Shown here: positions 1 to 64,000 of the stretch, one piece after another | Position numbering within the stretch: the stretch's first letter is position 1 | Layout: every line of letters begins with the position of its first letter | Assembly (NCBI GenBank): GCA_027067055.1 | Contig: JAMOMK010000088.1 | Location: 1 to 64,000 of the forward strand | Length of the DNA: 64,000 bases | Direction: 5' to 3' | From: Lysobacterales bacterium | GTDB taxonomy: Bacteria > Pseudomonadota > Gammaproteobacteria > Xanthomonadales > Marinicellaceae | Position numbers and translations under genes: made by a program | Notes under the pieces: generated by a model | Told to the model about the DNA's origin: nothing | Database searches by the model: none | The model's input: the letters and a program-made list of their open reading frames with translations, nothing else

Positions 1-641
1 GTTCTTATGCCGATGCATTATCACAAGCACAAGGAAAAGGCTTTGCGGAAACTGACCCAATAGCTGATGTCGGTGGATTTGACGCTAAAAACAAAGCGGT
101 CATTTTAGCTGCTCATGCCTTTGGCTTGCTTGTGCATCCAGATGAGGTGAATAATTTTGGCATCCAAAATATAAGTCTTGAGGATATTGTTTTTGCACAA
201 AGTCAAAACAGCACTATAAAGCAAGTCGTAACATTAATAAAAACCGATCAAGGTGTAAGCATCACCATCATGCCTGAATTGGTGAAGCTGGAAAGTGAGT
301 TAGCTAAAACTGATAATGAAAACAACCTGATTGTTTTAACCAATAATAACACCGAACTTCATTTTAAAGGTGCTGGTGCAGGCAGTATCGCCACAGGCAC
401 TGCCATTTTAAGTGATTTAAAAGCCTGTGTTGAGAATTATAAATACAGTTATATTATTAATGATACCAGCACACTTGATAATGATTTCAAGATAACTGTC
501 GCTATTAATAAGCAAGATTTTAATAGTACACTCGGTCTCATGCTTGAAGAAGACGAAACGCATGTATTTGTGGAGTGTAATTATAAGAAACTTATAACAC
601 AAAATTTAGAAAATATATTTTTTATGAGAGTAATAAAATGA
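1..641 (+). CDS. hom: Homoserine dehydrogenase, C-terminal part (cut by window edge)
   Basis: Open from the left edge in the frame beginning at base 3, so the start lies outside the window. The first visible residues read SYADALSQAQ..GFAETDPIADVGGFDAKNK, which is the conserved substrate-binding stretch of homoserine dehydrogenase (YADAL..A...G..E.DP..D..G.DA..K). The enzyme reduces aspartate semialdehyde to homoserine in threonine and methionine synthesis. Further on, a GAGAGSIATGTAILSDL segment matches the family's 'G.GAG...TA..V.SD' motif before the C-terminal helix. No aspartokinase part is visible, so whether this is a monofunctional enzyme or a ThrA-type fusion cannot be decided. The stop TGA overlaps the ATG of the decayed gene that follows (ATGA). 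Confidence 0.85.
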   Translation, partial: SYADALSQAQGKGFAETDPIADVGGFDAKNKAVILAAHAFGLLVHPDEVNNFGIQNISLEDIVFAQSQNSTIKQVVTLIKTDQGVSITIMPELVKLESELAKTDNENNLIVLTNNNTELHFKGAGAGSIATGTAILSDLKACVENYKYSYIINDTSTLDNDFKITVAINKQDFNSTLGLMLEEDETHVFVECNYKKLITQNLENIFFMRVIK

Positions 642-945
642 ATACAGGCAGTATACCATTTGGATTTATGGGTTAATAGTCGCAACTTTGTTGGTTTTAC
701 ACACTCTTCAAACTAGTCTTTAAAAAGAAACAAACCCTTAAATAGCAGATAATTTCCATATCCTAAATGTCACATTGATAAAAAGCTTGTTATTGGGGTC
801 AGTTTGTTTGGCTTTGGCAGGGGCTTATCTGGTTGTTTCCCAGTGCCTGTCTTAGGTGTTTTAGTTATGAATCCATTGGATTTTTTTTGCTTTTGTTACA
901 CCGATGGTGCTGACTTTTTATATGGTGAAAAAAGTATTTGTTTAA
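638..945 (+). pseudogene. Decayed YeeE/YedE (DUF6691-type) membrane transporter gene
   Basis: No intact frame exists, but the three frames together spell a small membrane protein. It starts with MNTGSIPFGFMG at the ATGA overlap with hom and continues after a shift as LIVATLLVLHTL. A KPLNSR-stop-FPYPKCHIDKK stretch leads into VSLFGFGRGLSGCFPVPVLG in the frame read through bases 790-860. After another shift it ends FFAFVTPMVLTFYMVKK, stop at 945. The pattern 'LFGxGxGLxGxxPxPxL' is the signature of the YeeE/YedE family (thiosulfate/sulfur transport type). At least two frameshifts and two in-frame stops are needed to join the pieces. The family call is from memory of the motif. Confidence 0.6.
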
Positions 946-1029
946 AAAGAATTAACTTTATCTCTTTATCTTCTTGAGGAGTGTTGAAATAATTCATTTG
1001 AAGTGAGGGTGATAGTAATGTCCTTCTGC

Positions 1030-1096
1030 ATGAGATGAGGTTTTAAATTGTGAGCAACAAACTTATCAGTAAATATAGGCTTTCATCTCATCTCAT
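1030..1096. repeat. Inverted repeat, 10-bp arms
   Basis: ATGAGATGAG at 1030-1039 is exactly repeated in inverted form at 1087-1096, with a 47-base spacer. It lies between the decayed YeeE gene and the end of the minus-strand gene that stops at 1101, so it may help end transcription from either side. There is no clear U-tract. The rest of 946-1100 shows nothing else. Confidence 0.35.
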
Positions 1097-1100
1097 TAAA

Positions 1101-2030
1101 TCATTGCCCAAACAAAACACTTCCAATGGGTACATCATTCCAATATTCAAAATCAGTTATCCATGAATAACCTTTTGCTCCATAGACTTTGAATGGCATA
1201 AAATAGAACATTTTATTTGGGTAATTTGGGTCTTTGGTTTGGTTGGTAATATCAAATATTTTCACACCATCTATAGCAACTTTAAACCTGCCCGTATTGG
1301 CATCAGGATGCCCGTGCCAGTATACTTCTAGTTCAAACCATTCATCTTGAATAAAAGGAACGGTGTGGTTCGCTTTATACCAAACATCATTACCTAAATT
1401 GCCATTGACCATGTATTGTCCTTTTGCATACCAGTAAGGATTGGATGTATTGGTATCGTATAAATATAAACTAACCCTAAACCCGATGTCATCGGTGTCT
1501 TTTAATTCAAAAGGTAATTCCCAGTCATCAATACTTGTTGGGTCGATATGCATTTTGATTTTGTATTTGATATAACCTTTATTCATGCGTTGGACCGGAT
1601 CTGTTGAAGTTTCATCACCTATGACAACATATTGCACACGTGAAGTTGACACCATATTTGGGTCGTCTTGTTTAAATTCGATATACAAGGCATTGGTTGT
1701 ATGATTATCCTGTCCCATTGTCGTGGCAATCTTAGCATCAACAAAAGGCAAGTAATTATTTGTATCACTGACTAGATAATTAAAATAATCTTCACTGTTG
1801 TTGCCAGGTAAGTCATTTGGAAAAGTATAACCTGTTGTTGTATCTGTACCCGAGAGGTGATGATTCCAGGAAACGGTTCTATCAAGAGTGATACCGTCGA
1901 AAGAGGATTTAATGAATAAATTAGATGTTTCTTGCTCAAAACTTGAAAAAAAAATCCGTCCAGCACTTGATAAATTACAGTATGTTATTAGAAGAATGAT
2001 ACTTAAGATATATTGGAGTCTGAACTTCAT
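1101..2030 (-). CDS. Secreted jelly-roll (polysaccharide lyase / LamG-like) protein
   Basis: A 309-residue protein with an N-terminal signal peptide (hydrophobic residues about 6-20, then NLSSA before the likely cleavage at residue 23). The mature chain begins RIFFSSFEQ. The body is beta-rich, with the alternating pattern YIKYKIKMHI..., DEWFELEVYWHGH and GRFKVAIDGVKIFD typical of concanavalin-like jelly-roll domains that bind or cleave polysaccharides (PF14099-like or LamG). I see no certain catalytic residues, so carbohydrate binding or lyase activity is inference. The start is the ATG at 2030. The gene stands alone, convergent with the region downstream of hom and divergent from the patatin gene. 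Confidence 0.6.
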   Translation of the reverse strand: MKFRLQYILSIILLITYCNLSSAGRIFFSSFEQETSNLFIKSSFDGITLDRTVSWNHHLSGTDTTTGYTFPNDLPGNNSEDYFNYLVSDTNNYLPFVDAKIATTMGQDNHTTNALYIEFKQDDPNMVSTSRVQYVVIGDETSTDPVQRMNKGYIKYKIKMHIDPTSIDDWELPFELKDTDDIGFRVSLYLYDTNTSNPYWYAKGQYMVNGNLGNDVWYKANHTVPFIQDEWFELEVYWHGHPDANTGRFKVAIDGVKIFDITNQTKDPNYPNKMFYFMPFKVYGAKGYSWITDFEYWNDVPIGSVLFGQ

Positions 2031-2256
2031 GTGTAATGTTAAGAGTGCTTCTGCTTGATTAAGAGTTAACTTATAGTAAATCTAAATAAAAAGCAATTTA
2101 TTTAAACCCATAAAATTACTTTTATCGAACAATCAAAACAAGCATTATACCGTAGGGTATTTATTCAATTTACTATAAAACAAAGGCTACAATATTCATT
2201 TGTAACAAAGTTGGTTTTTTAATCAGTCATATTTTAAATTTGGCAGCTAAGTGCAG

Positions 2257-2262
2257 TATAAT
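2257..2262 (+). promoter_or_regulatory. Perfect -10 box predicting a leaderless mRNA
   Basis: TATAAT, then the six bases GTCCTT, then ATG at 2269. A start point 7 bases after a -10 box would be the A of the ATG itself. No Shine-Dalgarno is present. The -35 side is weak (AT-rich). The same spacing occurs before liuB and liuC. Confidence 0.55.
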
Positions 2263-2268
2263 GTCCTT

Positions 2269-3480
2269 ATGATAACGATAAAAGCGGCCGCTAATCCGGT
2301 CAAAAGTAATTTGAAAACTGGACTCGCCTTAGCAGGTGGTGGTCCTTTAGGTGGGTTTTATGAATTAGGGGCTTTATGCGCTCTAAAGGATAGTATTTCT
2401 ACTCTTAATCTGAATAACTTAGATGTTTATGTTGGTGTCTCTTCTGGTTCTTTTCTCGTATCCGCATTGGCAAACGGTATTAGTACGGAAGAAATTGCTG
2501 ATATTTTTGCTTTTAATAAAAAAACTGAAACACCCTTTAACCCAGATAATTTTTTACGCCCTGCTTATAAGTTGTTTTTGAAAAAGGCAACAGATGTGCC
2601 ATTTGTTGCATTTGATGCATTAATGTCTTGGGTGAAAAAGCCAATGCACACCAGTATTGTCGATATTTTAGAAAAATTTGGCAGTATTTTACCAAATGGA
2701 GCCTTTAATAATGCAGCTTTAGAGAAATTTATCCGCGGGGTCTTAAGTACCAAACATTCTAGCAATGACTTTAGAAAATTAAAAAACAAACTTTATATAG
2801 TTGCCTGTGAAATTGATACAGGGAAAATTGCTACTTTTAGCACAGATGAAAACTCCGATGTACCCATATCAAAAGCAGTACAAGCTTCTTCGGCTTTACC
2901 AGGTCTGTATGCTCCGGTAAATATCAAGGGAAAATTTTATGTGGATGGTGCATTGCGCCGTACCATGAATGCATCAGCGGCACTCGATCAAGATGTTCAG
3001 TTATTGTTTGCAGTTAATCCAATTGTTCCATTTGAAAGTGAACAGGTACACGACGAAAAGTCAAAGTTGTTAAAAGCTGGGTTGCCGATGATATTGTCAC
3101 AAACATTTAGATCTATTGTGCAATCACGCTTAAAATCAGGCTTGGATAAATACACAACGCATTATCCCAAAGCGGATATTATTTTGGTTGAGCCTAATAA
3201 AGACGATGAAATGTTATTTAATACCAACCTGTTTAGTTATTCACGACGTGATGAATTGTGTGAATATGCCTACCAACAAACAAGAAAACAGATTCAAAAG
3301 AAAATGGATGAAATTCAAGCGATACTAAAAAGACATCAATTTAGTATCAATAAAGAAAATTTATTTAATGAGAATAGAACCTTAAATGATTTTCTAGAGC
3401 AACAAAAGCATGGTCATTCTCGAGTTAAACGCCGCTTGGATGAAACATTGAATAAGTTACAAAGAAGCCTTAGTCAATAA
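2269..3480 (+). CDS. Patatin-like phospholipase (RssA/YlbK type)
   Basis: The protein hydrolyses acyl esters, probably of phospholipids, with a Ser-Asp dyad. Counted from the ATG at 2269, the oxyanion-hole glycine loop is LAGGGPLGGF (residues 21-30). The nucleophile elbow is GVSSG (56-60, Ser58), and the catalytic aspartate sits in VDGAL (Asp226). The C-terminal about 100 residues are charged and helical. A GTG at 2251 is in frame, but the TATAAT at 2257 lies inside that extension, so ATG 2269 on a leaderless message is preferred (403 residues). There is no signal peptide, so it acts in the cytoplasm or at the inner membrane. It is convergent with queF. Confidence 0.85.
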   Translation: MITIKAAANPVKSNLKTGLALAGGGPLGGFYELGALCALKDSISTLNLNNLDVYVGVSSGSFLVSALANGISTEEIADIFAFNKKTETPFNPDNFLRPAYKLFLKKATDVPFVAFDALMSWVKKPMHTSIVDILEKFGSILPNGAFNNAALEKFIRGVLSTKHSSNDFRKLKNKLYIVACEIDTGKIATFSTDENSDVPISKAVQASSALPGLYAPVNIKGKFYVDGALRRTMNASAALDQDVQLLFAVNPIVPFESEQVHDEKSKLLKAGLPMILSQTFRSIVQSRLKSGLDKYTTHYPKADIILVEPNKDDEMLFNTNLFSYSRRDELCEYAYQQTRKQIQKKMDEIQAILKRHQFSINKENLFNENRTLNDFLEQQKHGHSRVKRRLDETLNKLQRSLSQ

Positions 3481-3510
3481 TATTAGACCGAAGGGTTAAT
3501 ACTAAGGCTT
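3465..3510. terminator. Convergent hairpin between patatin gene and queF
   Basis: AAGCCTTAGT (3465-3474) and ACTAAGGCTT (3501-3510) form a perfect 10-bp stem across the patatin stop codon. On the plus strand it is followed by a T-rich stretch, and it lies just before the end of queF, so it could serve both converging transcripts. The loop is long (26 bases). Confidence 0.5.
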
Positions 3511-3518
3511 ATGTTTCT

Positions 3519-3878
3519 TTATTTGTTTTTAGTGTGTTCAACAGTGACATCAGTATAAATACCACCGCGGACCATAAATTCAACACGAACTTTCATCCAA
3601 CGTGGGTTTGTGGCTTTGACCAAGTCATCCAAAATTTCATTTGTTACTGCTTCATGAAATGCACCCGTTTCACGGAACGACCACACGTATAATTTCAAAG
3701 ATTTTAGCTCAACACATAACTCATCTGGCGTATAATCCAAATAAATAGTGGCAAAATCAGGTTGCCCAGTTTTGGGACAAAGGCACGTAAATTCAGGGAT
3801 TCGGATAGAAATTGTGTAATCTCTGTCTTTTTGTGGGTTAACAAATGTTTCTAAGTCTTTGCATGCGGTTGTAGTCAT
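3519..3878 (-). CDS. queF: NADPH-dependent 7-cyano-7-deazaguanine reductase (short type)
   Basis: QueF reduces preQ0 to preQ1 in queuosine biosynthesis. The motif [12 protein letters not shown] holds the thioimide-forming cysteine (Cys34) and the acid Asp41, followed by the family signature LKSLKLY..SFR and a FHE motif. At 119 residues this is the unimodular form, as in Bacillus, and it is compact even for that type. The usual SFRNxGxFHE reads [10 protein letters not shown] here. The start ATG at 3878 is close to a weak -10 (TACATT five bases upstream), so a very short leader is possible. It is divergent from smc with 63 bases between them. Confidence 0.9.
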
Positions 3879-3886
3879 GGCATAAT
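3858..3886 (+). promoter_or_regulatory. Probable smc promoter
   Basis: TTTGCA (3858-3863), a 17-base spacer and CATAAT (3881-3886), overlapping the queF start. A purine-rich AAGGAA precedes the smc ATG at 3942. Read by eye from consensus only. Confidence 0.4.
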
Positions 3887-3941
3887 GTACGGTTTAAAAA
3901 AAGTGCACCTTAAACAATTAAAAAAGGAATAGCAAGTCAAT

Positions 3942-6900
3942 ATGCGATTAACCAAGATAAAATTAGCAGGATTTAAGTCATTTGTTGACCCAACCGAATT
4001 TCTCATGCCATCGAACTTAATTGGTGTGGTCGGCCCCAATGGTTGTGGTAAGTCAAATATTATCGATGCCGTTCGCTGGGTTATGGGCGAAACATCTGCC
4101 AAAATGTTGCGCGGAGCTTCAATGACAGATGTTATATTCAGTGGTTCAAGTGCGCGCAAACCCGTTGGTACAGCAACGGTTGAATTGGTTTTTGATAATA
4201 CAGATGGTAAAGTTACGGGTGAATTTGCCAAATACAATGAAATTTCCGTTAAGCGACAAGTTTCTCGTGATGGACAATCGGCTTATTACCTTAATCGCAC
4301 CAAATGCCGTAAAAAAGACATAACCGACCTGTTTTTAGGTACAGGTCTTGGCCCTAGAAGTTACGCCATTATTGAACAAGGCATGATTTCGCGTATTGTT
4401 GAATCAAAACCTGAGGAATTACGTGGTTATATTGAAGAGGCTGCGGGTATCTCAAAATACCGTGAACGTCGTAGAGATACGGAACGTCGAATAAAACGTA
4501 CACGCGAAAACCTAGAAAGATTGGATGATTTGCGAGCAGAAATTGGTAAGCAAATTAATAAACTACACCGTCAAGCCAAAAATGCAGAAAAGTATAAAGG
4601 GCTAAAAGATAAATTTCGTGTTATGGAAGTGGAATTGTTAAGTTTAAAATGGAAAAGTTGGCACGATAGAACATCCCGTTCGACAGAAGTCGTTACCGAA
4701 TTTGATTTAGCACTTGAAGAAATTAAGGCTAGTTTGACTGGAAGTGAAACACATATTGAGAAACAAAGAATAGCCCATCATGTTTTACAAGATAAAGGCA
4801 ATAAAGTTCAAGAACAATTGTATTCAGTTAATACAGAAATTGGAAAAATTGAACAATTTATTAGTCACACCAAGTCTTTGTCGCAACGCTTGCAGACGGA
4901 ATTAAAAGAAGCTGAAGAAGCTTTTTCAATTAGTCAGGAGCAGTTGGAAAAAGATAAAATAGATTTAGATAGTGCACAAATAGAACTGAAAAAAGTAGAG
5001 CCACAATTGCAAGAAGCCGAGCTTAGAGTTAAAGAAAAACAAGAAGCTTTTTCTACATTGGAAGATGAATTGTTGGACTGGCAAAGCAGTTGGAATGATT
5101 TGGTTTCTCAAATATCAGAAAAAAATCGCATTGTTGAAGTCGAACAAACTAAAATTGCCAGCTTGGATCAGCAACTAATTCGCCAAAGCGATAGATTGCA
5201 AACCTTGCAAAAAGAATCATCTGATGCAACAGCCAAGCCATTAGAGCAAGAATTAGAAGAGCTGGAACTCAAACAAGAAGAACAAAACTTTGCGCAAGAA
5301 GACAAGGTAGAGAAACTTGAAGAGACAAAAGAAAAGCAAGAGAATAAAAAATTAGAACTACGCAGTGCTCAAGATAAACTCAATCAATTACAGATGCAAC
5401 TGCATCAATCCAAAGGACGTCGCGGTTCATTACAGGCATTGCAACAAGCGGCAATGGCAGATGACAACGAAGAAGTTAAGCAGTGGTTTGTTGATAATGA
5501 TTTAAAAGGTGCTAAAAAATTATCGGAGTTACTTGAAGTTGAAGCGGGTTGGGAAAAAGCAGTAGAAACGGCTTTAGGTGATCGTTTGCAAGCTTTAGTG
5601 CCACAAGGAAAATATGAAATTGAGAAAGCTTTAACAGATTGGCAATATGGTAAATTAACCTTTGCTGAAAACACCCAAGGAAACATCAAGCCTCTTAAAG
5701 GCACTTTGTCTGAAATGGTCAAGGCACCTGATGTGGTTTATGAATGGTTTAATTCTATTTTTGTATCAGAGAGTTTATCTTCATCTTTGCAGAATCGAAA
5801 TAAACTTTCTCAAGGTCAATGCAGTATTACCTCAGAAGGCATACTCGTGGGTAAAAATTGGACAAAAACAATTGCTGGCAAGACCGAAGGTGGTTTTTTA
5901 TTACGCAAAAAGGAACTCAAGGACTTGGATGAGTCGATTGAAGCATCTGAAATTACAATAGATGATACTGTTACAGAAATTGAAGAGTTGCGCAGTACTA
6001 TCTCACAACTCGAGGCACTCAAAGAGCAATTGCAAATGGATGTCAATATGGGTCATAGACGCGTTTCTGAGTTAAATGCCAATATTTCATCAAAGCGTCA
6101 CAAAATTGATCAAATTAAACAACGCAATATACAAATAAATACTGAATCTGAACAGTTGCAAGTGCAAATTGAGATTGATGAAACCAGTGTTAAAAAGGCG
6201 AGAGGACAACTCGAAGAAGCCATTGAAATTGCCAAAGAACTCGAAGATCAAAAACAAACTCAAGAGCGTAACCAACACGATTTAGTGAGTACCAAAGAAT
6301 TAGCAAAAAAGACTTTGTCAGAGTCCTCTAGTTTTTATTACCAGCAAAAATTGTTGCTGCAGTCACTAGAGGCTAAAGTTGCCTCAGCACAACGTGGAAT
6401 TGAGAGATTAGAACAGCATTGTGGGCGATTATCGCAACGCAAGAGTAATTTGACTTCACAAATGTCACAAGACTCCAATCCAATTGAAGAAAAACAAAAA
6501 GAACTGGAATTGTTGCTTGAAAAACGCATTAAAACAGAGCAAGAACGGGATAAATTACGTCAAGAAGCACAAACATGCCAAGCAGAACTAGAGATTTTAG
6601 AACGCCAACGCAGTGATCACAATGCCAGTATTGAACATGCCCGAACTAAATTGGAAAATGCTAAATTAGAGCAACAAAGTAATAAACTCAAAGCCGAAGC
6701 GTATTTAGAACAAATTCAAGAAAAAGGATTTGACCCTGAAGTTGTGCTTGCCGAAAACCAAGAAGGACAGGGCAGTGATTACAAACAAGAGGAAATGGAG
6801 CGTTTAGAGCGCAGTATTGTGCGATTAGAACCTGTCAATTTAGCTGCCATTTCAGAATACGAAGAAGAAAGTGAACGTAAAAATTACCTTGATCAACAAA

Positions 6901-7439
6901 ATGATGATTTAGTCGAAGCATTAGAAACGCTTGAAAAAGCCATCAGTAAGATTGATAAAGAAACACGAACACTCTTTAAAGACACTTTTGAAGCGATAAA
7001 TACTAACATTAAAGTATTGTTCCCTAAATTATTTGGTGGTGGGCATTGTTTCCTTGAGTTGACTAGTGATGATTTGCTCACCACAGGCGTGTCAATCATG
7101 GCACGACCTCCAGGTAAGCGCATATCCAATATTCAGTTGCTATCAGGTGGTGAAAAAGCATTAACGGCAGTATCAATGGTCTTTTCAATATTCAACCTTA
7201 ATCCAGCACCATTTTGCATGCTCGATGAGGTTGATGCGCCATTGGATGATGCCAATGTTGGTCGATTCTCGAAAATGGTCAAAGAAATGTCTGATAAAGT
7301 TCAGTTCTTATTTGTATCTCACAATAAAGTGACCATGGAAATTGCTAACCAGCTCAACGGTGTAACCATGCGTGAGCCCGGTGTTTCAAGACTTGTAAGT
7401 GTCGATTTAGCCGAAGCTGAAAAGTTAATTAATGATTAA
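3942..7439 (+). CDS. smc: Chromosome partition protein SMC
   Basis: The ATPase organises and condenses the chromosome as a coiled-coil dimer. The 1165 residues show the full architecture. There is an N-terminal head with Walker A GPNGCGKS (31-38), two long coiled-coil arms (about 170-500 and 660-1000), and a central hinge around 510-640 including the glycine-rich GDRLQALV region. The C-terminal head carries the ABC signature LLSGGEK (1066-1072) and Walker B with LDEVD (1094-1098). The length is typical of canonical bacterial SMC. Many gammaproteobacteria have MukB instead or follow smc with zipA-ligA; here the next gene is a GNAT acetyltransferase that overlaps the smc stop by 8 bases (ATGATTAA). 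Confidence 0.97.
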   Translation: MRLTKIKLAGFKSFVDPTEFLMPSNLIGVVGPNGCGKSNIIDAVRWVMGETSAKMLRGASMTDVIFSGSSARKPVGTATVELVFDNTDGKVTGEFAKYNEISVKRQVSRDGQSAYYLNRTKCRKKDITDLFLGTGLGPRSYAIIEQGMISRIVESKPEELRGYIEEAAGISKYRERRRDTERRIKRTRENLERLDDLRAEIGKQINKLHRQAKNAEKYKGLKDKFRVMEVELLSLKWKSWHDRTSRSTEVVTEFDLALEEIKASLTGSETHIEKQRIAHHVLQDKGNKVQEQLYSVNTEIGKIEQFISHTKSLSQRLQTELKEAEEAFSISQEQLEKDKIDLDSAQIELKKVEPQLQEAELRVKEKQEAFSTLEDELLDWQSSWNDLVSQISEKNRIVEVEQTKIASLDQQLIRQSDRLQTLQKESSDATAKPLEQELEELELKQEEQNFAQEDKVEKLEETKEKQENKKLELRSAQDKLNQLQMQLHQSKGRRGSLQALQQAAMADDNEEVKQWFVDNDLKGAKKLSELLEVEAGWEKAVETALGDRLQALVPQGKYEIEKALTDWQYGKLTFAENTQGNIKPLKGTLSEMVKAPDVVYEWFNSIFVSESLSSSLQNRNKLSQGQCSITSEGILVGKNWTKTIAGKTEGGFLLRKKELKDLDESIEASEITIDDTVTEIEELRSTISQLEALKEQLQMDVNMGHRRVSELNANISSKRHKIDQIKQRNIQINTESEQLQVQIEIDETSVKKARGQLEEAIEIAKELEDQKQTQERNQHDLVSTKELAKKTLSESSSFYYQQKLLLQSLEAKVASAQRGIERLEQHCGRLSQRKSNLTSQMSQDSNPIEEKQKELELLLEKRIKTEQERDKLRQEAQTCQAELEILERQRSDHNASIEHARTKLENAKLEQQSNKLKAEAYLEQIQEKGFDPEVVLAENQEGQGSDYKQEEMERLERSIVRLEPVNLAAISEYEEESERKNYLDQQNDDLVEALETLEKAISKIDKETRTLFKDTFEAINTNIKVLFPKLFGGGHCFLELTSDDLLTTGVSIMARPPGKRISNIQLLSGGEKALTAVSMVFSIFNLNPAPFCMLDEVDAPLDDANVGRFSKMVKEMSDKVQFLFVSHNKVTMEIANQLNGVTMREPGVSRLVSVDLAEAEKLIND

Positions 7440-7938
7440 ATTGAAGGAATTGTCACTCTTGCCTTTGGGTGAAGATGACAAAGAGTTTTATTTTAAAATC
7501 TACTCTAATCAATCATTGATGCAATACGTTACAGCTCCTTTGACTCGTGTTGAATCGGATAAGAGTTTTTATTTAACCTTAAAGAAAATGTCTCAACCTC
7601 GTCCTGTCATCATACTTAATGTAATTACCCTAAATAAAACTAAAGAAAAAATTGGTATAATTGGCTTGCGATGGAATCAGTCCTCGTCCGACCAGGTAGA
7701 AATTGGCATTATATTGCTGGAGGAATATCAAGGAACTGGTTTTGCTTATGCAGCAAAAAAGGCCTTAATGCAGGAAGCCTTTGATAATTTGTCCATTAAA
7801 AAAATAGTTGCTCATTGTGAAAAGAACAATCATGCAGCTAATAGAGCTAACAAAAAACTGTGTTTTAATCAAGTCGGTCAATACACTGAGAAAAATAGCT
7901 CAATTGTGAAAATAAAATGGGAAAAAATTAATGAATAA
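7432..7938 (+). CDS. GNAT-family N-acetyltransferase (RimJ/RimL-like)
   Basis: A 168-residue acetyltransferase-like protein. The beta4-alpha3 region VEIGIILLEEYQGTGFAYAAKKALMQEAF fits the acetyl-CoA pyrophosphate loop (Q-G-x-G-x-A), followed by the 'NxxAxRxxxKLGF' equivalent NHAANRANKKLCF. Its start overlaps the end of smc by 8 bases, and its stop overlaps the start of the methyltransferase gene by 8 bases (ATGAATAA). The three are therefore almost surely translated from one message. The substrate is unknown: it could be a housekeeping protein or peptide N-acetylase, or a tailoring enzyme for the RiPP encoded just downstream. The second is only an inference from coupling. Confidence 0.8.
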   Translation: MIKLKELSLLPLGEDDKEFYFKIYSNQSLMQYVTAPLTRVESDKSFYLTLKKMSQPRPVIILNVITLNKTKEKIGIIGLRWNQSSSDQVEIGIILLEEYQGTGFAYAAKKALMQEAFDNLSIKKIVAHCEKNNHAANRANKKLCFNQVGQYTEKNSSIVKIKWEKINE

Positions 7939-8677
7939 AAAAGGTAGCCTGGTCAATGTCGGATTAGGGATGACTTTAGGGGCTCATATTACTCCGATTT
8001 CTAGAAGTTATATTGAAAAAGCTGATGTGGTTTTTGTTGGTGCATCTAATAATTTAGTTGAACAATGGGTTGAAACTATGAATAACAATGTTATTAGTCT
8101 TCAGCAGTTTTACCAAGAAGGAACTTCACGCATGATAACCTATAAAAAAATGGTGGAAGTTATCATGAAAGAAGTCCGAAAGGGCAAAAAAGTATGCGGA
8201 GCATTTTATGGGCATCCTGGTGTGTTTGCATGGCCGCCACATCAATCCATTAAACAAGCACAATCCGAAGGCTTTAAAGCACACATGGAACCTGGAATTT
8301 CAGCTGAGGATTGTTTGTACGCTGATTTAGAAATAGATCCAGGTACTTATGGGTGTATTCATTATGAAGCCACTCAATTCCTTTATAAAAATAAAAAAAT
8401 AGACACGACAAGCTATGTTGTTTTATGGCAGGTTGGGGTCGTTGGTGATAAGAGTTTGACAAGGTTTTCGGTGGAGAGTGATGATAAACAAATGTTGGTT
8501 GATGCACTATTGAAGTATTATCAAGAGGATCAAGAGGTGATTCTCTATGAATGTGCTTTATTAGCCATAGAAATGCCCCGCATTGAAAGAGTTAGGCTAT
8601 ATGAGTTGGCAATGAAAAGTGTTACACTGAAAACAACTGTTGTCATTCCCCCTGCTCAAGCTAGAATCACGAATTAA
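7931..8677 (+). CDS. Borosin-type peptide backbone alpha-N-methyltransferase (stand-alone)
   Basis: A 248-residue SAM-dependent enzyme of the tetrapyrrole-methylase fold. It closely follows the omphalotin methyltransferase OphMA as I remember it: GSLVNVGLGM at the N-terminus, then FYQEGTSRMITY (60-71), EVRKGKKVCG, FYGHPGVF (92-99), PGISAEDCLYADL (121-133), and a closing IPPAQAR. The catalytic Tyr/Arg/Tyr of OphMA correspond to Tyr61, Arg67 and Tyr71 here. Unlike the fungal enzymes it has no fused core peptide or clasp; it ends right after the methyltransferase domain, as in split bacterial borosins such as SonM of Shewanella. A GGGA precedes the ATG by 9 bases. Alternative: another tetrapyrrole-methylase-fold enzyme, but the GHPGVF plus SAEDCL plus Tyr/Arg/Tyr combination is specific. 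Confidence 0.87.
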   Translation: MNKKGSLVNVGLGMTLGAHITPISRSYIEKADVVFVGASNNLVEQWVETMNNNVISLQQFYQEGTSRMITYKKMVEVIMKEVRKGKKVCGAFYGHPGVFAWPPHQSIKQAQSEGFKAHMEPGISAEDCLYADLEIDPGTYGCIHYEATQFLYKNKKIDTTSYVVLWQVGVVGDKSLTRFSVESDDKQMLVDALLKYYQEDQEVILYECALLAIEMPRIERVRLYELAMKSVTLKTTVVIPPAQARITN

Positions 8678-8712
8678 CAAAGCATGAAATAGAATGATTA
8701 CTTGAACTATAG

Positions 8713-8742
8713 TTGCTTTTCCTTTAGGATTAATACGATAAT
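8713..8742 (+). promoter_or_regulatory. Possible own promoter of the precursor gene
   Basis: TTGCTT (8713-8718), an 18-base spacer and GATAAT (8737-8742), in the 85-base gap between the methyltransferase and the small peptide gene. A GGGA lies 8 bases before the ATG at 8763. If real, the precursor can be made in excess over its enzyme, as is common for RiPPs. Confidence 0.4.
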
Positions 8743-8762
8743 AATAATGTGGGAATGAAATT

Positions 8763-8987
8763 ATGAAATTAGCAAAAATATTAGAAACTATTGGTGAGAA
8801 TACTTCTTTAAAAGAATTTGATACCTTAGAAGAGTTTTTAGCAGAGTCAGAAGTTGAGCCAAAAATCATGAATGAAATAATTGCTAAAAATTCAAACTTA
8901 GTCTGTGGGATGTTTCCTGAACGTGATGTTCCAGATGAAAAGGAACAAGAAGATGAAGATAGTGATGAAGATAATGAAGTAAAATAG
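8763..8987 (+). CDS. Candidate split-borosin precursor peptide
   Basis: A 74-residue protein with three parts. Residues 2-42 can form three short helices (LAKILETI, TLEEFLAESE, PKIMNEIIAK). Their spacing resembles the borosin-binding domain of SonA (helix, 'LG.D/N', acidic helix, then a third amphipathic helix). Residues 43-57 are an uncharged to mixed stretch NSNLVCGMFPERDVP with the only cysteine (Cys48). Residues 58-74 are almost all Asp/Glu. The core to be N-methylated is most likely in 43-57, with the acidic tail as a follower. It starts 85 bases after the methyltransferase, with a usable RBS and possibly its own promoter. The gene is supported by position, RBS and architecture; the precursor role is inference. 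Confidence 0.65.
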   Translation: MKLAKILETIGENTSLKEFDTLEEFLAESEVEPKIMNEIIAKNSNLVCGMFPERDVPDEKEQEDEDSDEDNEVK

Positions 8988-9020
8988 AACCGAAGGAAAA
9001 AGTTAATATTTTTTAGAAAA

Positions 9021-10814
9021 ATGGAATTAAAAAACATTAAATTTCTAGTTTCAATTTGTGTAATATTTTGGGTTGGATTAACATTTCAAGTAGATTCATT
9101 TAAAGCGGGTGAGGAAGAAGATGAGACTAGCTTTAATAATATAAATTATTTGCTTTCAAAAACAGATGATTTAAGAACTAGTAATGCTGAGCAATTTTCT
9201 AAAAACCTAGGAAAATTGACCAAACTTAAAAATTCTTTTAATGATAGTCAGTTATGCTATTATGGATATTTGGTTGCATTTAAGCATGGGTTTGAAGGAC
9301 AGTATATGTATGCTAAAAAATTGCTTCTTAGTTTGCTCGAAAAGTGTGCTGGTGACATAGATAATCTTGTAAGAATTAATGCAACACTTTCAAATGTATA
9401 TGTAATTTCTAATGAGTATGATTATGCCATAGCTAGTTTGGACTATGCAATTGAGCACATCAATGATGTTCATACAGTAGAGCTAAAGCAAATTGTGTAT
9501 TCATTAGCGATGTTGGTTTATCGCATGGTAAATCAATATGATTTAAGTTTGAAATTTACACAATTATTACTTAATGATAATCCATCAGATATTTTGTTGT
9601 GTAAGGCTCTTTCAAATAAATACCGTATTAAACTAAAGAGAAGTGAAGTTGACCCAAAAGTAATTAAAGATACTATTTCGCAATGTGAAAATAGTGGAGA
9701 GATAATTTATAGTAATTTAATGCGATTAGATTGGATAGATTATCAGTTAAATAAGGGGGCATTTAGCAATCAAAAATTAGAATCAATGTTGGTAGAAGTG
9801 CATAGTTATGAGGAGGTTATAAAAAACACTAATTACACTAATTTAATTAATATCAAAGATGGTTTGTTAGCGAAAATATATTGGGAAATGCATAGAGTTG
9901 ATGATTTTTTACATTATGCTAAAATGACAGTTGAAACCAGCAAAGCTCTTGGTAATACAAAACAAAAAATTGAAATTTTGGGTTTGCTAGTTAAATATTA
10001 TCAAAAAGTAAATGATTATGAAAATGCCTTTTTAAATCAAAAAGAGAAGAGTGAAGCTGAGAAGTTGCATTTCACTACTGAACAAGCCAAAATCATGGCA
10101 TTTCAAACGGTCAAACATAATAACCTAGCAAAAACCCAACAGATAAAATACTTAAACAATCAGAATAAATTATTGTCACTTGAAAAAGTTTTAACAGAAA
10201 AAAAATCAACAAACCAAAAGCTTCTTATATTGTTTTTACTGTCGTTAGTTGGCTTTATATTGCTTTGGAGTTTACGAAACAGGAAAATTCAGAGAATGTA
10301 TAAGCATTTATCAGAAACAGATAATATGACTGGCATATATAACCGTAAAGGTTTTAAAGATTTTGCTGAAAAACTCTTACTACAATCTAAGAAAGAAGGG
10401 AAATCAGTTGCAATGGCAATTTTTGACCTCGATAGGTTTAAGCGCATTAACGATAAGTATGGGCATTTAAAAGGAGATTGGACAATAAAAAAGACCATTG
10501 CGCAGTGTCAACTAGTGCAAAATGATAAGATTACTATTGGTAGAATAGGAGGTGAAGAATTTGCAATAATAATGAGAGATTCAACCAGTGATGAGTTGTC
10601 GGAATTCGTCGAGGAGTGTCGTGTTATGATTGAGAACATTGATTCGAGTGCGACTGGTCATGATTTTGTTATTACCGCTAGCTTTGGAGTGACATCAACA
10701 AATGCTTCAGGATATGTCTATTCAAAACTGTTATCTGATGCAGATCATGCCATGTATGATGCCAAAACTTCAGGGCGAAACATGGTCATTAACTACAAAA
10801 ATAACCCTATCTAG
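9021..10814 (+). CDS. Periplasmic TPR-sensor diguanylate cyclase
   Basis: A 597-residue membrane protein. It has an N-terminal hydrophobic segment (about 8-24), a long helical, TPR-like region predicted to lie in the periplasm (about 40-370), a coiled stretch, one transmembrane helix (about 400-418) and a C-terminal GGDEF domain from about residue 428. The active-site motif is intact as GGEEF (510-514), preceded by FDLDRFKRINDKYGH, so c-di-GMP synthesis is expected. No RxxD inhibitory site is seen just upstream of the motif. It begins 33 bases after the candidate precursor stop on the same strand and could share its transcript. This domain layout is common in the Lysobacterales; the signal sensed is unknown. 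Confidence 0.88.
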   Translation: MELKNIKFLVSICVIFWVGLTFQVDSFKAGEEEDETSFNNINYLLSKTDDLRTSNAEQFSKNLGKLTKLKNSFNDSQLCYYGYLVAFKHGFEGQYMYAKKLLLSLLEKCAGDIDNLVRINATLSNVYVISNEYDYAIASLDYAIEHINDVHTVELKQIVYSLAMLVYRMVNQYDLSLKFTQLLLNDNPSDILLCKALSNKYRIKLKRSEVDPKVIKDTISQCENSGEIIYSNLMRLDWIDYQLNKGAFSNQKLESMLVEVHSYEEVIKNTNYTNLINIKDGLLAKIYWEMHRVDDFLHYAKMTVETSKALGNTKQKIEILGLLVKYYQKVNDYENAFLNQKEKSEAEKLHFTTEQAKIMAFQTVKHNNLAKTQQIKYLNNQNKLLSLEKVLTEKKSTNQKLLILFLLSLVGFILLWSLRNRKIQRMYKHLSETDNMTGIYNRKGFKDFAEKLLLQSKKEGKSVAMAIFDLDRFKRINDKYGHLKGDWTIKKTIAQCQLVQNDKITIGRIGGEEFAIIMRDSTSDELSEFVEECRVMIENIDSSATGHDFVITASFGVTSTNASGYVYSKLLSDADHAMYDAKTSGRNMVINYKNNPI

Positions 10815-10875
10815 AAAGTTTAAAACAAATTAATTCTTTTTTTCTGCAAATATTCTATTCAAACTCAATAATTGC

Positions 10876-10904
10876 TTAACCTTAGTGTAATAATCAAGTA
10901 TGAT
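10876..10904 (+). promoter_or_regulatory. Possible promoter of the EF-G2 gene
   Basis: TTAACC (10876-10881), a 17-base spacer and TATGAT (10899-10904), leaving a leader of about 65 bases before the ATG at 10978. The ribosome binding site is poor (AAAAGAATG-like purine run). Read by eye. Confidence 0.35.
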
Positions 10905-10977
10905 GCGTCCTCGCAATATTTGTGAGTGCTTGTTAGTGCGCGCAAATTTATAAAAAATTAAAAAAGAATGAACGATT

Positions 10978-13062
10978 ATGACAGATTTATCAAAATATAG
11001 GAATATAGGAATTTTCGCTCACGTAGATGCCGGTAAAACAACAACTACAGAGCGTATTTTGGCGTTAACAGGTAAAATTCACCAAACAGGTGAAGTACAT
11101 GATGGCGAGGCAACAACTGACTTCATGGATCAAGAACGTGAACGTGGGATTACTATTCAATCAGCAGCAACTAGTTGTATGTGGAAAGATCACCGTTTAA
11201 ACATTATTGATACCCCGGGTCACGTTGACTTTACTGTTGAAGTTTATCGTTCATTAAAAGTACTTGATGGCGGTGTTGGTGTATTCTGTGGATCTGGTGG
11301 TGTTGAACCTCAGTCAGAAACTAACTGGCGTTATGCTAATGACTCTGAGGTTGCTCGAGTTATTTTTATTAATAAGTTGGATCGTATTGGAGCTGATTTT
11401 TACCGTGTTGTTGAACAAGTTGACAAAGTATTGGGAGCTACTCCTTTAGTGATGGTTTTACCCATTGGTATAGAAGATGAGTTTGTTGGTGTTGTCGATT
11501 TATTAGAGCGTAAAGCTTATATCTGGGAAGATTCTGGCAATCTTGATTTTGAAATCAAGGATGTTCCAGCAGATATGGTAGATAAGGTTGAAGAATACCG
11601 TGAGAAATTAATCGAAACAGCCCTTGAGCAAGACGATGATGCATTGGAAGCTTATTTGGAAGGTGAAGAACCTTCAATGGATGTCATCAAAGCATGTATC
11701 CGTAAAGGCACAAACACAATGGATTTCTTTCCTACTTATTGTGGTTCTGCATTTAAAGACAAAGGCGTTCAAAATGTATTGGATGCAGTTGTTGATTACT
11801 TACCAAGTCCTACAGAGGTTAAGCCGCAGCCTGAAGTGGATTTAGATGGTAATGAAACTGGCGAATTTGCTATAGTTGATGTTGATCGTCCTTTACGTGC
11901 ATTAGCATTTAAAATTATGGAAGATAGATTTGGTGCCTTAACATTTATTCGTATTTACTCAGGTAAAATGGATAAAGGTATGCAGGTATTGAATACATTT
12001 ACTGGTAAAACAGAAAGAATCGGTCGTATTGTAGAGATGCATGCGGATGATAGAATCGAATTAGAAGGTGCGCAAGCTGGTGATATTGTTGCTGTTTTGG
12101 GTATGAAAAATGTTCAAACAGGTCATACACTTTGTGATCCTAAAAATCCTGCGACTCTTGAGCCTATGGTTTTCCCTGATCCTGTTATCTCAATGGCTGT
12201 TAGCCCTAAAGATAAAGCAGCTTCTGAAAAATTATCAGTTGCTATTGGTAAAATGATTAAAGAAGATCCTTCTTTTAGAGTAGAAACAGATGAAGATTCT
12301 GGCGAAACTATCCTTAAAGGCATGGGTGAACTTCACTTAGATATTAAAATTGATATTCTAAAGCGTACTTATGGTGTTGATGTTGATGTCGGTGCTCCAC
12401 AGGTTGCTTACCGTGAAGCGATTACTCGTAAAGTTGAAGACACATACACACATAAGAAACAATCTGGTGGAGCGGGTCAATTTGGTAAAATTGATTTCAT
12501 CATTGAACCAGGTGAGTCTGGTTCTGGTTATGAATTTGAATCAACGGTAACTGGTGGTAATGTTCCTAAGGAATATTTCCCAGCTATTGAAAAAGGTTTT
12601 GCTTCATTAATGGAAGAAGGTGTATTAGCTGGATACCCATGTACTGATATTAAATTTACCATTACTGATGGCGCTTATCATGCAGTGGATTCATCTGCTA
12701 TGGCATTTGAATCAGCGGCTAAAGGTGCTTATCGTCAATCCATGCCAAAAGCAGCTCCACAATTAATGGAGCCAATTATGGCAGTTGACGTATTTACACC
12801 TGATGATCACGTTGGTGATGTTATTGGTGATTTAAATCGTCGACGTGGTATGATTAAGTCTCAAGAGCCTGCAGCAACAGCTGTACGCATTAAAGCAGAT
12901 GTGCCTTTATCAGAAATGTTTGGTTATATCGGTTCATTACGTACAATGACATCAGGTCGTGGTCAATTCTCTATGGAATTCTCACATTATAACCAATGTC
13001 CTTCTAATGTAGCAGAGACTGTTATTGCAGAAGCTAAAGCGCGTAAAGAAGCTAAAAGCTAA
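10978..13062 (+). CDS. fusA2: Elongation factor G, second type (EF-G2)
   Basis: A 694-residue translational GTPase. G1 is [10 protein letters not shown]3 is [10 protein letters not shown]4 is NKLDR, followed by the usual domains II-V (IV includes the [10 protein letters not shown] region). The wording [36 protein letters not shown] and '[18 protein letters not shown]' matches, from memory, the EF-G2 group of Shewanella, Vibrio and Pseudomonas rather than the str-operon copy. No rpsL, rpsG or tufA is nearby, which supports a second paralogue. The exact role of EF-G2 (translocation or ribosome recycling) varies by organism. A strong terminator follows. Confidence 0.9.
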
Positions 13063-13102
13063 AACATAGCAACTTAAACTAGTTGTAAAGAGCTTAAAAA
13101 GT

Positions 13103-13136
13103 AAAAAGCCCATGAATTAATTCTTGGGCTTTTTTT
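13103..13136 (+). terminator. Rho-independent terminator after the EF-G2 gene
   Basis: The stem AAAGCCCA (13105-13112) pairs with TGGGCTTT (13125-13132) and runs into seven Ts. A clean terminator 45-70 bases after the EF-G2 stop. Confidence 0.85.
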
Positions 13137-13186
13137 ATGATTTAAAAGGTTCAAGAAAAACAGCAGTTTATAAAGTCTGTATAAAA

Positions 13187-14668
13187 TTACTCAAAACTGT
13201 TACTAAATATGAATTCATGAGCAATATTAGCTATAAAAAGTTTGATGGTATTGTTGGTAAAATCAAAATTAGTTCCAGTTACATAAAATTCTTCCGAACC
13301 CACACCTTGGGCAAATCCAGCGCATATATCTGAAAATGTATTTGTATCTAATGAGATGTGTTCTTTGCCAGTCGAATTGCTTCCCCAGCTGGTATTCAGC
13401 AATCCATTGCTGCGTAGTTTTGATAGGGATATGTAGGATTTGTCATTGCCGTTATCTTGCCAGTTAGAATTGCCGACAATTATAATACTTTGGTCTAAAC
13501 TTTTTATAAAAATTTGAGCGGGTTGATCATCGGTTGTTTCAGGAAAGATAAATGGATCGTTAAAACCAATACGGCTTATACCACTACTGGCAAAGTTAAT
13601 ATCTTCATCCCAGACACCTTGATTAAGTAGGTTGCGAATATATTTGCGCACAACAAAATCATTTTTAACTGAAAAATCTATCTCAGGTTCTTTACTCAAT
13701 GTCAGTAAGTATTGACCATCCTGTGAAGACCTTCCAATGACAGTATCGACTAACTCTTCTCGACTGTCTCCTTGAGTAGCACTGATTTTTGTAGACCATT
13801 TACCAATAATTGCTCCGGCATTATTGAATTCACAAAAGGCTAAATTCCAACCATTGGCATCATCTCCATTTCCTTCAAATGCAGATCCACCGACTAGATA
13901 ATTCATTTCTTCAGTAATACTAATTGATGTTGCTATATCTTGATTTAAGCCATTAACATTATGGTCATGAAAACAGTTACTCATGCCATCTGAGCTAAAT
14001 TGAGTCTCAAAGGAGAAGTTTCCACTGCTATCAAAGTTGACTTTTGCTATGCCAAAATCTGTATCAGTTGCACTACTTCTTTCGACTTCTGCAGCAATAA
14101 TTAAAAAGCCACTTCCTGATATATTATTATGATGTAATTTCATATCAGCAAAAAAATCATCTTTCCTGTCATTACCTGATCCTAAGTCGAAAGCAATAGT
14201 AAAAATATCTAGAATTAATCCTGTTTCATCAATATAAAGCAAAGAAACATCTGAATTACCTGTCGAGTTGTTAAGAGCAGTATACCCCACAAAAATACTG
14301 TCATCAAAAGGATTGTGTCTAATTTTTATGATAAAAGGGTCGGATGGGGGGAATGGATATTTCAAAATTCCATTGCTTGCAAAGCTCGTATCCAAAATGC
14401 CAGAAGTTAAATAGCGAGCTATTAAGATTCCAGTCTGAGCAGATGCTCCATAGGTATAAGTCCCAGCAACAACAATGCGCTTTTGTGAATCAATTAAAGT
14501 GTCTAATCCAAAATAATTTTGATTAGGTTGATTAATAAAATCCCAACCATCCGAGTTGCCATCCTGGCTAAAACTTTTATCAAAAGACCCTATTGTTGCA
14601 CAAAGACCTTGGTTGGTAGAAAAGATAAATAATATTATAAACGTAAGAGATGAAAAATTTTGACTCAT
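13187..14668 (-). CDS. Secreted delta-60 repeat protein
   Basis: A 493-residue exported protein with a signal peptide (hydrophobic residues about 8-19, ...GLCA). The mature part starts with DKSFSQDGNSDGW... and repeats the pattern 'G.LDTSF...G......' with 'DSQKRIVVAG' and 'I.R...G.LDTSFASNG', diagnostic of delta-60 beta-propeller-like repeats (PF17164). The very end reads HEFIFSNSFE: a hydrophobic tail ending in SFE at the C-terminus. Function is unknown; the family is thought to be extracellular or cell-surface. It stands alone in the minus direction, about 250 bases downstream of the DUF255 gene, with a weak AGGAT ribosome site. Confidence 0.75.
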   Translation of the reverse strand: MSQNFSSLTFIILFIFSTNQGLCATIGSFDKSFSQDGNSDGWDFINQPNQNYFGLDTLIDSQKRIVVAGTYTYGASAQTGILIARYLTSGILDTSFASNGILKYPFPPSDPFIIKIRHNPFDDSIFVGYTALNNSTGNSDVSLLYIDETGLILDIFTIAFDLGSGNDRKDDFFADMKLHHNNISGSGFLIIAAEVERSSATDTDFGIAKVNFDSSGNFSFETQFSSDGMSNCFHDHNVNGLNQDIATSISITEEMNYLVGGSAFEGNGDDANGWNLAFCEFNNAGAIIGKWSTKISATQGDSREELVDTVIGRSSQDGQYLLTLSKEPEIDFSVKNDFVVRKYIRNLLNQGVWDEDINFASSGISRIGFNDPFIFPETTDDQPAQIFIKSLDQSIIIVGNSNWQDNGNDKSYISLSKLRSNGLLNTSWGSNSTGKEHISLDTNTFSDICAGFAQGVGSEEFYVTGTNFDFTNNTIKLFIANIAHEFIFSNSFE

Positions 14669-14919
14669 GAGATAATCCTAATTATTGGCTTATCTACTTA
14701 ATCGTAATTAGCTATTGAAATAGGACAAATAATTTCAGATAATTTTACTCAAAGCCATTACAAAAAATAACAGCGTTTCTAATGGCATCAATTGCAGCAA
14801 GGTTAATAGTACTGTTAATATGATTGTTTTAACCACGGGCATATATCTTATTAAAAGAGTTGTTGTAAAATAATCAATTCTGAAAATCTTGGGTAGAGTC
14901 TAAATTATTAAGTATTTGT

Positions 14920-17244
14920 TCAATAAATTGTTAATGATACATCATTTGGAGCCAAGCAAATTTTATCACTACAGGCTTGTAGTTTTATAGTTAACTCCTG
15001 TGGAAATTTCATGCCATTAGGGGTTTTTGCTTTGACTTGTATTGTACCTTCAAAGGTGCTTAAGTCCTTTTTGCTAAAATCAAGTTTAGTTACCTTTGCT
15101 TGTGGGTAAGTGAAATTTAATGGCGCATTTGATGAGAGGCTTAATGGAACTAAAGATTTAATTGCCGTTTGATTGGAGTTAATATGCCAGCCTTGTTTAA
15201 TGGCAAATTTTATTACCATAGAATTTCCCTTTCTAGAACCGGTAATTCTAACCTTGCCATTACCTGCATAAATTCTACTGCCATTGTTACCATTATCATA
15301 AATGTTTTTTGCACGGAGCATACTGGTGTGTGAAATCGGTTGAGTCACAATGACATGGGAGAAAGCAGCCATCGCATTGGTGTAAATTTCATCAACAGAT
15401 AAATCACCAGTTCGGCGAATCATGCGAGCTAAAGCAATAAGCATCTGTCCATTGGCTGAAACAGTAGCGCCATCTTCAGACTTTTTTATGCGTGCTGTAT
15501 TGGGAATGTTATCTTCAGGGATATTGTCAAAAAAACCGCCTTTTACTTTATCTTCAAATAATTCTGTTGTCTGTTTGATGAGTAATTGCGATTCGCTCAA
15601 CCATTTGTCATCTTCACTGACATCGTATAATTCAAGAGCGGCAGTTATCATCCATGCGTAATCTTCAAGTTCAGCATTTATTGTTGAGGCTTTGCCATTG
15701 AGTGAGTTTCTAATTAAATAACCTTTTTCGTTTCGGTGATTTTTAAGAATGAAATCCATTGCTTTAATGGCAGCAGCTAAGTAGTGTGGCTGTTCTAATG
15801 AGTGCGATGCCATTGCCAAAGAATAAATCATTTGTGCATTCCAACTGGTTATGGCTTTGTTGTCAATTAAAGGATGAATGCGCTTTTGTCTTTTTTGATA
15901 AAGTTTGGAATTGATGGTATCAAGTTTTTTGACTAACTCTTTATAACTGGTCTTTAGCTTTTTTGCAGTTTGTTGCAATGGCTCTTTGAGTTCAAAAATA
16001 TTGCGGTGTTCGAAGTTGCCTCTTTTGCTAAAATGGTAAATGCTTTGTAACCAGTTTAATTCAGTTATTGTCAAAGTTTCATTAAGTTCATCAACTGTCC
16101 AGGTGAAAAATAAGCCTTCTTCCCCTTGCGAATCGGCATCACCAGCACTATAAAAAATTCCGTCTTCACTAACCATCTCATTTAAAACATAATCAAAAAT
16201 AGCTTTTGCTGTGCGTTGATAAGAAGGATTGTTAAATTGCAAAGCCGCTCGCGTGTATACTTCACCCAATTGCGATTGGTTGTAAAGCATTTTTTCAAAG
16301 TGTGGCACTAACCACTCATTATCAACACTGTAACGGTGGAATCCACCGCCTATTTGGTCATAAATGCCACCTTGTTGCATTTCATTGAGGGTGAAAACTA
16401 AAGCAGGGTTTGTGTCACGTTTATCTTGTGCAAGTAAATACAGTAACCATGGTTCTTGTGGAAATTTTGGTGCGCTGGAAAAACCGCCTTGAAATTCATC
16501 GTGCATGGACAGTAATTGCGAATTGGCTTTAGCGTATATATCGTCATTGATTTCACGTGCTTTTTCGGACTTCGACAAGTGTTTTGTAATTGCAGTATCC
16601 ATTTGCAGGGCTTGTTTGCGTAAATCGGCTTCTTGAGTTTTCCAGACCTCATCCACTCGTTTAAGCAGTGTTGTAAATTGGCTTGGATTGTAATAAGTGC
16701 CACCAAAGAATGGTTTTCCCTCAGGCGTGATAAAATTTGACATCGGCCAGCCACCATGTCCTGTCATCATTTGCACGCCAGTCATATAATAGGCATCAAT
16801 CGCTGTTCGGCGTTCTCTATCGACTTTAATGGCAATAAAATGTTGATTAATAAATTGTGCAATTTCGGTATTTTCAAAACTCTCATGTTCCATCACATGA
16901 CACCAATGGCAGGTTGCATAGCCAATAGATAAAAATATCGGTTTGTTTTGTTTTTTTGCCAGTGCGAAAGCTTGTGGTGACCACGCTATCCAATTAACAG
17001 GATTGTGCGCATGTTGTAACAGATAGGGTGATTCTTCAAAAATGAGTTGATTAACAAAAACAGCAGAGCCATCTTTATTTAAATGTTCTGTGCGCGGTTT
17101 GTACTCCTTACCAAGTGATGCGATGCGAGTGTGCATCTTCTGTTGTATGTCCATCGAATAACTGTTGAGATAAGGCAAAGAGTTTTTCATAGTGAAACCA
17201 ATAGTTGTGGTTAAAATCAAGCAAAAAAACAGCAATGCTTTCAT
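14920..17244 (-). CDS. DUF255 thioredoxin-like / six-hairpin protein fused to a DsbD-type domain
   Basis: A 774-residue exported protein of the YyaL/SPATA20 family. After a signal peptide ([15 protein letters not shown]) come [15 protein letters not shown], the redox motif CHWC (in [14 protein letters not shown]) and [22 protein letters not shown], then a long alpha/alpha six-hairpin region (about 230-640). The last about 110 residues form a beta-rich domain ending [13 protein letters not shown], which resembles the N-terminal DsbD domain with its two cysteines. A TTG at 17262 would lengthen it by six residues. ATG 17244 is preferred because it forms TAATG with the upstream stop and starts the signal peptide directly. 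It may act in periplasmic disulfide exchange; the family's function is unclear. Confidence 0.78.
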
Positions 17245-17609
17245 TAGATGAGGAGTAAACAAGCGGCCTTTCGTTCTTCAGCTATCAATATATTATAAGT
17301 TCGGGCGGCTGATTGATTATTCATTACCTCAAAACCAATGTTTTTTAAAGCTATAGGGTTAAGTAACTCAACGGCAGGAAATTCGTGATTCACACCAGAG
17401 CCAAGAATGACAATCTCAGGATTGCTTACTAATAATTGCTTAATATGTTCGTCAGACAAGTCCGCAATGCTGTTGATGTCAATTTCAAGTAACGAATTTT
17501 TAGTTATTATCAGAGATTGTGCGTAGGTTTTATCATTAACGACTATTAACTTTTCATCAATAGTCGTTATTAAGTTGGCTTGTTCAACCGTATTTTGATG
17601 TAAATCCAA
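17244..17609 (-). CDS. Mth938-domain (DUF498) protein
   Basis: A 121-residue cytoplasmic protein with the DUF498/Mth938 pattern: [17 protein letters not shown]..., [19 protein letters not shown] and a later [29 protein letters not shown]. The motif 'ILGxG......P' followed by 'AxRTYNxLxxExR...A.LL' is characteristic. Human NDUFAF3 is a member, but the bacterial role is not known. It sits between yhbY and the DUF255 gene, and its stop overlaps the next start (TAATG). Confidence 0.85.
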
Positions 17610-17624
17610 AGTTCATTGCCTCAA

Positions 17625-17912
17625 TTACAGTGTTAAATCAAACTGAGGGTCATCAGGGTTGGCACGGAAAATTGTCAGGGTTTGACCAATGGAGTGAATC
17701 TTATGTGCTTTGCATTGTTGAAGAATGTCTTCAGTAATTGAACTGCGTTGTTCACGATCAAGACGAATCTTGATTTTGATTAATTCGTGTCTATCCAGTG
17801 CAATGTCAATATCGTTTAAGATGTTTTCAGTTAGCCCTTTGTCAGCAATCATGATAACTGGGTTGATGTGGTGGCTTACGCCGCGTAAATACTTTATAAC
17901 TTTTTTATTCAT
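17625..17912 (-). CDS. yhbY: YhbY-like CRM-domain RNA-binding protein
   Basis: A 95-residue single CRM domain. The pattern LRGVSHHINPVIMIADKGLTENILNDID.AL..HELIKIKI...R matches YhbY, which associates with the precursor of the large ribosomal subunit. It lies divergent from rlmE exactly as in Escherichia coli, which supports the name. The 60 bases between them must hold both promoters. A TATTAA lies seven bases before the yhbY ATG, so the leader may be very short. Confidence 0.92.
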   Translation of the reverse strand: MNKKVIKYLRGVSHHINPVIMIADKGLTENILNDIDIALDRHELIKIKIRLDREQRSSITEDILQQCKAHKIHSIGQTLTIFRANPDDPQFDLTL

Positions 17913-17972
17913 TGAACGTTTAATAGTTGATATGTTTGTGGTAACGTTGCATTTTATTGTTCAAAGGTCATA

Positions 17973-18593
17973 ATGGCAAGAAGTAAGAGTTCAAATAATT
18001 GGTTACGTGAACATTTTGATGATCATTGGGTCAAACTGGCTCAAGAAAAGGGTTATCGAGCTCGTTCTGCCTTTAAATTGGAAGAATTGCACGAAAAAGA
18101 CGGTCTGCTTAAAAATGTCAACAATGTTGTCGATTTGGGTTGTGCTCCTGGTGGTTGGTGTCAAGTAGCGCGAAGAATTGCACCGAGCAATGTTCGTATT
18201 ATTGGTATGGATATTTTGGAAATGGAACCGATTGAGGGAGTGGAGTTTATTCAGGGTGATTTTCGAGAAGAATCGGTTTTGAATGAATTGCTCGACTTGA
18301 TTGGCGATGAAAAAATAGACCTTGTTTTATCAGATATAGCCCCCAATTTAAGTGGTGTATTTGCCGTTGATCAGCCACGAATCATGTATCTGGCTGAGTT
18401 GGCATTGGATTTTTGTTTGCAATGCTTAAAACCAAATGGCAACTACGCTGTCAAAATATTTCAAGGCGAAGGCTTTGATGAATATTTAGCCGACTTAAAA
18501 AAGAACTTTAAAAAAGTAGTGATGCGCAAACCAAAGTCATCACGACCAAGAAGCCGAGAAGTCTATGCAGTGGGCATAGGATTTAAAGGCTAA
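17973..18593 (+). CDS. rlmE: 23S rRNA (uridine-2'-O)-methyltransferase
   Basis: RlmE (FtsJ) methylates U2552 of 23S rRNA using SAM. The 206-residue protein carries the N-terminal SRAxFKL-type stretch [11 protein letters not shown], the SAM motif DLGCAPGGW and [11 protein letters not shown], and ends with [15 protein letters not shown], where the family keeps its last catalytic lysine and arginine. An AAAGG precedes the ATG by 5 bases. It is the first gene of an rlmE-ftsH-folP-glmM run as in enterobacteria. Confidence 0.97.
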
Positions 18594-18621
18594 CAATAAA
18601 TTTATTTTATAGGAATGTGTT

Positions 18622-20574
18622 TTGAATAATAGTACCACAAAAAATTTAATATTATGGGTTGTTGTTTTACTGTTTGTATTGGCAGTATTCAACACAATGA
18701 TGCAACAAACAACGCAGTCATCGGAAGTCTCTTATACCAACTTCTATCAAATGTTGCAAAATGGCGAAATAAAATCACTAGATGTTAATAGCACAACCAG
18801 TGTGCATAAGGTTATAAAAGCCGAAACAAAATCTGGACAACAGATTGTAGTTAACGCACCTAATGATCCAAAACTAATCGATGAAATTATCGCACAAAAG
18901 ATTGATGCAAAATTTGATCCTGTGCAAGAAGACAGTATGGCATTTAGAATTTTTGAAACTATCTTCCCAATTATATTACTAGTTGGACTGTGGTTTTTCA
19001 TCATGCGTCAAATGCAAGGTGGTGGCGGTAAAGGTGGAGCCATGAGTTTTGGTAAATCCAAAGCCAAGTTACTCACAGAAGATCAAATAAAAGTGACATT
19101 TGCTGATGTAGCAGGTATCGAAGAAGCCAAAGAAGAAGTCGGTGAAATTGTTGATTTCTTACGTGACCCAAGTAAATTTCAAAAACTCGGTGGACATATT
19201 CCGCGCGGTGTTTTAATGGTGGGTTCACCAGGAACAGGTAAAACCTTATTAGCTAAAGCCATTGCTGGCGAAGCTAAAGTTCCATTTTTTACTATATCTG
19301 GTTCTGACTTTGTTGAAATGTTTGTTGGTGTTGGAGCATCGCGTGTTCGTGATATGTTTGAACAGGCTAAAAAGAATGCGCCGTGTATTATCTTTATTGA
19401 TGAAATTGATGCCGTCGGTCGCCAACGTGGCGCTGGTATGGGTGGTGGAAACGATGAACGCGAACAAACCTTGAACCAGTTATTGGTTGAAATGGATGGA
19501 TTTGAAGGCAATGAAGGTGTGATTGTTATTGCGGCAACCAATAGACCTGATGTATTGGATTCAGCTCTATTACGCCCAGGGCGATTTGATCGACAAGTCG
19601 TTGTGCCTCTGCCTGATATTAAAGGTCGTGAAGCCATCTTAAAGGTTCACATGAAAAAAGTGCCATTAGCTGATGATGTTAAGCCACGTCACTTAGCTCG
19701 TGGAACACCTGGTTTTTCAGGAGCAGATTTAGCCAATTTGGTCAATGAAGCGGCATTATTTGCCGCACGTAAAAATGCCAGTATTGTGACTATGGATCAC
19801 TTTGAAGAAGCCAAAGATAAAATTATGATGGGTGCAGAGCGTAAATCCATGGTAATGGATGAAAAAGAAAAGCTCAATACCGCCTACCACGAAGCAGGTC
19901 ATGCCATTGTTGGGCGTTTAGTCCCAGAGCATGATCCAGTCTATAAAGTAACAATTATCCCCCGTGGTCGTGCCTTAGGTGTCACCATGTTTTTACCAGA
20001 GCAAGACAGATATTCTCAGTCTAAAAAATTATTAGAATCACAAATTTCGACATTATACGGTGGTCGAATTGCAGAAGAGCTGATTGGTGGCAAAGATGCC
20101 ATTACAACAGGCGCATCAAATGACATTTCTGTTGCCACTGATATTGCTCGCAATATGGTAACAAAATGGGGCTTTGGTGAAAACTTAGGGCCTTTATTGT
20201 ATTCCAGTGACGAGGGTGAAGTGTTTTTAGGTCGTCAAGTGACTCAACATAAAAATTTATCAGATGTTACAGCAAGTAAAATTGATATAGCAATCAAAAA
20301 ATTAATTGATGTGAACTACGATAGAGCCTATAAGTTATTAACTGATAATATGGATATATTACACGCTATGTCTGAGGCATTAATGAAATACGAAACAATT
20401 GATAAAGGGCAGATTGATCAATTGATGGCAAGAGAAGCTGTTTCTTCACCTGAGGATTGGGAAGAAGATGACACGGACTCAACAAGCAAACCATCATCGC
20501 CAAAGTCGAAAGACATTGGAAAAACTAAAACTAAGAAGAAAGATAATATTGGTGATGAAGCACCATCGGTATAA
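18622..20574 (+). CDS. ftsH: ATP-dependent zinc metalloprotease FtsH
   Basis: The membrane-anchored AAA+ protease degrades misassembled membrane proteins and regulators. It has two transmembrane segments (about 7-23 and 110-128), Walker A GSPGTGKT, Walker [10 protein letters not shown], the second region of homology around [17 protein letters not shown], and the zinc site HEAGH. Length 650 is normal. The start is a TTG at 18622 behind AGGA; the only nearby ATG (18615) is out of frame and stops at once. The C-terminal tail is very acidic and then lysine-rich. Confidence 0.98.
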
Positions 20575-20586
20575 TTGGTTTAGTTA

Positions 20587-21384
20587 ATGAAACAAGGTTT
20601 TAAAATAATGGGGGTCATCAATGTGACCCCTGATTCGTTTTCAGATGGTGGAAAGTATCTGAATACTGATAAAGCACTTGCTCATGCTATGCAATTAATA
20701 GAGCAGGGCGCACACATTATTGATATTGGTGGAGAATCCACTAGACCTGGAGCTAGTGCGGTATCAGTAGAAGAAGAAATCAATCGAGTTGTCCCTGTTA
20801 TTCAAGCACTTCGCATGAAAAATGCAAAAATCACCATCTCAATTGACACCAGTAAACCAGAAGTCATGCAAGCGGCTATCCAAGTAGGAGCTAATTTTAT
20901 TAATGATGTAAATGCCTTGCAAGCGCAAGGTGCTTTAGAGGTTGCTGCTAAATATGATATTCCAGTGTGCTTAATGCACAAGCAAGGCCAACCAAAAACC
21001 ATGCAAAACAAACCAGAATACCGTGATGTTTTGATTGAAGTCATGGATTTTTTTGAGAAAAAAGTGGATAATTGTTTGAGTGCTGGCATTAAGGCAAAAA
21101 ACATCATTCTTGACCCTGGTATTGGTTTTGGAAAAACCTTAGAACACAATTTGGTATTGTTGAAAAATATTAACAAGTTAAAATCATTAAGCTATCCTAT
21201 TTTAATAGGAGTCTCTAGAAAAACCATGATAGGTGAAATTCTCAATGCAGAAGTGGGTGATAGATTATACGGTTCTTTAGCCATTGCCCAATTTGCCTAT
21301 ACTCAAGGAGCACAGATTTTCAGAGTACATGATGTTAAAGCAACCAGTGATCTATTAAAAGTAACAAAGATATTAAATTCGTAA
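20587..21384 (+). CDS. folP: Dihydropteroate synthase
   Basis: Joins para-aminobenzoate to the pterin pyrophosphate in folate synthesis, the step blocked by sulfonamides. The 265-residue TIM barrel shows MGVINVTPDSFSDGG, IDIGGESTRPGA, ISIDTSKPEV, the family's D-P-G-x-G-F-G-K motif as ILDPGIGFGKT, and IGVSRK. It follows ftsH by 12 bases. Its stop codon lies within the first arm of an inverted repeat (21380-21466). Confidence 0.97.
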   Translation: MKQGFKIMGVINVTPDSFSDGGKYLNTDKALAHAMQLIEQGAHIIDIGGESTRPGASAVSVEEEINRVVPVIQALRMKNAKITISIDTSKPEVMQAAIQVGANFINDVNALQAQGALEVAAKYDIPVCLMHKQGQPKTMQNKPEYRDVLIEVMDFFEKKVDNCLSAGIKAKNIILDPGIGFGKTLEHNLVLLKNINKLKSLSYPILIGVSRKTMIGEILNAEVGDRLYGSLAIAQFAYTQGAQIFRVHDVKATSDLLKVTKILNS

Positions 21385-21466
21385 GATGGGCCCCGCCCAT
21401 CATCAACTAAGCTAACATTAAAGTTTTAAGAACAGAAATTGATGGGCAAGGCCCATTTTACAAATA
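21380..21466. repeat. Paired palindromes (REP/BIME-like) between folP and glmM
   Basis: Two GTA-headed palindromes face each other. The left arm GTAAGATGGGC-CCC-GCCCATC begins at the folP stop. The right arm, read on the minus strand, is GTAAAATGGGC-CTT-GCCCATC. Together they make an inverted pair of about 20-bp units, each able to form a hairpin. They probably shape the folP-glmM transcript. Confidence 0.65.
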
Positions 21467-21475
21467 GTAAAACAT

Positions 21476-22813
21476 ATGAAAGAAAAAAAATACTTTGGAA
21501 CAGATGGAATACGCGGAGAAGTCGGCGGTAAAATAATGACGGCAGAATTTGCCCTTAAACTCGGTCGTGCAGCAGGTAAAGTCTTAGGTCAATTATCACC
21601 TTCTAACACCATAGTTATCGGCAAAGACACACGTATTTCAGGTTATATGTTTGAAGCCGCTCTTGAAGCGGGGCTTTCATCTGCTGGGGTGAATTCACTG
21701 ATGTTAGGACCTATGCCAACCCCAGCGATTGCATGGATGACCAGTTCGATGCATGCCAGTGCAGGAATCGTGATTTCTGCTTCACATAATCCTTATTACG
21801 ATAATGGAATTAAATTTTTTAACCACTTTGGTGAAAAATTATCCGATGAGCAAGAGCTTGCCATAGAAGCAGAACTAGACAAAGAATTTACCACAGTAGC
21901 CAGTGAAAAGCTTGGTAAAGCCAAACGTATTGATGATGCAGCGGGTCGTTATATCGAATTTTGCAAAGGGGTCTTTCCACGTCAACAATCTTTAGCCGGT
22001 TTGAAAATAGTGGTTGATTGCGCTAATGGAGCGACATACCATATTGCTCCCAAAGTTTTTATCGAACTGGGTGCGGATGTTACGGTTATTGGCAACAAAC
22101 CAGATGGCTTGAACATCAATCAAGATTGTGGATCAACTGAACCGCAAATATTACAAGAAATTGTATTGGAAACTGGGGCTGATTTGGGCATTGCTTTGGA
22201 TGGTGATGGCGATAGAGTTTTGATGGTCGATCATTATGGCGAAGTTATTGATGGTGATCAATTGATATTTATTGTTGCTAAACATTTTCATAAGAATAAA
22301 AAATTAACAGGTGGTGTGGTTGGCACATTGATGAGCAATCAAGCGATGGAAGTGGAACTTGCTAATTTAGGCATTCCTTTCTTACGCGCCAATGTTGGCG
22401 ATCGTTATGTACACCAATTGTTGAAAAAGAATAACTGGCATCTCGGTGGAGAATCCTCAGGGCATATATTAAACCTAGAACTGGCAACCACTGGCGATGG
22501 CATAGTCAGTGCTTTGATGGTATTGGTAGTGATGAAAAATGAAGGGAAGAAGCTCAAAGAATTAGCTAAGGAAATTCCTTTGTATCCGCAAATATTGATT
22601 AATATTACCATAGAAAATGCCAAAGAAATCGCCAAGCATCCAGATTTAATCACTCATGCTAAATGTATTGATGAGCAATTAGGAAACAAAGGAAGAACAT
22701 TAATACGTGCCTCAGGAACACAGCCCATGTTACGTGTTATGGTTGAAGCTCAAGATGAAAATCTTGCCATACAATTTGCAAACGAATTAAAAGAAACTGT
22801 AGAAAATTTATGA
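21476..22813 (+). CDS. glmM: Phosphoglucosamine mutase
   Basis: Interconverts glucosamine-6-phosphate and glucosamine-1-phosphate for peptidoglycan and lipid A precursors. The 445-residue protein has FGTDGIRG at the start, the phosphoserine loop SASHNPY (Ser103), the metal site DGDGDR and the GESSGH and [11 protein letters not shown] motifs of the family. It is last in the folP-glmM arrangement, and the lipoprotein gene overlaps its stop by four bases (ATGA). Confidence 0.98.
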
Positions 22814-23949
22814 ATAAACTTATTTTACTTAGTGTCATTACATTAGCATCATGCTCGCAAGCTCCTAAGGTTGTTGAAAGACAAGAGGCGCCAAAGCCAC
22901 CAGCAATGAGTCAACAAGCTCAAAAAGAGGTAAAGGCAACGGCATTATTAACTGATATTAACCAGCTTACCTTTGCAGGCAAACGTTCAGGAGAGGCTTA
23001 TTTTTCTGCCGATGGCAGTGAATTGATTTTTCAAAGTGAGCGCGATGATGACAATCCCTTTTACCAAATATTTAAAATGGATTTGGAAACAGGTGATGTT
23101 GAACGTGTGTCTAATGGTGTTGGTAAAACAACCTGCCCTTGGATTCATTCTGATGGTGATAAAATAATCTATGCATCAACACATCTTGATCCGCAAGCCA
23201 AACAAAAACAGCAAGATGAGTTGGATTTTAGAGCCTCTGGAAAAACACGTCGTTATTCTTGGGATTACGATGAAAATTACGATTTATTCGTTAAAGAAAA
23301 TGATCAATTAAAACGCATGACAACAGCGGTGGGATACGATGCAGAAGGCAGTTTTTCTCCGGATGGTAAGTGGATTGTATTTTCATCTAACCGTGATGGT
23401 TATAATGAAAGGGCAAAACAATTGACGCAAGAACAACGCAACACTTTCAGTAAGGACCCATCTTTTTTAATGGATATTTATATCATGAAAGCCGATGGAA
23501 CGCAGTTGAAACAATTAACCACATACAAGGGCTATGATGGCGGACCATTCATTTCGCCAGACTCAAAAAAAGTTATTTGGAGACGTTTTTCAGTTGATGG
23601 CATGACTGCAGAGATATTTACCATGAACTTAGATGGTAGCGATAAAAAGCAATTAACCAACTCAAACACTATGAACTGGGCACCGTACTATCACCCTTCA
23701 CAGAAATACATCATCTACACAACAAACACCCAAGGTTTTGCAAATTTTGAGCTATATATTGTCGATGCGCAAGGCAAGCATGAGCCAGTCAGAGTCAGTT
23801 TTTTAGATGGTTTTGATGGTTTGCCAGTTTTTACACCTGACGGAGATGAGGTGTACTGGACACGTAAAAAAGACAACAACGATGTTTCGCAAGTTTACCG
23901 GGCTAATTGGGATCACCAAGCGGCATTAAAGGCCTTAGGATTAAAATAA
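22810..23949 (+). CDS. Lipoprotein with TolB-like (PD40) beta-propeller
   Basis: A 379-residue lipoprotein: signal [15 protein letters not shown] with the lipobox LASC (Cys15). Several PD40/TolB-type blades follow, with the typical wording [46 protein letters not shown] and [14 protein letters not shown]. Such propellers usually mediate protein contacts at the outer membrane. It overlaps glmM by ATGA and shares TAATG with the M28 peptidase gene, so the peptidase may act with it. No catalytic residues are seen. Confidence 0.82.
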
Positions 23950-25199
23950 TGTTTAAACTAGTTATTGTTCTTCTTTGTTTAATTGTTTTTCCTGCACAGG
24001 CTAAACGTCAAAGTGTATTAAGTGCGCAAAATGCAGAAAAGCATGTAGCAGCCATTATTCAAACAGGTGGTCGTTTAGCAGGCAGTCAAAGTGCACAAAA
24101 AGCAGCAAGTTATATTGATACAGAGTTAAAAAGAATTGGATTGCAACCGTGGCATTCACAAAGTTATAAATGGCCTTTTAAGTTTGTCTCTCAGATTGAC
24201 CAATCAAAGCAACAAAGCACAAATTTAATTGCTGTTATTAAAGGCAGTACAAAATTACCTGGTGTTATTATCGGCGCTCATTATGATCACCTTGGTCATG
24301 GAGAATCAGAAAAATCACTGGCCAGAGAAGAAGAAAAAGGTCAGGTCCATTTAGGTGCTGATGACAATGCCTCTGGTGTGTCGGCTTTATTATCGATTGC
24401 TGAATATTTAGTTGCCTTAAAAAACAAAGGCAAGTTTGCTCCCAAACGTGATGTAATTTTTGCTTTTTGGTCAGGTGAAGAACTCGGCTTACTTGGGTCA
24501 AAAAGTTTTGTCAAAATGTTTGGACAAGATAATTTGTCACACATCTTTATGGCAAATCTCAATATGGACATGATTGGGCGCTTGGATAATGCCTTAATTC
24601 TACAAGGAACAGGTTCGAGTAAAGACTGGAAACAGATTATTGAACAGCGTAATGCACCAGTACGATTAAATATCGTCACTCAACAAGACAGCGAATTACC
24701 AACAGATACAAGCAGTTTTTATCAACATCATGTGCCCATATTATCTGCATTTACTGGCAATCATGAACAATACCATTCGCCACGAGATACAGCTGACTTG
24801 CTTAATTATCAAGGCATTGCCAAAATAGCCAAACTAATGGCATTAATCACACGAGGACTGGCACTTCAAGAACAGGCTATGGATTATCAAGAGCTTTCAA
24901 AAGAGAATGAAAAAGCCAGTCGAGCAAATGTAAAGGCATATCTTGGAACAATACCCGATTATGCACGAGCAGATGGTGTCGGTGTCTTAATTGGTGGAAC
25001 AGCCAAAGATTCACCAGCACAAAAAGCAGGTTTTCAAAAAGGCGATATTCTCATCGAGATGAAAAGCATGAAAATTGATGATGTTTATGACTTTACCGAT
25101 GTCCTGCAAACACTTGTCATTGGCGAGAAAATAACAGCAAAGGTACAACGTCAAGGCAAAACATTGGTTTTGGATGTTGTGCCAGGTGTTAAGAAGTAA
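23949..25199 (+). CDS. Secreted M28 metallopeptidase with C-terminal PDZ domain
   Basis: A 416-residue exported peptidase, probably an aminopeptidase with two zinc ions. Signal peptide LVIVLLCLIVFPAQA; zinc ligands in GAHYDHLG, GADDNASG, the EE pair in FWSGEELGLLGS, the aspartate in NMDMIGR and the histidine in NHEQYHSPRDT. The last about 90 residues (GVGVLIGGTAKDSPAQKAGFQKGDILIEM) are a PDZ domain. ATG 23949 is chosen over an upstream TTG because it starts the signal peptide and overlaps the upstream stop (TAATG). Confidence 0.92.
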   Translation: MFKLVIVLLCLIVFPAQAKRQSVLSAQNAEKHVAAIIQTGGRLAGSQSAQKAASYIDTELKRIGLQPWHSQSYKWPFKFVSQIDQSKQQSTNLIAVIKGSTKLPGVIIGAHYDHLGHGESEKSLAREEEKGQVHLGADDNASGVSALLSIAEYLVALKNKGKFAPKRDVIFAFWSGEELGLLGSKSFVKMFGQDNLSHIFMANLNMDMIGRLDNALILQGTGSSKDWKQIIEQRNAPVRLNIVTQQDSELPTDTSSFYQHHVPILSAFTGNHEQYHSPRDTADLLNYQGIAKIAKLMALITRGLALQEQAMDYQELSKENEKASRANVKAYLGTIPDYARADGVGVLIGGTAKDSPAQKAGFQKGDILIEMKSMKIDDVYDFTDVLQTLVIGEKITAKVQRQGKTLVLDVVPGVKK

Positions 25200-25223
25200 G
25201 TTTTTGAGATTTTCCTCGTTCCC

Positions 25224-25357
25224 ACGTTGTATAGACAACGTACATCCTTTACAGTCGTAGGCACAAGGCACTGCCTTGTGTATTTTAAATCCATCACATT
25301 AACACAGAATCAATATACAAAACCCAAACATCGACAAGGCAGTGCCTTGTCGCTACG
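25224..25357. repeat. Hairpin plus inverted REP pair upstream of the ABC exporter
   Basis: First a small hairpin ACGTTGT-atag-ACAACGT (25224-25241), inside a degenerate CTCGTTCCCACG motif. Then two facing palindromes: GTAGGCACAAGGCA-CTGCCTTGTG (from 25258) and, on the minus strand, CGTAGCGACAAGGCACTGCC (ending near 25356). Both units begin with GTAG. The 273-base gap 25200-25472 contains this and a possible promoter with TATACT at 25441-25446. Confidence 0.65.
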
Positions 25358-25472
25358 GCGTGTTTTTGTAGTAATGATATTCTGTTATAGATTTATACTA
25401 TTTTAGTATTAAGGATTGATTTATTTGTGGCTTGACCTAATATACTAATCCTTCCTTTAAAAATTTCTAACT

Positions 25473-26405
25473 ATGACGATAGCGTTAAAAGTTTCTCATC
25501 TTAAAAAGACTTACAAAAATGGCACAGTGGCTCTCAAAGGACTCGATTTAGAAGTTCAAGCAGGCGAAATCTTTGCTTTGCTTGGGCCAAATGGAGCGGG
25601 TAAATCGACTTTAATAGGCATCATTTCATCCTTAGTTAATGCCACATCTGGTGAGGTTGAGGTTTTTGGTGATAGTCTGCATAAAAATCGCAATAAAGTG
25701 AAATCACATATTGGCTTGGTACCGCAAGAGTTTAATTTTAATATGTTCGAAAAGCCTATGGATGTACTGGTTAATCAAGCGGGATATTACGGTGTGCCAA
25801 GAAAAATCGCATTGCAACGCGCTGAAAAATACCTCAAACAACTGCAATTATGGGATAAAAGAGACGGCATGTCCCGTATGCTTTCTGGTGGCATGAAACG
25901 TCGTTTGATGATTGCCCGTGCGATGATGAACGAACCTAAATTATTGATATTGGATGAGCCAACAGCTGGTGTTGATATTGAGATTAGGCGTTCTATGTGG
26001 GAGTTTGTACAGCAAATTGCCAAAAATGGAACGACTATTATTTTGACCACGCATTACCTGGAAGAAGCAGAACAGCTATGTAAAAACATTGCTATTATCA
26101 ATCACGGTGAAATTATACAAAACACTACGATTAAACAATTATTAACTACCTTAGATATCGAGACTTTTATCTTTGATTTGGATAAAAACCCTTCTGATGA
26201 GCTATTAAGATTGCTTAATGCTGAAATTACCGATGACCATTCTATTCAATTAGATGTCAAAAAATCTGAAGCATTGAATGATGTTTTTAAAAAAATTGAC
26301 GCACAAGGTTATAAAGTTTTATCTATGCGTAATAAAGTGAATCGATTAGAGGAGTTGTTTTTCAAAATGACGCAAAAAGATAGCAACAAGGAGAATGCCG
26401 CATGA
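25473..26405 (+). CDS. ABC-2 exporter, ATP-binding subunit (YadG-like)
   Basis: A 310-residue ATPase with Walker A GPNGAGKST, Q-loop PQEFNFN, signature LSGGMKRRL, Walker B LLILDEPTAGVD and switch histidine LTTHYLEEA. The spacing and the 'DIEIRRSMWEFVQ' region fit the YadG / drug-type ABC-2 family. The substrate is unknown. No Shine-Dalgarno is seen before the ATG, and a -10-like TATACT lies 26 bases upstream. It overlaps the permease gene by ATGA. Confidence 0.93.
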   Translation: MTIALKVSHLKKTYKNGTVALKGLDLEVQAGEIFALLGPNGAGKSTLIGIISSLVNATSGEVEVFGDSLHKNRNKVKSHIGLVPQEFNFNMFEKPMDVLVNQAGYYGVPRKIALQRAEKYLKQLQLWDKRDGMSRMLSGGMKRRLMIARAMMNEPKLLILDEPTAGVDIEIRRSMWEFVQQIAKNGTTIILTTHYLEEAEQLCKNIAIINHGEIIQNTTIKQLLTTLDIETFIFDLDKNPSDELLRLLNAEITDDHSIQLDVKKSEALNDVFKKIDAQGYKVLSMRNKVNRLEELFFKMTQKDSNKENAA

Positions 26406-27172
26406 GCAATACAACACTAACGGCACTCTATACTCTTGGTCGTAAAGAAATTGTCCGAATTTTACGTATTTGGTCACAAACTATATTGCCTCCTGCCATC
26501 ACCATGACATTGTATTTTGTTATATTTGGCAACTTGATTGGCAAAAGAATTGGGCAAATGGGTGGTTTTGATTACATGTCATTTATCGTTCCAGGTTTAG
26601 TCATGATGTCGGTGATTACCAACTCTTATGGAAATATTGTTTCCTCATTCTTTGGAGCTAAATTTTCCAAACATATTGAAGAAATGTTGGTTTCGCCCAT
26701 GCCTAACTGGGTTATCCTCTTTGGTCATGTGCTTGGCGCTTTGGCTCGTGGACTAATGGTTGGTAGTATTGTCACTGTTATTGCATTATTCTTTACTGAA
26801 ATCCATGTTTACAATATTTGGATAGTGATTTCTACCGTTGTCTTAACGTCAATTGTGTTTGCTTTAGGTGGCTTTATTAACGCCTGTTATGCGACCAAAT
26901 TTGATGACATTGCGATTATTCCAGCATTTATTCTAACACCTTTGACTTACCTTGGTGGAGTCTTTTATTCTATCTCTTTATTGCCACCATTTTGGCAGTC
27001 TGTATCGAAGTTCAACCCTGTTTTATACATGGTTAATGCCTTTCGTTATGGCTTTTTAGGTGTGAGCGATGTTAATATTTATACGGCTTATGCTGTAATC
27101 CTTTCCTTTGTCATTTTGTTAACTATAATATGTTTATATATGCTTAAAAAAGGTATCGGCTTGCGAAGTTAA
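26402..27172 (+). CDS. ABC-2 exporter, permease subunit (YadH-like)
   Basis: A 256-residue inner-membrane protein with about six transmembrane segments and the ABC-2 type signature 'F.LTPLTYLGGVFYSISLLPPFWQ...FNPVLYMVNAFRYGFLG'. It pairs with the ATPase just upstream. Its last 195 bases (26978-27172) are repeated, with silent-looking changes and a frameshift, at 28992-29188 beyond the next gene. Confidence 0.93.
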   Translation: MSNTTLTALYTLGRKEIVRILRIWSQTILPPAITMTLYFVIFGNLIGKRIGQMGGFDYMSFIVPGLVMMSVITNSYGNIVSSFFGAKFSKHIEEMLVSPMPNWVILFGHVLGALARGLMVGSIVTVIALFFTEIHVYNIWIVISTVVLTSIVFALGGFINACYATKFDDIAIIPAFILTPLTYLGGVFYSISLLPPFWQSVSKFNPVLYMVNAFRYGFLGVSDVNIYTAYAVILSFVILLTIICLYMLKKGIGLRS

Positions 27173-27229
27173 GAAACAAAAAGACACCTTCTCATGTCTG
27201 TGTAATTTCTATGGAAATGGCAAACTTGG

Positions 27230-28894
27230 TTAATCAGTGCAATAATTATTGTACGCAATATTATCTATTCTATCCATTGCTAAAGATACAGGTTCTTCAT
27301 TGTTAATATTAATTGTTACTTGCAGCTTATCACAAGCCGCTGGGTTAAGCACAGCATTACCAAAGAAAATATTCTGGGCAGGTTGTCCTACGCTACCAGG
27401 TAAAAATGACTCTCCTGTATACTCACTCAGGTCAATTGTAATTGAATTTTTTCCTAAATCAATGTCTTTATTTCCTGCCACCCAAAAAGGCTTGCCATCT
27501 CTATAAATATAAAATGAAACAAAAATATACTCAGTTCGATCAGCTCTTATGCCCGTATGAATAGATAATCCTTGTGAGGCCCAGTTGTTATCAACCCATA
27601 ATCCATTTAGTTGTTTAGAAATTGGAACCTCATTTGAAATTTTATAAAACCCTTTTGAGTATAGATATGTTGGCGAGCTTCTATCATTGCCAAATATATA
27701 GGTGTTTTTATTATCCGCAAGGATAGATTTAATTGATATTTCCGCAGCTGAAATATAATAATCACTTTCATCAGCATTAGATATTATCTGTACATAGTCA
27801 ACATCTACGTCATACCATAATATATCTTCAGCAGATGTAGATATTATTTTAGAAAAGTATTTATAGGAAATATCTATTTTATCTAGATCTTGATTGTAAA
27901 TAGTATAAAAATCTAGCCCTGGAGGGCGAACACCACCAAACCATTCATCCACTTGCAGATAAAAAAAGTTTTCTGATGCGGACATTGCCGTCAATGAACC
28001 AGAAGTCTTAATTGCGTTAATTTTTTGTGCAACTAAAGAGTTAGGGCTAAGCCTATGCAGATATTTATAGTTACCACCGCCACTACGTGGAAAAAGTAAA
28101 ACATCACCATTGAACACAACTGCTTCCTGCCAACCAACAACATTATCTTCACCTGCTTGAATAACACTTAAGCCATCATTAGCATTAAAATTAAAAATAT
28201 CATCTACTATGTACCCATCAATGGCTGTTTTATATTGATAAAAACATTCGCCATTATTCGATAGTTTCAACTTAAAATCACTTGTTTCTTTGCCTGCAAA
28301 TATGTTCGTAGAAATATTAGATACTGAATTGTTAGTAACACTATAAATACGCTCAGCATCCTGTACTATTACAATATTGTTCTGCTCAAGCACACAAACC
28401 GAAGTATCAATATTAATGTTTTCAATTGCTCCCAAGTCTAAAGTGGTAGCAGAGTTACCATCACTAACAACCAATCTATTATTGTTCACATCTTTTGCAA
28501 CTATAAAATCACCTATTGCATTAATTGCAATACTAGCTCCAGGTTTATGCACCTCAACATCTGATAATTGTTGGAAATTTACTCCATCTGTACGCCATAA
28601 AGTTCTATCTGCAACATTTACATAAACAATATTATCATTTATCCTTGTTAGCCCTTTTTTATTACCCAAAACTAAAACAGGTTGTTGATTAAATTGTAAC
28701 TCTGTTGCTGTGCTAGCGGTGCCGTCAATTGACCATAAATGGTTGCCACTTGCTAAAAAATATAATTTGCCATCTAAAATAGCATTGGTATCCTCATAAA
28801 TAATCTTTGGAAAATTAGCATCAGAAATACGGTTTAATGTTTTTAACGCAAATACAGATTGAGAAAACAGGCATAGTATTATAAAAATGTACAT
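27230..28894 (-). CDS. Secreted ELWxxDGT-type repeat protein
   Basis: A 554-residue exported protein with signal peptide MYIFIILCLFSQSVFA. Repeats such as GKLYFLASGNHLWSIDGTASTATEL, IVYVNVADRTLWRTDGVNFQ and NGDVLLFPRSGG fit the ELWxxDGT family of bacterial surface or secreted beta-rich proteins. The ATG at 28894 is chosen over 28924 because an AAGGAG lies 10 bases upstream and the signal peptide starts there. It lies, in opposite orientation, between the two copies of the permease 3' end, so it was probably brought in as an insert. Function unknown. Confidence 0.65.
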   Translation of the reverse strand: MYIFIILCLFSQSVFALKTLNRISDANFPKIIYEDTNAILDGKLYFLASGNHLWSIDGTASTATELQFNQQPVLVLGNKKGLTRINDNIVYVNVADRTLWRTDGVNFQQLSDVEVHKPGASIAINAIGDFIVAKDVNNNRLVVSDGNSATTLDLGAIENINIDTSVCVLEQNNIVIVQDAERIYSVTNNSVSNISTNIFAGKETSDFKLKLSNNGECFYQYKTAIDGYIVDDIFNFNANDGLSVIQAGEDNVVGWQEAVVFNGDVLLFPRSGGGNYKYLHRLSPNSLVAQKINAIKTSGSLTAMSASENFFYLQVDEWFGGVRPPGLDFYTIYNQDLDKIDISYKYFSKIISTSAEDILWYDVDVDYVQIISNADESDYYISAAEISIKSILADNKNTYIFGNDRSSPTYLYSKGFYKISNEVPISKQLNGLWVDNNWASQGLSIHTGIRADRTEYIFVSFYIYRDGKPFWVAGNKDIDLGKNSITIDLSEYTGESFLPGSVGQPAQNIFFGNAVLNPAACDKLQVTININNEEPVSLAMDRIDNIAYNNYCTD

Positions 28895-28991
28895 GATTTT
28901 AAGTCTCCTTTTTGAAGTAAGCATATGTCAGCATATCAGCAGCATATCAGAATATTATAAACTAGCTGAAATTGAATAGCAAATGATAGCC

Positions 28992-29188
28992 TTATTGCCA
29001 CCATTTTGGCAGTCTGTATCGAAGTTCAACCCTTTTTTTTATACATGGTTAATGCCTTCCGATATGGCTTCTTAGGAGTGAGCGATGTGAATATTCACTC
29101 TGCTTATGCAGTAATCCTTTCATTTGTCGTTGTGTTAACTATAATATGTCTCTATATGCTGAAAAAAGGCATTGGTTTACGAACATAA
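28992..29188 (+). pseudogene. Second, broken copy of the ABC permease 3' end
   Basis: Reads nearly the same as 26978-27172: TTATTGCCACCATTTTGG at its head and KKGIGLRT at its end, against KKGIGLRS in the intact gene. Two extra Ts in a T8 run (29033-29040) break the frame. Most other differences fall at third codon positions, so this copy once coded for protein. It marks the right edge of the segment holding the ELWxxDGT gene. Confidence 0.85.
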
Positions 29189-29214
29189 TATAACACCTTT
29201 TAGAGAGACAAAAC

Positions 29215-29682
29215 ATGAACAAAGTATCATTAAGTATCATCATTATTTTATTAGCAATAATAGCTTTTGGTGGTTATAAATTTATAATTCAAGGCAGTAC
29301 TTCAACCAGTGTTGATGGGCGAACGACTATTCACTTAACAGATTCTGAAAGACACTTGATACTTGAAGAAATGCGTGGGTTTTTAGCAGCAACACAACAA
29401 ATTATCGCTAATGTAGCTGCTGATGATTTAGGAAAAGCAGCAATCGCTGCTAAAAAAGTAGGTCGAGCAGCTCAAGAGGCCGTTCCTGGTACATTAATGG
29501 GTAAATTACCCATAGCTTTCAAAAAGTTAGGTTTTGACACGCATACAAAATTTGATCAACTGGCTTTAGATGCAGAATCATTAGAAGATGGTAATTATAC
29601 TTTAGAACAATTATCACTACTGATGCAAAACTGTGTAGCTTGTCACTCAGCTTACCGCTTAGAAGTAGAAAAAAATAATTAA
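29215..29682 (+). CDS. Membrane-anchored cytochrome c-like protein
   Basis: A 155-residue protein with an N-terminal hydrophobic anchor or uncleaved signal (VSLSIIIILLAIIAFGGYKF), a helical body (EEMRGFLAATQQIIANVA... VGRAAQEAVPGTLMGKLP) and one heme-binding CVACH (140-144) close to the C-terminus. That is the layout of cytochrome c-prime-like four-helix proteins. It should act in the periplasm as a small electron carrier or gas-binding heme protein. GAGAG precedes the ATG. A hairpin follows the stop. Confidence 0.82.
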   Translation: MNKVSLSIIIILLAIIAFGGYKFIIQGSTSTSVDGRTTIHLTDSERHLILEEMRGFLAATQQIIANVAADDLGKAAIAAKKVGRAAQEAVPGTLMGKLPIAFKKLGFDTHTKFDQLALDAESLEDGNYTLEQLSLLMQNCVACHSAYRLEVEKNN

Positions 29683-29719
29683 TTTTTCCTAGAAGTCCTA
29701 AACTTCTAGCTTAGTCATG

Positions 29720-29753
29720 GGTTTTGATAGGGTTTGCCTATCAAAACCTATTT
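29720..29753 (+). terminator. Strong hairpin after the cytochrome gene
   Basis: GGTTTTGATAGG (29720-29731), loop GTTTG, CCTATCAAAACC (29737-29748): a perfect 12-bp stem followed by TATTT. It also covers the earliest possible TTG start of dusB, which argues against that start. Confidence 0.65.
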
Positions 29754-29796
29754 AACATCATGTATAATTCATCAGTTTTACAAGATTACTAAGCAA

Positions 29797-30777
29797 TTGA
29801 ATTTACCAACCCTGAAAATCGGCCCCTATACCATGCCAAACTCTATTGCTTTGGCACCGATGAGCGGTGTCACCGATAGACCTTTTCGTCAGCTTTGCCG
29901 TAAATTAGGTGCAGGTTATTTGGTTTCAGAAATGCTGGCATGTGATTTATCTTTGCTAAAATCTGCTAAGAGTCGTTTTCGCTTAAACCACGAGGGAGAA
30001 CCAGGGCCAATTGTCACACAACTGGCAGGATCTTGTCCTGAAAAGCTTGCCATAGCTGCACAATTTAATGTGCAAAATGGATCACAAATCATTGATATCA
30101 ATATGGGATGCCCAGCGAAAAAAGTTTATAAAAAATCCTGTGGTTCGGCCTTACTGGCACATCCTGTTTTGGTGAAGGATATTTTACAAGCAACCGTACA
30201 AGCTGTTGATTGTCCTGTGACTTTAAAAATTCGTCTTGGTATTGATGATGACAGCATTAATGCCTTGGAAATTGCTCAAATTGCACAGAATTGCGGCGTA
30301 CAAGCTTTATTTATTCATGGTCGTACACGTGTACAAAAATACAAAGGCGTTGCTGATTACAAACACATCACCTTAGTTAAACAAAATATTGATATTCCAG
30401 TTATTGCCAATGGAGATATTGATTCACCTCAAAAAGCGCAATATGTCTTTGAACAAACAGGTTGTGATGGCATCATGATTGGGCGAGCAGCTCAGGGAAA
30501 CCCATGGATTTTTCGAGAAGTGTTGCATTATTTAAAAACAGGGGAACTTTTGCCCCGACCAAGCGATGAAGAGATTATTCAAACCATGTACCAACATGTG
30601 GAAAATCTTCACCAGTTTTACGGTCAATATAAAGGCATGATGATTGCAAGATCACATATTGGTTGGTTCCTCAAACGAGTGAATCAACAATCTATCGCCC
30701 GCGAGTTATTCACAATTAACGACGCGGAGAAACAACTACTGTTTATTGAACAGAATATTATGAGGAAAGTCGCATGA
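29797..30777 (+). CDS. dusB: tRNA-dihydrouridine synthase B
   Basis: A flavoenzyme that reduces uridines in the tRNA D-loop. It matches DusB closely: LAPMSGVTDRPFRQLCRKLGAG, INMGCPAKKVYKKSCGSALL, VTLKIRLG, FIHGRTR and PVIANGDI. The catalytic cysteine is in NMGCPAKK. The start is uncertain: TTG 29797 gives an N-terminus (NLPTLKIGPYTMPN) matching E. coli DusB, and a TATAAT lies at 29763-29768. A TTG at 29734 lies within the terminator hairpin and is less likely. In E. coli dusB precedes fis; here the next gene is a DUF349 protein, overlapping by ATGA. Confidence 0.92.
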   Translation: MNLPTLKIGPYTMPNSIALAPMSGVTDRPFRQLCRKLGAGYLVSEMLACDLSLLKSAKSRFRLNHEGEPGPIVTQLAGSCPEKLAIAAQFNVQNGSQIIDINMGCPAKKVYKKSCGSALLAHPVLVKDILQATVQAVDCPVTLKIRLGIDDDSINALEIAQIAQNCGVQALFIHGRTRVQKYKGVADYKHITLVKQNIDIPVIANGDIDSPQKAQYVFEQTGCDGIMIGRAAQGNPWIFREVLHYLKTGELLPRPSDEEIIQTMYQHVENLHQFYGQYKGMMIARSHIGWFLKRVNQQSIARELFTINDAEKQLLFIEQNIMRKVA

Positions 30778-33548
30778 GTATCTTTAACCTATTTAAGAAA
30801 CCTAACTGGAAAAACAATGATGAAAGTATCCGAGCAAATGCTGTTGCTCATGATACATCAGAGGAGCTAATGGCTCAACTTGCATCAATTGCACAAAATG
30901 ATTCATCAGAAAAGGTTCGAACAGCCGCGTTAAAACGCCTAAGAGACTATCAGTTAATCGCTAAAATAGCTCGCACGGATAAGAGCAAATTAGTTAAAAA
31001 TACAGCATTTAAATTGATGCAAGATTGGTTTGCCAAAAAACAAGACGATGCACAACTAGACTTAATCAAGGCCATTGATGATGTAAAAAGTATTGAATTG
31101 GCTGCACTGAACTCTAAAAATAAAGAAATTCGTACTTATTGTATCGATAAAATTAGTAAACAGGGCTTGCTGGGTGATTTGCTAGTTAACGAAACAGATA
31201 AAGATTTACGTCAAGTAATTGTCGCTAAAATTGATAAACCAGCAACGCTTAAACGTGTTTTGAAACTGGTTAAAAACAAAGATAAATCTATTATCAGAGC
31301 CATTCAAGCCAAACTAGAAAATGATGGAGACATAAAAGAAATTACCGCTAAAAAAGCTTTGGATCTATGTGAAGCGATGGAAAAGCTTATTCATAACCCA
31401 AGCACATCCAGTAAAGCAGATGTTGATGTCATCAAAGCCAAGTGGGATGAATTAAACTCAGGAAAAAACATAGAGACATTTAAACAAAGATTTGAAGGTG
31501 CTTTTCGTACTGCTAGCTTGACTTTTGATCCCAAGCAACGCGATGAGTTTTTGAACCAACAAAGACAACAACGCATCAATAGTAAGATTGAAGAATTGAA
31601 AAAATCCGTAGGTGATTCTAAATCAGCCACATGGGAGCAGGTTCAGACTCAAATCAGTAAGTACTCTGGTTTTGACTTAAGCCATGCTGATAGTTCGCAA
31701 AAAGAAGAGTTTGAAATGGCATTAACCGAACTTAAAGCTTTGCGTGAAAACAAAACCAAAGAACAAGAATTACCAGAAAAACTTGTACAAGTCGCGGATA
31801 AATTGGATGTTGCATTAAAACACAAATATAACCAACCCAGTCAGATTAAACAGTTCCGTCAGATGTGGGATGAAAACGCCAAGAAAGCAAAAAACAACAC
31901 CGCATTTGCTACCCTAAAAAACCGATTTGATAATGCTATGCTAAAATTGGCTGAACGCATTGAAAACTCTGCAGCAATGCGCGATGAAGCAGCAAAAAAT
32001 GCAGTGGTAAGTATCGAAAAAGTAAAGAAATTAATTAAAGATGGTCAACTAGCCAAGGCCAAGATTGGTATTAATAAGATCGCTGAGAATAAAAAAATAG
32101 CAGGATTTCACCCAATAATTAAAGACAACAAGTTTGCATTTGATAGTCTATGGAATGAGCTAAAAGAATTGCGCCAATGGCAGACATGGAGTAATGATAA
32201 GATTCGTATTCGCATTATTGAAGAACTCAAAGATTTGGTTGGTAAAGGGGTTCACCCCGATGCTTTATTAAAGAAGATGAAGGAAGCCAACAAACAGTGG
32301 AAAGACATGGAGGACCACGAAAAGTTAGAAGGCGATCGTTACCCTGTTCGTAACCAAGAGCTTTACACGCAGTTTCGTGAAGTACAGCAGGCTTTGTTTG
32401 AACCCGCACAAAAGTTTTTCGAGGCGCGTTCAGAAATTTGGGGTAAAGAGCTCGAACAGGTGCAGGCAAAAGTACAAGAATTGCATGATGTGGATTTACA
32501 AGAAACCGAAGATCGCGAATTGGCACGTATGGTGCGAGAAGCCATAAAACAATTGCGAAATCTTGATGCGGTTCCACCAAAAGCACGTGGCAAAATTGCC
32601 GCGCAGATTCGTTCGGGTACAGCACGAATTGATGCACATTTGCAAGAATCCTATAAGGTAGCGGTGCGTCGCAAAGAAAAATTGATTGAACAAGCTCAGG
32701 CTTTGGCTGATGTAGAAGAATTAGATGAAGCGATTGAACAAGCCAAAGCTTTACAAGGTGAATGGAAACATGCTGGAATTGTTGCACAAAACCAAGAGCG
32801 CAAGTTATGGAGAGTATTTCGAAAAGCCAACGATGCAGTTTTTAATCGCATCAAACAACAACGCGATGCGCAAAATCAAGAAAATAAGGCTTTGATGAAT
32901 ACCACAGCCGATTTAATTAAAATTTGTGAAAAAGCAGTGAAGTCCGAAAAATCCGCTCACGGCATACACAGTTTAATCGAACGATTCAAGGATGATTATA
33001 ATGTTTTAGATGTTCGCAATAAGTCACTGCAATCCCATGCCAGCAAATTGATTGAAACAGCGGAACAAAAAGTTGCCTCACTTGCCAACAAAGAAATTAT
33101 TGATGCCTTAAAAAATGCGCAGAAATTTGCCACTATTTGCCAAGACTTAGAGTTAGGAAAGTTAGAACAAGACAAAGCCCAAGAAAAGTGGGACAAATTG
33201 CCAAAATTAAATGATGAAAAATTGGCAAAACAATTAACCCAACGCTTTGAGAAAGCTGGGTCAATTAATGATGAATACAGTCAAAAAGCCGGATTGGTAT
33301 TGATTGCGGCAGAATATTTAAGCGGGCAAGCCACGCCTGATGAATACAAAGAGCAACGCTTGGCTTATCAAGTTGAAGAGCTTTCTAAACGCATGAGTGG
33401 TGCAGAAATCATGAGTGAAATTAATCAAACTATATCGTTATTATCTAAGTGGTTTACTTTAAATGGTGCAGAGGCTGAGTTTATAAAAGCTAATGAAAAG
33501 CGCAGTAAAAAAGTCATTAAGAGTTTGTTTGATTTATTGAAGTGTTAA
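30774..33548 (+). CDS. DUF349-repeat protein
   Basis: A 924-residue, highly charged, helical cytoplasmic protein. The first about 200 residues look like HEAT/armadillo-type repeats (EKVRTAALKRLRDYQLIAKIARTDKSKLVKNTAFKLM). The rest holds several DUF349 units, recognised by patterns like 'W..M......E.DRYPVRNQELYTQFREVQQALFEPAQKFFEARSEIWGKE' and 'LQGEWKHAGIVAQNQERKLWRVFRKANDAVF'. DUF349 proteins are widespread in gammaproteobacteria with no firm function. It overlaps dusB by ATGA and is probably cotranscribed. Confidence 0.85.
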   Translation: MSIFNLFKKPNWKNNDESIRANAVAHDTSEELMAQLASIAQNDSSEKVRTAALKRLRDYQLIAKIARTDKSKLVKNTAFKLMQDWFAKKQDDAQLDLIKAIDDVKSIELAALNSKNKEIRTYCIDKISKQGLLGDLLVNETDKDLRQVIVAKIDKPATLKRVLKLVKNKDKSIIRAIQAKLENDGDIKEITAKKALDLCEAMEKLIHNPSTSSKADVDVIKAKWDELNSGKNIETFKQRFEGAFRTASLTFDPKQRDEFLNQQRQQRINSKIEELKKSVGDSKSATWEQVQTQISKYSGFDLSHADSSQKEEFEMALTELKALRENKTKEQELPEKLVQVADKLDVALKHKYNQPSQIKQFRQMWDENAKKAKNNTAFATLKNRFDNAMLKLAERIENSAAMRDEAAKNAVVSIEKVKKLIKDGQLAKAKIGINKIAENKKIAGFHPIIKDNKFAFDSLWNELKELRQWQTWSNDKIRIRIIEELKDLVGKGVHPDALLKKMKEANKQWKDMEDHEKLEGDRYPVRNQELYTQFREVQQALFEPAQKFFEARSEIWGKELEQVQAKVQELHDVDLQETEDRELARMVREAIKQLRNLDAVPPKARGKIAAQIRSGTARIDAHLQESYKVAVRRKEKLIEQAQALADVEELDEAIEQAKALQGEWKHAGIVAQNQERKLWRVFRKANDAVFNRIKQQRDAQNQENKALMNTTADLIKICEKAVKSEKSAHGIHSLIERFKDDYNVLDVRNKSLQSHASKLIETAEQKVASLANKEIIDALKNAQKFATICQDLELGKLEQDKAQEKWDKLPKLNDEKLAKQLTQRFEKAGSINDEYSQKAGLVLIAAEYLSGQATPDEYKEQRLAYQVEELSKRMSGAEIMSEINQTISLLSKWFTLNGAEAEFIKANEKRSKKVIKSLFDLLKC

Positions 33549-33565
33549 GTAATCACTCGCAAAAA

Positions 33566-33589
33566 GTCATTCCTGCGAAGACAGGAATC
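33566..33589. repeat. REP-like palindrome, family 2
   Basis: GTCATTCCTGCGAAGACAGGAATC: an imperfect palindrome of the GTCATTCC...GGAATC type. A second copy lies at 40776-40802 on the other strand. Confidence 0.6.
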
Positions 33590-33734
33590 AAATGAGATAA
33601 ATAGATGATACCAAGGATGGTTTCATTTAAAATTAACGCATGATATAATTGTTGCATGATGATTGTAAAAAGTATCATCAAAAAAAATGTTGGACTTAAC
33701 AATAATTACCAACTTAGCTTAACTAGGAAGAGTT

Positions 33735-34253
33735 ATGAAAACAAGATTAAGATTTATAATGTTTGTTTATTTATTTAATGTTGCATCTGTAAACGCACAA
33801 GACCCCCTTGTATTTATAGAGCCTGCACACCCTAATTCTGGAGATGTCATTAGAGTAGGTGTGAAAGTAGAGCGTTGTAACACAATGCCCTTTGAAAATT
33901 CACAAAACATATCAAGCGCAATTGATATTAATGGTTTTAATATCGAATTAAATACCATTGCTTACATTCCTATCTTGGTAGGTGGAACTCCATGTCCACC
34001 GCCTTATTATGCTTATTATGAACTAGGAGTTTTGAGTGAAGGCGATTATTCACTATCAACTTGGATATACAATCACCAAACGACCTTTCCCTTCCCTTTA
34101 AATTTTGATCCACCACCCCCGTATGATTTTATAGATTTTTCTGTTTCTGTGGCTCCTGTAAGCGTAGTTACAAATACTCAGGAAGGATTGTTGTTGGCTT
34201 TCATAATGTTATTGGGATTAGGGATTTATCAAGTAAGAAAATACTCACTTTGA
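33735..34253 (+). CDS. Small exported protein with C-terminal membrane anchor
   Basis: A 172-residue protein of unknown function. Signal peptide FIMFVYLFNVASVNA; a beta-rich, proline-rich domain with two cysteines (ERCNT and GTPCPPPYY); then TNTQEGLLLAFIMLLGLGIYQVRKYSL, a hydrophobic helix followed by basic residues at the very end. That tail recalls C-terminal sorting signals (IPTL-/PEP-CTERM type), although the usual PTL or PEP motif is not clear. GGAAGAG precedes the ATG. It stands between a REP element and liuB. Confidence 0.65.
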   Translation: MKTRLRFIMFVYLFNVASVNAQDPLVFIEPAHPNSGDVIRVGVKVERCNTMPFENSQNISSAIDINGFNIELNTIAYIPILVGGTPCPPPYYAYYELGVLSEGDYSLSTWIYNHQTTFPFPLNFDPPPPYDFIDFSVSVAPVSVVTNTQEGLLLAFIMLLGLGIYQVRKYSL

Positions 34254-34343
34254 TTCTCGTATTTGAATATTTTGTCGTATTCAAACACTAAAACATAGAG
34301 CTGTGTTGTGATTGGATTTGTTACATTTGATTTTTTGTCATGA

Positions 34344-34349
34344 TATAAT
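34344..34349 (+). promoter_or_regulatory. -10 box of liuB, predicting a leaderless mRNA
   Basis: TATAAT followed by CGTCAA and the ATG at 34356. A GTTACA at 34320-34325 lies 18 bases upstream as a possible -35. There is no Shine-Dalgarno. Confidence 0.6.
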
Positions 34350-34355
34350 CGTCAA

Positions 34356-35963
34356 ATGACAATTATCAAAAATACAATCAATACCGAATCCGCCCAGTTT
34401 CATGAAAATTATCAATTTATGCATGGCTTGGTTGAAGAATTGCGTGACAAAACCCATACGATTTCATTAGGTGGCTCACAAAAATCCAGAGAACGCCATG
34501 AATCACGCGGCAAACTATTAGTGCGTGACCGTATTCATACACTAATCGACAAAGGTTCTCCTTTTTTAGAGCTTTCAGCATTGGCAGCCAATGACATGTA
34601 TGACGATGCCGCACCTGCTGCTGGTGTCGTTACTGGCATTGGTGTGATTCATGGACAAAATGTTGTTATTGTTGCCAATGATGCGACGGTCAAAGGTGGT
34701 ACTTATTTTCCATTAACGGTTAAAAAGCATTTAAGAGCGCAAGAAATTGCCCTAGAAAATCATTTGCCTTGTATCTATTTGGTGGATTCTGGCGGAGCTT
34801 TTCTACCATTACAAGATGAAGTCTTTCCCGATAAAGAACATTTTGGACGAATCTTTTATAATCAAGCGCAATTATCATCCAAGAATATCCCACAAATTGC
34901 CGTTGTTATGGGTTCATGTACTGCTGGTGGTGCTTACGTACCTGCCATGTGTGATGAAGCGGTGATTGTTAAAGAACAAGGTACGATTTTTCTTGGCGGA
35001 CCGCCATTGGTCAAAGCTGCCACAGGAGAAATAGTTGATGCCGAAACATTAGGTGGGGCAGAGGTTCATTCATCCATCTCTGGAGTGACCGATCACTTTG
35101 CTGAAAATGACGAACATGCTTTAGAAATAACGCGAGACATTGTTAAATACTTCAATCGAAAGCCAGAGGATTGGTTAAAGAAACAAGAAACTCAAGAACC
35201 ACTGTATAATGAAAAAGAATTGTACGGAATCGTACCGAAAAGTACGCGTACACCCTATGATATTCGCCAAATTATTGCCCGCATTGTTGATGCTTCAAAA
35301 TTTCAAGAATTCAAAGCCAAATACGGAACCACTTTAATCACTGGATTTGCTCATATTCATGGCAATCCTGTCGGCATTATTGCCAACAACGGCATCTTAT
35401 TTTCAGAATCTGCCCTTAAAGGCGCACACTTTGTAGAGCTGTGTTGCCAACGTAATATTCCTTTAGTGTTTTTACAAAATATCACTGGTTTTATGGTCGG
35501 CAAAGAATACGAACACAACGGCATAGCCAAAAACGGCGCAAAAATGGTCACCGCTGTGGCCTGTGCCAGTGTACCCAAATATACCGTTGTTATCGGTGGT
35601 TCATTTGGAGCTGGGAACTATGCCATGAATGGACGTGCTTATGCTGGCAGGTTCTTGTGGATGTGGCCCAATTCACGAATATCAGTGATGGGTGGCGAAC
35701 AAGCTGCATCGGTATTAACAACCATCAAACAAGATGGCATGGATAAACGAGGGATTGATTGGGATGATAAAGAAAAACAAGCCGAATACGATAAAATCAA
35801 ACAACTCTATGAAGACCAAGGCTCACCGTATTATTCCACCGCACGCTTATGGGATGATGGCATAATCAACCCAGTGGACACTCGTAAAGTCTTAGGTTTA
35901 GCCATAGAAGCAGGTTTAAATGCTCCCATTCAAGACACCAAGTATGGTGTCTTTAGGATGTAG
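34356..35963 (+). CDS. liuB: Methylcrotonyl-CoA carboxylase, carboxyltransferase subunit
   Basis: Transfers carboxyl from biotin to 3-methylcrotonyl-CoA in leucine breakdown. The 535-residue crotonase-like double domain shows [17 protein letters not shown] at the start, [32 protein letters not shown], a glycine-rich [16 protein letters not shown], and [31 protein letters not shown] in the second half; these are typical of the MCC beta subunit rather than propionyl-CoA carboxylase. The biotin subunit and isovaleryl-CoA dehydrogenase are not in the window. liuC lies 3.4 kb downstream, beyond an accessory island. Confidence 0.9.
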
Positions 35964-35970
35964 AATTTCA

Positions 35971-36055
35971 AGTAGTGGAGTCCCTTGTGGGCTCCTTTCT
36001 TAAATAAAATCTATGGAGTTTAATCAAACAAGGCCCCCACAAGGGAAGCCACTAC
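35971..36055. repeat. REP pair, left copy flanking the RAYT gene
   Basis: GTAGTGGAGTCCCTTGTGGG at 35972 faces its inverse CCCACAAGGGAAGCCACTAC ending at 36055, with about 40 bases between. Each unit begins with the GTAG tetranucleotide typical of REP sequences used by RAYT transposases. A near-identical pair follows the RAYT gene at 36548-36630. Confidence 0.85.
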
Positions 36056-36068
36056 AAGGAGTGTAATT

Positions 36069-36551
36069 ATGGAGAAATTGTCAAAAAGAGTTAAATTGCG
36101 GTTAAAGTATTACGATTACTCGCAAAATGGATTATATTTCATCACAATTTGCCAAAAAGATATGCTATGTCTTTTCGGATCAATATCTAATGATTTGATG
36201 AAATTGAATAATGCAGGTAAAATGATTAGAAACCAATGGAATCAAATAATACAAAGATTTCCTGCTTTAAATTTGCACGAGTTTGTGATTATGCCCAACC
36301 ATTTTCATGTTATTTTTGAGTTACATAATTCATCAATAGCACTATCTGAAATTATTGGTGCATTCAAATCAGTAACCACCAATGAGTATATCAAAGGAGT
36401 AAAGCAATACAATTGGAAAAGGTTTGATAAACAATTATGGCAAAGAAGCTTTTATGATAAAATCATTCGCAATGATGATTTTCATCAAAAAGTAATAGAA
36501 TACATCAACTATAATCCAGCAAAATGGTGTGATGACAAATATTATAAGTAG
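36069..36551 (+). CDS. REP-associated tyrosine transposase (RAYT, IS200-like)
   Basis: A 160-residue Y1 transposase of the TnpA-REP type. The metal-binding HUH motif is in VIMPNHFHVIFEL, and the catalytic tyrosine is probably in QRSFYDKIIRNDDFHQKVIEYI. The N-terminus GLYFITICQKD is typical of the family. RAYTs cut and move REP palindromes. It sits exactly between two REP pairs, has a good AAGGAG site, and its own stop codon TAG is the TAG of the right-hand REP's GTAG. Confidence 0.93.
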   Translation: MEKLSKRVKLRLKYYDYSQNGLYFITICQKDMLCLFGSISNDLMKLNNAGKMIRNQWNQIIQRFPALNLHEFVIMPNHFHVIFELHNSSIALSEIIGAFKSVTTNEYIKGVKQYNWKRFDKQLWQRSFYDKIIRNDDFHQKVIEYINYNPAKWCDDKYYK

Positions 36552-36630
36552 TGGAGTCCCTTGTTGGCTCCTTATTAAACAAAGTTTATGGAGTTCTACC
36601 AAACAAGGCTCCCACAAGGGAAGCCACTAC
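36548..36630. repeat. REP pair, right copy flanking the RAYT gene
   Basis: GTAGTGGAGTCCCTTGTTGG from 36548, with the inverse unit CCCACAAGGGAAGCCACTAC ending at 36630. It is the same layout and orientation as 35971-36055, with a few substitutions in the middle, so the RAYT gene is bounded by direct copies of a two-REP unit. Confidence 0.85.
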
Positions 36631-36635
36631 GAATT

Positions 36636-37049
36636 ATGACAAATATACTTAACAACCCAGAAAAACTACTACTCATCGGCGTAATATTTCATCTCGCTTT
36701 TGTTGCCTTTCATCTACTGTTTTGGAAGCTATTTGATTGGGTGCAAGATTTAAAAAAGCTTTCGCATATCAATAAGTCGGTGATGCAAATATTAAATCTG
36801 CGATTAATTTTCGTGTTTTTAATCTTTGCCTATATTTCATACTTTAATACCACTGAAATGTTGACCACCAAACTTGGATTAACCATGACAGCAGCCATTG
36901 CTTTATTTTGGGGGTTTCGTTCAATTGAACAAGTCATTTATTTTGGTATTAAAAATTTCGCTTCAAATCTCTTATTGTTAATGTTTGTGTTTGGTACAGC
37001 TTTATATGCTTGGGTGTTTTATTTGGGTTTCAATGACATACATATGTAG
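36636..37049 (+). CDS. Four-helix integral membrane protein, unknown
   Basis: A 137-residue hydrophobic protein with four predicted transmembrane segments (about 12-30, 50-66, 78-93, 105-130). I do not recognise a family. An upstream ATG at 36588 would read through the REP sequence, so the ATG at 36636, just after the repeat, is preferred. Its 3' end overlaps the end of the convergent zinc-ribbon gene by 20 bases. Confidence 0.6.
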   Translation: MTNILNNPEKLLLIGVIFHLAFVAFHLLFWKLFDWVQDLKKLSHINKSVMQILNLRLIFVFLIFAYISYFNTTEMLTTKLGLTMTAAIALFWGFRSIEQVIYFGIKNFASNLLLLMFVFGTALYAWVFYLGFNDIHM

Positions 37050-37539
37050 TTGACGCTATTGAATGCCAAAATACAATTACAAAAAACAAACCTATAGAAA
37101 ACATCCACACATAAAAGAATCGTTCCTTGCTTTTAGGCTTAGCTAAAAAAAACCTTATGAATGAATAAAAAACTAAAAGGCTTGGAGGAAGAAATATCAC
37201 CAAAGAATCATCATGTTCTTCATTAGTATTCAATTCTTTTATCTGTGCAATTTGACCTAGTTCAAAAAAAGCACTATTACAGTTATGACAAATACTAATT
37301 TGCATTTGGTCCATCTTCACGCTTTTCATGTTTTTTTTACAAAGTGAGCATTGTTGGTCTGTATTTTGACTTTGTCGACTATTGAAGGCTTTTTCTAGGC
37401 AATAGGTTCCAAAATTAAACCTAAATGCCTGAACATCTTTATGCTTTAGAAAAATCCCACTACATTTTTCACAACAATTGGCAAAGACTCCTTCTTGTGT
37501 CCTTAATACTAAATTAGATTTATCATTTGGGCATTTCAT
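37030..37539 (-). CDS. Zinc-ribbon (TFIIB-type) membrane protein
   Basis: A 169-residue protein that starts MKCPNDKSNLV. Two cysteine clusters fit zf-TFIIB ribbons: CP...N-C-C-E-K-C-SGIFL near the start and CSLC...C-HNC-NSAFFELGQI in the middle. Two hydrophobic segments follow at the C-terminus (FLPPSLLVFYSFIRFF and VWMFSIGLFFVIVF). An ATG at 37584 is possible but would add 15 residues before the usual MKCP start of this family. Role unknown. Confidence 0.7.
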   Translation of the reverse strand: MKCPNDKSNLVLRTQEGVFANCCEKCSGIFLKHKDVQAFRFNFGTYCLEKAFNSRQSQNTDQQCSLCKKNMKSVKMDQMQISICHNCNSAFFELGQIAQIKELNTNEEHDDSLVIFLPPSLLVFYSFIRFFLAKPKSKERFFYVWMFSIGLFFVIVFWHSIASTTYVCH

Positions 37540-37668
37540 GTTAGTTATTATCTCATGTAATAACTTAAATTTACTATAGCCCATCAGTCATGATTTATTT
37601 TTTTAACTTGCAAAAAAAAAACTAATCAGTTAAAATATAACAATATATTTCAAAGTCAGAGTTTTAAT

Positions 37669-38907
37669 TTGTCTGCTATAAAAAGAAAAATTATTGATTC
37701 AATTCATTATTTGTTAGCGAATTTTCCAGTTGTTGCTGTTTTGGGAGTACGACAAGTGGGGAAATCGACTTTAATTCAGCAGGTTTTACCTCAAGCAGAT
37801 TTTTTTGATTTAGAAAAAGAAAGTGATTACCGTCGCATTAGTGATGATGCGGCTCTTTTATTGCAAGAAGTCTCTCAGCCCACTATTTTTGATGAGGCTC
37901 AATTATCTCCAAATCTATTTAAGGCTTTGCGTGTTTTTGTGGATGAAAACCGTACAGTCAATGGTCGATTCTTACTTAGTGGTTCAAGTTCGCCTCATCT
38001 TTTAAAGTATATGAGTGAAACCTTGGCAGGGCGAGTCGCCATTGTTGAGCTAGATGGGCTTAGTTGGGCAGAAATTATAGATTCAAAAAGTAATGATGTG
38101 GTTGATGCACTAAGTGATGAATCAAAATTGAAAAAACTAAAGGCTAAAGTAACGAAAAAAGAACTGCAGAAACTGTGCTTATATGGTGGTTATCCTGAGC
38201 CTGTTTTAAGGTTTTTTAATCAAAAAGAAGATAAAAAGCTCTTTCGTTTATGGATGGAAAACTACACAAAAACTTATGTTGAGCGCGATATTAGGGGGTT
38301 ATTTCCACAGTTAAATTTGGATGCTTACAAGCGTTTTATCCAAATGTTGGCATTTTCTAGTGGTGAAATGATTAATGCCAGCACTTTTGCTCGTTCACTC
38401 GATGTTTCACAACCAACCATTAAAAAATATCTAGAGATTGTTGAGGGTACATTTTTGTGGAGAAAAATCTCCCCTTATTTAACCAATGTTAAAAAACGCA
38501 CTGTGAAAATGCCAAAAGGTCATTTGCGAGACTCTGGATTGATTAGCTATTTTTTAAGAATTACCGATGAAAATGATTTAAAAAGTCATCCTCAGTTTGG
38601 AAGGATTTGGGAGTCATTCATTAGTGAACAATTGATGAAACATTTTAACAATAAAATCGAAGGAGTAAAGCTTTATTACTATCGTACTCATAATCAAGCT
38701 GAAATTGATTTGATTTTAGAAACTAATGAAGGCATCATTCCAATTGAGATAAAATCTGGTTCTGTTACACGAAAAAAACAAATAATAACTTTGGAGTCTT
38801 TTGTAAAAGAACACCAGTGTAAATTTGGAATAGTTATTAATAATGGTGATAAAATTTACAAATTATCAGAAAGTGTGTATCAATTACCCGCAATATTTTT
38901 AATCTAA
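37669..38907 (+). CDS. AAA-type ATPase with DUF4143 domain
   Basis: A 412-residue protein with N-terminal Walker A GVRQVGKST (about 27-35), a Walker B-like IFDEAQ and sensor LLSGSSSP, followed by a DUF4143 region. Near the C-terminus EIDLILE...IPIEIKSG is the PD-(D/E)xK-like nuclease-fold pattern found in this family. The start is TTG at 37669, as no in-frame ATG exists before the Walker A. The family is common in accessory regions and is often suspected of a toxin or defence role, but its function is not settled. Confidence 0.85.
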   Translation: MSAIKRKIIDSIHYLLANFPVVAVLGVRQVGKSTLIQQVLPQADFFDLEKESDYRRISDDAALLLQEVSQPTIFDEAQLSPNLFKALRVFVDENRTVNGRFLLSGSSSPHLLKYMSETLAGRVAIVELDGLSWAEIIDSKSNDVVDALSDESKLKKLKAKVTKKELQKLCLYGGYPEPVLRFFNQKEDKKLFRLWMENYTKTYVERDIRGLFPQLNLDAYKRFIQMLAFSSGEMINASTFARSLDVSQPTIKKYLEIVEGTFLWRKISPYLTNVKKRTVKMPKGHLRDSGLISYFLRITDENDLKSHPQFGRIWESFISEQLMKHFNNKIEGVKLYYYRTHNQAEIDLILETNEGIIPIEIKSGSVTRKKQIITLESFVKEHQCKFGIVINNGDKIYKLSESVYQLPAIFLI

Positions 38908-38912
38908 CAAAC

Positions 38913-39320
38913 ATGAATATCAAAATAAAAGAATCAAAAGAAATTAATCAAGAAGAAGTCGTTGCACTTTATCGGGCTAATCAATGGAGTTCGGCAGATA
39001 AGCCAGATGAGTTGTTTAACGCTTTGAAAAATTCACACACGTTGGTTACTGCACGTGATGACGGAAGGCTAATTGGGCTGGCTAATGCAATTTCTGATGG
39101 TTATTTAATGGTGTATTATCCACATATGTTGGTAATGCCACAATACCAAGGTCAAGGAGTTGGACATTTGATTATGGCAAAAATGCAAGAAAAATACCGT
39201 GATTTTCACATGCAAATGTTAACTGCAGATGGAAAGGCGATTGATTTTTATCAAAAGGTGGGTTTCGAAAAGGCAGGTAAAACTCAGCCTATGTGGATTT
39301 ATAAGGGCGATGAACATTAA
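38913..39320 (+). CDS. GNAT-family N-acetyltransferase
   Basis: A 135-residue acetyltransferase with the acetyl-CoA loop MLVMPQYQGQGVGHLIMAKM (Q-G-x-G-x-G) and the C-terminal AIDFYQKVGFEKAG helix-strand typical of GNATs. It starts 5 bases after the ATPase stop, so the two are probably cotranscribed. Substrate unknown. Confidence 0.85.
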   Translation: MNIKIKESKEINQEEVVALYRANQWSSADKPDELFNALKNSHTLVTARDDGRLIGLANAISDGYLMVYYPHMLVMPQYQGQGVGHLIMAKMQEKYRDFHMQMLTADGKAIDFYQKVGFEKAGKTQPMWIYKGDEH

Positions 39321-39379
39321 TTAATGTTCATTGGAAAAGAAGTCTTGAAAAATACTTCCCAAACTTAATCACAATCAAA

Positions 39380-39385
39380 TATAAT
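39380..39385 (+). promoter_or_regulatory. -10 box of liuC, predicting a leaderless mRNA
   Basis: TATAAT, then AATCCC, then the ATG at 39392, the same spacing as before liuB. A TTCCCA at 39356-39361, 18 bases upstream, could be the -35. There is no Shine-Dalgarno. Confidence 0.6.
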
Positions 39386-39391
39386 AATCCC

Positions 39392-40192
39392 ATGAAAAAT
39401 TTCTCAATGTATAAAACCATCACAGTTGATACCGATAAACAAGGTGTCAGCTATGTGACTATGGCTCGTCCTGAAGTGCATAATGCTTTTAATGCACAGA
39501 TGATTAATGAATTAACTACAGCATTTGATGCGTTAGCTAAAAACCCTGATACCAAAGTGATTGTGTTGCAATCTGATGGTGAATCCTTTTCAGCGGGTGC
39601 TGATATTAATTGGATGAAGGATATGGTTAAGGCAACTCAGGCAGAAAACCAAGAAGATTCCTTAAAACTGGCAGCATTAATGCGTGCTATTAACTTTTGC
39701 GATAAATCTGTTATAGCAAAAGTACAAGGTTTAGCATTGGGTGGTGGTGTTGGTCTTATTGCCTGTTGTGATATTGTTATTGCCAATGAACAAGCAAGAT
39801 TCGGTTTAACCGAAGCCAAACTAGGACTGGTACCTGCTGTTATTTCCCCTTATGTGGTTGACGCCATTTCGGCACGTCATTGTCGACGATATTTTCAGAC
39901 TGCAGAAATATTTAGCGCACAAAAAGGCTATGAAATGGGTTTGTTATCCGAAATTTGCCCGATTGAAGAAATAGATGAATTGGTAGCTAGACAAATAAAA
40001 TTTTTACTCTCAACGGGGCCAAGTGCAAAATTGATTAGCAAAAAACTCGTACATTCGGTTGTCTCTCGCACCATTCCGCAACAGAAAAAACTGGACAACT
40101 ACACGACTCAAGTCATTGCCTCTGTGCGTGTGTCACCAGAAGGACAACATGGGTTGAAATCATTTTTGGATAAGAAAAAACCGAAGTGGTAG
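39392..40192 (+). CDS. liuC: Methylglutaconyl-CoA hydratase (enoyl-CoA hydratase family)
   Basis: Hydrates 3-methylglutaconyl-CoA after the carboxylase step of leucine degradation. The 266-residue crotonase fold has MARPEVHNAFNAQMI, the oxyanion-hole residues in SFSAGADINWMKDM and ALGGGVGLIACCDIVIA, and TEAKLGLVPAVISPYV, which match LiuC of Pseudomonas more closely than general hydratases. The end SFLDKKKPKW is also typical. Its stop abuts the repeat-bounded unit with the four-helix-bundle gene. Confidence 0.85.
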   Translation: MKNFSMYKTITVDTDKQGVSYVTMARPEVHNAFNAQMINELTTAFDALAKNPDTKVIVLQSDGESFSAGADINWMKDMVKATQAENQEDSLKLAALMRAINFCDKSVIAKVQGLALGGGVGLIACCDIVIANEQARFGLTEAKLGLVPAVISPYVVDAISARHCRRYFQTAEIFSAQKGYEMGLLSEICPIEEIDELVARQIKFLLSTGPSAKLISKKLVHSVVSRTIPQQKKLDNYTTQVIASVRVSPEGQHGLKSFLDKKKPKW

Positions 40193-40194
40193 GA

Positions 40195-40253
40195 TTAGGC
40201 ATCAGGTTTCAGGTGTTAGGTATCAGGTGTTAGGTATCAGGTGTTAGGTATTA
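40195..40253. repeat. 14-bp tandem repeat containing a terminal inverted repeat
   Basis: About three and a half units of TTAGGTATCAGGTG, the first varied as TTAGGCATCAGGTTTCAGGTG. Its first 21 bases (40195-40215) match in inverted form the sequence at 40636-40656 at 19 of 21 positions, so the array forms the left end of a 462-bp unit. Confidence 0.75.
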
Positions 40254-40281
40254 AGAGATGATTTTTTGGAGATGGATTATT

Positions 40282-40629
40282 ATGAGTTATAGGGATTTAG
40301 AAGTTTGGAAAAGGTCTTTGAATTTAAGTGTTTCGATTTATAGAAATTTATCATCATTAACTGATTTCGGATTCAAGAGTCAGATAACACGATCAAGTTT
40401 ATCAGTTCCATCCAATATAGCAGAAGGTTATGGTAGAGAATCAAACAAAGAATTCATTAGATTTTTATACATTGCTAAAGGTTCATGCAGTGAACTTGAG
40501 ACACAAATAATGATAGGCCAGAAAATCGAATTCATACACCCAAAGCTTGCAGACAAATGGCTCAAAGAAGCAGAAGAATTATCTGCTATGCTAGGAGGAT
40601 TGATTCAAACAAGAAAAACATTCACCTGA
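40282..40629 (+). CDS. Four-helix-bundle protein (23S rRNA intervening-sequence type)
   Basis: A 115-residue all-helical protein of PF05635: YRDLEVWKRSLNLSVSIYRN, then SQITRSSLSVPSNIAEGYGRES, FIRFLYIAKGSCSELETQI and a final helix. The SVPSNIAEG motif is diagnostic. The ATG at 40282 is preferred (GGAG 10 bases upstream) over 40258. Its stop codon TGA lies within the downstream repeat (CACCTGAAA). The family was first found in intervening sequences of 23S rRNA and is related to the Avd protein of diversity-generating retroelements. Here it lies alone between inverted repeats. Confidence 0.9.
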   Translation: MSYRDLEVWKRSLNLSVSIYRNLSSLTDFGFKSQITRSSLSVPSNIAEGYGRESNKEFIRFLYIAKGSCSELETQIMIGQKIEFIHPKLADKWLKEAEELSAMLGGLIQTRKTFT

Positions 40630-40656
40630 AACATTCACCTGAAACCTGAAACCTAA
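40623..40656. repeat. Right inverted repeat of the four-helix-bundle unit
   Basis: CACCTGAAAC-type repeats ending CTGAAACCTGAAACCTAA. On the minus strand it begins TTAGGTTTCAGGTTTCAGGT, pairing with 40195-40215. Confidence 0.75.
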
Positions 40657-40775
40657 GTTATTTTAAACTTTTTATTGATTTTAATGTCTTTAATCCCTAT
40701 ATAATTTAAACTAAAAGATAATTTCTCTCATCATACGTCATTCACTAGTCTATAAAAAGTGTAACGCATATGGCA

Positions 40776-40802
40776 GTAGATTCCCACTTTCGCGGGAATG
40801 AC
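40776..40802. repeat. REP-like palindrome, family 2 (inverted copy)
   Basis: GTAGATTCCCACTTTCGCGG followed by GAATGAC; on the minus strand it reads GTCATTCCCGCGAAAGTGGG, then AATC. Same family as 33566-33589. Confidence 0.6.
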
Positions 40803-40846
40803 GAGATGGGCGTTATAACTAAAAACCTAATTACTTGAGATTTATT

Positions 40847-41452
40847 ATGAAAAAAATACTAGCCTTATTATTACTATGTACTGGACTAACCGCATTTGCC
40901 GCACCTGTTTTGATTAAAATGGAAACCAACCGTGGCGATATTGTGCTTGAATTGTATGCTGATAAAGCGCCACTTTCTGTTGCTAACTTTGTTCAGTATG
41001 TAAAAGAAGGCTATTATGATGGCACAATTTTCCACCGTGTTATCAGCACTTTTATGATTCAAGGGGGTGGTTTTGATGAAGATTTAGTGCGTAAAATCAC
41101 ACGTGATCCTATTAAAAACGAGGCATCAAATGGTTTGAAAAATTTGCGCGGTACTATCGCTATGGCACGGTTACCTTCACCTCATTCAGCAACGGGGCAG
41201 TTTTTTATTAATGTACAAGATAATCCTTCTCTAGATTTTACTAGTGAAGATAATGGCCGTACATGGGGATATGCTGTATTTGGAAAGGTTGTTCAAGGAT
41301 TGGATGTTGTTGATGAAATTCGTTTTACACAGACAGGGCCTAATCCTCCATTTCCTAGTGATGTACCAATCAAGACAATGTTAATTAAAAAAGTATCAGT
41401 TATTGATAAAATGCCTGAAGCAAAAAAAGTTGAAGACCAGCCAGTAAAGTAA
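40847..41452 (+). CDS. Periplasmic peptidyl-prolyl cis-trans isomerase (cyclophilin)
   Basis: A 201-residue cyclophilin with a signal peptide (KKILALLLLCTGLTAFA). The core TNRGDIVLELYADKAPLSVANFVQYVKEGYYDGTIFHRVISTFMIQGGGF matches PpiA/PpiB, with the catalytic arginine in FHRV, and ATGQFFINVQDN follows. It helps fold proteins in the periplasm. ATG 40847 is preferred over an upstream TTG because the signal peptide begins there. lpxH starts one base after its stop. Confidence 0.92.
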   Translation: MKKILALLLLCTGLTAFAAPVLIKMETNRGDIVLELYADKAPLSVANFVQYVKEGYYDGTIFHRVISTFMIQGGGFDEDLVRKITRDPIKNEASNGLKNLRGTIAMARLPSPHSATGQFFINVQDNPSLDFTSEDNGRTWGYAVFGKVVQGLDVVDEIRFTQTGPNPPFPSDVPIKTMLIKKVSVIDKMPEAKKVEDQPVK

Positions 41453-41453
41453 G

Positions 41454-42167
41454 TTGAAAGATTTATTTATTGCTGATTTACACCTCAATGATAATCAGCC
41501 AGAGATTTACCACAGGTTTAAAGCTTTTTTAGACAACAAAGCCCGAAATGCTCGGGCTTTGTATATTTTGGGAGATTTGTTTGAATATTATCTTGGCGAT
41601 GATGCAAAAGTTGGTGTTATTGAACAAGTCGCGATAGATTTGGATGAGTTGACTGATAAATACCACACGAAATGCTTTTTTATGGCGGGTAATAGAGATT
41701 TTCTCTTAGGTAATAATTTTAATAAAAACCTTGTGTTGCTTGATGACCCCAGTTTAATCAAACTAGATGGTCAAAAATTAATTTTGACTCATGCGGATGC
41801 TTTGTGTACAGATGATGTTGAATACCAGAAAGTGAGACGGCAATTACGTGACCCAAAATGGCAAACATGGTTTTTAAATCAATCCATTCCTGAGCGCATT
41901 GAGTTTGCTCAAAAAGCACGAATGCAATCGCAACAACACACACAAACAGCCGATACACAAATTATGGATGTTAATCAGCAAGCTGTTGATGATTTATTTA
42001 ATCAATATAATGCCACATTAATGTTACATGGGCACACTCATCGCCCTGGATTTCATCAAACACAAACAGGAAATAAAAGCAGGCAAAGAATGGTCTTAGG
42101 TGATTGGCACTACCAATGTTCGACTATCGAACACTTTAAAGGTAGTTTTAAGCTTGTCACTAATTAA
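41454..42167 (+). CDS. lpxH: UDP-2,3-diacylglucosamine diphosphatase
   Basis: Cleaves UDP-2,3-diacylglucosamine to lipid X in lipid A synthesis. The 237-residue metallophosphoesterase carries all metal motifs: DLHLNDNQPE, LGDLFEYYLGDD, AGNRDFLLG, LTHADALC and HGHTHRPG. The start is a TTG at 41454, directly after the cyclophilin stop, and gives MKDLFIADLHL, the normal N-terminus. ppi-lpxH pairing is seen in many gammaproteobacteria. Confidence 0.96.
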   Translation: MKDLFIADLHLNDNQPEIYHRFKAFLDNKARNARALYILGDLFEYYLGDDAKVGVIEQVAIDLDELTDKYHTKCFFMAGNRDFLLGNNFNKNLVLLDDPSLIKLDGQKLILTHADALCTDDVEYQKVRRQLRDPKWQTWFLNQSIPERIEFAQKARMQSQQHTQTADTQIMDVNQQAVDDLFNQYNATLMLHGHTHRPGFHQTQTGNKSRQRMVLGDWHYQCSTIEHFKGSFKLVTN

Positions 42168-42279
42168 GGAGTACCATTAAGGTTTGCAACAATATTTTAA
42201 CTTAAGGGGTGATATTTAGTGTCACATGTATGGTAAAATGTTGCGCTATTAAATTCATACAAATATCCAGAGGAAAACT

Positions 42280-43758
42280 ATGTCAATATTAGAGAAATTG
42301 AATACTATTCGAGCCGCTCAAGGTGGCGTGTTAACAAAGGGTTTAAGCGATGATGTTATTGCTAATTTTCTACAACTTGATTCTGCATTAACTGTTGCCA
42401 TTGAAAATGCCTACGATAGTTATTTAACAATAAAACAAGAATTTTCTGAATTGATTGATATGGATGAGTCAACTCAAATGAAGACTGTTCAAGAAGATTA
42501 CATAAACTTTTATTCTGAAGATGCAATCAATCCTTACGTTTCACTTGGAGGCAAAGGCGCTTGGTTAATTACTTTGAAAGGTGCAGTATTACACGATAAT
42601 GGCGGCTATGGAATGTTGGGTGCTGGTCATGCTCCTGATTTTGTTTTGGAAGCGATGAGCCGCCCTCATGTGATGGCAAATATTATGACGCCTTCTTATT
42701 TACAAATGAAACTCAGTAAAGCAATAAAACGCGAAGTCGGTCATTCGCAAGGATCTTGCCCTTTTGATAAATTCTTATGCATGAACTCAGGTTCAGAAGC
42801 AGTAACAGTTGCGGCACGTATATCTGATATTAATGCTAAAAATATGACAGCACCTGGTGCTCGTCACGAAGGCAAAGAAATTAAAATAATGGCACTTAAA
42901 GGTGCTTTTCATGGACGTACCGATAGACCTGCTCAGTATTCTGATTCATCATTACCTAGTTACCGTAAAAACTGTGCATCATTTGCTGCGCGTGATAATT
43001 TAATTACCATTGCTATTAATGATGTTGCAGCACTTGAAGCGGCATTTGCTCAAGTAGATGCTGACAATATCTTTATTGAATCTTTCTTTATGGAACCAGT
43101 AATGGGTGAAGGTAATCCAGGTATGGGAATCACAAGAGAGTTTTATGAAACAGCAAGAAGATTAACTAAAGAACGTGGCACATTGTTTTTAATTGATTCA
43201 ATACAAGCAGGACTGCGTGCTCAAGGGTGTTTATCAATTGTGGATTACCAAGGTTTTGCTGGAATCGAAGCTCCAGATATGGAAACTTATTCTAAAGCAC
43301 TTAATGCAGGACATTATCCATTGTCTGTATTGGCAATGTCACCAACCACGGCAAAAATGTACGTCAAAGGCGTTTATGGCAATACCATGACGACTAATCC
43401 AAAAGCGATGGATGTTGCTTGTGAGGTGTTGGCACGGGTTGATGATGACTTTAGGTCAAATATTTTAGAACGTGGTAAAGAATTTGTTGAAAAGCTTAAC
43501 GGTTTACAAGAAAAATTAGATGGCAAAGTCACTAATGTCCAAGGAACAGGGTTGTTGTTTTCATGTGAGCTTTCTAACGAATTTAAAGCCTACGGAACTG
43601 ATTCAATAGAAGAATTTATGCGTTATAATGGTGTTGGTGTGATTCATGGTGGAGAAAATTCTTTGCGCTTTACACCGCATTTTTCTATTACTTCAGCTGA
43701 AGTGGATTTAATCATTGATGCAGTTGAATATGCGATTTTAAATGGTCCAAGCCGATAA
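42280..43758 (+). CDS. Class III pyridoxal-phosphate aminotransferase
   Basis: A 492-residue PLP enzyme. Substrate and cofactor motifs: NSGSEAVTVAARI, ALKGAFHGRTDRPAQYSDSS, a Lys in METYSKALNAGHYPLSVL (Lys339) and GVYGNTMTTNPKAMDVACEVL. The fold is that of the ornithine/lysine aminotransferase group, but the long N-terminus and the wording SKALNAG rather than SKxxGGG suggest a separate subgroup; the substrate cannot be named. AGAGGAAA gives a strong ribosome site. A small charged gene follows 10 bases later. Confidence 0.85.
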   Translation: MSILEKLNTIRAAQGGVLTKGLSDDVIANFLQLDSALTVAIENAYDSYLTIKQEFSELIDMDESTQMKTVQEDYINFYSEDAINPYVSLGGKGAWLITLKGAVLHDNGGYGMLGAGHAPDFVLEAMSRPHVMANIMTPSYLQMKLSKAIKREVGHSQGSCPFDKFLCMNSGSEAVTVAARISDINAKNMTAPGARHEGKEIKIMALKGAFHGRTDRPAQYSDSSLPSYRKNCASFAARDNLITIAINDVAALEAAFAQVDADNIFIESFFMEPVMGEGNPGMGITREFYETARRLTKERGTLFLIDSIQAGLRAQGCLSIVDYQGFAGIEAPDMETYSKALNAGHYPLSVLAMSPTTAKMYVKGVYGNTMTTNPKAMDVACEVLARVDDDFRSNILERGKEFVEKLNGLQEKLDGKVTNVQGTGLLFSCELSNEFKAYGTDSIEEFMRYNGVGVIHGGENSLRFTPHFSITSAEVDLIIDAVEYAILNGPSR

Positions 43759-43768
43759 ATAGAGAAAG

Positions 43769-44005
43769 ATGATGACTGATAAGGATAAGAATCAAACTGA
43801 AATAGAAAATGCTGAACGACGCAAAACTGAGCGTCGTTTACAAGACTTACCTGATGATGTTGTAAATAGAAGAAAAAATAAAGACCGAAGAGTCAAAGAT
43901 GAAGAGATAGACTTTGATAATCAACGTAAAGAGCAAAGGCGAAAACCTATTGTTGGTGTTGATATTGAAGAAAGAAGAAAAGCTGATAGACGAAAAGATA
44001 AATAA
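43769..44005 (+). CDS. Small arginine/lysine-rich repeat protein
   Basis: A 78-residue, highly charged protein with four spaced copies of an R-R/K-x-x-x-R-R motif: AERRKTERRL, NRRKNKDRRV, NQRKEQRRK and ERRKADRRK. There is no cysteine, and the chain is probably disordered. It lies between the aminotransferase and asnS on the same strand. I do not know a family; nucleic-acid binding is possible from composition only. The antisense frame (43847-44200) is a shadow. Confidence 0.6.
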   Translation: MMTDKDKNQTEIENAERRKTERRLQDLPDDVVNRRKNKDRRVKDEEIDFDNQRKEQRRKPIVGVDIEERRKADRRKDK

Positions 44006-44042
44006 TCTTTGGTTAAAATCAAAAGAATAACTGGAAAATAAT

Positions 44043-45449
44043 ATGACTAAATGTGTTGATATAACAATCAAACAAGCACTAACGGGCGAAATCGCCTTCG
44101 ATACTGATGTAACGATTAAGGGTTGGGTGCGAAATCGCCGTGATTCTAAAGCAGGATTTTCATTCATCGTCATGCATGATGGGTCATGTTTTGATGGCAT
44201 ACAGGTGATCGCTGATAATACATTGGATAATTATGACGATGAAATTAAACATTTAACAACAGGATGTTCAGCTATAATTACTGGAAAACTAGTAAAATCT
44301 GGTGGGCAGCAACCCTGTGAAATCCAGGCCTATAGCGTTGAAGTTGCTGGTATGGTTGAAGATCCAGAGACCTATCCTGTTCAACCCAAACGACACACTA
44401 TGGAATTTTTACGAACGGTTGCTCATTTACGTCCACGCACCAATACTTTTAGTGCAATGACACGGGTACGAAATACTTTAGCTCAAGCTGTGCATCGTTT
44501 TTTTCATGAAAGAGGTTATTGCTGGATAAGTACACCTATCATTACAGCCAGTGATTGTGAAGGAGCGGGCGATATGTTTCGCGTGACACAATTGGATTTA
44601 GCCAATATACCGATGACTGATAAAGGCGATGTTGATTTTTCCAAAGATTTTTTTGGTAGTGAAACCTATCTAACTGTTTCAGGGCAGTTAAATGTTGAAA
44701 CTCATGCTTTGGCCTTGTCAAAAGTGTATACCTTTGGGCCAACTTTTAGAGCAGAAAACTCCAATACCACTCGTCATTTGGCTGAATTTTGGATGATTGA
44801 ACCAGAAGTGGCATTTAATGATTTAAATGACAATGCAGATTTGGCAGAAGACTTTTTGAAGTATGTTTTCAAAGCAGTGTTGGATGAAAATGCCGATGAC
44901 ATGCAATTCTTTGATAAATTCGTACAAAAAGGCGTGATTGAACGTCTTGAGTCATTTCAAACAGATTCTTTTGCTCGAATTAATTATACTGATGCCATTG
45001 AAGTACTTGAAAATTGCGGTAAGAAGTTTGAATTTCAAGTCGAGTGGGGTATTGATTTGCAAACTGAACACGAACGTTATTTAACCGAAGAGCATTTCAA
45101 AAAGCCAACAGTTATCATGAATTACCCTAAATCTATTAAGCCATTTTACATGCATTGCAATGATGATGGTAAAACCGTTGCTGCTATGGATGTTTTGGTT
45201 CCTGGAATTGGAGAGTTAATAGGTGGTTCTCAGCGCGAAGCTCGCCTTGATGTGCTCATTGAGCGCATGAAAGAACATGACTTAGATTTAGAAACGTATA
45301 AATGGTATATTGATTTACGTCGTTATGGCTCTGTTCCTCATGCTGGTTTTGGCTTAGGTTTTGAGCGATTGGTTAGTTATGTCACAGGTATTCAAAACAT
45401 TCGTGATGTCATAGCCTTCCCAAGAACACCAGGCAATGCGAAGTTTTAA
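44043..45449 (+). CDS. asnS: Asparaginyl-tRNA synthetase
   Basis: A class IIb synthetase of 468 residues: an OB-fold anticodon domain ([27 protein letters not shown]), then class II motif 2 [25 protein letters not shown] and motif 3 [15 protein letters not shown]. The AEFWMIEPE and the absence of an aspartate-specific insertion identify AsnRS rather than AspRS. Its presence means asparagine tRNA is charged directly. Confidence 0.97.
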
Positions 45450-45451
45450 AA

Positions 45452-45757
45452 ATGATTGCTCGAATTTGGCACGGCACGACAAAATTATCTGATAAAGATG
45501 AATACACACAGTTTATGCAAGAAAAAGCTGTGCCCGATTATAAAAGCACAAAAGGATTTGTGAAATTATCTTTTTTGAGTCATATTGTTGGTGAGATAGC
45601 CCATTTTACGCTTATCACCTATTGGGAAAATCTCGAAGTAATCAAAAATTTTGCAGGTGATGACTATGAAACACCAAAGTATTACGAAAAAGATAAACAG
45701 TTCCTGCTAGAATTTGAAGACAAGGTTATTCATTACGAAGTCTTTGCGGACGAATGA
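45452..45757 (+). CDS. Dimeric alpha-beta-barrel (ABM-like) protein
   Basis: A 101-residue protein with the ferredoxin-like pattern of antibiotic-biosynthesis-monooxygenase-type proteins: MIARIWHGTTKLSDKDEYTQFMQEKAVPDYKSTKGFV, and ITYWENLEVIKNFAGDD. It starts two bases after asnS and runs into a VOC-family gene, so the three plus the DUF1207 gene may form one transcript. Function unknown. Confidence 0.75.
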   Translation: MIARIWHGTTKLSDKDEYTQFMQEKAVPDYKSTKGFVKLSFLSHIVGEIAHFTLITYWENLEVIKNFAGDDYETPKYYEKDKQFLLEFEDKVIHYEVFADE

Positions 45758-45768
45758 AATAAACAGCT

Positions 45769-46143
45769 ATGAAGATACAGTTTAATCGACTTAATCATAT
45801 TCAAATTTGTATTCCTACAGGTGAAGAGGATAGAGGTCGTGAGTTTTATTGCGGTATTTTGGGTTTAGAAGAGATAGAAAAGCCAGACATTCTTAAAGCA
45901 AATGGTGGGTTTTGGTTGCAACTCAATGACATTCAGATACATATAGGAACAGAAGAACTACAAGGCGTTTCTAAAAGGCATCCTGCTTTTGAAGTTGAAG
46001 AGATAGAAAAAGTGAGAGCCTATTTATTAAGCCATAATATCCGTATAAAAGAAGACCAACCCATTCCTAAATTTTATCGATTGTCCTTTTTTGATTATTG
46101 GGATAACCGCATCGAATTGATGCAAAAAATCACAAAGTTATGA
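45769..46143 (+). CDS. VOC/glyoxalase-family protein
   Basis: A 124-residue single vicinal-oxygen-chelate domain: FNRLNHIQICIPTGEEDRGREFYCGILGL...GGFWLQLNDIQIHIG...HPAFEVEEIEKVRAYL...FFDYWDNRIELMQ. Metal ligands (His in LNHIQI, Glu in RIELMQ) are present. The substrate is unknown. It overlaps the next gene by ATGA. Confidence 0.85.
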   Translation: MKIQFNRLNHIQICIPTGEEDRGREFYCGILGLEEIEKPDILKANGGFWLQLNDIQIHIGTEELQGVSKRHPAFEVEEIEKVRAYLLSHNIRIKEDQPIPKFYRLSFFDYWDNRIELMQKITKL

Positions 46144-47084
46144 ATAAATTAATTGTTTCAAGCGCCTTGTTGTTTTCCTTTAGTGGATACACGCAACAAG
46201 CTTCGACACAACAAGCCTTAAACCTCTGTCGAGAAATTAGCAATCAACAAGAGCGTTTAGAATGTTACGACGTTATTAATACTCCTGTCCAAAAACAAGA
46301 AAACAAAGAACTTGCCAATAAAATTGGAGAGTTTCGTATGTCGGCATTGCTTGCTGATTTGGAAGAGCCGCGTATCTTTACAACTTTTGGTCGTATGGAC
46401 TTTCTAGGGAAAGAAATCAATGCCGTTTTGTTGGGTGTTGGTACCCGATTGAAACTCAAGACTTTTGATATTTTGGAATACCAAAAATCAATTGACTTTA
46501 ATTTGATTGGATTAGTTAAATCACAATTTGATGTCAACGAAATAGATACCCGCAATAACCGAGGTGGTGCACTTATTAATACGGACTTCATGATTGGTGC
46601 AGAGTTGGTTAAAAATACTAAGCGAGGAAATTTTCGACTGAAATATACTCATAGAAGCACGCATTTAGGTGATGAATTTCTCATTGATAATCCATCCTAT
46701 CTTGATAATCGACTTAATCTATCTTATGAAACCATCGATCTATTGGCTTATCGAAACATGAACCAATGGGGGACATATGCGGGTGGAAGTTTTATTGTTC
46801 GTTCTGAACCTGGCTCACTTGATAAGTTTCAGTTTCAGGCTGGCGTACAATTTAGAGGCAATCAATACCGTTGGTTTAATCCACTCTTTGGCTTGGATAT
46901 AAAGTCATGGCAAGCATCAGATTGGCAGCCCAACATTAGTTTTAAAGCCGGTGTTGAGTATACTGGATTTTTTGATAGACCTTTACAACTTTTGTTTGAA
47001 TACTATGATGGAAAATCACCTTATGGCCAGTTTATTAATGATGATTTTTCATTTTACGGTTTATCTGTTAATCATTATTGGTGA
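46140..47084 (+). CDS. DUF1207-type outer-membrane protein
   Basis: A 314-residue exported protein. After a weak signal (SALLFSFSGYTQQA) and a short helical part with two cysteines (LCREI...RLECYD) comes a beta-barrel-like domain. It includes FRLKYTHRSTHLGDEFL..., NRLNLSYETIDLLA and GVQFRGNQYRWF and ends in SVNHYW, an aromatic C-terminus typical of outer-membrane barrels. The 'HRSSHLGDE' motif fits DUF1207 (PF06727). No known function. Confidence 0.7.
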   Translation: MNKLIVSSALLFSFSGYTQQASTQQALNLCREISNQQERLECYDVINTPVQKQENKELANKIGEFRMSALLADLEEPRIFTTFGRMDFLGKEINAVLLGVGTRLKLKTFDILEYQKSIDFNLIGLVKSQFDVNEIDTRNNRGGALINTDFMIGAELVKNTKRGNFRLKYTHRSTHLGDEFLIDNPSYLDNRLNLSYETIDLLAYRNMNQWGTYAGGSFIVRSEPGSLDKFQFQAGVQFRGNQYRWFNPLFGLDIKSWQASDWQPNISFKAGVEYTGFFDRPLQLLFEYYDGKSPYGQFINDDFSFYGLSVNHYW

Positions 47085-47093
47085 TAGGAATAA

Positions 47094-47555
47094 TTACATT
47101 CCTTGGAAATCAACTTGCCTAAGCGCTTCATAAAGCATAATGGCAGCTGTGTTAGAAAGGTTTAAACTTCGAGATGCTTTTTTCATTGGCAATAATACTT
47201 TGTTTGTTATGCAATCAAGATCAAGTATATCTAAGGGAATACCGCGTGTTTCGGGACCAAATATAAAATAATCTCCTTTTTTATATGAAATATCACAATA
47301 GTTTTTATTGCCTTTTGTAGTCAACGCATATAAATTTTTAGGTTGTGCTTTATTGATGAAGTCTGCAAAATTATCGTATTCTTTGACTTGGGTAAATTCG
47401 TGGTAATCAAGTCCTGCACGGCGTAATGCCTTTTCTCCCATTTCAAAACCTAGTGGATGGATTAAATGCAGTTGTGCACCCGTATTAGCACACAGTCGAA
47501 TGATGTTGCCGGTATTCGGAGGGATTTCAGGCTCAAATAAGACGATATTAAACAT
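47094..47555 (-). CDS. trmL: tRNA (cytidine/uridine-34-2'-O)-methyltransferase
   Basis: A SPOUT methyltransferase that modifies the wobble base of tRNA-Leu. 153 residues with the family motifs: IPPNTGNIIRLCANTGAQLHLIHPLGF, FIFGPETRGIP and SLNLSNTAAIMLYEALRQ. Length and knot motifs are complete. It is convergent with the DUF1207 gene and divergent from ubiA. Confidence 0.95.
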   Translation of the reverse strand: MFNIVLFEPEIPPNTGNIIRLCANTGAQLHLIHPLGFEMGEKALRRAGLDYHEFTQVKEYDNFADFINKAQPKNLYALTTKGNKNYCDISYKKGDYFIFGPETRGIPLDILDLDCITNKVLLPMKKASRSLNLSNTAAIMLYEALRQVDFQGM

Positions 47556-47628
47556 ATTTTGTTTTCAGTTTAGAGTATGCTAATGGTAGAATAAAAAACC
47601 CAAAATTAATACCAATTACTCTTTTTAA

Positions 47629-48507
47629 ATGCCAGTTACAAACATTAGCAAAACCATAAACCCGTATTTACAACTAATGCGATTTGATCGACCGATTGGA
47701 ACACTGCTTTTGTTGTGGCCCACTTTGTGGGGCTTATGGGTAGCAGCTGAGGGAGTTCCACCCTTTAAATATTTATTAATTTTTGGATTGGGTGTTTTTC
47801 TGATGCGTTCGGCTGGTTGTGTAGTTAATGATATAGCTGATAAAGATTTTGATGGAAAAGTCACTCGCACCAAAGAGAGACCTCTGGCAGTTAATAATTT
47901 ACCAGTAAAAAATGCCTTAGTATTTTTTATAACCTTATTGTTAATGGCAGCATCATTGCTCTTTTTCTTAAATAAGCTGACTATCATTATTGCAGTTATT
48001 GCTGCTTTTTTTGCCATCACTTACCCGTTTATGAAGCGCCATACGTATTTGCCACAGTTATATTTAGGTGTTTCATTTGCTTTGTCCATTCCAATGGCTT
48101 TTGCCCAATTGAGAGGCAATGTCCCTGTTGAAGCGTGGTTGTTATTTATCGCTAATATATTTTGGACAACAGCTTATGATACTATGTATGCTATGGTGGA
48201 TAGAAAGGATGACATGAAAGCAGGAATTAAATCCACTGCAATATTATTTGGTGAGTTGGATTATATTATAATTGCGATAATTCAAGCGATGATGCTTTTA
48301 GTTTTGACCTTGTTGGGATTGAAACTTGAAATGAATACTCCATACTATATTGGACTGGTTCTAATTGTATTACTATTTGTTTATCAAAACCAATTATTGA
48401 GGTCACGAAACATTTCTAATTATTTCAAGGCATTCCTTAATAATAATTGGGTAGGACTTGTTTTATTTTGTGGGATATTTATTTCCTATGTCAGTATAGC
48501 GCCGTAG
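47629..48507 (+). CDS. ubiA: 4-hydroxybenzoate polyprenyltransferase
   Basis: Attaches the isoprenoid tail in ubiquinone synthesis. The 292-residue membrane protein has about eight helices and both aspartate-rich prenyl-diphosphate sites: NDIADKDFDGKVTRTKERPL, and DTMYAMVDRKDDMKAGIKSTA. The N-terminal LMRFDRPIGTLLLLWPTLWGLW is also canonical. No clear Shine-Dalgarno is seen before the ATG. Confidence 0.96.
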   Translation: MPVTNISKTINPYLQLMRFDRPIGTLLLLWPTLWGLWVAAEGVPPFKYLLIFGLGVFLMRSAGCVVNDIADKDFDGKVTRTKERPLAVNNLPVKNALVFFITLLLMAASLLFFLNKLTIIIAVIAAFFAITYPFMKRHTYLPQLYLGVSFALSIPMAFAQLRGNVPVEAWLLFIANIFWTTAYDTMYAMVDRKDDMKAGIKSTAILFGELDYIIIAIIQAMMLLVLTLLGLKLEMNTPYYIGLVLIVLLFVYQNQLLRSRNISNYFKAFLNNNWVGLVLFCGIFISYVSIAP

Positions 48508-48518
48508 TGTTAAAAAAG

Positions 48519-48971
48519 TTATGGGCTCAAATAAGAATAACCTTGTTGTTGTAAATCCATCATGCGTGGCACACCATTTCTAACAACGACAACATCATCA
48601 ATTAAATCCAAATCAATGCCCTTAGTTCTTTTAATTGTTTTTAGCGTGTCTCCACAGGCTGTAAAAGTGACATCTTGCATCATTAAACTTTCTATGCGTT
48701 TGCGAAATTCACTTTGCTTAGTTATAAAGTAAATTCCTGGTCCATAAGCAACCAATTCAATCTCTACATTGTCAACGCCATAATACTTCGAAACATTAAC
48801 AATATTTGATAAAACTTCTGCTTGAATCTCAGGGTCTCTTGTGTTCATTTGTATAACCAGTTTATGGATTTCAAAACCATCATTGTCATTGTTATTGGCA
48901 ACAACAGGGCTATGGTAAGCACATGCATTTATAATGATAATACTTAAAATAAAGGTTAATTTTTTAATCAT
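48519..48971 (-). CDS. Exported DsrE-like (DUF1791-type) protein
   Basis: A 150-residue exported protein; signal KKLTFILSIIIINACA, possibly a lipoprotein at that cysteine (IINAC is an imperfect lipobox). The body HKLVIQMNTRDPEIQAEVLSNIVNVSKYYGVDNVEIELVAYGPGIYFI follows the DsrE/DsrF-like fold seen in small periplasmic proteins, and one further cysteine (FTACGDTLK) sits where such proteins keep a conserved Cys. The ATG at 48971 is preferred to 49019 because it begins the signal. A TATAAT lies upstream on the minus strand. Confidence 0.75.
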   Translation of the reverse strand: MIKKLTFILSIIIINACAYHSPVVANNNDNDGFEIHKLVIQMNTRDPEIQAEVLSNIVNVSKYYGVDNVEIELVAYGPGIYFITKQSEFRKRIESLMMQDVTFTACGDTLKTIKRTKGIDLDLIDDVVVVRNGVPRMMDLQQQGYSYLSP

Positions 48972-49049
48972 GACTTTTCTCACTTGAAATCGGTAATGTT
49001 GAACCTTATTATAAGCCAACTGTCATAACATGGTCAAAATAATAAGCAG

Positions 49050-50054
49050 ATGAATATGGATAAAAATAATTCAGATAACAATTTAACCGAAACTGCACAA
49101 ATCTTCCAAAAAGTTAGTGCATCATTATCCCAAGAAATCTTTGGACAAGCTAAGCTAGTTGATAGATTGTTGATGGCTTTATTGTCACATGGGCACTTGT
49201 TGGTTGAGGGTGCTCCAGGCTTAGCTAAAACAACTGCGATTAAGGCTTTAGCTGATAGACTTGAGGGTGATTTTAAACGCATTCAGTTCACCCCTGATTT
49301 GCTGCCATCTGATTTAACGGGTACGGAAATTTACCGTGCACAAACGGGCGAGTTTGAATTTCAAAAAGGCCCTTTGTTTCATAATTTAATCTTGGCTGAT
49401 GAAGTTAATAGAGCGCCAGCAAAAGTACAGTCTGCCTTACTTGAGGCCATGGGCGAGCAACAAATTACCATTGGAAGCACAACTTATCCATTACCGAAGT
49501 TATTTTTAGTCATGGCAACACAAAACCCAATTGAGCAAGAAGGCACGTATCCATTGCCCGAAGCGCAGTTGGATAGGTTTCAGATGCATGTAGCCATTGG
49601 TTATCCAGATGCAGAAACAGAAAAAGACATTCTAAAACTGGCTCAAAATCGTGACCTTGATGGTTATGAAAAACCAGCTAAAGATTCTGTATTCCTAACC
49701 CAAGAAGTGGTTTTTGCCGCTCAACAGCATGTGTTAAATCTCTATGTGGCTGAAAATCTTGAAAATTACATGGTTGAACTTATTCTAGCTACAAGAAACC
49801 CAGTCAAATACGACAAGCAATTAGCTGAGATGATAAATTATGGTGGTTCTCCAAGAGCAACAATAGCATTAGATAGATGTGCTAGAGCTCATGCTTTTTT
49901 ACGTGGTCGTGACCACTTGTTGCCAGAAGATATTCATGCAGTTATTCATGATGTATTACGTCATCGTTTGATTTTAAGTTTTGAAGCAGAAGTTGAAGGT
50001 GTTACACCTGATGATATTATTGATCGATTATTGCGTGTGGTACCAATCGTATAG
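49050..50054 (+). CDS. MoxR-family AAA+ ATPase
   Basis: A 334-residue chaperone-like ATPase that heads the Bat operon. Walker A is GAPGLAKTT, Walker B LILADEVNRAPAKVQSALLEAM, followed by sensor 1 ATQNPIEQEGTYPLPEAQLDRF and sensor 2 PRATIALDRCARAHAF. MoxR ATPases are thought to work with von Willebrand A proteins to assemble or remodel complexes at the inner membrane. A second ATG at 49056 is possible. DUF58 follows without a gap. Confidence 0.95.
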   Translation: MNMDKNNSDNNLTETAQIFQKVSASLSQEIFGQAKLVDRLLMALLSHGHLLVEGAPGLAKTTAIKALADRLEGDFKRIQFTPDLLPSDLTGTEIYRAQTGEFEFQKGPLFHNLILADEVNRAPAKVQSALLEAMGEQQITIGSTTYPLPKLFLVMATQNPIEQEGTYPLPEAQLDRFQMHVAIGYPDAETEKDILKLAQNRDLDGYEKPAKDSVFLTQEVVFAAQQHVLNLYVAENLENYMVELILATRNPVKYDKQLAEMINYGGSPRATIALDRCARAHAFLRGRDHLLPEDIHAVIHDVLRHRLILSFEAEVEGVTPDDIIDRLLRVVPIV

Positions 50055-50987
50055 ATGATGAACGCTGCAACTCAAGTCACAACAAAGGCATTGGTCGCAC
50101 AACAATCCTATGCCAAAACCCTATCTCTCTCAAGTCGAAAGAAGGCAACTTCAGCGATTTCAGGTTTGCATGATTCGCGATTTCGTGGGCGTGGTATGGA
50201 TTACCAAGAATCACGTGTCTATCAAGCCGGTGATGATATTCGTAATATGGATTGGTTGGTCACTGCGCGAACGGGTACGGCTCATACTAAATTGTTTCAG
50301 GAAGAACGGGAACGTCCTATCCATATAGTGATTGATACTAATGTTTCCATGTCTTTTGGAACAAAAAAAGAATTTAAGTCAGTGACTGCAGCAAAAGCTG
50401 CCTCATTACTGTCATGGGCAGCAGTCAAAAATGGAGACAGAGTGGGAGTGATGAGTTATGGAAAAAACGGCATCCATCATGAAAAACCAGTGGGTGGCAA
50501 GCGCGGAATGATGCGTTTGATTGCGCATCTGGTGCAATCATCTAACCACGAATCACATGGTGTTACTCCTTTGGAAGAGGCGTTACAGCGTTTACGAACG
50601 ATTATTCGCCCTGGTTCTTTGGTCATTATAATCAGTGATTTTTATCAATTAGGTAAAGATGTTAAAAGGCACTTGATTCAATTAAGTAAACACAATGATA
50701 TATTGTCCTTGTTTATTACAGACCAATTTGAAGTCAGTACACCTTTACCAGCAGTTTATGGTGTTCAAAATCAAGATAAAGCTGTTGTCTTTAATAGTGC
50801 AAAAGAGTCTGAAAAGAGCACTATGCAACAAAAACAAAACCAGCACTTAGAAAATATTTATGAAAATATTCAAAAATCAGGTGTGCCAGTTATTCCAATT
50901 ATGACGGATGATAAGCTTGAGGATAAAATCAAACAAGCACTGAAATCACCAACCGCAGCATGGTCATCATGGAGGAAGGCATTGTAA
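50055..50987 (+). CDS. DUF58 protein (Bat operon)
   Basis: A 310-residue protein of the DUF58 family: SGLHDSRFRGRGMDYQESRVYQAGDDIRNMDWLVTARTG is the family signature, followed by a degenerate von Willebrand-like fold (IHIVIDTNVSMSFG, LVIIISDFYQLG). It starts directly after the MoxR stop, and its end overlaps the next start (TAATG). An excellent GGAGGAAGG for the next gene lies inside its 3' end. Confidence 0.93.
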   Translation: MMNAATQVTTKALVAQQSYAKTLSLSSRKKATSAISGLHDSRFRGRGMDYQESRVYQAGDDIRNMDWLVTARTGTAHTKLFQEERERPIHIVIDTNVSMSFGTKKEFKSVTAAKAASLLSWAAVKNGDRVGVMSYGKNGIHHEKPVGGKRGMMRLIAHLVQSSNHESHGVTPLEEALQRLRTIIRPGSLVIIISDFYQLGKDVKRHLIQLSKHNDILSLFITDQFEVSTPLPAVYGVQNQDKAVVFNSAKESEKSTMQQKQNQHLENIYENIQKSGVPVIPIMTDDKLEDKIKQALKSPTAAWSSWRKAL

Positions 50988-51481
50988 TGGATAAAACAGC
51001 CGCTGCTCAACAATTGCAATTACGTGATATTCATATGCCTGATGCACCAAGTATGTGGCCACTTGCTCCTGGGTGGTGGGTTTTGATTATTGTCACTTTT
51101 ATTGCACTCTATTTTTTATACAAATTTTGGGAAAGACAGCACAAGAGAAAGCAACTTCTTGCATCACTGCAACACCAACTCTCGTCAATTCATGATGAGT
51201 TTCGATTAAATAAAGATAAACACAAATTAGCGGTCGCCATTTCTGATTTACTCAAGCGATTTTTTCGTTATGTTCTTAAAGATTCACCTGCTACATCATT
51301 AACAGGACAACAGTGGATTGATTACTTAAATAGTAAAGCTGATAGTGATGTTTTTAGTAAATTTGTAGTCCCATTAACGCAAGCACAATATATTCAATCA
51401 CCTGATTTTGACGTGCCTAGTCTCATAGCAACAGTAAGAAATTACTTTCCTATTGCCATTAATCACAAGGAGAAAGTGTAA
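50987..51481 (+). CDS. DUF4381 membrane protein (Bat operon)
   Basis: A 164-residue protein with one transmembrane helix (about 29-48: PGWWVLIIVTFIALYFLYKFW) and a cytoplasmic tail, matching DUF4381: LRDIHMPDAPSMWPLAPGWWVL. The start ATG 50987 shares its A with the DUF58 stop and has GGAGGAAGG 8 bases upstream. The longer frame from 50960 is not used. Confidence 0.88.
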   Translation: MDKTAAAQQLQLRDIHMPDAPSMWPLAPGWWVLIIVTFIALYFLYKFWERQHKRKQLLASLQHQLSSIHDEFRLNKDKHKLAVAISDLLKRFFRYVLKDSPATSLTGQQWIDYLNSKADSDVFSKFVVPLTQAQYIQSPDFDVPSLIATVRNYFPIAINHKEKV

Positions 51482-52449
51482 TGTTAGAGTTTCTATGGTT
51501 ATGGGTGTTTTTCCTTTTACCCTTACCTTTATTGGTTTGGTTGTTACCTGCTGTTAAACAAGCCAGTTTAACCACGGTAAAAGTGCCTTTCTTCAATCAT
51601 TTTTGGCAATCTTTATCCAGTATAAATCAGCAGACTAAGTGGTGGTTAAAGTTGTTGGCTGTTATTGCTTGGTTGTTGTTATTAGTTGCCGCTGCCAAAC
51701 CAGTATGGATAGGGGATGCTATTGCATTACCTGTTGAAGGTCGTGATTTAATGATGGCTGTTGATGTCTCAGGATCCATGCAAGAAAAAGACATGAAAAT
51801 TAATGGTCGAGAAGTCGATAGATTAACCATGATTAAGTTTGTGGCAGGGGATTTTATTCAACGCCGAAAGGGCGATCGAATTGGTTTGATTCTATTTGGT
51901 CAACAAGCCTATTTGCAAACGCCATTAAGTTTTGATCGCAAAACTGTTCAAACTTTATTAAATGAATCCATTATTGGCATTGCAGGTAAAGCAACAGCTA
52001 TTGGAGATGCGATTGGACTAGCGGTCAAACGTGTGCGTAGAACCACCGACAATAACCGTATTTTAATTCTATTAACCGATGGGCAAAATACAGCAGGTGA
52101 AATTCAACCGTTAAAAGCAGCAGAGTTAGCACAAAAAGAAGGCTTGAAGATTTACACAATCGGTATTGGTGCAGATGAAGTCTATCGGCAGACCATATTC
52201 GGTAACAGGCGAGTGAACCCATCGTTGGATTTAGATGAAGTCACCCTAAAAAAAATAGCAAAAATGACAGGTGGGCGTTATTTTAGAGCCAGAAACACTA
52301 AAGATTTAAATAAGATTTACGCCATGCTTGATGAATTGGAACCTTTGGCTAAAGAAGATCAATTTTACCGACCAACAGAAAATTTATTTTACTACCCGTT
52401 GGCATTGTCCATGTTGTTGTTATTAACTTTATTTAGGATACGGAGTTAA
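51481..52449 (+). CDS. batA: Von Willebrand factor A membrane protein, BatA-like
   Basis: A 322-residue protein with two N-terminal transmembrane helices, a VWA domain with an intact MIDAS metal site (DVSGSM, T and DG in LILLTDGQN), and a final helix (PLALSMLLLLTLF). Metal-ion-dependent adhesion in the periplasm is expected. It begins at the last base of the DUF4381 stop and is two bases from batB. Confidence 0.92.
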   Translation: MLEFLWLWVFFLLPLPLLVWLLPAVKQASLTTVKVPFFNHFWQSLSSINQQTKWWLKLLAVIAWLLLLVAAAKPVWIGDAIALPVEGRDLMMAVDVSGSMQEKDMKINGREVDRLTMIKFVAGDFIQRRKGDRIGLILFGQQAYLQTPLSFDRKTVQTLLNESIIGIAGKATAIGDAIGLAVKRVRRTTDNNRILILLTDGQNTAGEIQPLKAAELAQKEGLKIYTIGIGADEVYRQTIFGNRRVNPSLDLDEVTLKKIAKMTGGRYFRARNTKDLNKIYAMLDELEPLAKEDQFYRPTENLFYYPLALSMLLLLTLFRIRS

Positions 52450-52450
52450 T

Positions 52451-54337
52451 ATGGAATATATAGCACAATTACATTTTATTCGCCCTTTGGTTTTATGGGC
52501 ATTGCCTGTGGTTGCTTTTATATTGTGGCATTTGCAACAAAAGAGTAATAAAGAAGATGGTTGGTCAAAAATCTGTGACCCACATTTATTGGATGCAATC
52601 AAGGTGACATCAGGGGGGCAAGGCAGTCGTCTTTCTTGGTTATTATGGCCAATTAGCCTATTTGCTATTATGGCATTAGCAGGGCCTGCCTTTCAAAAGT
52701 TACCAACTCCGGTGATTAAGAATCAATCGGCCTTGGTCATCGCATTGGATGTTTCCAAAAGCATGTTGTCCGATGACATAAAACCCAATCGACTAGAGCG
52801 AGCAAAATATAAAATTAATGATATTTTAGAGCAGCGTAAAGATGGACAGACTGCCTTGTTAGTCTATTCAGGTGATGCATTTGTTGTGACGCCTCTTACG
52901 GATGACACACAAACCATTGCATTGATGTTGAAGGCAATTAGCCCAGAAATTATGCCAGTGCAAGGCTCGCGAGTGGACATTGCCTTAAGTAAAGCTAAAG
53001 ATTTACTCAAACAAGCTGGTTATCCAGGTGGAGATGTTCTATTGATTGCTGATGGGGTTAATGCTTCAAAGGCAAATAAAATTGCTCAAGATTTGGCTGA
53101 TGATAGAATTAAAATATCTGTTTTAGGTGTTGGAACTAAGCAAGGAGCGCCGATTCCATTACAGACAGGTTTTGTCAAGGATAGGCAGGGCAATATTGTT
53201 ATTCCAAAATTACAACTTTCAGAATTAAAAGAGTTAGCCTCAAATGGTAATGGTCGATTTGCTCAAATAACAGGTGACTCATCTGATATTGATTACCTTT
53301 TGCCATCAGTTGCAGATGATAAACAAGAATCACAAAATTTTAAAGAGGAAGAAGATGCCTTTGATACTCAAAAGTATATTGATGAAGGGCCTTGGTTAGT
53401 ATTGTTATTAATTCCATTGGTGGCTTTATTGTTTAGAAAAGGTTTGTTGCTTGGCTTATTTTTGGTGTTTGGTTTGCAATCACCGCAATCCTCATATGCC
53501 TTTGGTTTTGATGACTTATGGCTCAATGCAGATCAACAAGCAGCAAAGCAGCTACAACAAGGTGATGCAAAAAAAGCATTGCAGTTAGCGAAGTCAAATC
53601 AATGGAAAGCCACCGCAGCATTTAAAAACAAAGATTATGAACAGGCACAAGAACTGTTTGATGATGGCAGTGCAAACGGGCTTTATAACCAAGGCAATGC
53701 ACTTGCAGCGGCTGGAAAATTAGAGCAAGCACTTAAATCCTATGATGAATCTTTGAAGATTAACCCGCAAGATGAAGATACTTTGTTTAATAAAAAACAG
53801 GTTGAAGAAGCTTTAAAGAAGCAACAAGAACAACAGAAAAAAGACCAAGAAAATCAAGACAAAAACGATAAAGATAAGCAAGACCAAGAAAAACAGGACA
53901 AAGATAAGCAAAACCAAGATAAAAAAGACCAAGAAAATAAAGATTCGCAAGAGCAAGAAAACCAACAAAATCAAGATGAAAAAAATAGCGAAAGCGAAAA
54001 TAAAGAAGGGCAACAGAATCAAGAAGATAACCCTGAGTCCAAAGAGCAAGAAAAAGAATCTTCACAAATGAGTGAAGAAGAAAAAAAGAAACAAGAAGAA
54101 GAACAAAAAAAGTTGGAACAAGCTGATAAGGAAGCCAAAGACAAGCAGCAACAAGAACAAGAAGCCCAAAAGAAAAAATTAACACCGCAAGAAATGGCAG
54201 AAGAAGCCGAAAACAAAGAAGCGATTGAACAGTGGTTACGACGTATTCCTGATGATCCAGGTGGTTTATTGCGTCGCAAATTTTATTACCAGTACAATCA
54301 ACAAAATAAGAAACCAGATGAAACCGAAGATTGGTAG
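52451..54337 (+). CDS. batB: VWA-TPR membrane protein (BatB-BatC fusion)
   Basis: A 628-residue protein. It has two N-terminal helices, a VWA domain with MIDAS DVSKSM (about 98-103) and ADG, a membrane segment around 316-345, then TPR repeats (GDAKKALQLAKSN..., GLYNQGNALAAAGKLEQALKSYDESLKINPQ). A long low-complexity Lys/Gln/Glu/Asp stretch (about 455-590) follows, and then EQWLRRIPDDPGGLLRRKF, the usual end of BatB/C fusions. The low-complexity part gives long false frames on the other strand. Confidence 0.92.
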   Translation: MEYIAQLHFIRPLVLWALPVVAFILWHLQQKSNKEDGWSKICDPHLLDAIKVTSGGQGSRLSWLLWPISLFAIMALAGPAFQKLPTPVIKNQSALVIALDVSKSMLSDDIKPNRLERAKYKINDILEQRKDGQTALLVYSGDAFVVTPLTDDTQTIALMLKAISPEIMPVQGSRVDIALSKAKDLLKQAGYPGGDVLLIADGVNASKANKIAQDLADDRIKISVLGVGTKQGAPIPLQTGFVKDRQGNIVIPKLQLSELKELASNGNGRFAQITGDSSDIDYLLPSVADDKQESQNFKEEEDAFDTQKYIDEGPWLVLLLIPLVALLFRKGLLLGLFLVFGLQSPQSSYAFGFDDLWLNADQQAAKQLQQGDAKKALQLAKSNQWKATAAFKNKDYEQAQELFDDGSANGLYNQGNALAAAGKLEQALKSYDESLKINPQDEDTLFNKKQVEEALKKQQEQQKKDQENQDKNDKDKQDQEKQDKDKQNQDKKDQENKDSQEQENQQNQDEKNSESENKEGQQNQEDNPESKEQEKESSQMSEEEKKKQEEEQKKLEQADKEAKDKQQQEQEAQKKKLTPQEMAEEAENKEAIEQWLRRIPDDPGGLLRRKFYYQYNQQNKKPDETEDW

Positions 54338-54341
54338 AACA

Positions 54342-56009
54342 ATGAAGAAAATAACCCTCATACTCTCATTAATAATAATGTCATTTGTTAGTCAGGCAAA
54401 AATTAGTGCAACAGTTGATAGAACAAAAATTGTTATTGGTGAAACCTTTAATTTAACACTATCAGTTGATTCAAATACCAGTGAACAACCTGACTTGAGT
54501 GAATTGCAAGAAGTGTTTCAAGTACTTGGAACAAGTCAGTCATCCTCTACACAGAGAATAAATGGCAGCTACTCAGTCAATAAATCGTGGCAAATATCTC
54601 TTATGCCTTCAGGGGTAGGGAAAAATACCATTCCTCCTATTAAACTAGGCAATGAAATAACGCGAGCCATTCAAGTTGAGGTGGTTAAATCAGATCCCAA
54701 TGCCAAGGCAAATGGTGACTTGTTTATTGAAATTGAAACCGATAAAAATTCAGCCTTTGTCAAAGAACAGATATTAATCACAGTCAAATTATTTTATTCT
54801 ATTTCATTGAGTGAAGGCAGTTTGTCCGAGCCGATAGCCTCAAATGCAATTGTCACTCAGTTGGATAAAGGCACGACTTACAGCACAACCCGAGATGGCA
54901 GAAATTATACAGTGTTAGAAAGACACTATGCGTTGTTTGCTGAAAAAAGTGGTACTCTGGAAGTTAACCCCATAATATTTAGTGGTCGAGACAATAGCTC
55001 AAGAAGAAGCTTTAGTATGTTTTCAACAGGCAAACCAGTTCGTGCGGTTGCTAAACCACTGTCATTCGAAATCAAACCGATTCCACAAAATGCCATTGGT
55101 AAAGATTGGATTCCTGCACGTAATGTGCAGTTGTCACAACAATGGAGCCAAGGTGATTATAAAGTGGGAGAGCCCATTACACGAACAATTACTGTTTATG
55201 TTGAGGGTTTGGGTGAAACACAAGTGCCAGATATTAAACTGGGCAATATTGCAGATGTAAGAATTTACCCAGAACAGCCACAAACGCAGGAAGAAAAAAC
55301 GACACAAACAATCAAAACTTATAAACAAGTAAAGATTGCACTTATCCCAACACATGAAGGGGCAATACGTATACCTGAATATAAACTGGAATGGTATAAC
55401 ACGCTAACAGGTGAGACGGAGTATGCTAAATTACCTCCTGTTACCTTGCAAGTTGCCGCAGGTGATTATGCGATGGAAAAACCAGTGATTGAAGACATCT
55501 TCAAAAATGAAAATAAACAGCCAAAAGAGGGTGGAAAAAATCAAGAAACCCCTGCGCCTGAAGTTAAAATTATGAAACAAGATGATTCTTTATGGAAAAT
55601 TCTAACAGGTTTCTTTGCCTTGTTGTGGTTGCTGACACTTATGTATTGGCTTAAGAGTAAGAAGCAAAAAATATCGACTAAAAAAGCTGAGAAACCCATC
55701 CAAATAAGTAAAAATCAAATACTCTATGCGATAGAAAACCGTGATGCCAAAGAATTGCAAACTGTACTAATTGATTGGTGGAATCAACAGTACAAAGAGA
55801 CTAAGGTGACTAATTTGGCACAAATCAAATCACATGTTTGCCCAAATATGCAAAAGTTAATTGATGATTTGCAATCGCAATTGTATGCAAATAATAATGA
55901 TTTGAAATTTGATAAGGCATTGTGGAAAAAGCAAGTCAAAGGCAATGGCTTGAAAAAAATTACTCATCAGAAAATATCGAACTCAAGTGACTTGCCTTCA
56001 TTATATTAG
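54342..56009 (+). CDS. batD: BatD-like exported membrane protein
   Basis: A 555-residue protein with a signal peptide (KKITLILSLIIMSFVSQA), a long beta-rich periplasmic region built from repeated Ig-like units (ISATVDRTKIVIGETFNLTLSVD, then VQLSQQWSQGDYKVGEPITRTITVYVEG), a transmembrane helix (about 425-441) and a cytoplasmic tail. This is the normal BatD layout, and it closes the operon. ATG 54342 is used; frames opening at 54225 run through the end of batB. Confidence 0.88.
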   Translation: MKKITLILSLIIMSFVSQAKISATVDRTKIVIGETFNLTLSVDSNTSEQPDLSELQEVFQVLGTSQSSSTQRINGSYSVNKSWQISLMPSGVGKNTIPPIKLGNEITRAIQVEVVKSDPNAKANGDLFIEIETDKNSAFVKEQILITVKLFYSISLSEGSLSEPIASNAIVTQLDKGTTYSTTRDGRNYTVLERHYALFAEKSGTLEVNPIIFSGRDNSSRRSFSMFSTGKPVRAVAKPLSFEIKPIPQNAIGKDWIPARNVQLSQQWSQGDYKVGEPITRTITVYVEGLGETQVPDIKLGNIADVRIYPEQPQTQEEKTTQTIKTYKQVKIALIPTHEGAIRIPEYKLEWYNTLTGETEYAKLPPVTLQVAAGDYAMEKPVIEDIFKNENKQPKEGGKNQETPAPEVKIMKQDDSLWKILTGFFALLWLLTLMYWLKSKKQKISTKKAEKPIQISKNQILYAIENRDAKELQTVLIDWWNQQYKETKVTNLAQIKSHVCPNMQKLIDDLQSQLYANNNDLKFDKALWKKQVKGNGLKKITHQKISNSSDLPSLY

Positions 56010-56076
56010 AGACCGTTCCACGGGTTGTGCAAAGACCTCTATTATAAAGGTAAATTGCAATCAGTTAAAATAACAA

Positions 56077-56105
56077 TTCAAATGCGATGAGCTGTGGCAT
56101 ATAAT
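56077..56105 (+). promoter_or_regulatory. Promoter of surE-pcm-nlpD
   Basis: TTCAAA (56077-56082), a 17-base spacer and TATAAT (56100-56105), with about 26 bases of leader before the ATG at 56138. The gap since batD (128 bases) also holds a GACCT...AGGT dyad near 56032-56052. Confidence 0.55.
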
Positions 56106-56137
56106 AAATTCTTTTAAAAGAGAGTCTCATATACACC

Positions 56138-56899
56138 ATGCATTTTTTAGTCAGCAATGATGATGGTATCAATGCCACAGGCATCAAAGCCTTATCTCAA
56201 GTCCTAGAAGAGTTGGGAAATATAACAGTTTATGCACCCAGTGGTGATCGATCTGGAGCAAGTAATTCTCTCACATTGGATCGACCTGTGCGAATTCATA
56301 GAGTAGCAGAGAATAAATATTCAGTGGATGGAACCCCCACGGATTGTGTACATATGGCTCTAACCGGTTTGATGGACAGTGTACCAGATATGGTGGTATC
56401 AGGCATTAATAACGCTGCCAATCTTGGCGATGATGTGTTGTATTCTGGGACTGTTGCAGCAGCGATAGAGGGGCGATATTTAGGCTTATCTGCGATTGCT
56501 TTTTCATTGGCGACTTCGCATAAAAGTGATCAGGTTCGCTATTTTGAAACAGCCCAGCACTTTGTAAAAAAGATTATTCAAAACTTACAAAAACACCCGT
56601 TAGAAAAAGAATCAATTCTTAATATAAATATTCCAAATTTACCTATTGACGAGGTTAAAGGCATTAAAGTTACCCGTTTCGGTAACCGACACAAAGCAGA
56701 AAATACAGTACAAGACCTTGATCCGCGTGGAAGAAGAATCTACTGGATAGGTCCAGCAGGTCCTGAGGCAGATGCGGGAGAAGGCACTGATTTTCATGCA
56801 GTTAAAAATGGCTATGTTTCAATTACACCAATGCAAGTGGATATGACAAAACATAGTGTATTAGAAAGTATCAAAAATTGGAGCCAAACAATAGTATGA
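56138..56899 (+). CDS. surE: 5'/3'-nucleotidase SurE
   Basis: A 253-residue phosphatase for nucleoside monophosphates. The metal-binding start is FLVSNDDGINATGI, followed by YAPSGDRSGASNSLT, DGTPTDCVHMAL and SGINNAANLGDDVLYSGTVAAA. It overlaps pcm by ATGA and heads the classic surE-pcm-nlpD stationary-phase set. Confidence 0.97.
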   Translation: MHFLVSNDDGINATGIKALSQVLEELGNITVYAPSGDRSGASNSLTLDRPVRIHRVAENKYSVDGTPTDCVHMALTGLMDSVPDMVVSGINNAANLGDDVLYSGTVAAAIEGRYLGLSAIAFSLATSHKSDQVRYFETAQHFVKKIIQNLQKHPLEKESILNINIPNLPIDEVKGIKVTRFGNRHKAENTVQDLDPRGRRIYWIGPAGPEADAGEGTDFHAVKNGYVSITPMQVDMTKHSVLESIKNWSQTIV

Positions 56900-57552
56900 A
56901 TTCTGCTCTTGGTATTGGAATGACATCTCAACGCACCAGAAATCGTATGATTGCAAGGCTGCAAGATCAAGGTATAAAAGACCAACGCGTATTGGCAGCG
57001 ATGTCTCTTGTACCACGTCATTTATTTATGGATGAGGCAATGGCGCATCGTGCCTATGAAGATACAGCTTTGCCGATAAAACATGGTCAATATATTTCTC
57101 AGCCATGGGTTGTTGCCCGAATGACAGAAATAGTATTATCTTGTCAACCTAAAAAAGTTTTAGAAATTGGCACGGGCTCTGGCTATCAAGCTGCAATATT
57201 AGGGCAATTAGTTGAGCAAGTTTTTAGTGTTGAACGAATTGATGATTTGACCCGAATAGCACGACGACGCTTTATTAAGCTTGGCTACATGAATGTCCGC
57301 ACCAAAACTGGTGATGGCTTTAAAGGGTGGAGCAATGAAGCACCCTATGATTTGATTATTGCTACGGCAGCCCCTGAAAATATCCCAGAGGATTTACTTA
57401 AACAATTGAAAGTTGATGGCGTGATGTTGTTGCCACTTGGCAATAACCAGTCACAAAGTTTGGTAAAAATTACAAAAACAGAAAATGGCTACACAGAAGA
57501 AAAGCTTGAATCTGTATTTTTTGTTCCTTTTTTACAAGGAGTCGTGAGGTAA
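56896..57552 (+). CDS. pcm: Protein-L-isoaspartate O-methyltransferase
   Basis: Repairs isoaspartyl residues in aged proteins using SAM. The 218 residues show TSQRTRNRMIARLQDQGIKDQRVLAAM, the ISQPWVVARMTE region and the SAM motif VLEIGTGSGYQAAIL. ATG 56896 is chosen because it overlaps the surE stop (ATGA); a TTG at 56878 would add six residues inside surE. nlpD starts two bases after its stop. Confidence 0.96.
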   Translation: MNSALGIGMTSQRTRNRMIARLQDQGIKDQRVLAAMSLVPRHLFMDEAMAHRAYEDTALPIKHGQYISQPWVVARMTEIVLSCQPKKVLEIGTGSGYQAAILGQLVEQVFSVERIDDLTRIARRRFIKLGYMNVRTKTGDGFKGWSNEAPYDLIIATAAPENIPEDLLKQLKVDGVMLLPLGNNQSQSLVKITKTENGYTEEKLESVFFVPFLQGVVR

Positions 57553-57554
57553 TT

Positions 57555-58463
57555 GTGATGAGGTATTTGGATTATAAAAAGTTGCTTATATTGACAGGGG
57601 TAATTTTAATTTCATCCTGTTCAAAGCATCATCCTGCACCAGTAAAAGATGCAAGTCGAAAAACGATTGTGAACTCAGCTCATCCCATTTCTAAACAAAA
57701 GAAATATATACCAAAGTATATGACAGTCAACAAAGGTGACACCCTCTATTCGATTGGTTTTAATCACAGTTTAGATTATAAATATTTAGCTCAAATCAAT
57801 GGTATTAAACCGCCTTATAGTATTTACCCAGGTCAAAAGCTTCGCTTACAAGCCAATAAATCTTTAGTCAAAAAGGCAACTCCTATTGCTACAAACATTA
57901 ATGGCGTATCCACTCATGCTGTTAAATCGCAACAAACTAAGTATAAACCAATAAGCACTAAAAAGACTCCGTCGGTACAAATAACAACCAAGAAAAAAAC
58001 AACACCAATAGCTAAGACCAGTCCAACTCCCAAGGTTGTTATTAAAAAAACAACCCAGCCAAGACCAAATGTGAATCAGAGTGTTGTTAAATCAAATACA
58101 CAATGGAAATGGCCTTTGAAAGGTCGTATTCTTAGTACTTTCTTAGCCTCAGATGTTTCTCGAAAAGGCATAGATATTGCAGCTAAACCCAAAACTTTAG
58201 TTTTTGCTAGCCAAAATGGAGTCGTTGTTTACAGTGGCGATGGTTTGCGCGGTTATGGTGAATTGATTATTATCAAACACAGTAATAACTTATTGAGCGC
58301 CTATGCACACAATTCCAGTCGCTTAGTTAAAGAAGGGGTTACTGTCAAACAAGGACAAATAATAGCAAAATCTGGCAAAGGAACTGATGGACAAGGTTTA
58401 CTTCATTTTGAAATCAGGAAAAATGGACAACCCGTTAATCCATTGAAATATTTGCCTAATTAA
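57555..58463 (+). CDS. nlpD: NlpD-like lipoprotein (LysM and M23-type domain)
   Basis: A 302-residue outer-membrane lipoprotein (signal with ILISSC lipobox), a LysM peptidoglycan-binding domain (KYMTVNKGDTLYSIGFNHSLDYKYLAQINGI), a Thr/Lys-rich linker and a C-terminal LytM domain. As in E. coli NlpD, the catalytic site is incomplete: the HxxxD position reads SRKGID, so it should activate amidases rather than cut peptidoglycan. Start is GTG 57555 or ATG 57558. Unlike in many relatives, no rpoS follows. Confidence 0.92.
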   Translation: MMRYLDYKKLLILTGVILISSCSKHHPAPVKDASRKTIVNSAHPISKQKKYIPKYMTVNKGDTLYSIGFNHSLDYKYLAQINGIKPPYSIYPGQKLRLQANKSLVKKATPIATNINGVSTHAVKSQQTKYKPISTKKTPSVQITTKKKTTPIAKTSPTPKVVIKKTTQPRPNVNQSVVKSNTQWKWPLKGRILSTFLASDVSRKGIDIAAKPKTLVFASQNGVVVYSGDGLRGYGELIIIKHSNNLLSAYAHNSSRLVKEGVTVKQGQIIAKSGKGTDGQGLLHFEIRKNGQPVNPLKYLPN

Positions 58464-58518
58464 GTCGGGGGGATATAACACCTATGGAACACTGTAATGT
58501 CTGTGATTCTTTAGAAGG

Positions 58519-58546
58519 CAAAGGTGTCCACAAGGACACCACTACG
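58519..58546 (-). repeat. Solo REP element matching the RAYT-flanking repeats
   Basis: On the minus strand it reads CCGTAGTGGTGTCCTTGTGG followed by ACACC, the same GTAGTGG head, stem and TTGTGG loop as the units flanking the RAYT gene at 35971 and 36548. It lies between the converging nlpD and cbs genes and may end both transcripts. Confidence 0.75.
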
Positions 58547-58552
58547 GAAATT

Positions 58553-59932
58553 TTATTGGTTATTATCTCTTCTTCTTAGATAGTTAAGTAAATCAATGCG
58601 TGTGATTAAACCTAAGAACTTATCGTCCTCATCTTTAACAATAGCAATTCTGCCTTGATCGAATATGGGCAATAGTTTTGCCAATGGACTGGTTACAGGC
58701 ATAAATTCGAGGTTTGAAGTCATTGCTTCGCTCACTGGGTCTTCAAATTTATCATTGTTATCATAGACATACATCATCACATCTGATTCATCGATTATGC
58801 CTACAATTTCATCGCCATCCATGATGGGTAATTGTGATACATCGTATAATTTCATGCGTTGATAAACGGTAGATAAGGTTTCATGTGGTCGCATGACGAT
58901 TAAATCATTGCTTTGGTAAGGGCGTGAGATTAAATCACGTAGGTCGTCGTGTTGCTCAACTTCGATAAAGCCATTGTCCATCATCCAATAATCATTGTAC
59001 ATTTTGGAGAGGTATTTATTACCTGTATCTGCAACCAATGCAACCACACGTTTTTTTGTTGTTTGTTCTTGGCAATACTTAAGAGCTGCTGTCATCACTG
59101 TTCCTGTTGATGAACCACCCAATACGCCTTCTTTAGCGAGTAATTCTCGTGCAGCTTCAAAACTTTCTTTATCAGAAACGGCATAGGCTTTTGTGACTAA
59201 TGAAAAATCTGAAATACTGGGTAGAAAATCCTCACCTATGCCTTCGACTTTCCATGAACCACTTTTGTCAGACAAATTCTTTTCATTGATGTACTCTGCT
59301 AAGATACTGCCAACAGGATCAGCCAATATCATTTCTACTGTTGGGTCTTTTTCTTTTAAATAAGCGGTTAATCCTGACATCGTTCCACTTGAGCCAACTC
59401 CAAAAACAATAGCGTCCATGTCACCATCCATTTGCTCCATAATTTCAGGGCCTGTTGTGTCAATATGGGCTTGTGGATTGTCTGGATTACCAAATTGGTT
59501 GATAAAATAGGCATTGGGAGTTTCTTCAGAAATAGTTTTAGCCAAGTCTTGGTAATACTGTGGATGGCCTTTGGCAATATCTGAGCGGGTTAAGACAATT
59601 TCTGCCCCCATGGCTTTGAGATTAAATATCTTTTCTTTGCTCATTTTATCAGGGATAACCAAAATCAATTTGTAGCCTTTTTGAGCTGCGACTAGAGCAA
59701 GACCAATACCTGTGTTACCAGCCGTTCCTTCAACCAACGTTGCGCCCGGTTTTAAATCACCTCGGTCTTCAGCGGCTTGTATCATGGATAATCCAATTCT
59801 GTCCTTGATTGAGCCACCTGGATTTTGGTTTTCGAGTTTTAAATACAAGTCGCATAGACCTGTATCTAAATGATTGACTTTGAGCATTGGCGTATTGCCA
59901 ATTAATTCGAGTACCGAATTAACTATTTTCAT
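58553..59932 (-). CDS. cbs: Cystathionine beta-synthase
   Basis: Condenses serine and homocysteine in the reverse transsulfuration route. The 459-residue protein has the PLP domain with lysine in NPGGSIKDR (Lys43), EGTAGNTGIG, the cofactor phosphate loop GSSGTMSG and, after about residue 335, a pair of CBS domains (LSTVYQRMKLYDVSQLPIMDGDEIVGIID and LLPIFDQGRIAIVKDEDDKFLGLITRIDLL). The heme-binding N-terminal extension of the human enzyme is absent. AAGGGGA precedes the ATG. Cysteine-synthase-only enzymes lack the CBS pair, so the call is fairly firm. Confidence 0.92.
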   Translation of the reverse strand: MKIVNSVLELIGNTPMLKVNHLDTGLCDLYLKLENQNPGGSIKDRIGLSMIQAAEDRGDLKPGATLVEGTAGNTGIGLALVAAQKGYKLILVIPDKMSKEKIFNLKAMGAEIVLTRSDIAKGHPQYYQDLAKTISEETPNAYFINQFGNPDNPQAHIDTTGPEIMEQMDGDMDAIVFGVGSSGTMSGLTAYLKEKDPTVEMILADPVGSILAEYINEKNLSDKSGSWKVEGIGEDFLPSISDFSLVTKAYAVSDKESFEAARELLAKEGVLGGSSTGTVMTAALKYCQEQTTKKRVVALVADTGNKYLSKMYNDYWMMDNGFIEVEQHDDLRDLISRPYQSNDLIVMRPHETLSTVYQRMKLYDVSQLPIMDGDEIVGIIDESDVMMYVYDNNDKFEDPVSEAMTSNLEFMPVTSPLAKLLPIFDQGRIAIVKDEDDKFLGLITRIDLLNYLRRRDNNQ

Positions 59933-59952
59933 ATTGTCCCCTTAAATGAGTA

Positions 59953-60924
59953 TTACTGTAGAATGATTATTTCTACGCGTCTGTTTTTTGCTTTGCCCGC
60001 TTTTGTGGTATTTTCGGCTACGGGTAGTTCCTCGCCCATACCTACAGCATTTATCATTTTAGTAGCGATTCCATTTTTGATTAACAATGATTTAACTGCA
60101 TCAGCGCGTTGTTGCGAGAGTTGTAGGTTTAATTCATTACTACCTGAGCTATCGGTATGTCCTTCGATTCTGACCTTTTTATTTGGGTAGGTATTGATAA
60201 ATGATACCACTTTTGAAAAATTATCAACAGCTTCTTTTTTAATCGTGGACTTGCCTGAATCAAAGACAAAATCTCCCAGTGTCATCATCAAGCCTTTATC
60301 GGTTTTCTCTGTTGCAATTGAGTTGAGTTTTCTGCGTAAGGATTGGGCTTCCTCATTGGCAAGCTCCGCTTCTTGTTTGGCAAGTTCGGCTTCTTCGGCT
60401 TGCGCTTGTGCGTAAGCTTTTGCTGCCTGAGTTTCTTGTTTGGATAATTCGGCTTCATTTTGGCTATTTTTTGCCAACAACTCTGCTTGATTTGCTCTTT
60501 CATACGCACGTTGTGCCTCTTCTTGCTGAGCAATAAGCATCATTCGAGCCAGTTCGGCATCGTGGCGAGCCAGTTCGGCTTGAGTTTTTGAAATAGCTAC
60601 TTCTAGTTGCTGGGCTTTGATGTTTTCTTGTGAAATTTCATTTTGAATCCATTGCTCTTCAGCAACCAATCGAGCAAAAGCAATATTGTGTTTAGCCTGA
60701 TAAAGTGCTTGTTCTCTGTACTTGCGTTTGACCTTGTTATTTATTAGTGCTTCTACACTTTTTTTAGCGATTTGCTTTTCTGATTTGGCAAAATCTTTGT
60801 ATTTTTCATCGTAGACTAGGTTGTTGTAATCAGTTTCTAATCCTGCATAATCCAGTTTATTCTTTTTGGCAAAGGCATGTGTTGTCAATGTCAATAAAAG
60901 TGTAAGAATAATAGCTAAACGCAT
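59953..60924 (-). CDS. OmpA-family peptidoglycan-binding protein with coiled-coil
   Basis: A 323-residue exported protein: signal (LAIILTLLLTLTTHAFA), a long helical region of heptad-like AELAxQEAELA repeats (about 110-205), and a C-terminal OmpA domain (LGDFVFDSGKSTIKKEAVDNFSKVV...VRIEGHTDSSGSNELNLQLSQQRADAVKSLL...NRRVEIIIL) that binds peptidoglycan. It follows, with a one-base overlap, a small helical exported partner. This DUF4398-plus-OmpA-like pair is common in Lysobacterales-type genomes. Probably tethers the envelope. Confidence 0.88.
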   Translation of the reverse strand: MRLAIILTLLLTLTTHAFAKKNKLDYAGLETDYNNLVYDEKYKDFAKSEKQIAKKSVEALINNKVKRKYREQALYQAKHNIAFARLVAEEQWIQNEISQENIKAQQLEVAISKTQAELARHDAELARMMLIAQQEEAQRAYERANQAELLAKNSQNEAELSKQETQAAKAYAQAQAEEAELAKQEAELANEEAQSLRRKLNSIATEKTDKGLMMTLGDFVFDSGKSTIKKEAVDNFSKVVSFINTYPNKKVRIEGHTDSSGSNELNLQLSQQRADAVKSLLIKNGIATKMINAVGMGEELPVAENTTKAGKAKNRRVEIIILQ

Positions 60925-61295
60925 TATAATTGCTCCTTTAATTCGTCAAGTATCTGCTGATTTTCTAAATTTTTATTTTGGATAGCGGAAAGTTGTAAGT
61001 TGAGTTTATTCACTTCAGAGCGTTTTTCGATAATTTTTAGATCAGATTTAATTTCTCTAATTAACTTGCTAAAAAGTTTTTTGTTGCGTTTTTTCTTTGC
61101 TTCTTTAGCTAAAATCACTTTCTTTTCAACTGCACTCATTTCTATAGGTGCAGAATCTACGTAGCCTTGCTCGTAAGCTTGACTAATCATTTTTTGTACG
61201 ATTAATATTTCATCTACTTTTGGTGTTTTTGCCTGTAATGAAGAGGCAAAAAGTAAAATTGTGCCAAATATTAGATTAATTGTTGTTTTACTCAT
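60924..61295 (-). CDS. Small exported helical protein, partner of the OmpA-family protein
   Basis: A 123-residue protein with signal peptide (NLIFGTILLFASSLQA) and a charged, helical body (KKVILAKEAKKKRNKKLFSKLIREIKSDLKIIEKRSEV...), possibly DUF4398-like. It overlaps the OmpA-family gene by one base, so the two are coexpressed. A GATAGT lies six bases before its ATG, so its mRNA may also be leaderless, though this -10 is weaker. Confidence 0.7.
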   Translation of the reverse strand: MSKTTINLIFGTILLFASSLQAKTPKVDEILIVQKMISQAYEQGYVDSAPIEMSAVEKKVILAKEAKKKRNKKLFSKLIREIKSDLKIIEKRSEVNKLNLQLSAIQNKNLENQQILDELKEQL

Positions 61296-61399
61296 GTTTT
61301 AACTATCGGTTTAACTTAACCTTTCTATTTTCTTGTTTATTTGGACATTTATCAAGTATAAAAATTCAAATCCAGTAAATTTACTATAAAATAAACCTT

Positions 61400-61999
61400 A
61401 TGAAATTTGTATATTTATTATTAATCTTGGTTATTGGTGGTGTTACTTCGAGTGATGCCAAGTCTTTGCGTGTTTATAAACACATCGATAAGGAAGGAAT
61501 AATCCATTATTCATCAAAAAAACCCAGAAACCACCATTACAAGATTATCAATGTAAAATGCCCAGAATGTGGTTGGAAGAATAAAGTTAATTGGCAAACA
61601 ACTCCTCTAGTGACAGGAAAGTTTGATAAAGAAATCAATGCCGCTGCAAAAAAATTCACAGTTGCTCCTTCTCTAATTAAGGCGATTATTCATGCAGAAT
61701 CGAGTTTTAAACCTGATGCACAATCCAGTGTTGGAGCACAAGGTTTAATGCAACTAATGCCAGCAACTCAGAAAATTTATTCTGTTAAAAACCCATTCAA
61801 TCCTAAACAAAATATCCACGCAGGAACGGCATTAATGAAACATTTGTTAAAGACTTACAACAACAATTTAAGTATTGCATTGGCAGCGTATAACTCGGGC
61901 GAAGGAGCGGTTAAAAAATACAACAACACTATTCCTCCATACGAAGAAACGGAAAATTACGTTAGACGAGTAAAAATCCTGCAAAAACGCTACAAATAA
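61400..61999 (+). CDS. Soluble lytic transglycosylase with DUF4124-type N-terminus
   Basis: A 199-residue exported enzyme that cleaves peptidoglycan. After a signal peptide (FVYLLLILVIGGVTSSDA) comes a DUF4124-like RVYKHIDKEGIIHYSSKKP strand pair, a CPECGW pair of cysteines, and the SLT domain with the catalytic glutamate in IIHAESSFKPDAQSSVGAQGLMQLMP and the AYNSGEGAVKKYNN motif. TAAAAT lies seven bases before the ATG. It converges on psiE. Confidence 0.93.
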   Translation: MKFVYLLLILVIGGVTSSDAKSLRVYKHIDKEGIIHYSSKKPRNHHYKIINVKCPECGWKNKVNWQTTPLVTGKFDKEINAAAKKFTVAPSLIKAIIHAESSFKPDAQSSVGAQGLMQLMPATQKIYSVKNPFNPKQNIHAGTALMKHLLKTYNNNLSIALAAYNSGEGAVKKYNNTIPPYEETENYVRRVKILQKRYK

Positions 62000-62011
62000 A
62001 CTAAATTGACT

Positions 62012-62401
62012 TTATTTGTCTTCCTCATAAGGAAATTTCACATGCCCCAATCGCACTAAGAAAACGGCAATAGTTAACGACAACAAAGTGACACCTATCC
62101 CTAGCATATCCCAAGGAGCTAACTCTTTTGAGCCCAAAATAATGTACCTGGCTAAGGCTACTATTGCGATATAAATAGGAAACCGAACGGGCAACATGTT
62201 CTTTTCATAGTAAATACCAATCATGGTAATCACTTCTAAATAAATAAATAATAACAATAGGTCACTTAAAGCCACATTACCATGTTCAATCATCACCCAA
62301 ACTTCTTGCCCAATGGCAATAATAGTTGCGATGGAAATAATCACCAAACCAGTGATTTCTAATACTTTTAATCCTTTTTTGAAAATTGTACCATCTTTCA
62401 T
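62012..62401 (-). CDS. PsiE-like membrane protein
   Basis: A 129-residue inner-membrane protein with four helices, matching the phosphate-starvation-inducible E family (PF06146): VLEITGLVIISIATIIAIGQEVWVMIEHG, LLLFIYLEVITMIGIYYEKNMLPVRFPIYIAIVALARYII. PsiE is phosphate-regulated in E. coli; no Pho box was identified here. It lies 50 bases downstream of tyrS. Confidence 0.85.
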   Translation of the reverse strand: MKDGTIFKKGLKVLEITGLVIISIATIIAIGQEVWVMIEHGNVALSDLLLLFIYLEVITMIGIYYEKNMLPVRFPIYIAIVALARYIILGSKELAPWDMLGIGVTLLSLTIAVFLVRLGHVKFPYEEDK

Positions 62402-62451
62402 TTTACTGTCTCTTTATTAAAAATAATTCATACGGATAGTTTGTCACATTG

Positions 62452-63651
62452 CTAGTTGACTGATATCTTAGCAAATTTACGTTTTCCTACTTGAAAAATG
62501 GCTTGTGTACCTGCGGTGATTTGTTGTTTAGGATCCGAGACTTTTTCACCATTTATACTTACGGCATTTTGTTTTACCATGCGCATGGCATCAGAGGTAC
62601 TAACACACAATCCTGCATTCTTAAGTAACAGAGCTAAGCCAATTTCACCACTTTCTAATGACTCGATGGTTAACTCAGGAATGTCATCAGGAATTGCTCC
62701 TTTTTGAAATTGGTTTTTAAATCCTGCTAATGCACCATCTGCGGCTTCTTTTCCATGAAATCGCTCAACAATTTCAAGTCCGAGGATGAATTTAATATCG
62801 CGTGGATTTTTACCATCCGACATTTCTTGTTTGAATGTGGTAATTTCACTGTTTGATTTAAAGCTTAATAAATCAAAATAACGCCACATTAACTCATCAG
62901 AAATTGACATGATTTTACCAAACATATCCTTTGGTGCATCTTCAATACCGATATAGTTACCCAGTGATTTTGACATCTTTTGAACGCCATCAAGCCCTTC
63001 CAGCAACGGCATGGTCATGACCACTTGCGGTTCTTGACCAAATTGTCCTTGCAAGGTTCTGCCCATTAATAAGTTGAATCTTTGGTCGGTTCCACCCAAT
63101 TCAATATCAGTTTTCATGGCAACAGAATCATATCCCTGAACCAGTGGGTACATAAATTCATGAATAGCGATTGGTTGTTGTGAACCAAAACGCTTAGAAA
63201 AATCATCGCGTTCCAACATGCGAGCAACGGTATACCGCGAAGCCAAATCAACCATGCCATCAGCACCTAGTTTATTCATCCAAGTTGAGTTAAATGCAAT
63301 CTTTGTTTTATCTTTGTCTAATATTTTAAAAATTTGCTGTTGATATGTTTCGGCATTTTCATTGACTTGCTCACGGGTTAATATTTTACGTGTATCACTT
63401 TTTCCTGTTGGGTCACCAATCATACCAGTAAAATCACCAATCAAAAAAGTAACTTCATGCCCTAATTGTTGAAATTGGGCCATTTTATTAATCAATACGG
63501 TGTGACCAATATGTAAATCTGGAGCTGTTGGATCAAACCCTGCTTTTATCTGTAAAGGTTTGCCTTTTTTGAGTTTTTTCTCTAGTTCTTCGAGTTTGAT
63601 GACATCTTCGGTGCCACGTGTTAACAAATCTAAAGATTCTTGAATTGACAT
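62452..63651 (-). CDS. tyrS: Tyrosyl-tRNA synthetase
   Basis: A class I synthetase of 399 residues: HIGH-type motif [11 protein letters not shown], the tyrosine site around [31 protein letters not shown], the KMSKS loop as [10 protein letters not shown], and a C-terminal S4 RNA-binding domain. The sequence resembles the TyrZ type (about 400 residues, HIGH rather than HVGH). AAGGAAA precedes the ATG. It is divergent from an M23-type gene, as in Pseudomonas. Confidence 0.96.
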
Positions 63652-63779
63652 TGAGTTTCCTTGTATTGATTTTTAAAAAAGCCTATTTTAACTGAAAATT
63701 TGGATTAATAGTAAGCTTCTATTGACGAAATTGCGTAACTATATTATCTTTGCCACTGTTTTAATACATTTTATTACTT

Positions 63780-64000
63780 TTGCGAAACAAACCAACACAA
63801 GCTGTTTTCAAAAACACTAGCCATTCTTCTGTTAAGCGCTCCTTTAAGCTTAATAAACAACCCATTTTTGTCGTTATGGCATCTGTGGCTGTTTTGAGTC
63901 TATTGTATGCATTTTCTGGCACCTCTCAAAAAGATAATTATCCAGTTGTACAAGCTCAAAATGTTGATTTGAATTTACCCATTGCACCATTACTCAGTTA
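63780..64000 (+). CDS. Probable M23-type cell-wall peptidase, N-terminus (cut by window edge)
   Basis: An open frame runs to the right edge. From a TTG at 63780 it reads RNKPTQAVFKNTSHSS..., a basic cytoplasmic start, a single transmembrane anchor (PIFVVMASVAVLSLLYAFSG) and the start of a periplasmic part (VVQAQNVDLNLPIAPLLS). This is the usual N-terminus of the OapA/MepM-type M23 peptidases that sit divergent from tyrS in many gammaproteobacteria. ATG 63876 is an alternative start but would cut into the anchor. No catalytic domain is visible, so the family is inferred from layout and position. Confidence 0.5.
   Translation, partial: MRNKPTQAVFKNTSHSSVKRSFKLNKQPIFVVMASVAVLSLLYAFSGTSQKDNYPVVQAQNVDLNLPIAPLLS

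Follow-up and report, generated by a model that had tools for sequence, protein, structure and literature searches.

Split borosin precursors paired with TPR–GGDEF sensors: possible N-methylated ligands of c-di-GMP-producing receptors

The window analysed here, a stretch of 64,000 nucleotides from a Lysobacterales bacterium (GenBank assembly GCA_027067055.1, contig JAMOMK010000088.1), carries a split borosin system in which the gene for the likely precursor peptide lies between that for the methyltransferase and that for a membrane-bound sensor predicted to be a diguanylate cyclase. Because the precursor almost always adjoins a c-di-GMP-making membrane sensor in relatives, the purpose of this rare N-methylation chemistry may be cell signalling and not the production of an ordinary secreted compound. 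The interpretation that we favour, with moderate confidence, is that the N-methylated peptide acts on a cognate, c-di-GMP-producing TPR receptor as its ligand or modulator; the receptor role itself is inferred. An earlier note on this DNA covered the enzyme and the 74-residue peptide, and the sensor was absent from it.

Results and discussion

Organization of the locus

The genes for a GNAT acetyltransferase (7432–7938; Acetyltransf_3, Pfam E = 3.6e-22), the methyltransferase (7931–8677), the precursor peptide (8763–8987) and the sensor (9021–10814) all lie on the + strand. The GNAT gene overlaps the start of the methyltransferase gene by 8 nt, the methyltransferase and the 74-residue ORF are separated by 85 nt, and a further 33 nt separate this ORF from that of the 597-residue sensor. 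A consensus scan found no terminator-like hairpin on the + strand between the methyltransferase and the sensor and placed one 3′ of the sensor (10910–10926, +), which is weak evidence, since the number of hits was similar to that in shuffled sequences. The GNAT gene is a recurrent neighbour of the cassette in the Marinicella and Kangiella group (neighbour cluster C2, 12 loci: L002–L008, L010–L013 and L019); as a speculation, its product could acetylate the N-terminus of the peptide once the leader has been removed. Elsewhere in the window, a 564-residue ORF without any Pfam match (27230–28924, −; threshold E 1e-5) is surrounded by genes with ordinary housekeeping functions (FtsH, tRNA synthetases).

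The methyltransferase

The methyltransferase ORF encodes 248 residues, from an ATG start to a stop codon at 8675–8677. The earlier note had claimed a full borosin motif set for a protein that stops after its methyltransferase domain, and both statements hold for this ORF: every motif quoted is found, namely FYQEGTSRMITY with Tyr61, Arg67 and Tyr71, FYGHPGVF, PGISAEDCL and the C-terminus IPPAQARITN. A phmmer search against PDB sequences gave SonM as the top match (E = 1.1e-66), followed by dbOphMA (1.7e-51), OphMA (8e-50) and MroMA1 (2e-43). With such E-values the motifs cannot be put down to chance, and the proposed membership of the OphMA/SonM family is borne out. Residues Tyr61, Arg67, Tyr71 and Tyr93 (codons 8111–8113, 8129–8131, 8141–8143 and 8207–8209, + strand) are all invariant in an alignment of 21 relatives, so that the loss of the Tyr/Arg/Tyr residues in close relatives, named beforehand as a refutation, is not seen. 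They align with Tyr58, Arg67, Tyr71 and Tyr93 of SonM, mutants of which are less active (PMC8429565).

Pfam assigns the protein to the TP_methylase fold alone, a superfamily that also takes in the borosin enzymes, and on this basis a cobalamin or siroheme tetrapyrrole methylase might be mistaken for a borosin enzyme. As far as searches and residue conservation can decide, this alternative, to which we give practically no credence, is already refuted: the NCBIfam cobalamin and siroheme equivalogs, with cut-offs of 185–260 bits, score only 12–17 bits (16.6 against 259.65 and 12.1 against 185), whereas the SonM and OphMA matches reach E-values of 1e-43 to 1e-66, the borosin catalytic residues are present and a precursor adjoins the enzyme. 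The family assignment thus also survives the second test that had been proposed for it. Judged from sequence, the protein, encoded by a single gene copy in the 3.42-Mb assembly, is near certain to be a type IV split-borosin α-N-methyltransferase and adds a new enzyme to a known family; its homology and catalytic residues are established computationally, and its catalytic activity is inferred. Most likely it methylates the backbone of the small peptide encoded alongside, the methylation and its positions again being inferences.

The precursor peptide

A split system of the SonM/SonA kind, with a separate peptide as substrate, had also been proposed, and the neighbouring 74-residue ORF is likely to be the precursor of the window methyltransferase. 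Among 20 relatives gathered solely on the basis of their enzyme (Lysobacterales MAGs, Marinicella, Rhodanobacter, Dyella, Kangiella and Shewanella), a small peptide gene adjoins the enzyme wherever the contig extends far enough. Comparison with a sister genome gives a computed dN/dS of ∼0.07 (0.022/0.299), indicative of purifying selection. A leader-only profile built from 22 long-form relatives outside Shewanella matches the borosin-binding domain of SonA (E = 5e-6), so the leader is homologous to this domain at the level of the family; the window peptide by itself gave no SonA match, the connection going via family members. The SonA match of a profile that included Shewanella peptides was rejected as not independent: it was lost on removal of these peptides, with acidic-tail matches to WASP appearing in its place.

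The leader of the window peptide is a shortened form modelled as three helices (pLDDT 71), whereas that of SonA is a five-helix bundle, and a fold search with the model found no PDB match. The likely core is the segment LVCGMFP (residues 46–52; 8898–8918, +), an assignment resting on a pattern that recurs in relatives, hydrophobic-Cys-x-x-x-Pro followed by Asp or Glu; the methylation sites are inferred. An acidic tail (8919–8984, +) follows. The cysteine is missing from some precursors of the Rhodanobacter/Dyella type, and a Rhodanobacter precursor (L133:7577–8071) has tandem cores, VCCMMLPA-TVCCMMLPG. Three VFAA units stand in tandem in another precursor (L086:5503–5814).

The sensor

The 597-residue ORF downstream of the precursor encodes a TPR-TM-GGDEF sensor (Pfam GGDEF E = 1.3e-34). 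Its GGDEF domain (residues 432–587) has an intact GGEEF motif, from which diguanylate cyclase activity is inferred, and hydrophobic segments (residues 6–24 and 400–418) on either side of the TPR domain (about residues 38–330) suggest that the latter is periplasmic. An AF2 model of the TPR region shows TPR-type helical repeats (pLDDT 89.8). A Foldseek search with this model gave Rap pheromone receptors as the best matches and also listed NprR and RapF; the similarity to Rap reaches a TM of only ∼0.5, and LGN and other TPR proteins give similar scores. The aligned sensors share two invariant cysteines. In favour of a receptor that makes c-di-GMP, the GGEEF motif is intact across nearly all sensors of the order. 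A sensor from Shewanella sp. OPT22 (L020:7059–8906), encoded directly after a SonA-like precursor, has a degenerate GGDEF motif (SGNGRF) and is therefore probably not an active cyclase, a point against this interpretation. The TPR protein is also seen at L021.

Pairing of enzyme, precursor and sensor across genomes

The sensor is present in all 18 of the enzyme-anchored loci with enough sequence (20 loci in all). Of the 73 sensors read in 101 related genomes, 61 are immediately preceded by a precursor gene on the same strand. Among the remaining 12, three are truncated by contig ends, three stand in tandem behind another sensor, three belong to genomes that lack the enzyme, the one at L071 is separated by ∼3 kb from a complete cassette, and two are more divergent sensors. 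Since some sensors have no precursor, a sensor can work without one, which counts against the receptor interpretation.

Among 300 genomes of the order, the enzyme was found in 144, the precursor in 134 and the sensor in 153. Enzyme and precursor occur together in 133 genomes and are both missing from 155, leaving 12 discordant cases: 11 with the enzyme only and a single precursor-only genome, which is a fragmented MAG. The Fisher p-values for co-occurrence with the enzyme (9e-71 for the precursor and 1e-52 for the sensor) overstate the association because the genomes are not independent. A close sensor is kept without the enzyme in six genomes, and in the four of these with intact upstream sequence (G024, G066, G084 and G628) no precursor was found beside it.

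A rival reading is an ordinary borosin natural-product cluster that makes a secreted metabolite, with the cyclase either regulating production or merely co-inherited. The resemblance of enzyme and precursor to SonM and SonA fits such a cluster, neighbouring genes can be inherited together without any joint function, and borosin loci without a sensor do exist: none was found at L115–L119, outside the order, which also speaks against the receptor interpretation. (At the gammaproteobacterial L115, L116, L117 and L119, with no TPR sensor nearby, small ORFs with a BBD-like start lie upstream of the methyltransferase.) We nevertheless consider a natural-product cluster unlikely in view of how the genes are distributed. 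Precursor–sensor pairs outnumber enzyme genes in many genomes, one enzyme being accompanied by two or three pairs, and at least 13 pairs (L059, L061, L068, L084, L085, L105 and L136–L142) lie away from any methyltransferase gene, none being present in the fetched region, while the genome encodes the enzyme at another site. It is therefore the sensor, and not the biosynthetic enzyme, that the precursor accompanies. Further points against such a cluster are the fusion of cyclase and methyltransferase and the retention of the TPR domain when the output is swapped for a histidine kinase, both described below.

Some candidate unlinked pairs were excluded from this count. The second pairs in Rhodanobacter sp. 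L36, Dyella sp. RRB7 and a Kangiella MAG each have a methyltransferase of their own. The L070 pairs (genome G029) were left out because the precursor at the start of this contig matches the tail of the one adjoining the methyltransferase in G029, which makes the contig a probable continuation of the methyltransferase locus.

In a tree of the sensors, precursors from different genomes group by core class in step with the sensor clades (C-x-x-x-PG, for instance, with 98/95 support; LFPDDDD is another class), and single genomes hold differing core classes. This fits cognate pairing, but it also fits simple co-inheritance. A partial Mantel analysis mildly favours pairing (r = 0.42 between precursor and sensor domain conditioned on GGDEF, and 0.24 the other way round). 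Both results are weak, since adjacent genes share their history. Sensor charge and precursor tail charge are not correlated, which counts against the receptor interpretation; the idea of a positively charged sensor binding the acidic tail was rejected on this ground.

Fusions and exchange of the output domain

In two genomes (G090 and G059), TPR, GGDEF and borosin methyltransferase are computed to form a single ORF of 857 and 863 residues, respectively (L130:2854–5427 and L132:1776–4367), with a SonA-type precursor directly upstream of each. In a second lineage, with SonA-like cores, the order is often precursor, TPR-GGDEF and methyltransferase (for example L126, L128, L129 and L135). Outside the order, one locus (L113:4560–8131) combines a methyltransferase and a precursor resembling SonA with a hybrid histidine kinase of the TPR kind, and at another (L114:4169–8293) a precursor and a TPR hybrid histidine kinase occur with a methyltransferase and a TPR-GGDEF protein, in that order. 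The TPR domain is thus the constant partner and the output domain, GGDEF or histidine kinase, the variable one.

In the fusions, the methyltransferase immediately follows GGDEF and faces the cytoplasm, and the precursor has no secretion signal and the cassette no exporter gene. The peptide may accordingly never leave the cell: the precursor or methylated peptide could couple methyltransferase and GGDEF domain in a cytoplasmic complex, for instance with c-di-GMP controlling methylation or with the peptide acting as an adaptor, while the TPR domain senses something else. We regard such a complex as quite improbable, given that the proteins are separate in most systems, that the TPR domain is kept when the output becomes a histidine kinase and that precursor–sensor pairs occur far from the enzyme gene.

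Leader removal and export

Returning to a peptide that acts as a ligand, the absence of any exporter or leader peptidase gene from the window cassette counts against it. Pepsin-like aspartic proteases (PF00026) are encoded beside some borosin cassettes (L006:8956–10209, −; L019:4210–5475, +), homologues also adjoin precursor–sensor pairs without a nearby methyltransferase (G026 C7 and G030 C213), and the protease is enriched with the enzyme (16/18 carriers, p = 6e-4). Shewasin A was reportedly identified as a borosin-precursor protease in a 2023 study. However, no pepsin-like homologue was found in the window's genome, so the idea that a shewasin-type pepsin generally removes the leader was rejected; such a protease is at most optional, and the window system would need a different one.

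Proposed mechanism

In the mechanism that we infer, the methyltransferase would bind the leader of the 74-residue precursor and α-N-methylate amides of the peptide backbone within the hydrophobic core, in the region of LVCGMFP. After removal of the leader, the modified peptide would be released and exported to the periplasm, where it would engage the TPR domain of the diguanylate cyclase in the membrane (9021–10814), a contact that may tune c-di-GMP synthesis. A single methyltransferase could serve several precursor–receptor pairs per genome. Methylation, leader removal, export, TPR binding and the effect on c-di-GMP are all inferences. Extended to bacterial split borosins at large, the proposal would be that dedicated TPR receptors in the membrane recognize them as ligands, with one enzyme maturing several cognate peptides, each with its own diguanylate cyclase or histidine-kinase receptor; we see this wider form as an evenly balanced proposition.

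Relation to known systems

SonM/SonA of Shewanella oneidensis (PMC8429565) shares with the window system a separate methyltransferase of ∼250–263 residues, an adjacent precursor of ∼75 residues, the same active-site residues and, at family level, a homologous leader. The cores differ, being hydrophobic-Cys-x-x-x-Pro with an acidic tail here and YLVISHGNGD-like in SonA, and the precursors described here are paired one-to-one with TPR-GGDEF sensors, some of them far from the enzyme gene; the text of the SonM/SonA paper makes no mention of a diguanylate cyclase (PMC8429565). The fused fungal borosins (OphMA, dbOphMA and MroMA) have the methyltransferase fold and catalytic residues in common with the window enzyme, but their core peptide is fused to the enzyme rather than separate. 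Borosin types 0–X are recognized, with a type XI put forward in 2024 (PMC11395268), and split borosins, when first described (PMC8429565, 2021), had not been linked to any final natural product.

The closest functional analogue is the RRNPP family of Bacillota (Rap, NprR and PlcR; PMC7425212, PMC4873490), in which a TPR receptor of similar fold likewise has a small peptide gene adjoining it and several cognate pairs occur per genome. By this analogy, the system may work in a similar manner, although it is not a member of that family: RRNPP receptors are cytoplasmic and soluble and their secreted peptides unmodified (PMC4873490), whereas here the receptor sits in the membrane of a Gram-negative organism, its TPR domain predicted to be periplasmic, the output is c-di-GMP or a kinase, and the peptide has a borosin leader, predicted N-methylation and no secretion signal. 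Other TPR-containing diguanylate cyclases share the domain architecture and intact GGEEF motif of the window sensor, whose subfamily is distinguished by a dedicated precursor gene directly upstream and, in two genomes, by fusion to a borosin methyltransferase. Among the open-access papers to which the search was confined, none contains both 'borosin' and 'diguanylate cyclase', and priority is not established.

Implications

To our knowledge, it is not known what most diguanylate cyclases respond to, and a peptide gene beside each receptor would therefore be a rare handle on them. The pairing suggests a specific function, namely that these backbone-methylated peptides bind TPR-type c-di-GMP receptors as their ligands. 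It also provides a rule for genome mining, which is to seek borosin precursors beside TPR sensors, even where these are remote from the biosynthetic enzyme. If the proposed function is true, it would represent a new kind of Gram-negative peptide signalling, in which RiPP chemistry is coupled to c-di-GMP.

Follow-up and report, generated by a model that had tools for sequence, protein, structure and literature searches.

A predicted split-borosin precursor with an adjoining TPR-GGDEF gene in a Lysobacterales bacterium

The locus and its methyltransferase

The window, meaning the whole stretch of 64,000 nucleotides analysed here, comes from a Lysobacterales bacterium with a 3.42 Mb draft genome. 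Among named relatives, Lysobacterales MAGs and Marinicella stand closest to it. A SonM-like methyltransferase, a short predicted precursor and a protein with TPR and GGDEF domains are encoded one after another on the same strand (Table 1). The stop codon of the methyltransferase gene is followed by a gap of 85 nt before the precursor ORF, and the TPR-GGDEF gene lies 33 nt downstream of the precursor.

Table 1. Coordinates of features at the locus, in window positions.
Feature	Positions	Strand	Basis
smc	3942-7439	+ (same strand as precursor)	
GNAT-family acetyltransferase	7432..7938	+	Pfam Acetyltransf_3 E 3.6e-22
SonM-like peptide backbone alpha-N-methyltransferase (by homology), 248 aa	7931..8677	+	phmmer to SonM; catalytic residues
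Putative split-borosin precursor gene, 74 aa	8763..8987	+	ATG start, conservation, homologues
Leader, residues 1-42, short three-helix borosin-binding domain (predicted)	8763..8888	+	AlphaFold2 helices; SonA-type profile match
Predicted core, residues 43-52 (NSNLVCGMFP), invariant Cys48, nearly invariant Pro52; methylation sites putative	8889..8918	+	Family conservation; tandem core copies in L071, L092
Acidic C-terminal follower, residues 53-74	8919..8984	+	Acidic C-terminus conserved in family
TPR-GGDEF partner, 597 aa: N-terminal hydrophobic segment, TPR (predicted periplasmic), transmembrane helix, GGDEF	9021..10814	+	Pfam GGDEF E 1.3e-34
TPR sensor domain, residues 28-398, invariant Cys194 and Cys222	9102..10214	+	AlphaFold2, Foldseek, Cys in 88 of 88
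GGDEF domain, intact GGEEF active-site motif	10314..10781	+	Pfam; motif
EF-G	10978-13062	+ (same strand as precursor)	

The methyltransferase matches SonM (7ltc) with a phmmer E of 1.1e-66 and is identical to it at 117 of 240 aligned positions. The catalytic residues of SonM, Y58, R67 and Y71 (Miller et al. 2021, PMC8429565), align to Y61, R67 and Y71 of the window enzyme, which by homology is a borosin-type backbone N-methyltransferase and which, as in split borosins, is encoded apart from its precursor. Similarity to this enzyme alone was used to gather 80 named loci for comparison. A GNAT gene is present in 44 of these and is the immediate neighbour of the enzyme gene in 36; an extra tailoring step by this recurrent neighbour is possible. 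The first-pass annotation had proposed looking for the enzyme and precursor beside smc in relatives. Within the 80 loci an upstream smc is confined to the closest relatives (L051-L054, L059), and its adjacency was dropped as a functional clue. One further locus (L192, 1256-2259) has a 77-residue ORF with a weak match to the precursor profile (E 0.002) directly 5' of the methyltransferase gene, followed by an MFS-like transporter, with no TPR partner. Beside the precursor gene no exporter and no protease for maturation could be identified; Rfam gave zero matches over the window, hence no c-di-GMP riboswitch at the gathering threshold, and a defence-system search gave no match.

Leader, core and acidic follower of the predicted precursor

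The first-pass annotation had placed a 74-residue gene directly after the methyltransferase, and this is confirmed. Of the differences between the ORF and its closest relative (L002, 95% identity), 10 are synonymous and 4 nonsynonymous; within residues 43-57 there are five of the former and none of the latter. Because dS is 0.30 and dN 0.02, the ORF is, on this substitution pattern, a genuine gene under purifying selection. Homologues are found within the genus and the wider family, as a rule immediately 3' of the methyltransferase gene. No matching family was found in Pfam or NCBIfam, phmmer against the PDB gave nothing useful, and a profile search with the near family returned weak unrelated matches only. 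Natural fusions of the precursor with the enzyme or with a GGDEF protein were also searched for, and none were found.

The AlphaFold2 model of the precursor has helices at residues 2-13, 22-28 and 33-42 and a C-terminus without secondary structure (mean pLDDT 74.8); a Foldseek search of the PDB with this very small model gave no meaningful match. A profile of 43 sequences matches a SonA-type profile with a probability of 96.6% (E 5e-10), which marks the leader as homologous to the borosin-binding domain of SonA (sequence verified by PDB 7ltc_B, with identity over 71 residues). The window subfamily alone, taken without intermediates, matches SonA profiles weakly, at a probability of just 10.9%, and the intermediates therefore matter for this link; they are homologues from other families and orders that are longer by about 13 leader residues and bridge to SonA. 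The SonA domain comprises five helices (Miller et al. 2021, PMC8429565). A five-helix leader of about 53 residues is not what the window precursor has, its model (pLDDT 74.8) placing three helices in 42 residues and the alignment showing a leader shorter by about 13. Thus the three short helices proposed by the first-pass annotation are present and belong to a homologous leader, but their likeness to SonA is only partial. Since the partner enzyme is SonM-like and the leader is homologous to the SonA binding domain, the reading of positions 8763-8987 as a split-borosin precursor is supported, and the gene very probably encodes one.

Met1, Ser15 and Cys48 (Cys in 26 of 26) do not vary among 26 near relatives, and Leu7, Glu8, Gly11 and Pro52 hardly do. 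The C-terminal pattern is a hydrophobic residue-x-Cys-x-x-x-Pro followed by Asp/Glu, and few features of the family are better conserved than Cys48, Pro52 and the acids after Pro52. Mean column entropy is 2.06 bits for residues 1-42, 1.88 for 43-52 and 1.24 for 53-58, and the core is accordingly not hypervariable; the idea that residues 43-57 vary more than the leader is thereby not borne out. The core is present twice in tandem in the precursors of L071 (NVCCMMLPATVCCMMLPG) and L092 (NVCCLLVPAQVRCLLVPG), supporting the Cys-containing stretch as the product-forming unit. Tandem duplications of the Cys-containing core were located at L071 7021-7284, L092 6953-7216 and L127 7390-7704. The single cysteine of the window precursor had earlier been taken to hint at further chemistry; its conservation stands, but no Cys-modifying enzyme was seen beside the gene.

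The window precursor is strongly acidic at its C-terminus, as had been remarked, yet this is a trait of the family, in which usually 5-8 acidic residues directly follow the Pro, and it is lengthened in the window gene. The tail may serve in recognition, solubility or processing. That it is a follower serving only self-protection or the solubility of a hydrophobic methylated core, with no part in signalling, is possible although somewhat doubtful, and would be compatible with a signalling role for the core itself. Tail length and sequence vary widely among homologues, one Steroidobacter precursor (L084, 7426-7854) carries a long lysine-rich tail in place of an acidic one with a TPR-GGDEF gene still downstream of it, and tail charge is uncorrelated with TPR charge (rho -0.01), so that a simple charge docking of the tail on the TPR domain is unsupported. 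Against a pure solubility role, strong acids at residues 54-56 are among the best-conserved sites of the near family, and tailed precursors are those that adjoin GGDEF genes (Fisher p 0.001, with a coarse cut-off that counts some short acidic tails as untailed). In a Luteibacter locus (L129, 6492-9111) seven borosin precursors lie in series, the leaders of the tail-less members resembling each other, and only the last, directly before the GGDEF gene, bears an acidic tail.

The TPR-GGDEF neighbour

The TPR-GGDEF gene is the most informative neighbour of the precursor and was absent from the first-pass annotation. A recognisable precursor occurs in 76 of the 80 methyltransferase loci, and in 71 of them a complete precursor is directly followed by a TPR-GGDEF gene, giving 87 pairs. 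Five further loci have a GGDEF gene downstream, but there the contig breaks off or the precursor is unconfirmed (L114), and in the remaining four the contig stops just past the enzyme or precursor. All 76 loci that could be assessed thus have a TPR-GGDEF gene; in a few from Dyella/Luteibacter, blastp matches the TPR part weakly or not at all. Within the host's own genome, full-length similarity is limited to the partner itself, out of about nine proteins with GGDEF domains.

The reverse view is similar: the majority of TPR-GGDEF genes of this family have a precursor directly upstream, including those on contigs without the enzyme. Homologues lacking a nearby methyltransferase, which had been proposed as grounds for rejecting the precursor reading, do exist in the literal sense (L168, L171, L146 and L180, each a precursor with TPR-GGDEF), but the enzyme is encoded elsewhere in those genomes. 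TPR-GGDEF genes without an upstream precursor are found at L175-L178 and in second place in some tandems. Among genomes of the family, the TPR-GGDEF protein is present in 25 of 25 with the enzyme versus 3 of 8 without it (Fisher p 2.4e-4); a profile search for the enzyme in the latter eight again found none. One genome with no detected methyltransferase (G024; L178 / L231) has a family TPR-GGDEF gene with no precursor upstream, a possible relic or a case of independent use. A GNAT gene also adjoins precursor-GGDEF pairs on enzyme-less contigs (L144, L146).

Precursor and GGDEF genes are duplicated as units, which are also found away from the methyltransferase, and in loci with two or three pairs precursor and receptor stay in register. 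Precursor and TPR distances correlate, and partner swaps within loci lower the correlation in 999 of 1000 permutations; co-duplication of adjacent genes could produce this correlation with no need for binding specificity. Taken together, a working partnership between the precursor and the TPR-GGDEF protein is rather probable.

In the window protein hydrophobic segments lie near residues 6 and 400. Across 88 partners an N-terminal segment is seen in 71 on a simple scale and a second one before the GGDEF domain in all 88, as is the GGEEF motif of a diguanylate cyclase. At window positions 10511-10560, where GGEEF is intact, the RxxD inhibitory site just upstream seems by eye to be absent (QNDK there). 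Cys194 and Cys222 are invariant, and Cys79 and Cys109 are both present in 17 partners and both absent in 71; such invariant or co-occurring pairs would fit disulfides in an oxidising periplasm. The AlphaFold2 model of the TPR segment (mean pLDDT 92.9) shows a predicted fold that suits peptide binding. Its best Foldseek match in the PDB is the pheromone-bound Rap of phage Phi3T (E 3e-4, TM 0.58), and its sequence profile weakly matches Rap and AimR. Counting against a peptide ligand, APPBP2 with bound degron and the APC/C TPR subunits head the VIA-align ranking (Z 24-25) and slightly outscore Rap (Z 22-23), NprR (Z 22) and AimR (Z 18-19), which also rank near the top, TPR being a general protein-binding fold. 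Because the fold is so common, the match speaks for suitability for binding and not for binding as such.

Operons of the Shewanella type extend the association. Two loci whose enzymes are 98% and 93% identical to SonM (L232, L233) have a SonA homologue followed immediately by a TPR-GGDEF gene, the TPR of the L232 partner being confirmed by Pfam. A GGDEF gene is adjacent in 17 of 20 diverse loci from the Shewanella-type order, that of L234 being interrupted by a frameshift or gap; the other three (L242, L246, L249) have a TPR histidine kinase in its stead, as does L225. TPR was recognised by Pfam in most of the GGDEF proteins examined; the exceptions, L238, L245 and L250, all match the window TPR segment by blastp. 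What is conserved, whether the partner is a GGDEF protein or a histidine kinase, is the TPR sensor. The kinase genes lie at L225 3383-6631, L242 4064-6919, L246 3961-5871 and L249 5060-7132, two of them encoding hybrid kinases with receiver domains. L249 also carries two neighbouring borosin-type methyltransferase genes (3137-4778) with no recognised precursor before its TPR histidine kinase gene.

Possible signalling role and relation to known systems

The explanation we favour is that of a modified peptide with a cognate TPR-GGDEF receptor feeding c-di-GMP, and as a whole it is reasonably likely. The short helical leader would dock on the neighbouring SonM-like enzyme, whose inferred targets for N-methylation are backbone amides of the hydrophobic segment about L46-C48; L46 and C48 themselves are a guess at the sites, made by eye from L63 and I65 of SonA. 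The acidic end would act as a conserved follower. Freed from leader and tail, the product would reach the periplasm, release and export both being guesses. There the TPR domain would bind the matured peptide, as ligand or regulator of the receptor encoded just downstream, and set the activity of the cytoplasmic diguanylate cyclase; the peptide would thereby control c-di-GMP, in a direction that is likewise a guess. Since a gene for a c-di-GMP-making membrane sensor adjoins in every assessable relative, a signal is suggested rather than an antibiotic. For a direct ligand-receptor relation between peptide and TPR-GGDEF protein the chances are about even.

Alternatively the product may be an ordinary secreted split-borosin natural product, with the TPR-GGDEF protein regulating its production, for example by sensing the state of the surface or envelope and co-regulating the operon, with no direct contact to the peptide. 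The small same-strand operon and the frequency of GGDEF genes as regulators would suit such an arrangement, which is nevertheless unlikely, as duplicated pairs and pairs on separate contigs show the TPR-GGDEF gene travelling with the precursor rather than the methyltransferase, the core is conserved and not diversified, and the sensor module is kept while its output alternates between GGDEF and histidine kinase. Still less probable is that the precursor protein itself, with its folded leader and in place of a released peptide, acts inside the cell and regulates the cyclase from the cytoplasmic side, with methylation tuning it and the acidic tail contacting the GGDEF part: the lack of a recognised signal peptide, exporter or protease, the retained C-terminal position of the tail and the place of the precursor gene immediately 5' of the cyclase gene are in its favour, but what partners of either output type have in common is the TPR domain, predicted to be periplasmic, and arrays like L129, with a tail on the last precursor only and the other leaders alike, point to the C-terminal end and not to the leader.

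Gammaproteobacterial split borosins at large, the Shewanella model included, might be N-methylated peptide signals, each with its own periplasmic RRNPP-like TPR receptor driving either c-di-GMP synthesis or, where the output module is exchanged, a histidine kinase phosphorelay; this generalisation is tentative and falls somewhat short of an even chance. To our knowledge, no Gram-negative bacterium has been shown to control c-di-GMP through a ribosomal, backbone-methylated peptide and a sensor resembling pheromone receptors. According to Miller et al. 2021 (PMC8429565), the final product is known for none of the split-borosin pathways. A fixed TPR-receptor partnership would offer a concrete, testable function in c-di-GMP or phosphorelay signalling, together with a readout by which the mature product could be traced, and would do so in the tractable laboratory species S. 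oneidensis as well.

The link between borosins and GGDEF proteins is in part known already, since the legend of a figure on borosin architectures names a GGDEF domain for one type (Fig. 1 of Xu et al. 2024, PMC11395268). A search of the open literature for other papers combining borosin and GGDEF-type terms found none. The link probably goes back to Imani et al. 2022, whose borosin types the figure follows.

Among characterised systems, SonM-SonA of Shewanella oneidensis (type IV) is alike in its separate SonM-like enzyme, in the homologous helical leader of its short precursor and, in Shewanella-type genomes, in the TPR-GGDEF gene directly downstream. The window precursor differs in its shorter leader with fewer predicted helices and in its core Cys and acidic follower, where SonA ends in YLVISHGNGD. 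The fungal fused borosins (OphMA) share a homologous methyltransferase domain (phmmer E about 1e-49), but the window precursor is a separate gene. RRNPP receptor genes often adjoin the gene of their peptide. With these receptors (Rap, NprR, AimR) the modelled partner shares a TPR peptide-binding solenoid fold (Z 18-23) at about 10% identity; they are soluble cytoplasmic proteins that respond to imported peptides, whereas the window partner is a predicted membrane protein with a GGDEF output and its putative peptide a predicted RiPP.

Follow-up and report, generated by a model that had tools for sequence, protein, structure and literature searches.

Inverted arrays of a 7-bp word frame an S23 four-helix-bundle gene behind liuC and suggest a REPIN-like system without a known transposase

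Introduction

What kind of unit is a small S23 gene that lies between inverted repeats, directly behind the stop codon of liuC, in a Lysobacterales genome? The S23/four-helix-bundle family is common and has had solved structures since 2006, and we know of no function for it. In RAYT/REPIN systems, a short repeat lies on both sides of a kept protein gene, and copies of that repeat without the gene, often as inverted pairs, are spread between genes in numbers of up to hundreds. The locus is part of a stretch of 64,000 nucleotides (the window; contig JAMOMK010000088.1) for which an earlier reading of the sequence, here called the original prediction, had proposed a small mobile element that has no transposase of its own.

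Results

The element in the window is an S23 gene between inverted arrays of a 7-bp unit

The features of the locus are listed in Table 1. Its two ends pair as the original prediction had described: the repeat finder placed 21-nt arms at 40195-40215 and 40636-40656, 420 nt apart and 90% complementary (19/21), and the local alignment score of the two ends (15) was matched by 1/2000 dinucleotide shuffles. The element starts 2 bp past the liuC stop, and the S23 stop codon (40627-40629) is inside the right repeat region, both also as predicted. The 14-bp tandem copies that had been set beside the terminal repeat are likewise present (40194, 40208, and 40222; repeat finder), but terminal repeat and tandem copies prove to be a single array with a 7-bp unit. 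The left array reads, in order, TTAGGCA TCAGGTT TCAGGTG TTAGGTA TCAGGTG TTAGGTA TCAGGTG TTAGGTA, one of the eight units having the form YYAGGCN instead of YYAGGTN. The right array, reverse-complemented, reads TTAGGTT TCAGGTT TCAGGTG and then AATGTT TCAGGTG, and it contains two copies of the 13-bp repeat AAACATTCACCTG. The ends of the element are thus better read as the edges of inverted 7-bp arrays than as a 21-bp terminal repeat plus a 14-bp array, and we rejected a fixed 21-bp repeat because the unit number and the variants of the arrays vary among the copies of the element in other species of the genus.

Table 1. Coordinates of the element and its surroundings in the window
Feature	Coordinates	Strand	Evidence
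Whole element	40195..40656	+	Filled versus empty liuC-ppi junctions across the genus
Left array: 8 units, 7 bp each, consensus YYAGGTN	40195..40250	+	Sequence; repeat finder; genus array-site search versus reversed-pattern control
S23/four-helix-bundle gene, 115 aa	40282..40629	+	PF05635 and TIGR02436 above cutoff; AlphaFold2 model; structure matches
Right array, inverted: 3 clear units and 2 irregular	40616..40656	-	Sequence; repeat finder
liuC-type enoyl-CoA hydratase, upstream neighbor	39392..40192	+	ORF list; name taken from the original prediction
Presumed peptidylprolyl isomerase-like gene (ppi), downstream neighbor	40850..41452	+	ORF list (listed ORF starts at 40835)
RAYT-like Y1 transposase, 4 kb before the element	36069-36551		NF047646, 80.5 bits (cutoff, 80)

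The gene is intact from its ATG to its stop, with a longer frame that starts at 40258, and it is the only content of the element, as had been proposed: PF05635 was the sole match up to an E value of 1 in the profile search, which yielded no transposase. A promoter and terminator scan of 40100-40900 found nothing. The transcript of the element, for which folding had been suggested as a check, is predicted to fold better than shuffled sequences (z, -3.28). An S23 gene between terminal inverted repeats is also the anatomy of a 23S rRNA intervening sequence; the site here is not inside a 23S rRNA gene, and it lies between two protein genes, liuC and one that we presume to be peptidylprolyl isomerase-like.

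The placement of the protein in the family that 23S rRNA intervening sequences encode, and its structural kinship with Avd, were borne out by profile and structure matches. It scored 121 bits against PF05635 (cutoff, 33.8) and 120 bits against TIGR02436 (cutoff, 24), and 15.4 bits against the Avd profile, below the cutoff of 80. The AlphaFold2 model (pLDDT, 95.3) had its best structure matches in 2gsc (XCC0516, an S23 protein of X. campestris) and 2rld (BT_0352) and was less close to Avd (TM about 0.79 to 4dwl and 8ub7). Profile searches of the protein found no known catalytic domain. The solved relative is described as a pentameric ring (PMC4990558), and the title of 8ub7 makes Avd, which shares the fold, part of a retroelement reverse-transcriptase particle. 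Such a ring might plausibly read several 7-nt units.

Between the element and ppi, at ~40777-40810, lies the palindromic stretch GATTCCCACTTTCGCGGGAATGACGAG. Since it has short matches at many places across the genus, we regard it as a dispersed REP-like repeat, perhaps one that belongs to the nearby RAYT.

The junction is filled in some species and empty in others

With the liuC-ppi region as the query, all 11 genomes of the genus gave a match, and the junction was judged in nine species (G004 and G007 are not among them). Four carry the element there: the source genome G000; G008, where the contig ends inside the copy; G006; and G010, where the copy is divided between two contigs with another inserted repeat at their ends. 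At the empty junctions of the other five (G005, G001, G009, G002, and G003), liuC and ppi lie on one contig with about 100-160 bp between the reading frames and without an S23 gene. The S23 gene is frame-shifted in G006 and broken by another insertion in G010. The G006 element has AAATTTA, an AT-rich and nearly palindromic heptamer, on both sides; the empty junctions have diverged too far to reveal a target-site duplication. By synonymous distance, the S23 genes of G000 and G008 are closer than their liuC genes, while those of G000 and G006 are more distant than liuC; the history of the site is therefore not one simple insertion.

The insert in the G010 S23 gene (L007 and L016) has the ends CCCAAATCCCGATATAGAA, the inverted form of which occurs in the source genome near contig C114 (L003), making it another dispersed repeat of the genus. 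At L003 itself (G000:C114:8772-9062), an Avd-like gene lies between repeated stretches (reading FWSSSPIA) and reverse-transcriptase-like sequence; judged by this sequence content, the region is likely a diversity-generating retroelement.

Neither a DNA search nor a family search turned up the element twice in the source genome; the other family match there is the Avd-like gene, which we rejected as a second copy. The S23 gene is single-copy, and mobility is therefore not supported by copy number. The original prediction of a small mobile element thus holds insofar as the unit is discrete, lacks a transposase, and is absent from 5/9 judged junctions, but it lacks the second gene copy. Further copies were found of the repeat alone. 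A three-unit pattern had 29 matches in the genus compared with 2 for the reversed pattern; 11 were in the source genome, 7 within the element and 4 at three gene-less places (contigs C104, C32, and C23). Repeat copies thus exist elsewhere, and the gene is not at a fixed place in all relatives, the two points on which the original prediction could have failed. At the C104 place (near 125,650), two inverted arrays make up a hairpin without a gene, which follows a presumably cytochrome b561-like gene. G006 has a hairpin of this type at the matching place, with changed units. By eye, there was a short remnant in G010, a short AGG-rich stretch nearby in G002, and nothing alike in G001, G003, and G009; the G005 stretch could not be placed. 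The dispersed gene-less arrays of the window element are thus limited to a few places, and other S23 genes in the genus have other flanking heptamers (TTGAAAA/TGGAAAG in G005, AATTACT-like in G004).

Heptamer arrays flank S23 genes across bacterial phyla

PF05635 was present in 77/369 genomes of the class Gammaproteobacteria. The flanks of 96 class loci were scored for periodicity, with at least 18/21 identity at a given lag as the threshold. Lag 7 reached it in 32 upstream and 28 downstream flanks and lag 14 in 25 and 16, while each of the other lags from 2 to 20 did so in 0-2 flanks. A further 80 named loci, which form an independent sample (Bacteroidota, Verrucomicrobiota, Planctomycetota, Cyanobacteria, Clostridia, Acidobacteria, and others), gave upstream/downstream numbers of 17/22 at lag 7, 20/21 at lag 14, 2/7 at lag 8, 2/4 at lag 16, and at most 2 elsewhere. 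Control flanks taken 680-900 bp off gave 3/159 and 2/146, compared with 60/168 and 39/159 near the gene. Other periods do occur: lags 8 and 16 passed the threshold in 9 and 6 multi-phylum flanks, and by eye the flanks of some S23 genes (L174, L205, L169, and L242) show arrays with a different period, for instance 8.

The two arrays of a locus belong together. After removal of 10/96 class loci that were Avd-like or weak, of 5 more with short flanks, and of 1/80 multi-phylum loci, the left array matched its own right array in inverted form above the 95th percentile of mismatched pairs in 65/81 class loci and 58/79 multi-phylum loci; direct-orientation matches were this strong in 16/81 and 12/79, and a clear inverted match was absent from 16/81 and 21/79. 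The words vary from one S23 gene to another within a single genome (G094), so the word is a property of the element rather than of the host. Among the 64/81 loci with a clear inverted match that were used, protein identity correlated with array similarity (rho, 0.213; 0/500 permutations), also for pairs below 60% identity (0.166; 0/500), and weakly for pairs below 50% identity after removal of GC content (0.067; 12/500). Arrays had a mode of 4 and a median of 5 units (n = 189), in a count that by construction begins at 4, and G exceeded C on the inward strand in 159/189.

The family also turned up in other settings. One 1.5-Mb genome of the class (G335) has 11 PF05635 matches, of which ten are weak and resemble one another; L146 and L147, the two examined, are without heptamer arrays. 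We rejected phage carriage, as tblastn found no S23 match among 50,697 phage records. Matches were found in 22 plasmid records, mostly cyanobacterial. The flanks of five plasmid loci, viewed by eye, contain heptamer arrays in L319, L321, and L322, a longer period in L323, and an irregular pattern in L324. L320, on a second plasmid of the strain of L319, shares the gene neighborhood of L319, as compared in length and overall identity. In L322, from a Nostoc edaphicum plasmid, the S23 gene has core genes as neighbors and lies between two ribonucleotide reductase genes.

Dispersed arrays follow the XCC0516-type S23 gene in Xanthomonadales

Thirty S23 loci of the XCC0516 type (L249-L278), belonging to two families, are without exception situated between the core genes accB and accC, which were recognised by motifs. 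Their flanks carry the word GGGAAT or GGGATT, nearly always in four units at the left end, with an inner boundary such as GNAANAGCGGCC, and the genes of this lineage are under purifying selection (median dN/dS, 0.18; 32 pairs). Association with dispersed arrays was tested in 253/398 genomes, those of Xanthomonadales families f2 and f3, which were chosen after inspection of the data because the arrays occur there; the 145 genomes outside the test include three S23-positive ones, G395 (89 matches), G404 (6), and G438 (8). XCC0516-type S23 was defined by E values up to 1e-30. Dispersed arrays were counted as matches of a 20-base pattern (a three-unit array), so that one long array counts several times, and the counts were transferred by hand into this test and the RAYT test described below.

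At least 10 dispersed GGGAWT matches were present in 55/61 genomes with XCC0516-type S23, 13/45 with other, more distant S23, and 20/147 without S23, with medians of 114, 1, and 0. Within 17 genera (164 genomes), none of 5,000 permutations gave an association as strong. Exceptions run both ways: 6/61 genomes with the XCC0516-type gene have fewer than 10 matches, and the 20/147 genomes with at least 10 matches and no detected S23 reach up to 221 (G382). The variant in the S23 flanks, AAT or ATT as assigned by eye, predicted the commoner dispersed variant (15 versus 15 genomes; P = 4e-5).

To view how the dispersed arrays are built, we took four complete genomes of a single genus and 200 kb around the S23 gene in each. 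Arrays clustered at 11, 10, 5, and 11 places, a count that includes the place of the S23 gene itself; a reversed-sequence control, which found 1, 3, 0, and 7 arrays, is weak because a long array still half-matches the loose unit when reversed. Both orientations occur at 12 gene-less places, and all 12 run plus then minus, like the S23 element itself; 7 of them have 27-55 bp between the arrays. The S23 ends and the dispersed arrays have the inner boundary GNAANAGCGG in common; among the dispersed arrays, a motif for it, written after examples had been seen, occurred at 29/50 inner edges, 8/50 outer edges, and 12/50 in the reversed control. Most array places are common to these four related genomes, with differing unit numbers and variants. 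We saw no movement and found no fresh insertion with a target duplication.

A scan without a preset word, covering 200 kb in each of six genomes whose S23 words are different, yielded 15 lag-7 arrays in three genomes, for 11 of which the genome's own S23 arrays were the best match, and no dispersed arrays in the other three. In G259, a genome with two S23 genes, a GGTGAAA array is paired with an inverted GTGAATA array twice within 200 kb (G259:C1:348122-348522, L367, and 497129-497383, L374).

A RAYT transposase is a poor candidate for the mover

The arrays might be moved in trans by a RAYT (Y1 REP transposase) such as the one encoded 4 kb from the element, and REP-like palindromes do occur inside some arrays. 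We surveyed 79 genomes of six genera, 71 of which have a RAYT hit. Within genera, RAYT presence showed no association with array number (P = 0.41) and RAYT count a weak one (P = 0.097), against 0/5000 permutations for S23. Eight genomes lack a RAYT hit, yet four of them have 103, 67, 32, and 32 array matches, and 17 of the 71 with a hit have none. We therefore rejected RAYT as the mover, a reading that we now consider very hard to sustain. Because RAYT does not follow the arrays and S23 does, the S23 protein is taken as the trans-acting part.

Discussion

Our preferred reading, to which we assign a probability of roughly 0.55, is that the S23 element works as a REPIN-like system, its heptamer-array ends being acted on by a four-helix-bundle pentamer instead of a known transposase. 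The strongest evidence for such a trans system, as opposed to a simple small transposon, is that dispersed gene-less arrays follow S23 across genomes. S23 elements would then form a widespread family, each a four-helix-bundle gene between inverted arrays of a lineage-specific 7-bp word, with the arrays serving both as element ends and as recognition sites of their own S23 protein. The protein would act in trans on gene-less arrays and inverted array pairs. Where the gene is kept, arrays with the same word and inner boundary would be copied to, or kept at, many intergenic places; where it is lost, they would be few or fading. The pair would work like RAYT and REPIN, with a small helical-bundle nucleic-acid-binding protein in place of the Y1 transposase, so that strand cutting and copying would have to come from a host enzyme. 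S23 genes inside 23S rRNA would be elements of this build that landed there and are tolerated because RNase III cuts the stem. The sequence data directly show the layout and its breadth, words particular to each element, left ends that match right ends, and dispersed arrays that go with the gene within genera and carry its word; that the pentamer binds the word, acts in trans, and mobilizes arrays with a host enzyme is inferred. Counting against this reading are the exceptions in both directions (20 array-bearing genomes with no S23 gene detected, six the other way round), the three of six scanned genomes that show no dispersed arrays, the lack of observed movement, the single-copy gene of the window, and a protein in which profile searches found no catalytic domain.

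The strongest rival, which we still judge unlikely, makes S23 a regulator that binds intergenic or 3' untranslated arrays in RNA or DNA and controls termination or RNA stability, the arrays being kept by selection as binding sites and not as selfish copies. It would suit the position of most arrays between genes and a short distance past the upstream gene (Rehm et al. 2015, PMC4692102, and the 2-bp distance from liuC here), the largely conserved array places of related genomes, the purifying selection on a gene kept between accB and accC, and the predicted fold of the window transcript. Array number nevertheless ranges from 0 to hundreds inside genera, shared places show turnover in the length and variants of their arrays, and the S23 gene of most loci is flanked by inverted arrays whose geometry the gene-less pairs copy; all of these count against a regulator, which has no need of them.

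Less probable again is an ordinary element of the intervening-sequence type, a selfish RNA-level unit whose stem of inverted ends is cut by RNase III and whose protein is dispensable. The gene between terminal inverted repeats matches that anatomy, the Coxiella case has strain-variable GACAGAT heptamers before S23 and is cut by RNase III (PMC4990558), and the gene is broken in G006 and G010. Against this, the window element is intergenic and lies outside rRNA, purifying selection acts on the protein of the acc lineage, and arrays that follow the gene are unexpected if the protein is dispensable. Replication slippage alone, with S23 genes merely settling in arrays as targets, would explain the change of unit numbers between related genomes. 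It leaves the near absence of lags besides 7 and its multiple (save a few of 8 and 16), the inverted pairs with their constant plus-then-minus order, and the correspondence of arrays with the gene and its word without a reason, and we consider it very improbable, though a little less so than RAYT as the mover.

A wider reading is more tentative than the REPIN-like one, and we would put it at somewhat less than even odds: S23 genes may supply the trans-acting component for repeats with inverted heptamer-array ends, a class that would be very widespread. They would be the cause of heptameric "simple sequence repeats" in the genomes of many bacteria (Xanthomonas, probably Nostoc, and others), and the 23S rRNA intervening sequences may be members of the class that landed in rRNA. 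If so, this would be a class of mobile elements without any known transposase; if S23 moves the arrays, a REPIN-like system would be run by a protein without a known catalytic fold. The finding joins two puzzles, the role of the S23 family and the overrepresented intergenic heptamers of bacteria, through a link that can be tested: the 7-bp word of an element should be recognised by the S23 protein of that element, and removal of S23 should alter the fate of the arrays. In the open-access literature, we recognised no paper that links S23 genes to heptamer arrays generally; an earlier account in the subscription literature is possible. TAACTGA heptamer repeats without a known cause are described from Beggiatoaceae, cyanobacteria, and Bacteroidetes (PMC4679880), and 18 genes of the S23 family are noted in cas loci (PMC3936711).

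Close in anatomy are the 23S rRNA intervening sequences with an S23 (IVP) frame of Coxiella and Leptospira, which, as here, combine a PF05635-type gene with terminal inverted repeats. The Coxiella sequence measures 428 nt, compared with 462 bp here, and carries its GACAGAT heptamers before the S23 gene (PMC4990558). Unlike these rRNA-borne sequences, the window element is intergenic, and heptamer arrays at both ends with dispersed copies are not part of the Coxiella account in PMC4990558, as far as that account goes. Avd of diversity-generating retroelements has a similar fold; the window protein falls below the Avd profile cutoff, however, and its element holds no other gene.

The dispersed GGGAWT arrays are the GGGAATC repeats left unexplained by Rehm et al. 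2015 (PMC4692102). That paper reports GGGAATC at 186 places in X. campestris, mostly with four units, with 70 convergent inverted pairs (75 for GGGGATT in Nostoc), at a mean of 28 nt from the 5'-side neighboring ORF and with no leading- or lagging-strand preference. Word, four-unit majority, convergent pairs, and position close behind a gene are thus shared with the arrays of XCC0516-type S23. Rehm et al. treated the heptamers as G-quadruplex formers, and the terms "S23" and "helix bundle" are absent from their main text. The likeness to RAYT/REPIN lies in the dispersed gene-less inverted pairs that follow the gene, for XCC0516-type S23 in Xanthomonadales; the difference is that S23 is a four-helix bundle without a Y1 (HUH) domain and that its repeat is a 7-bp tandem array.
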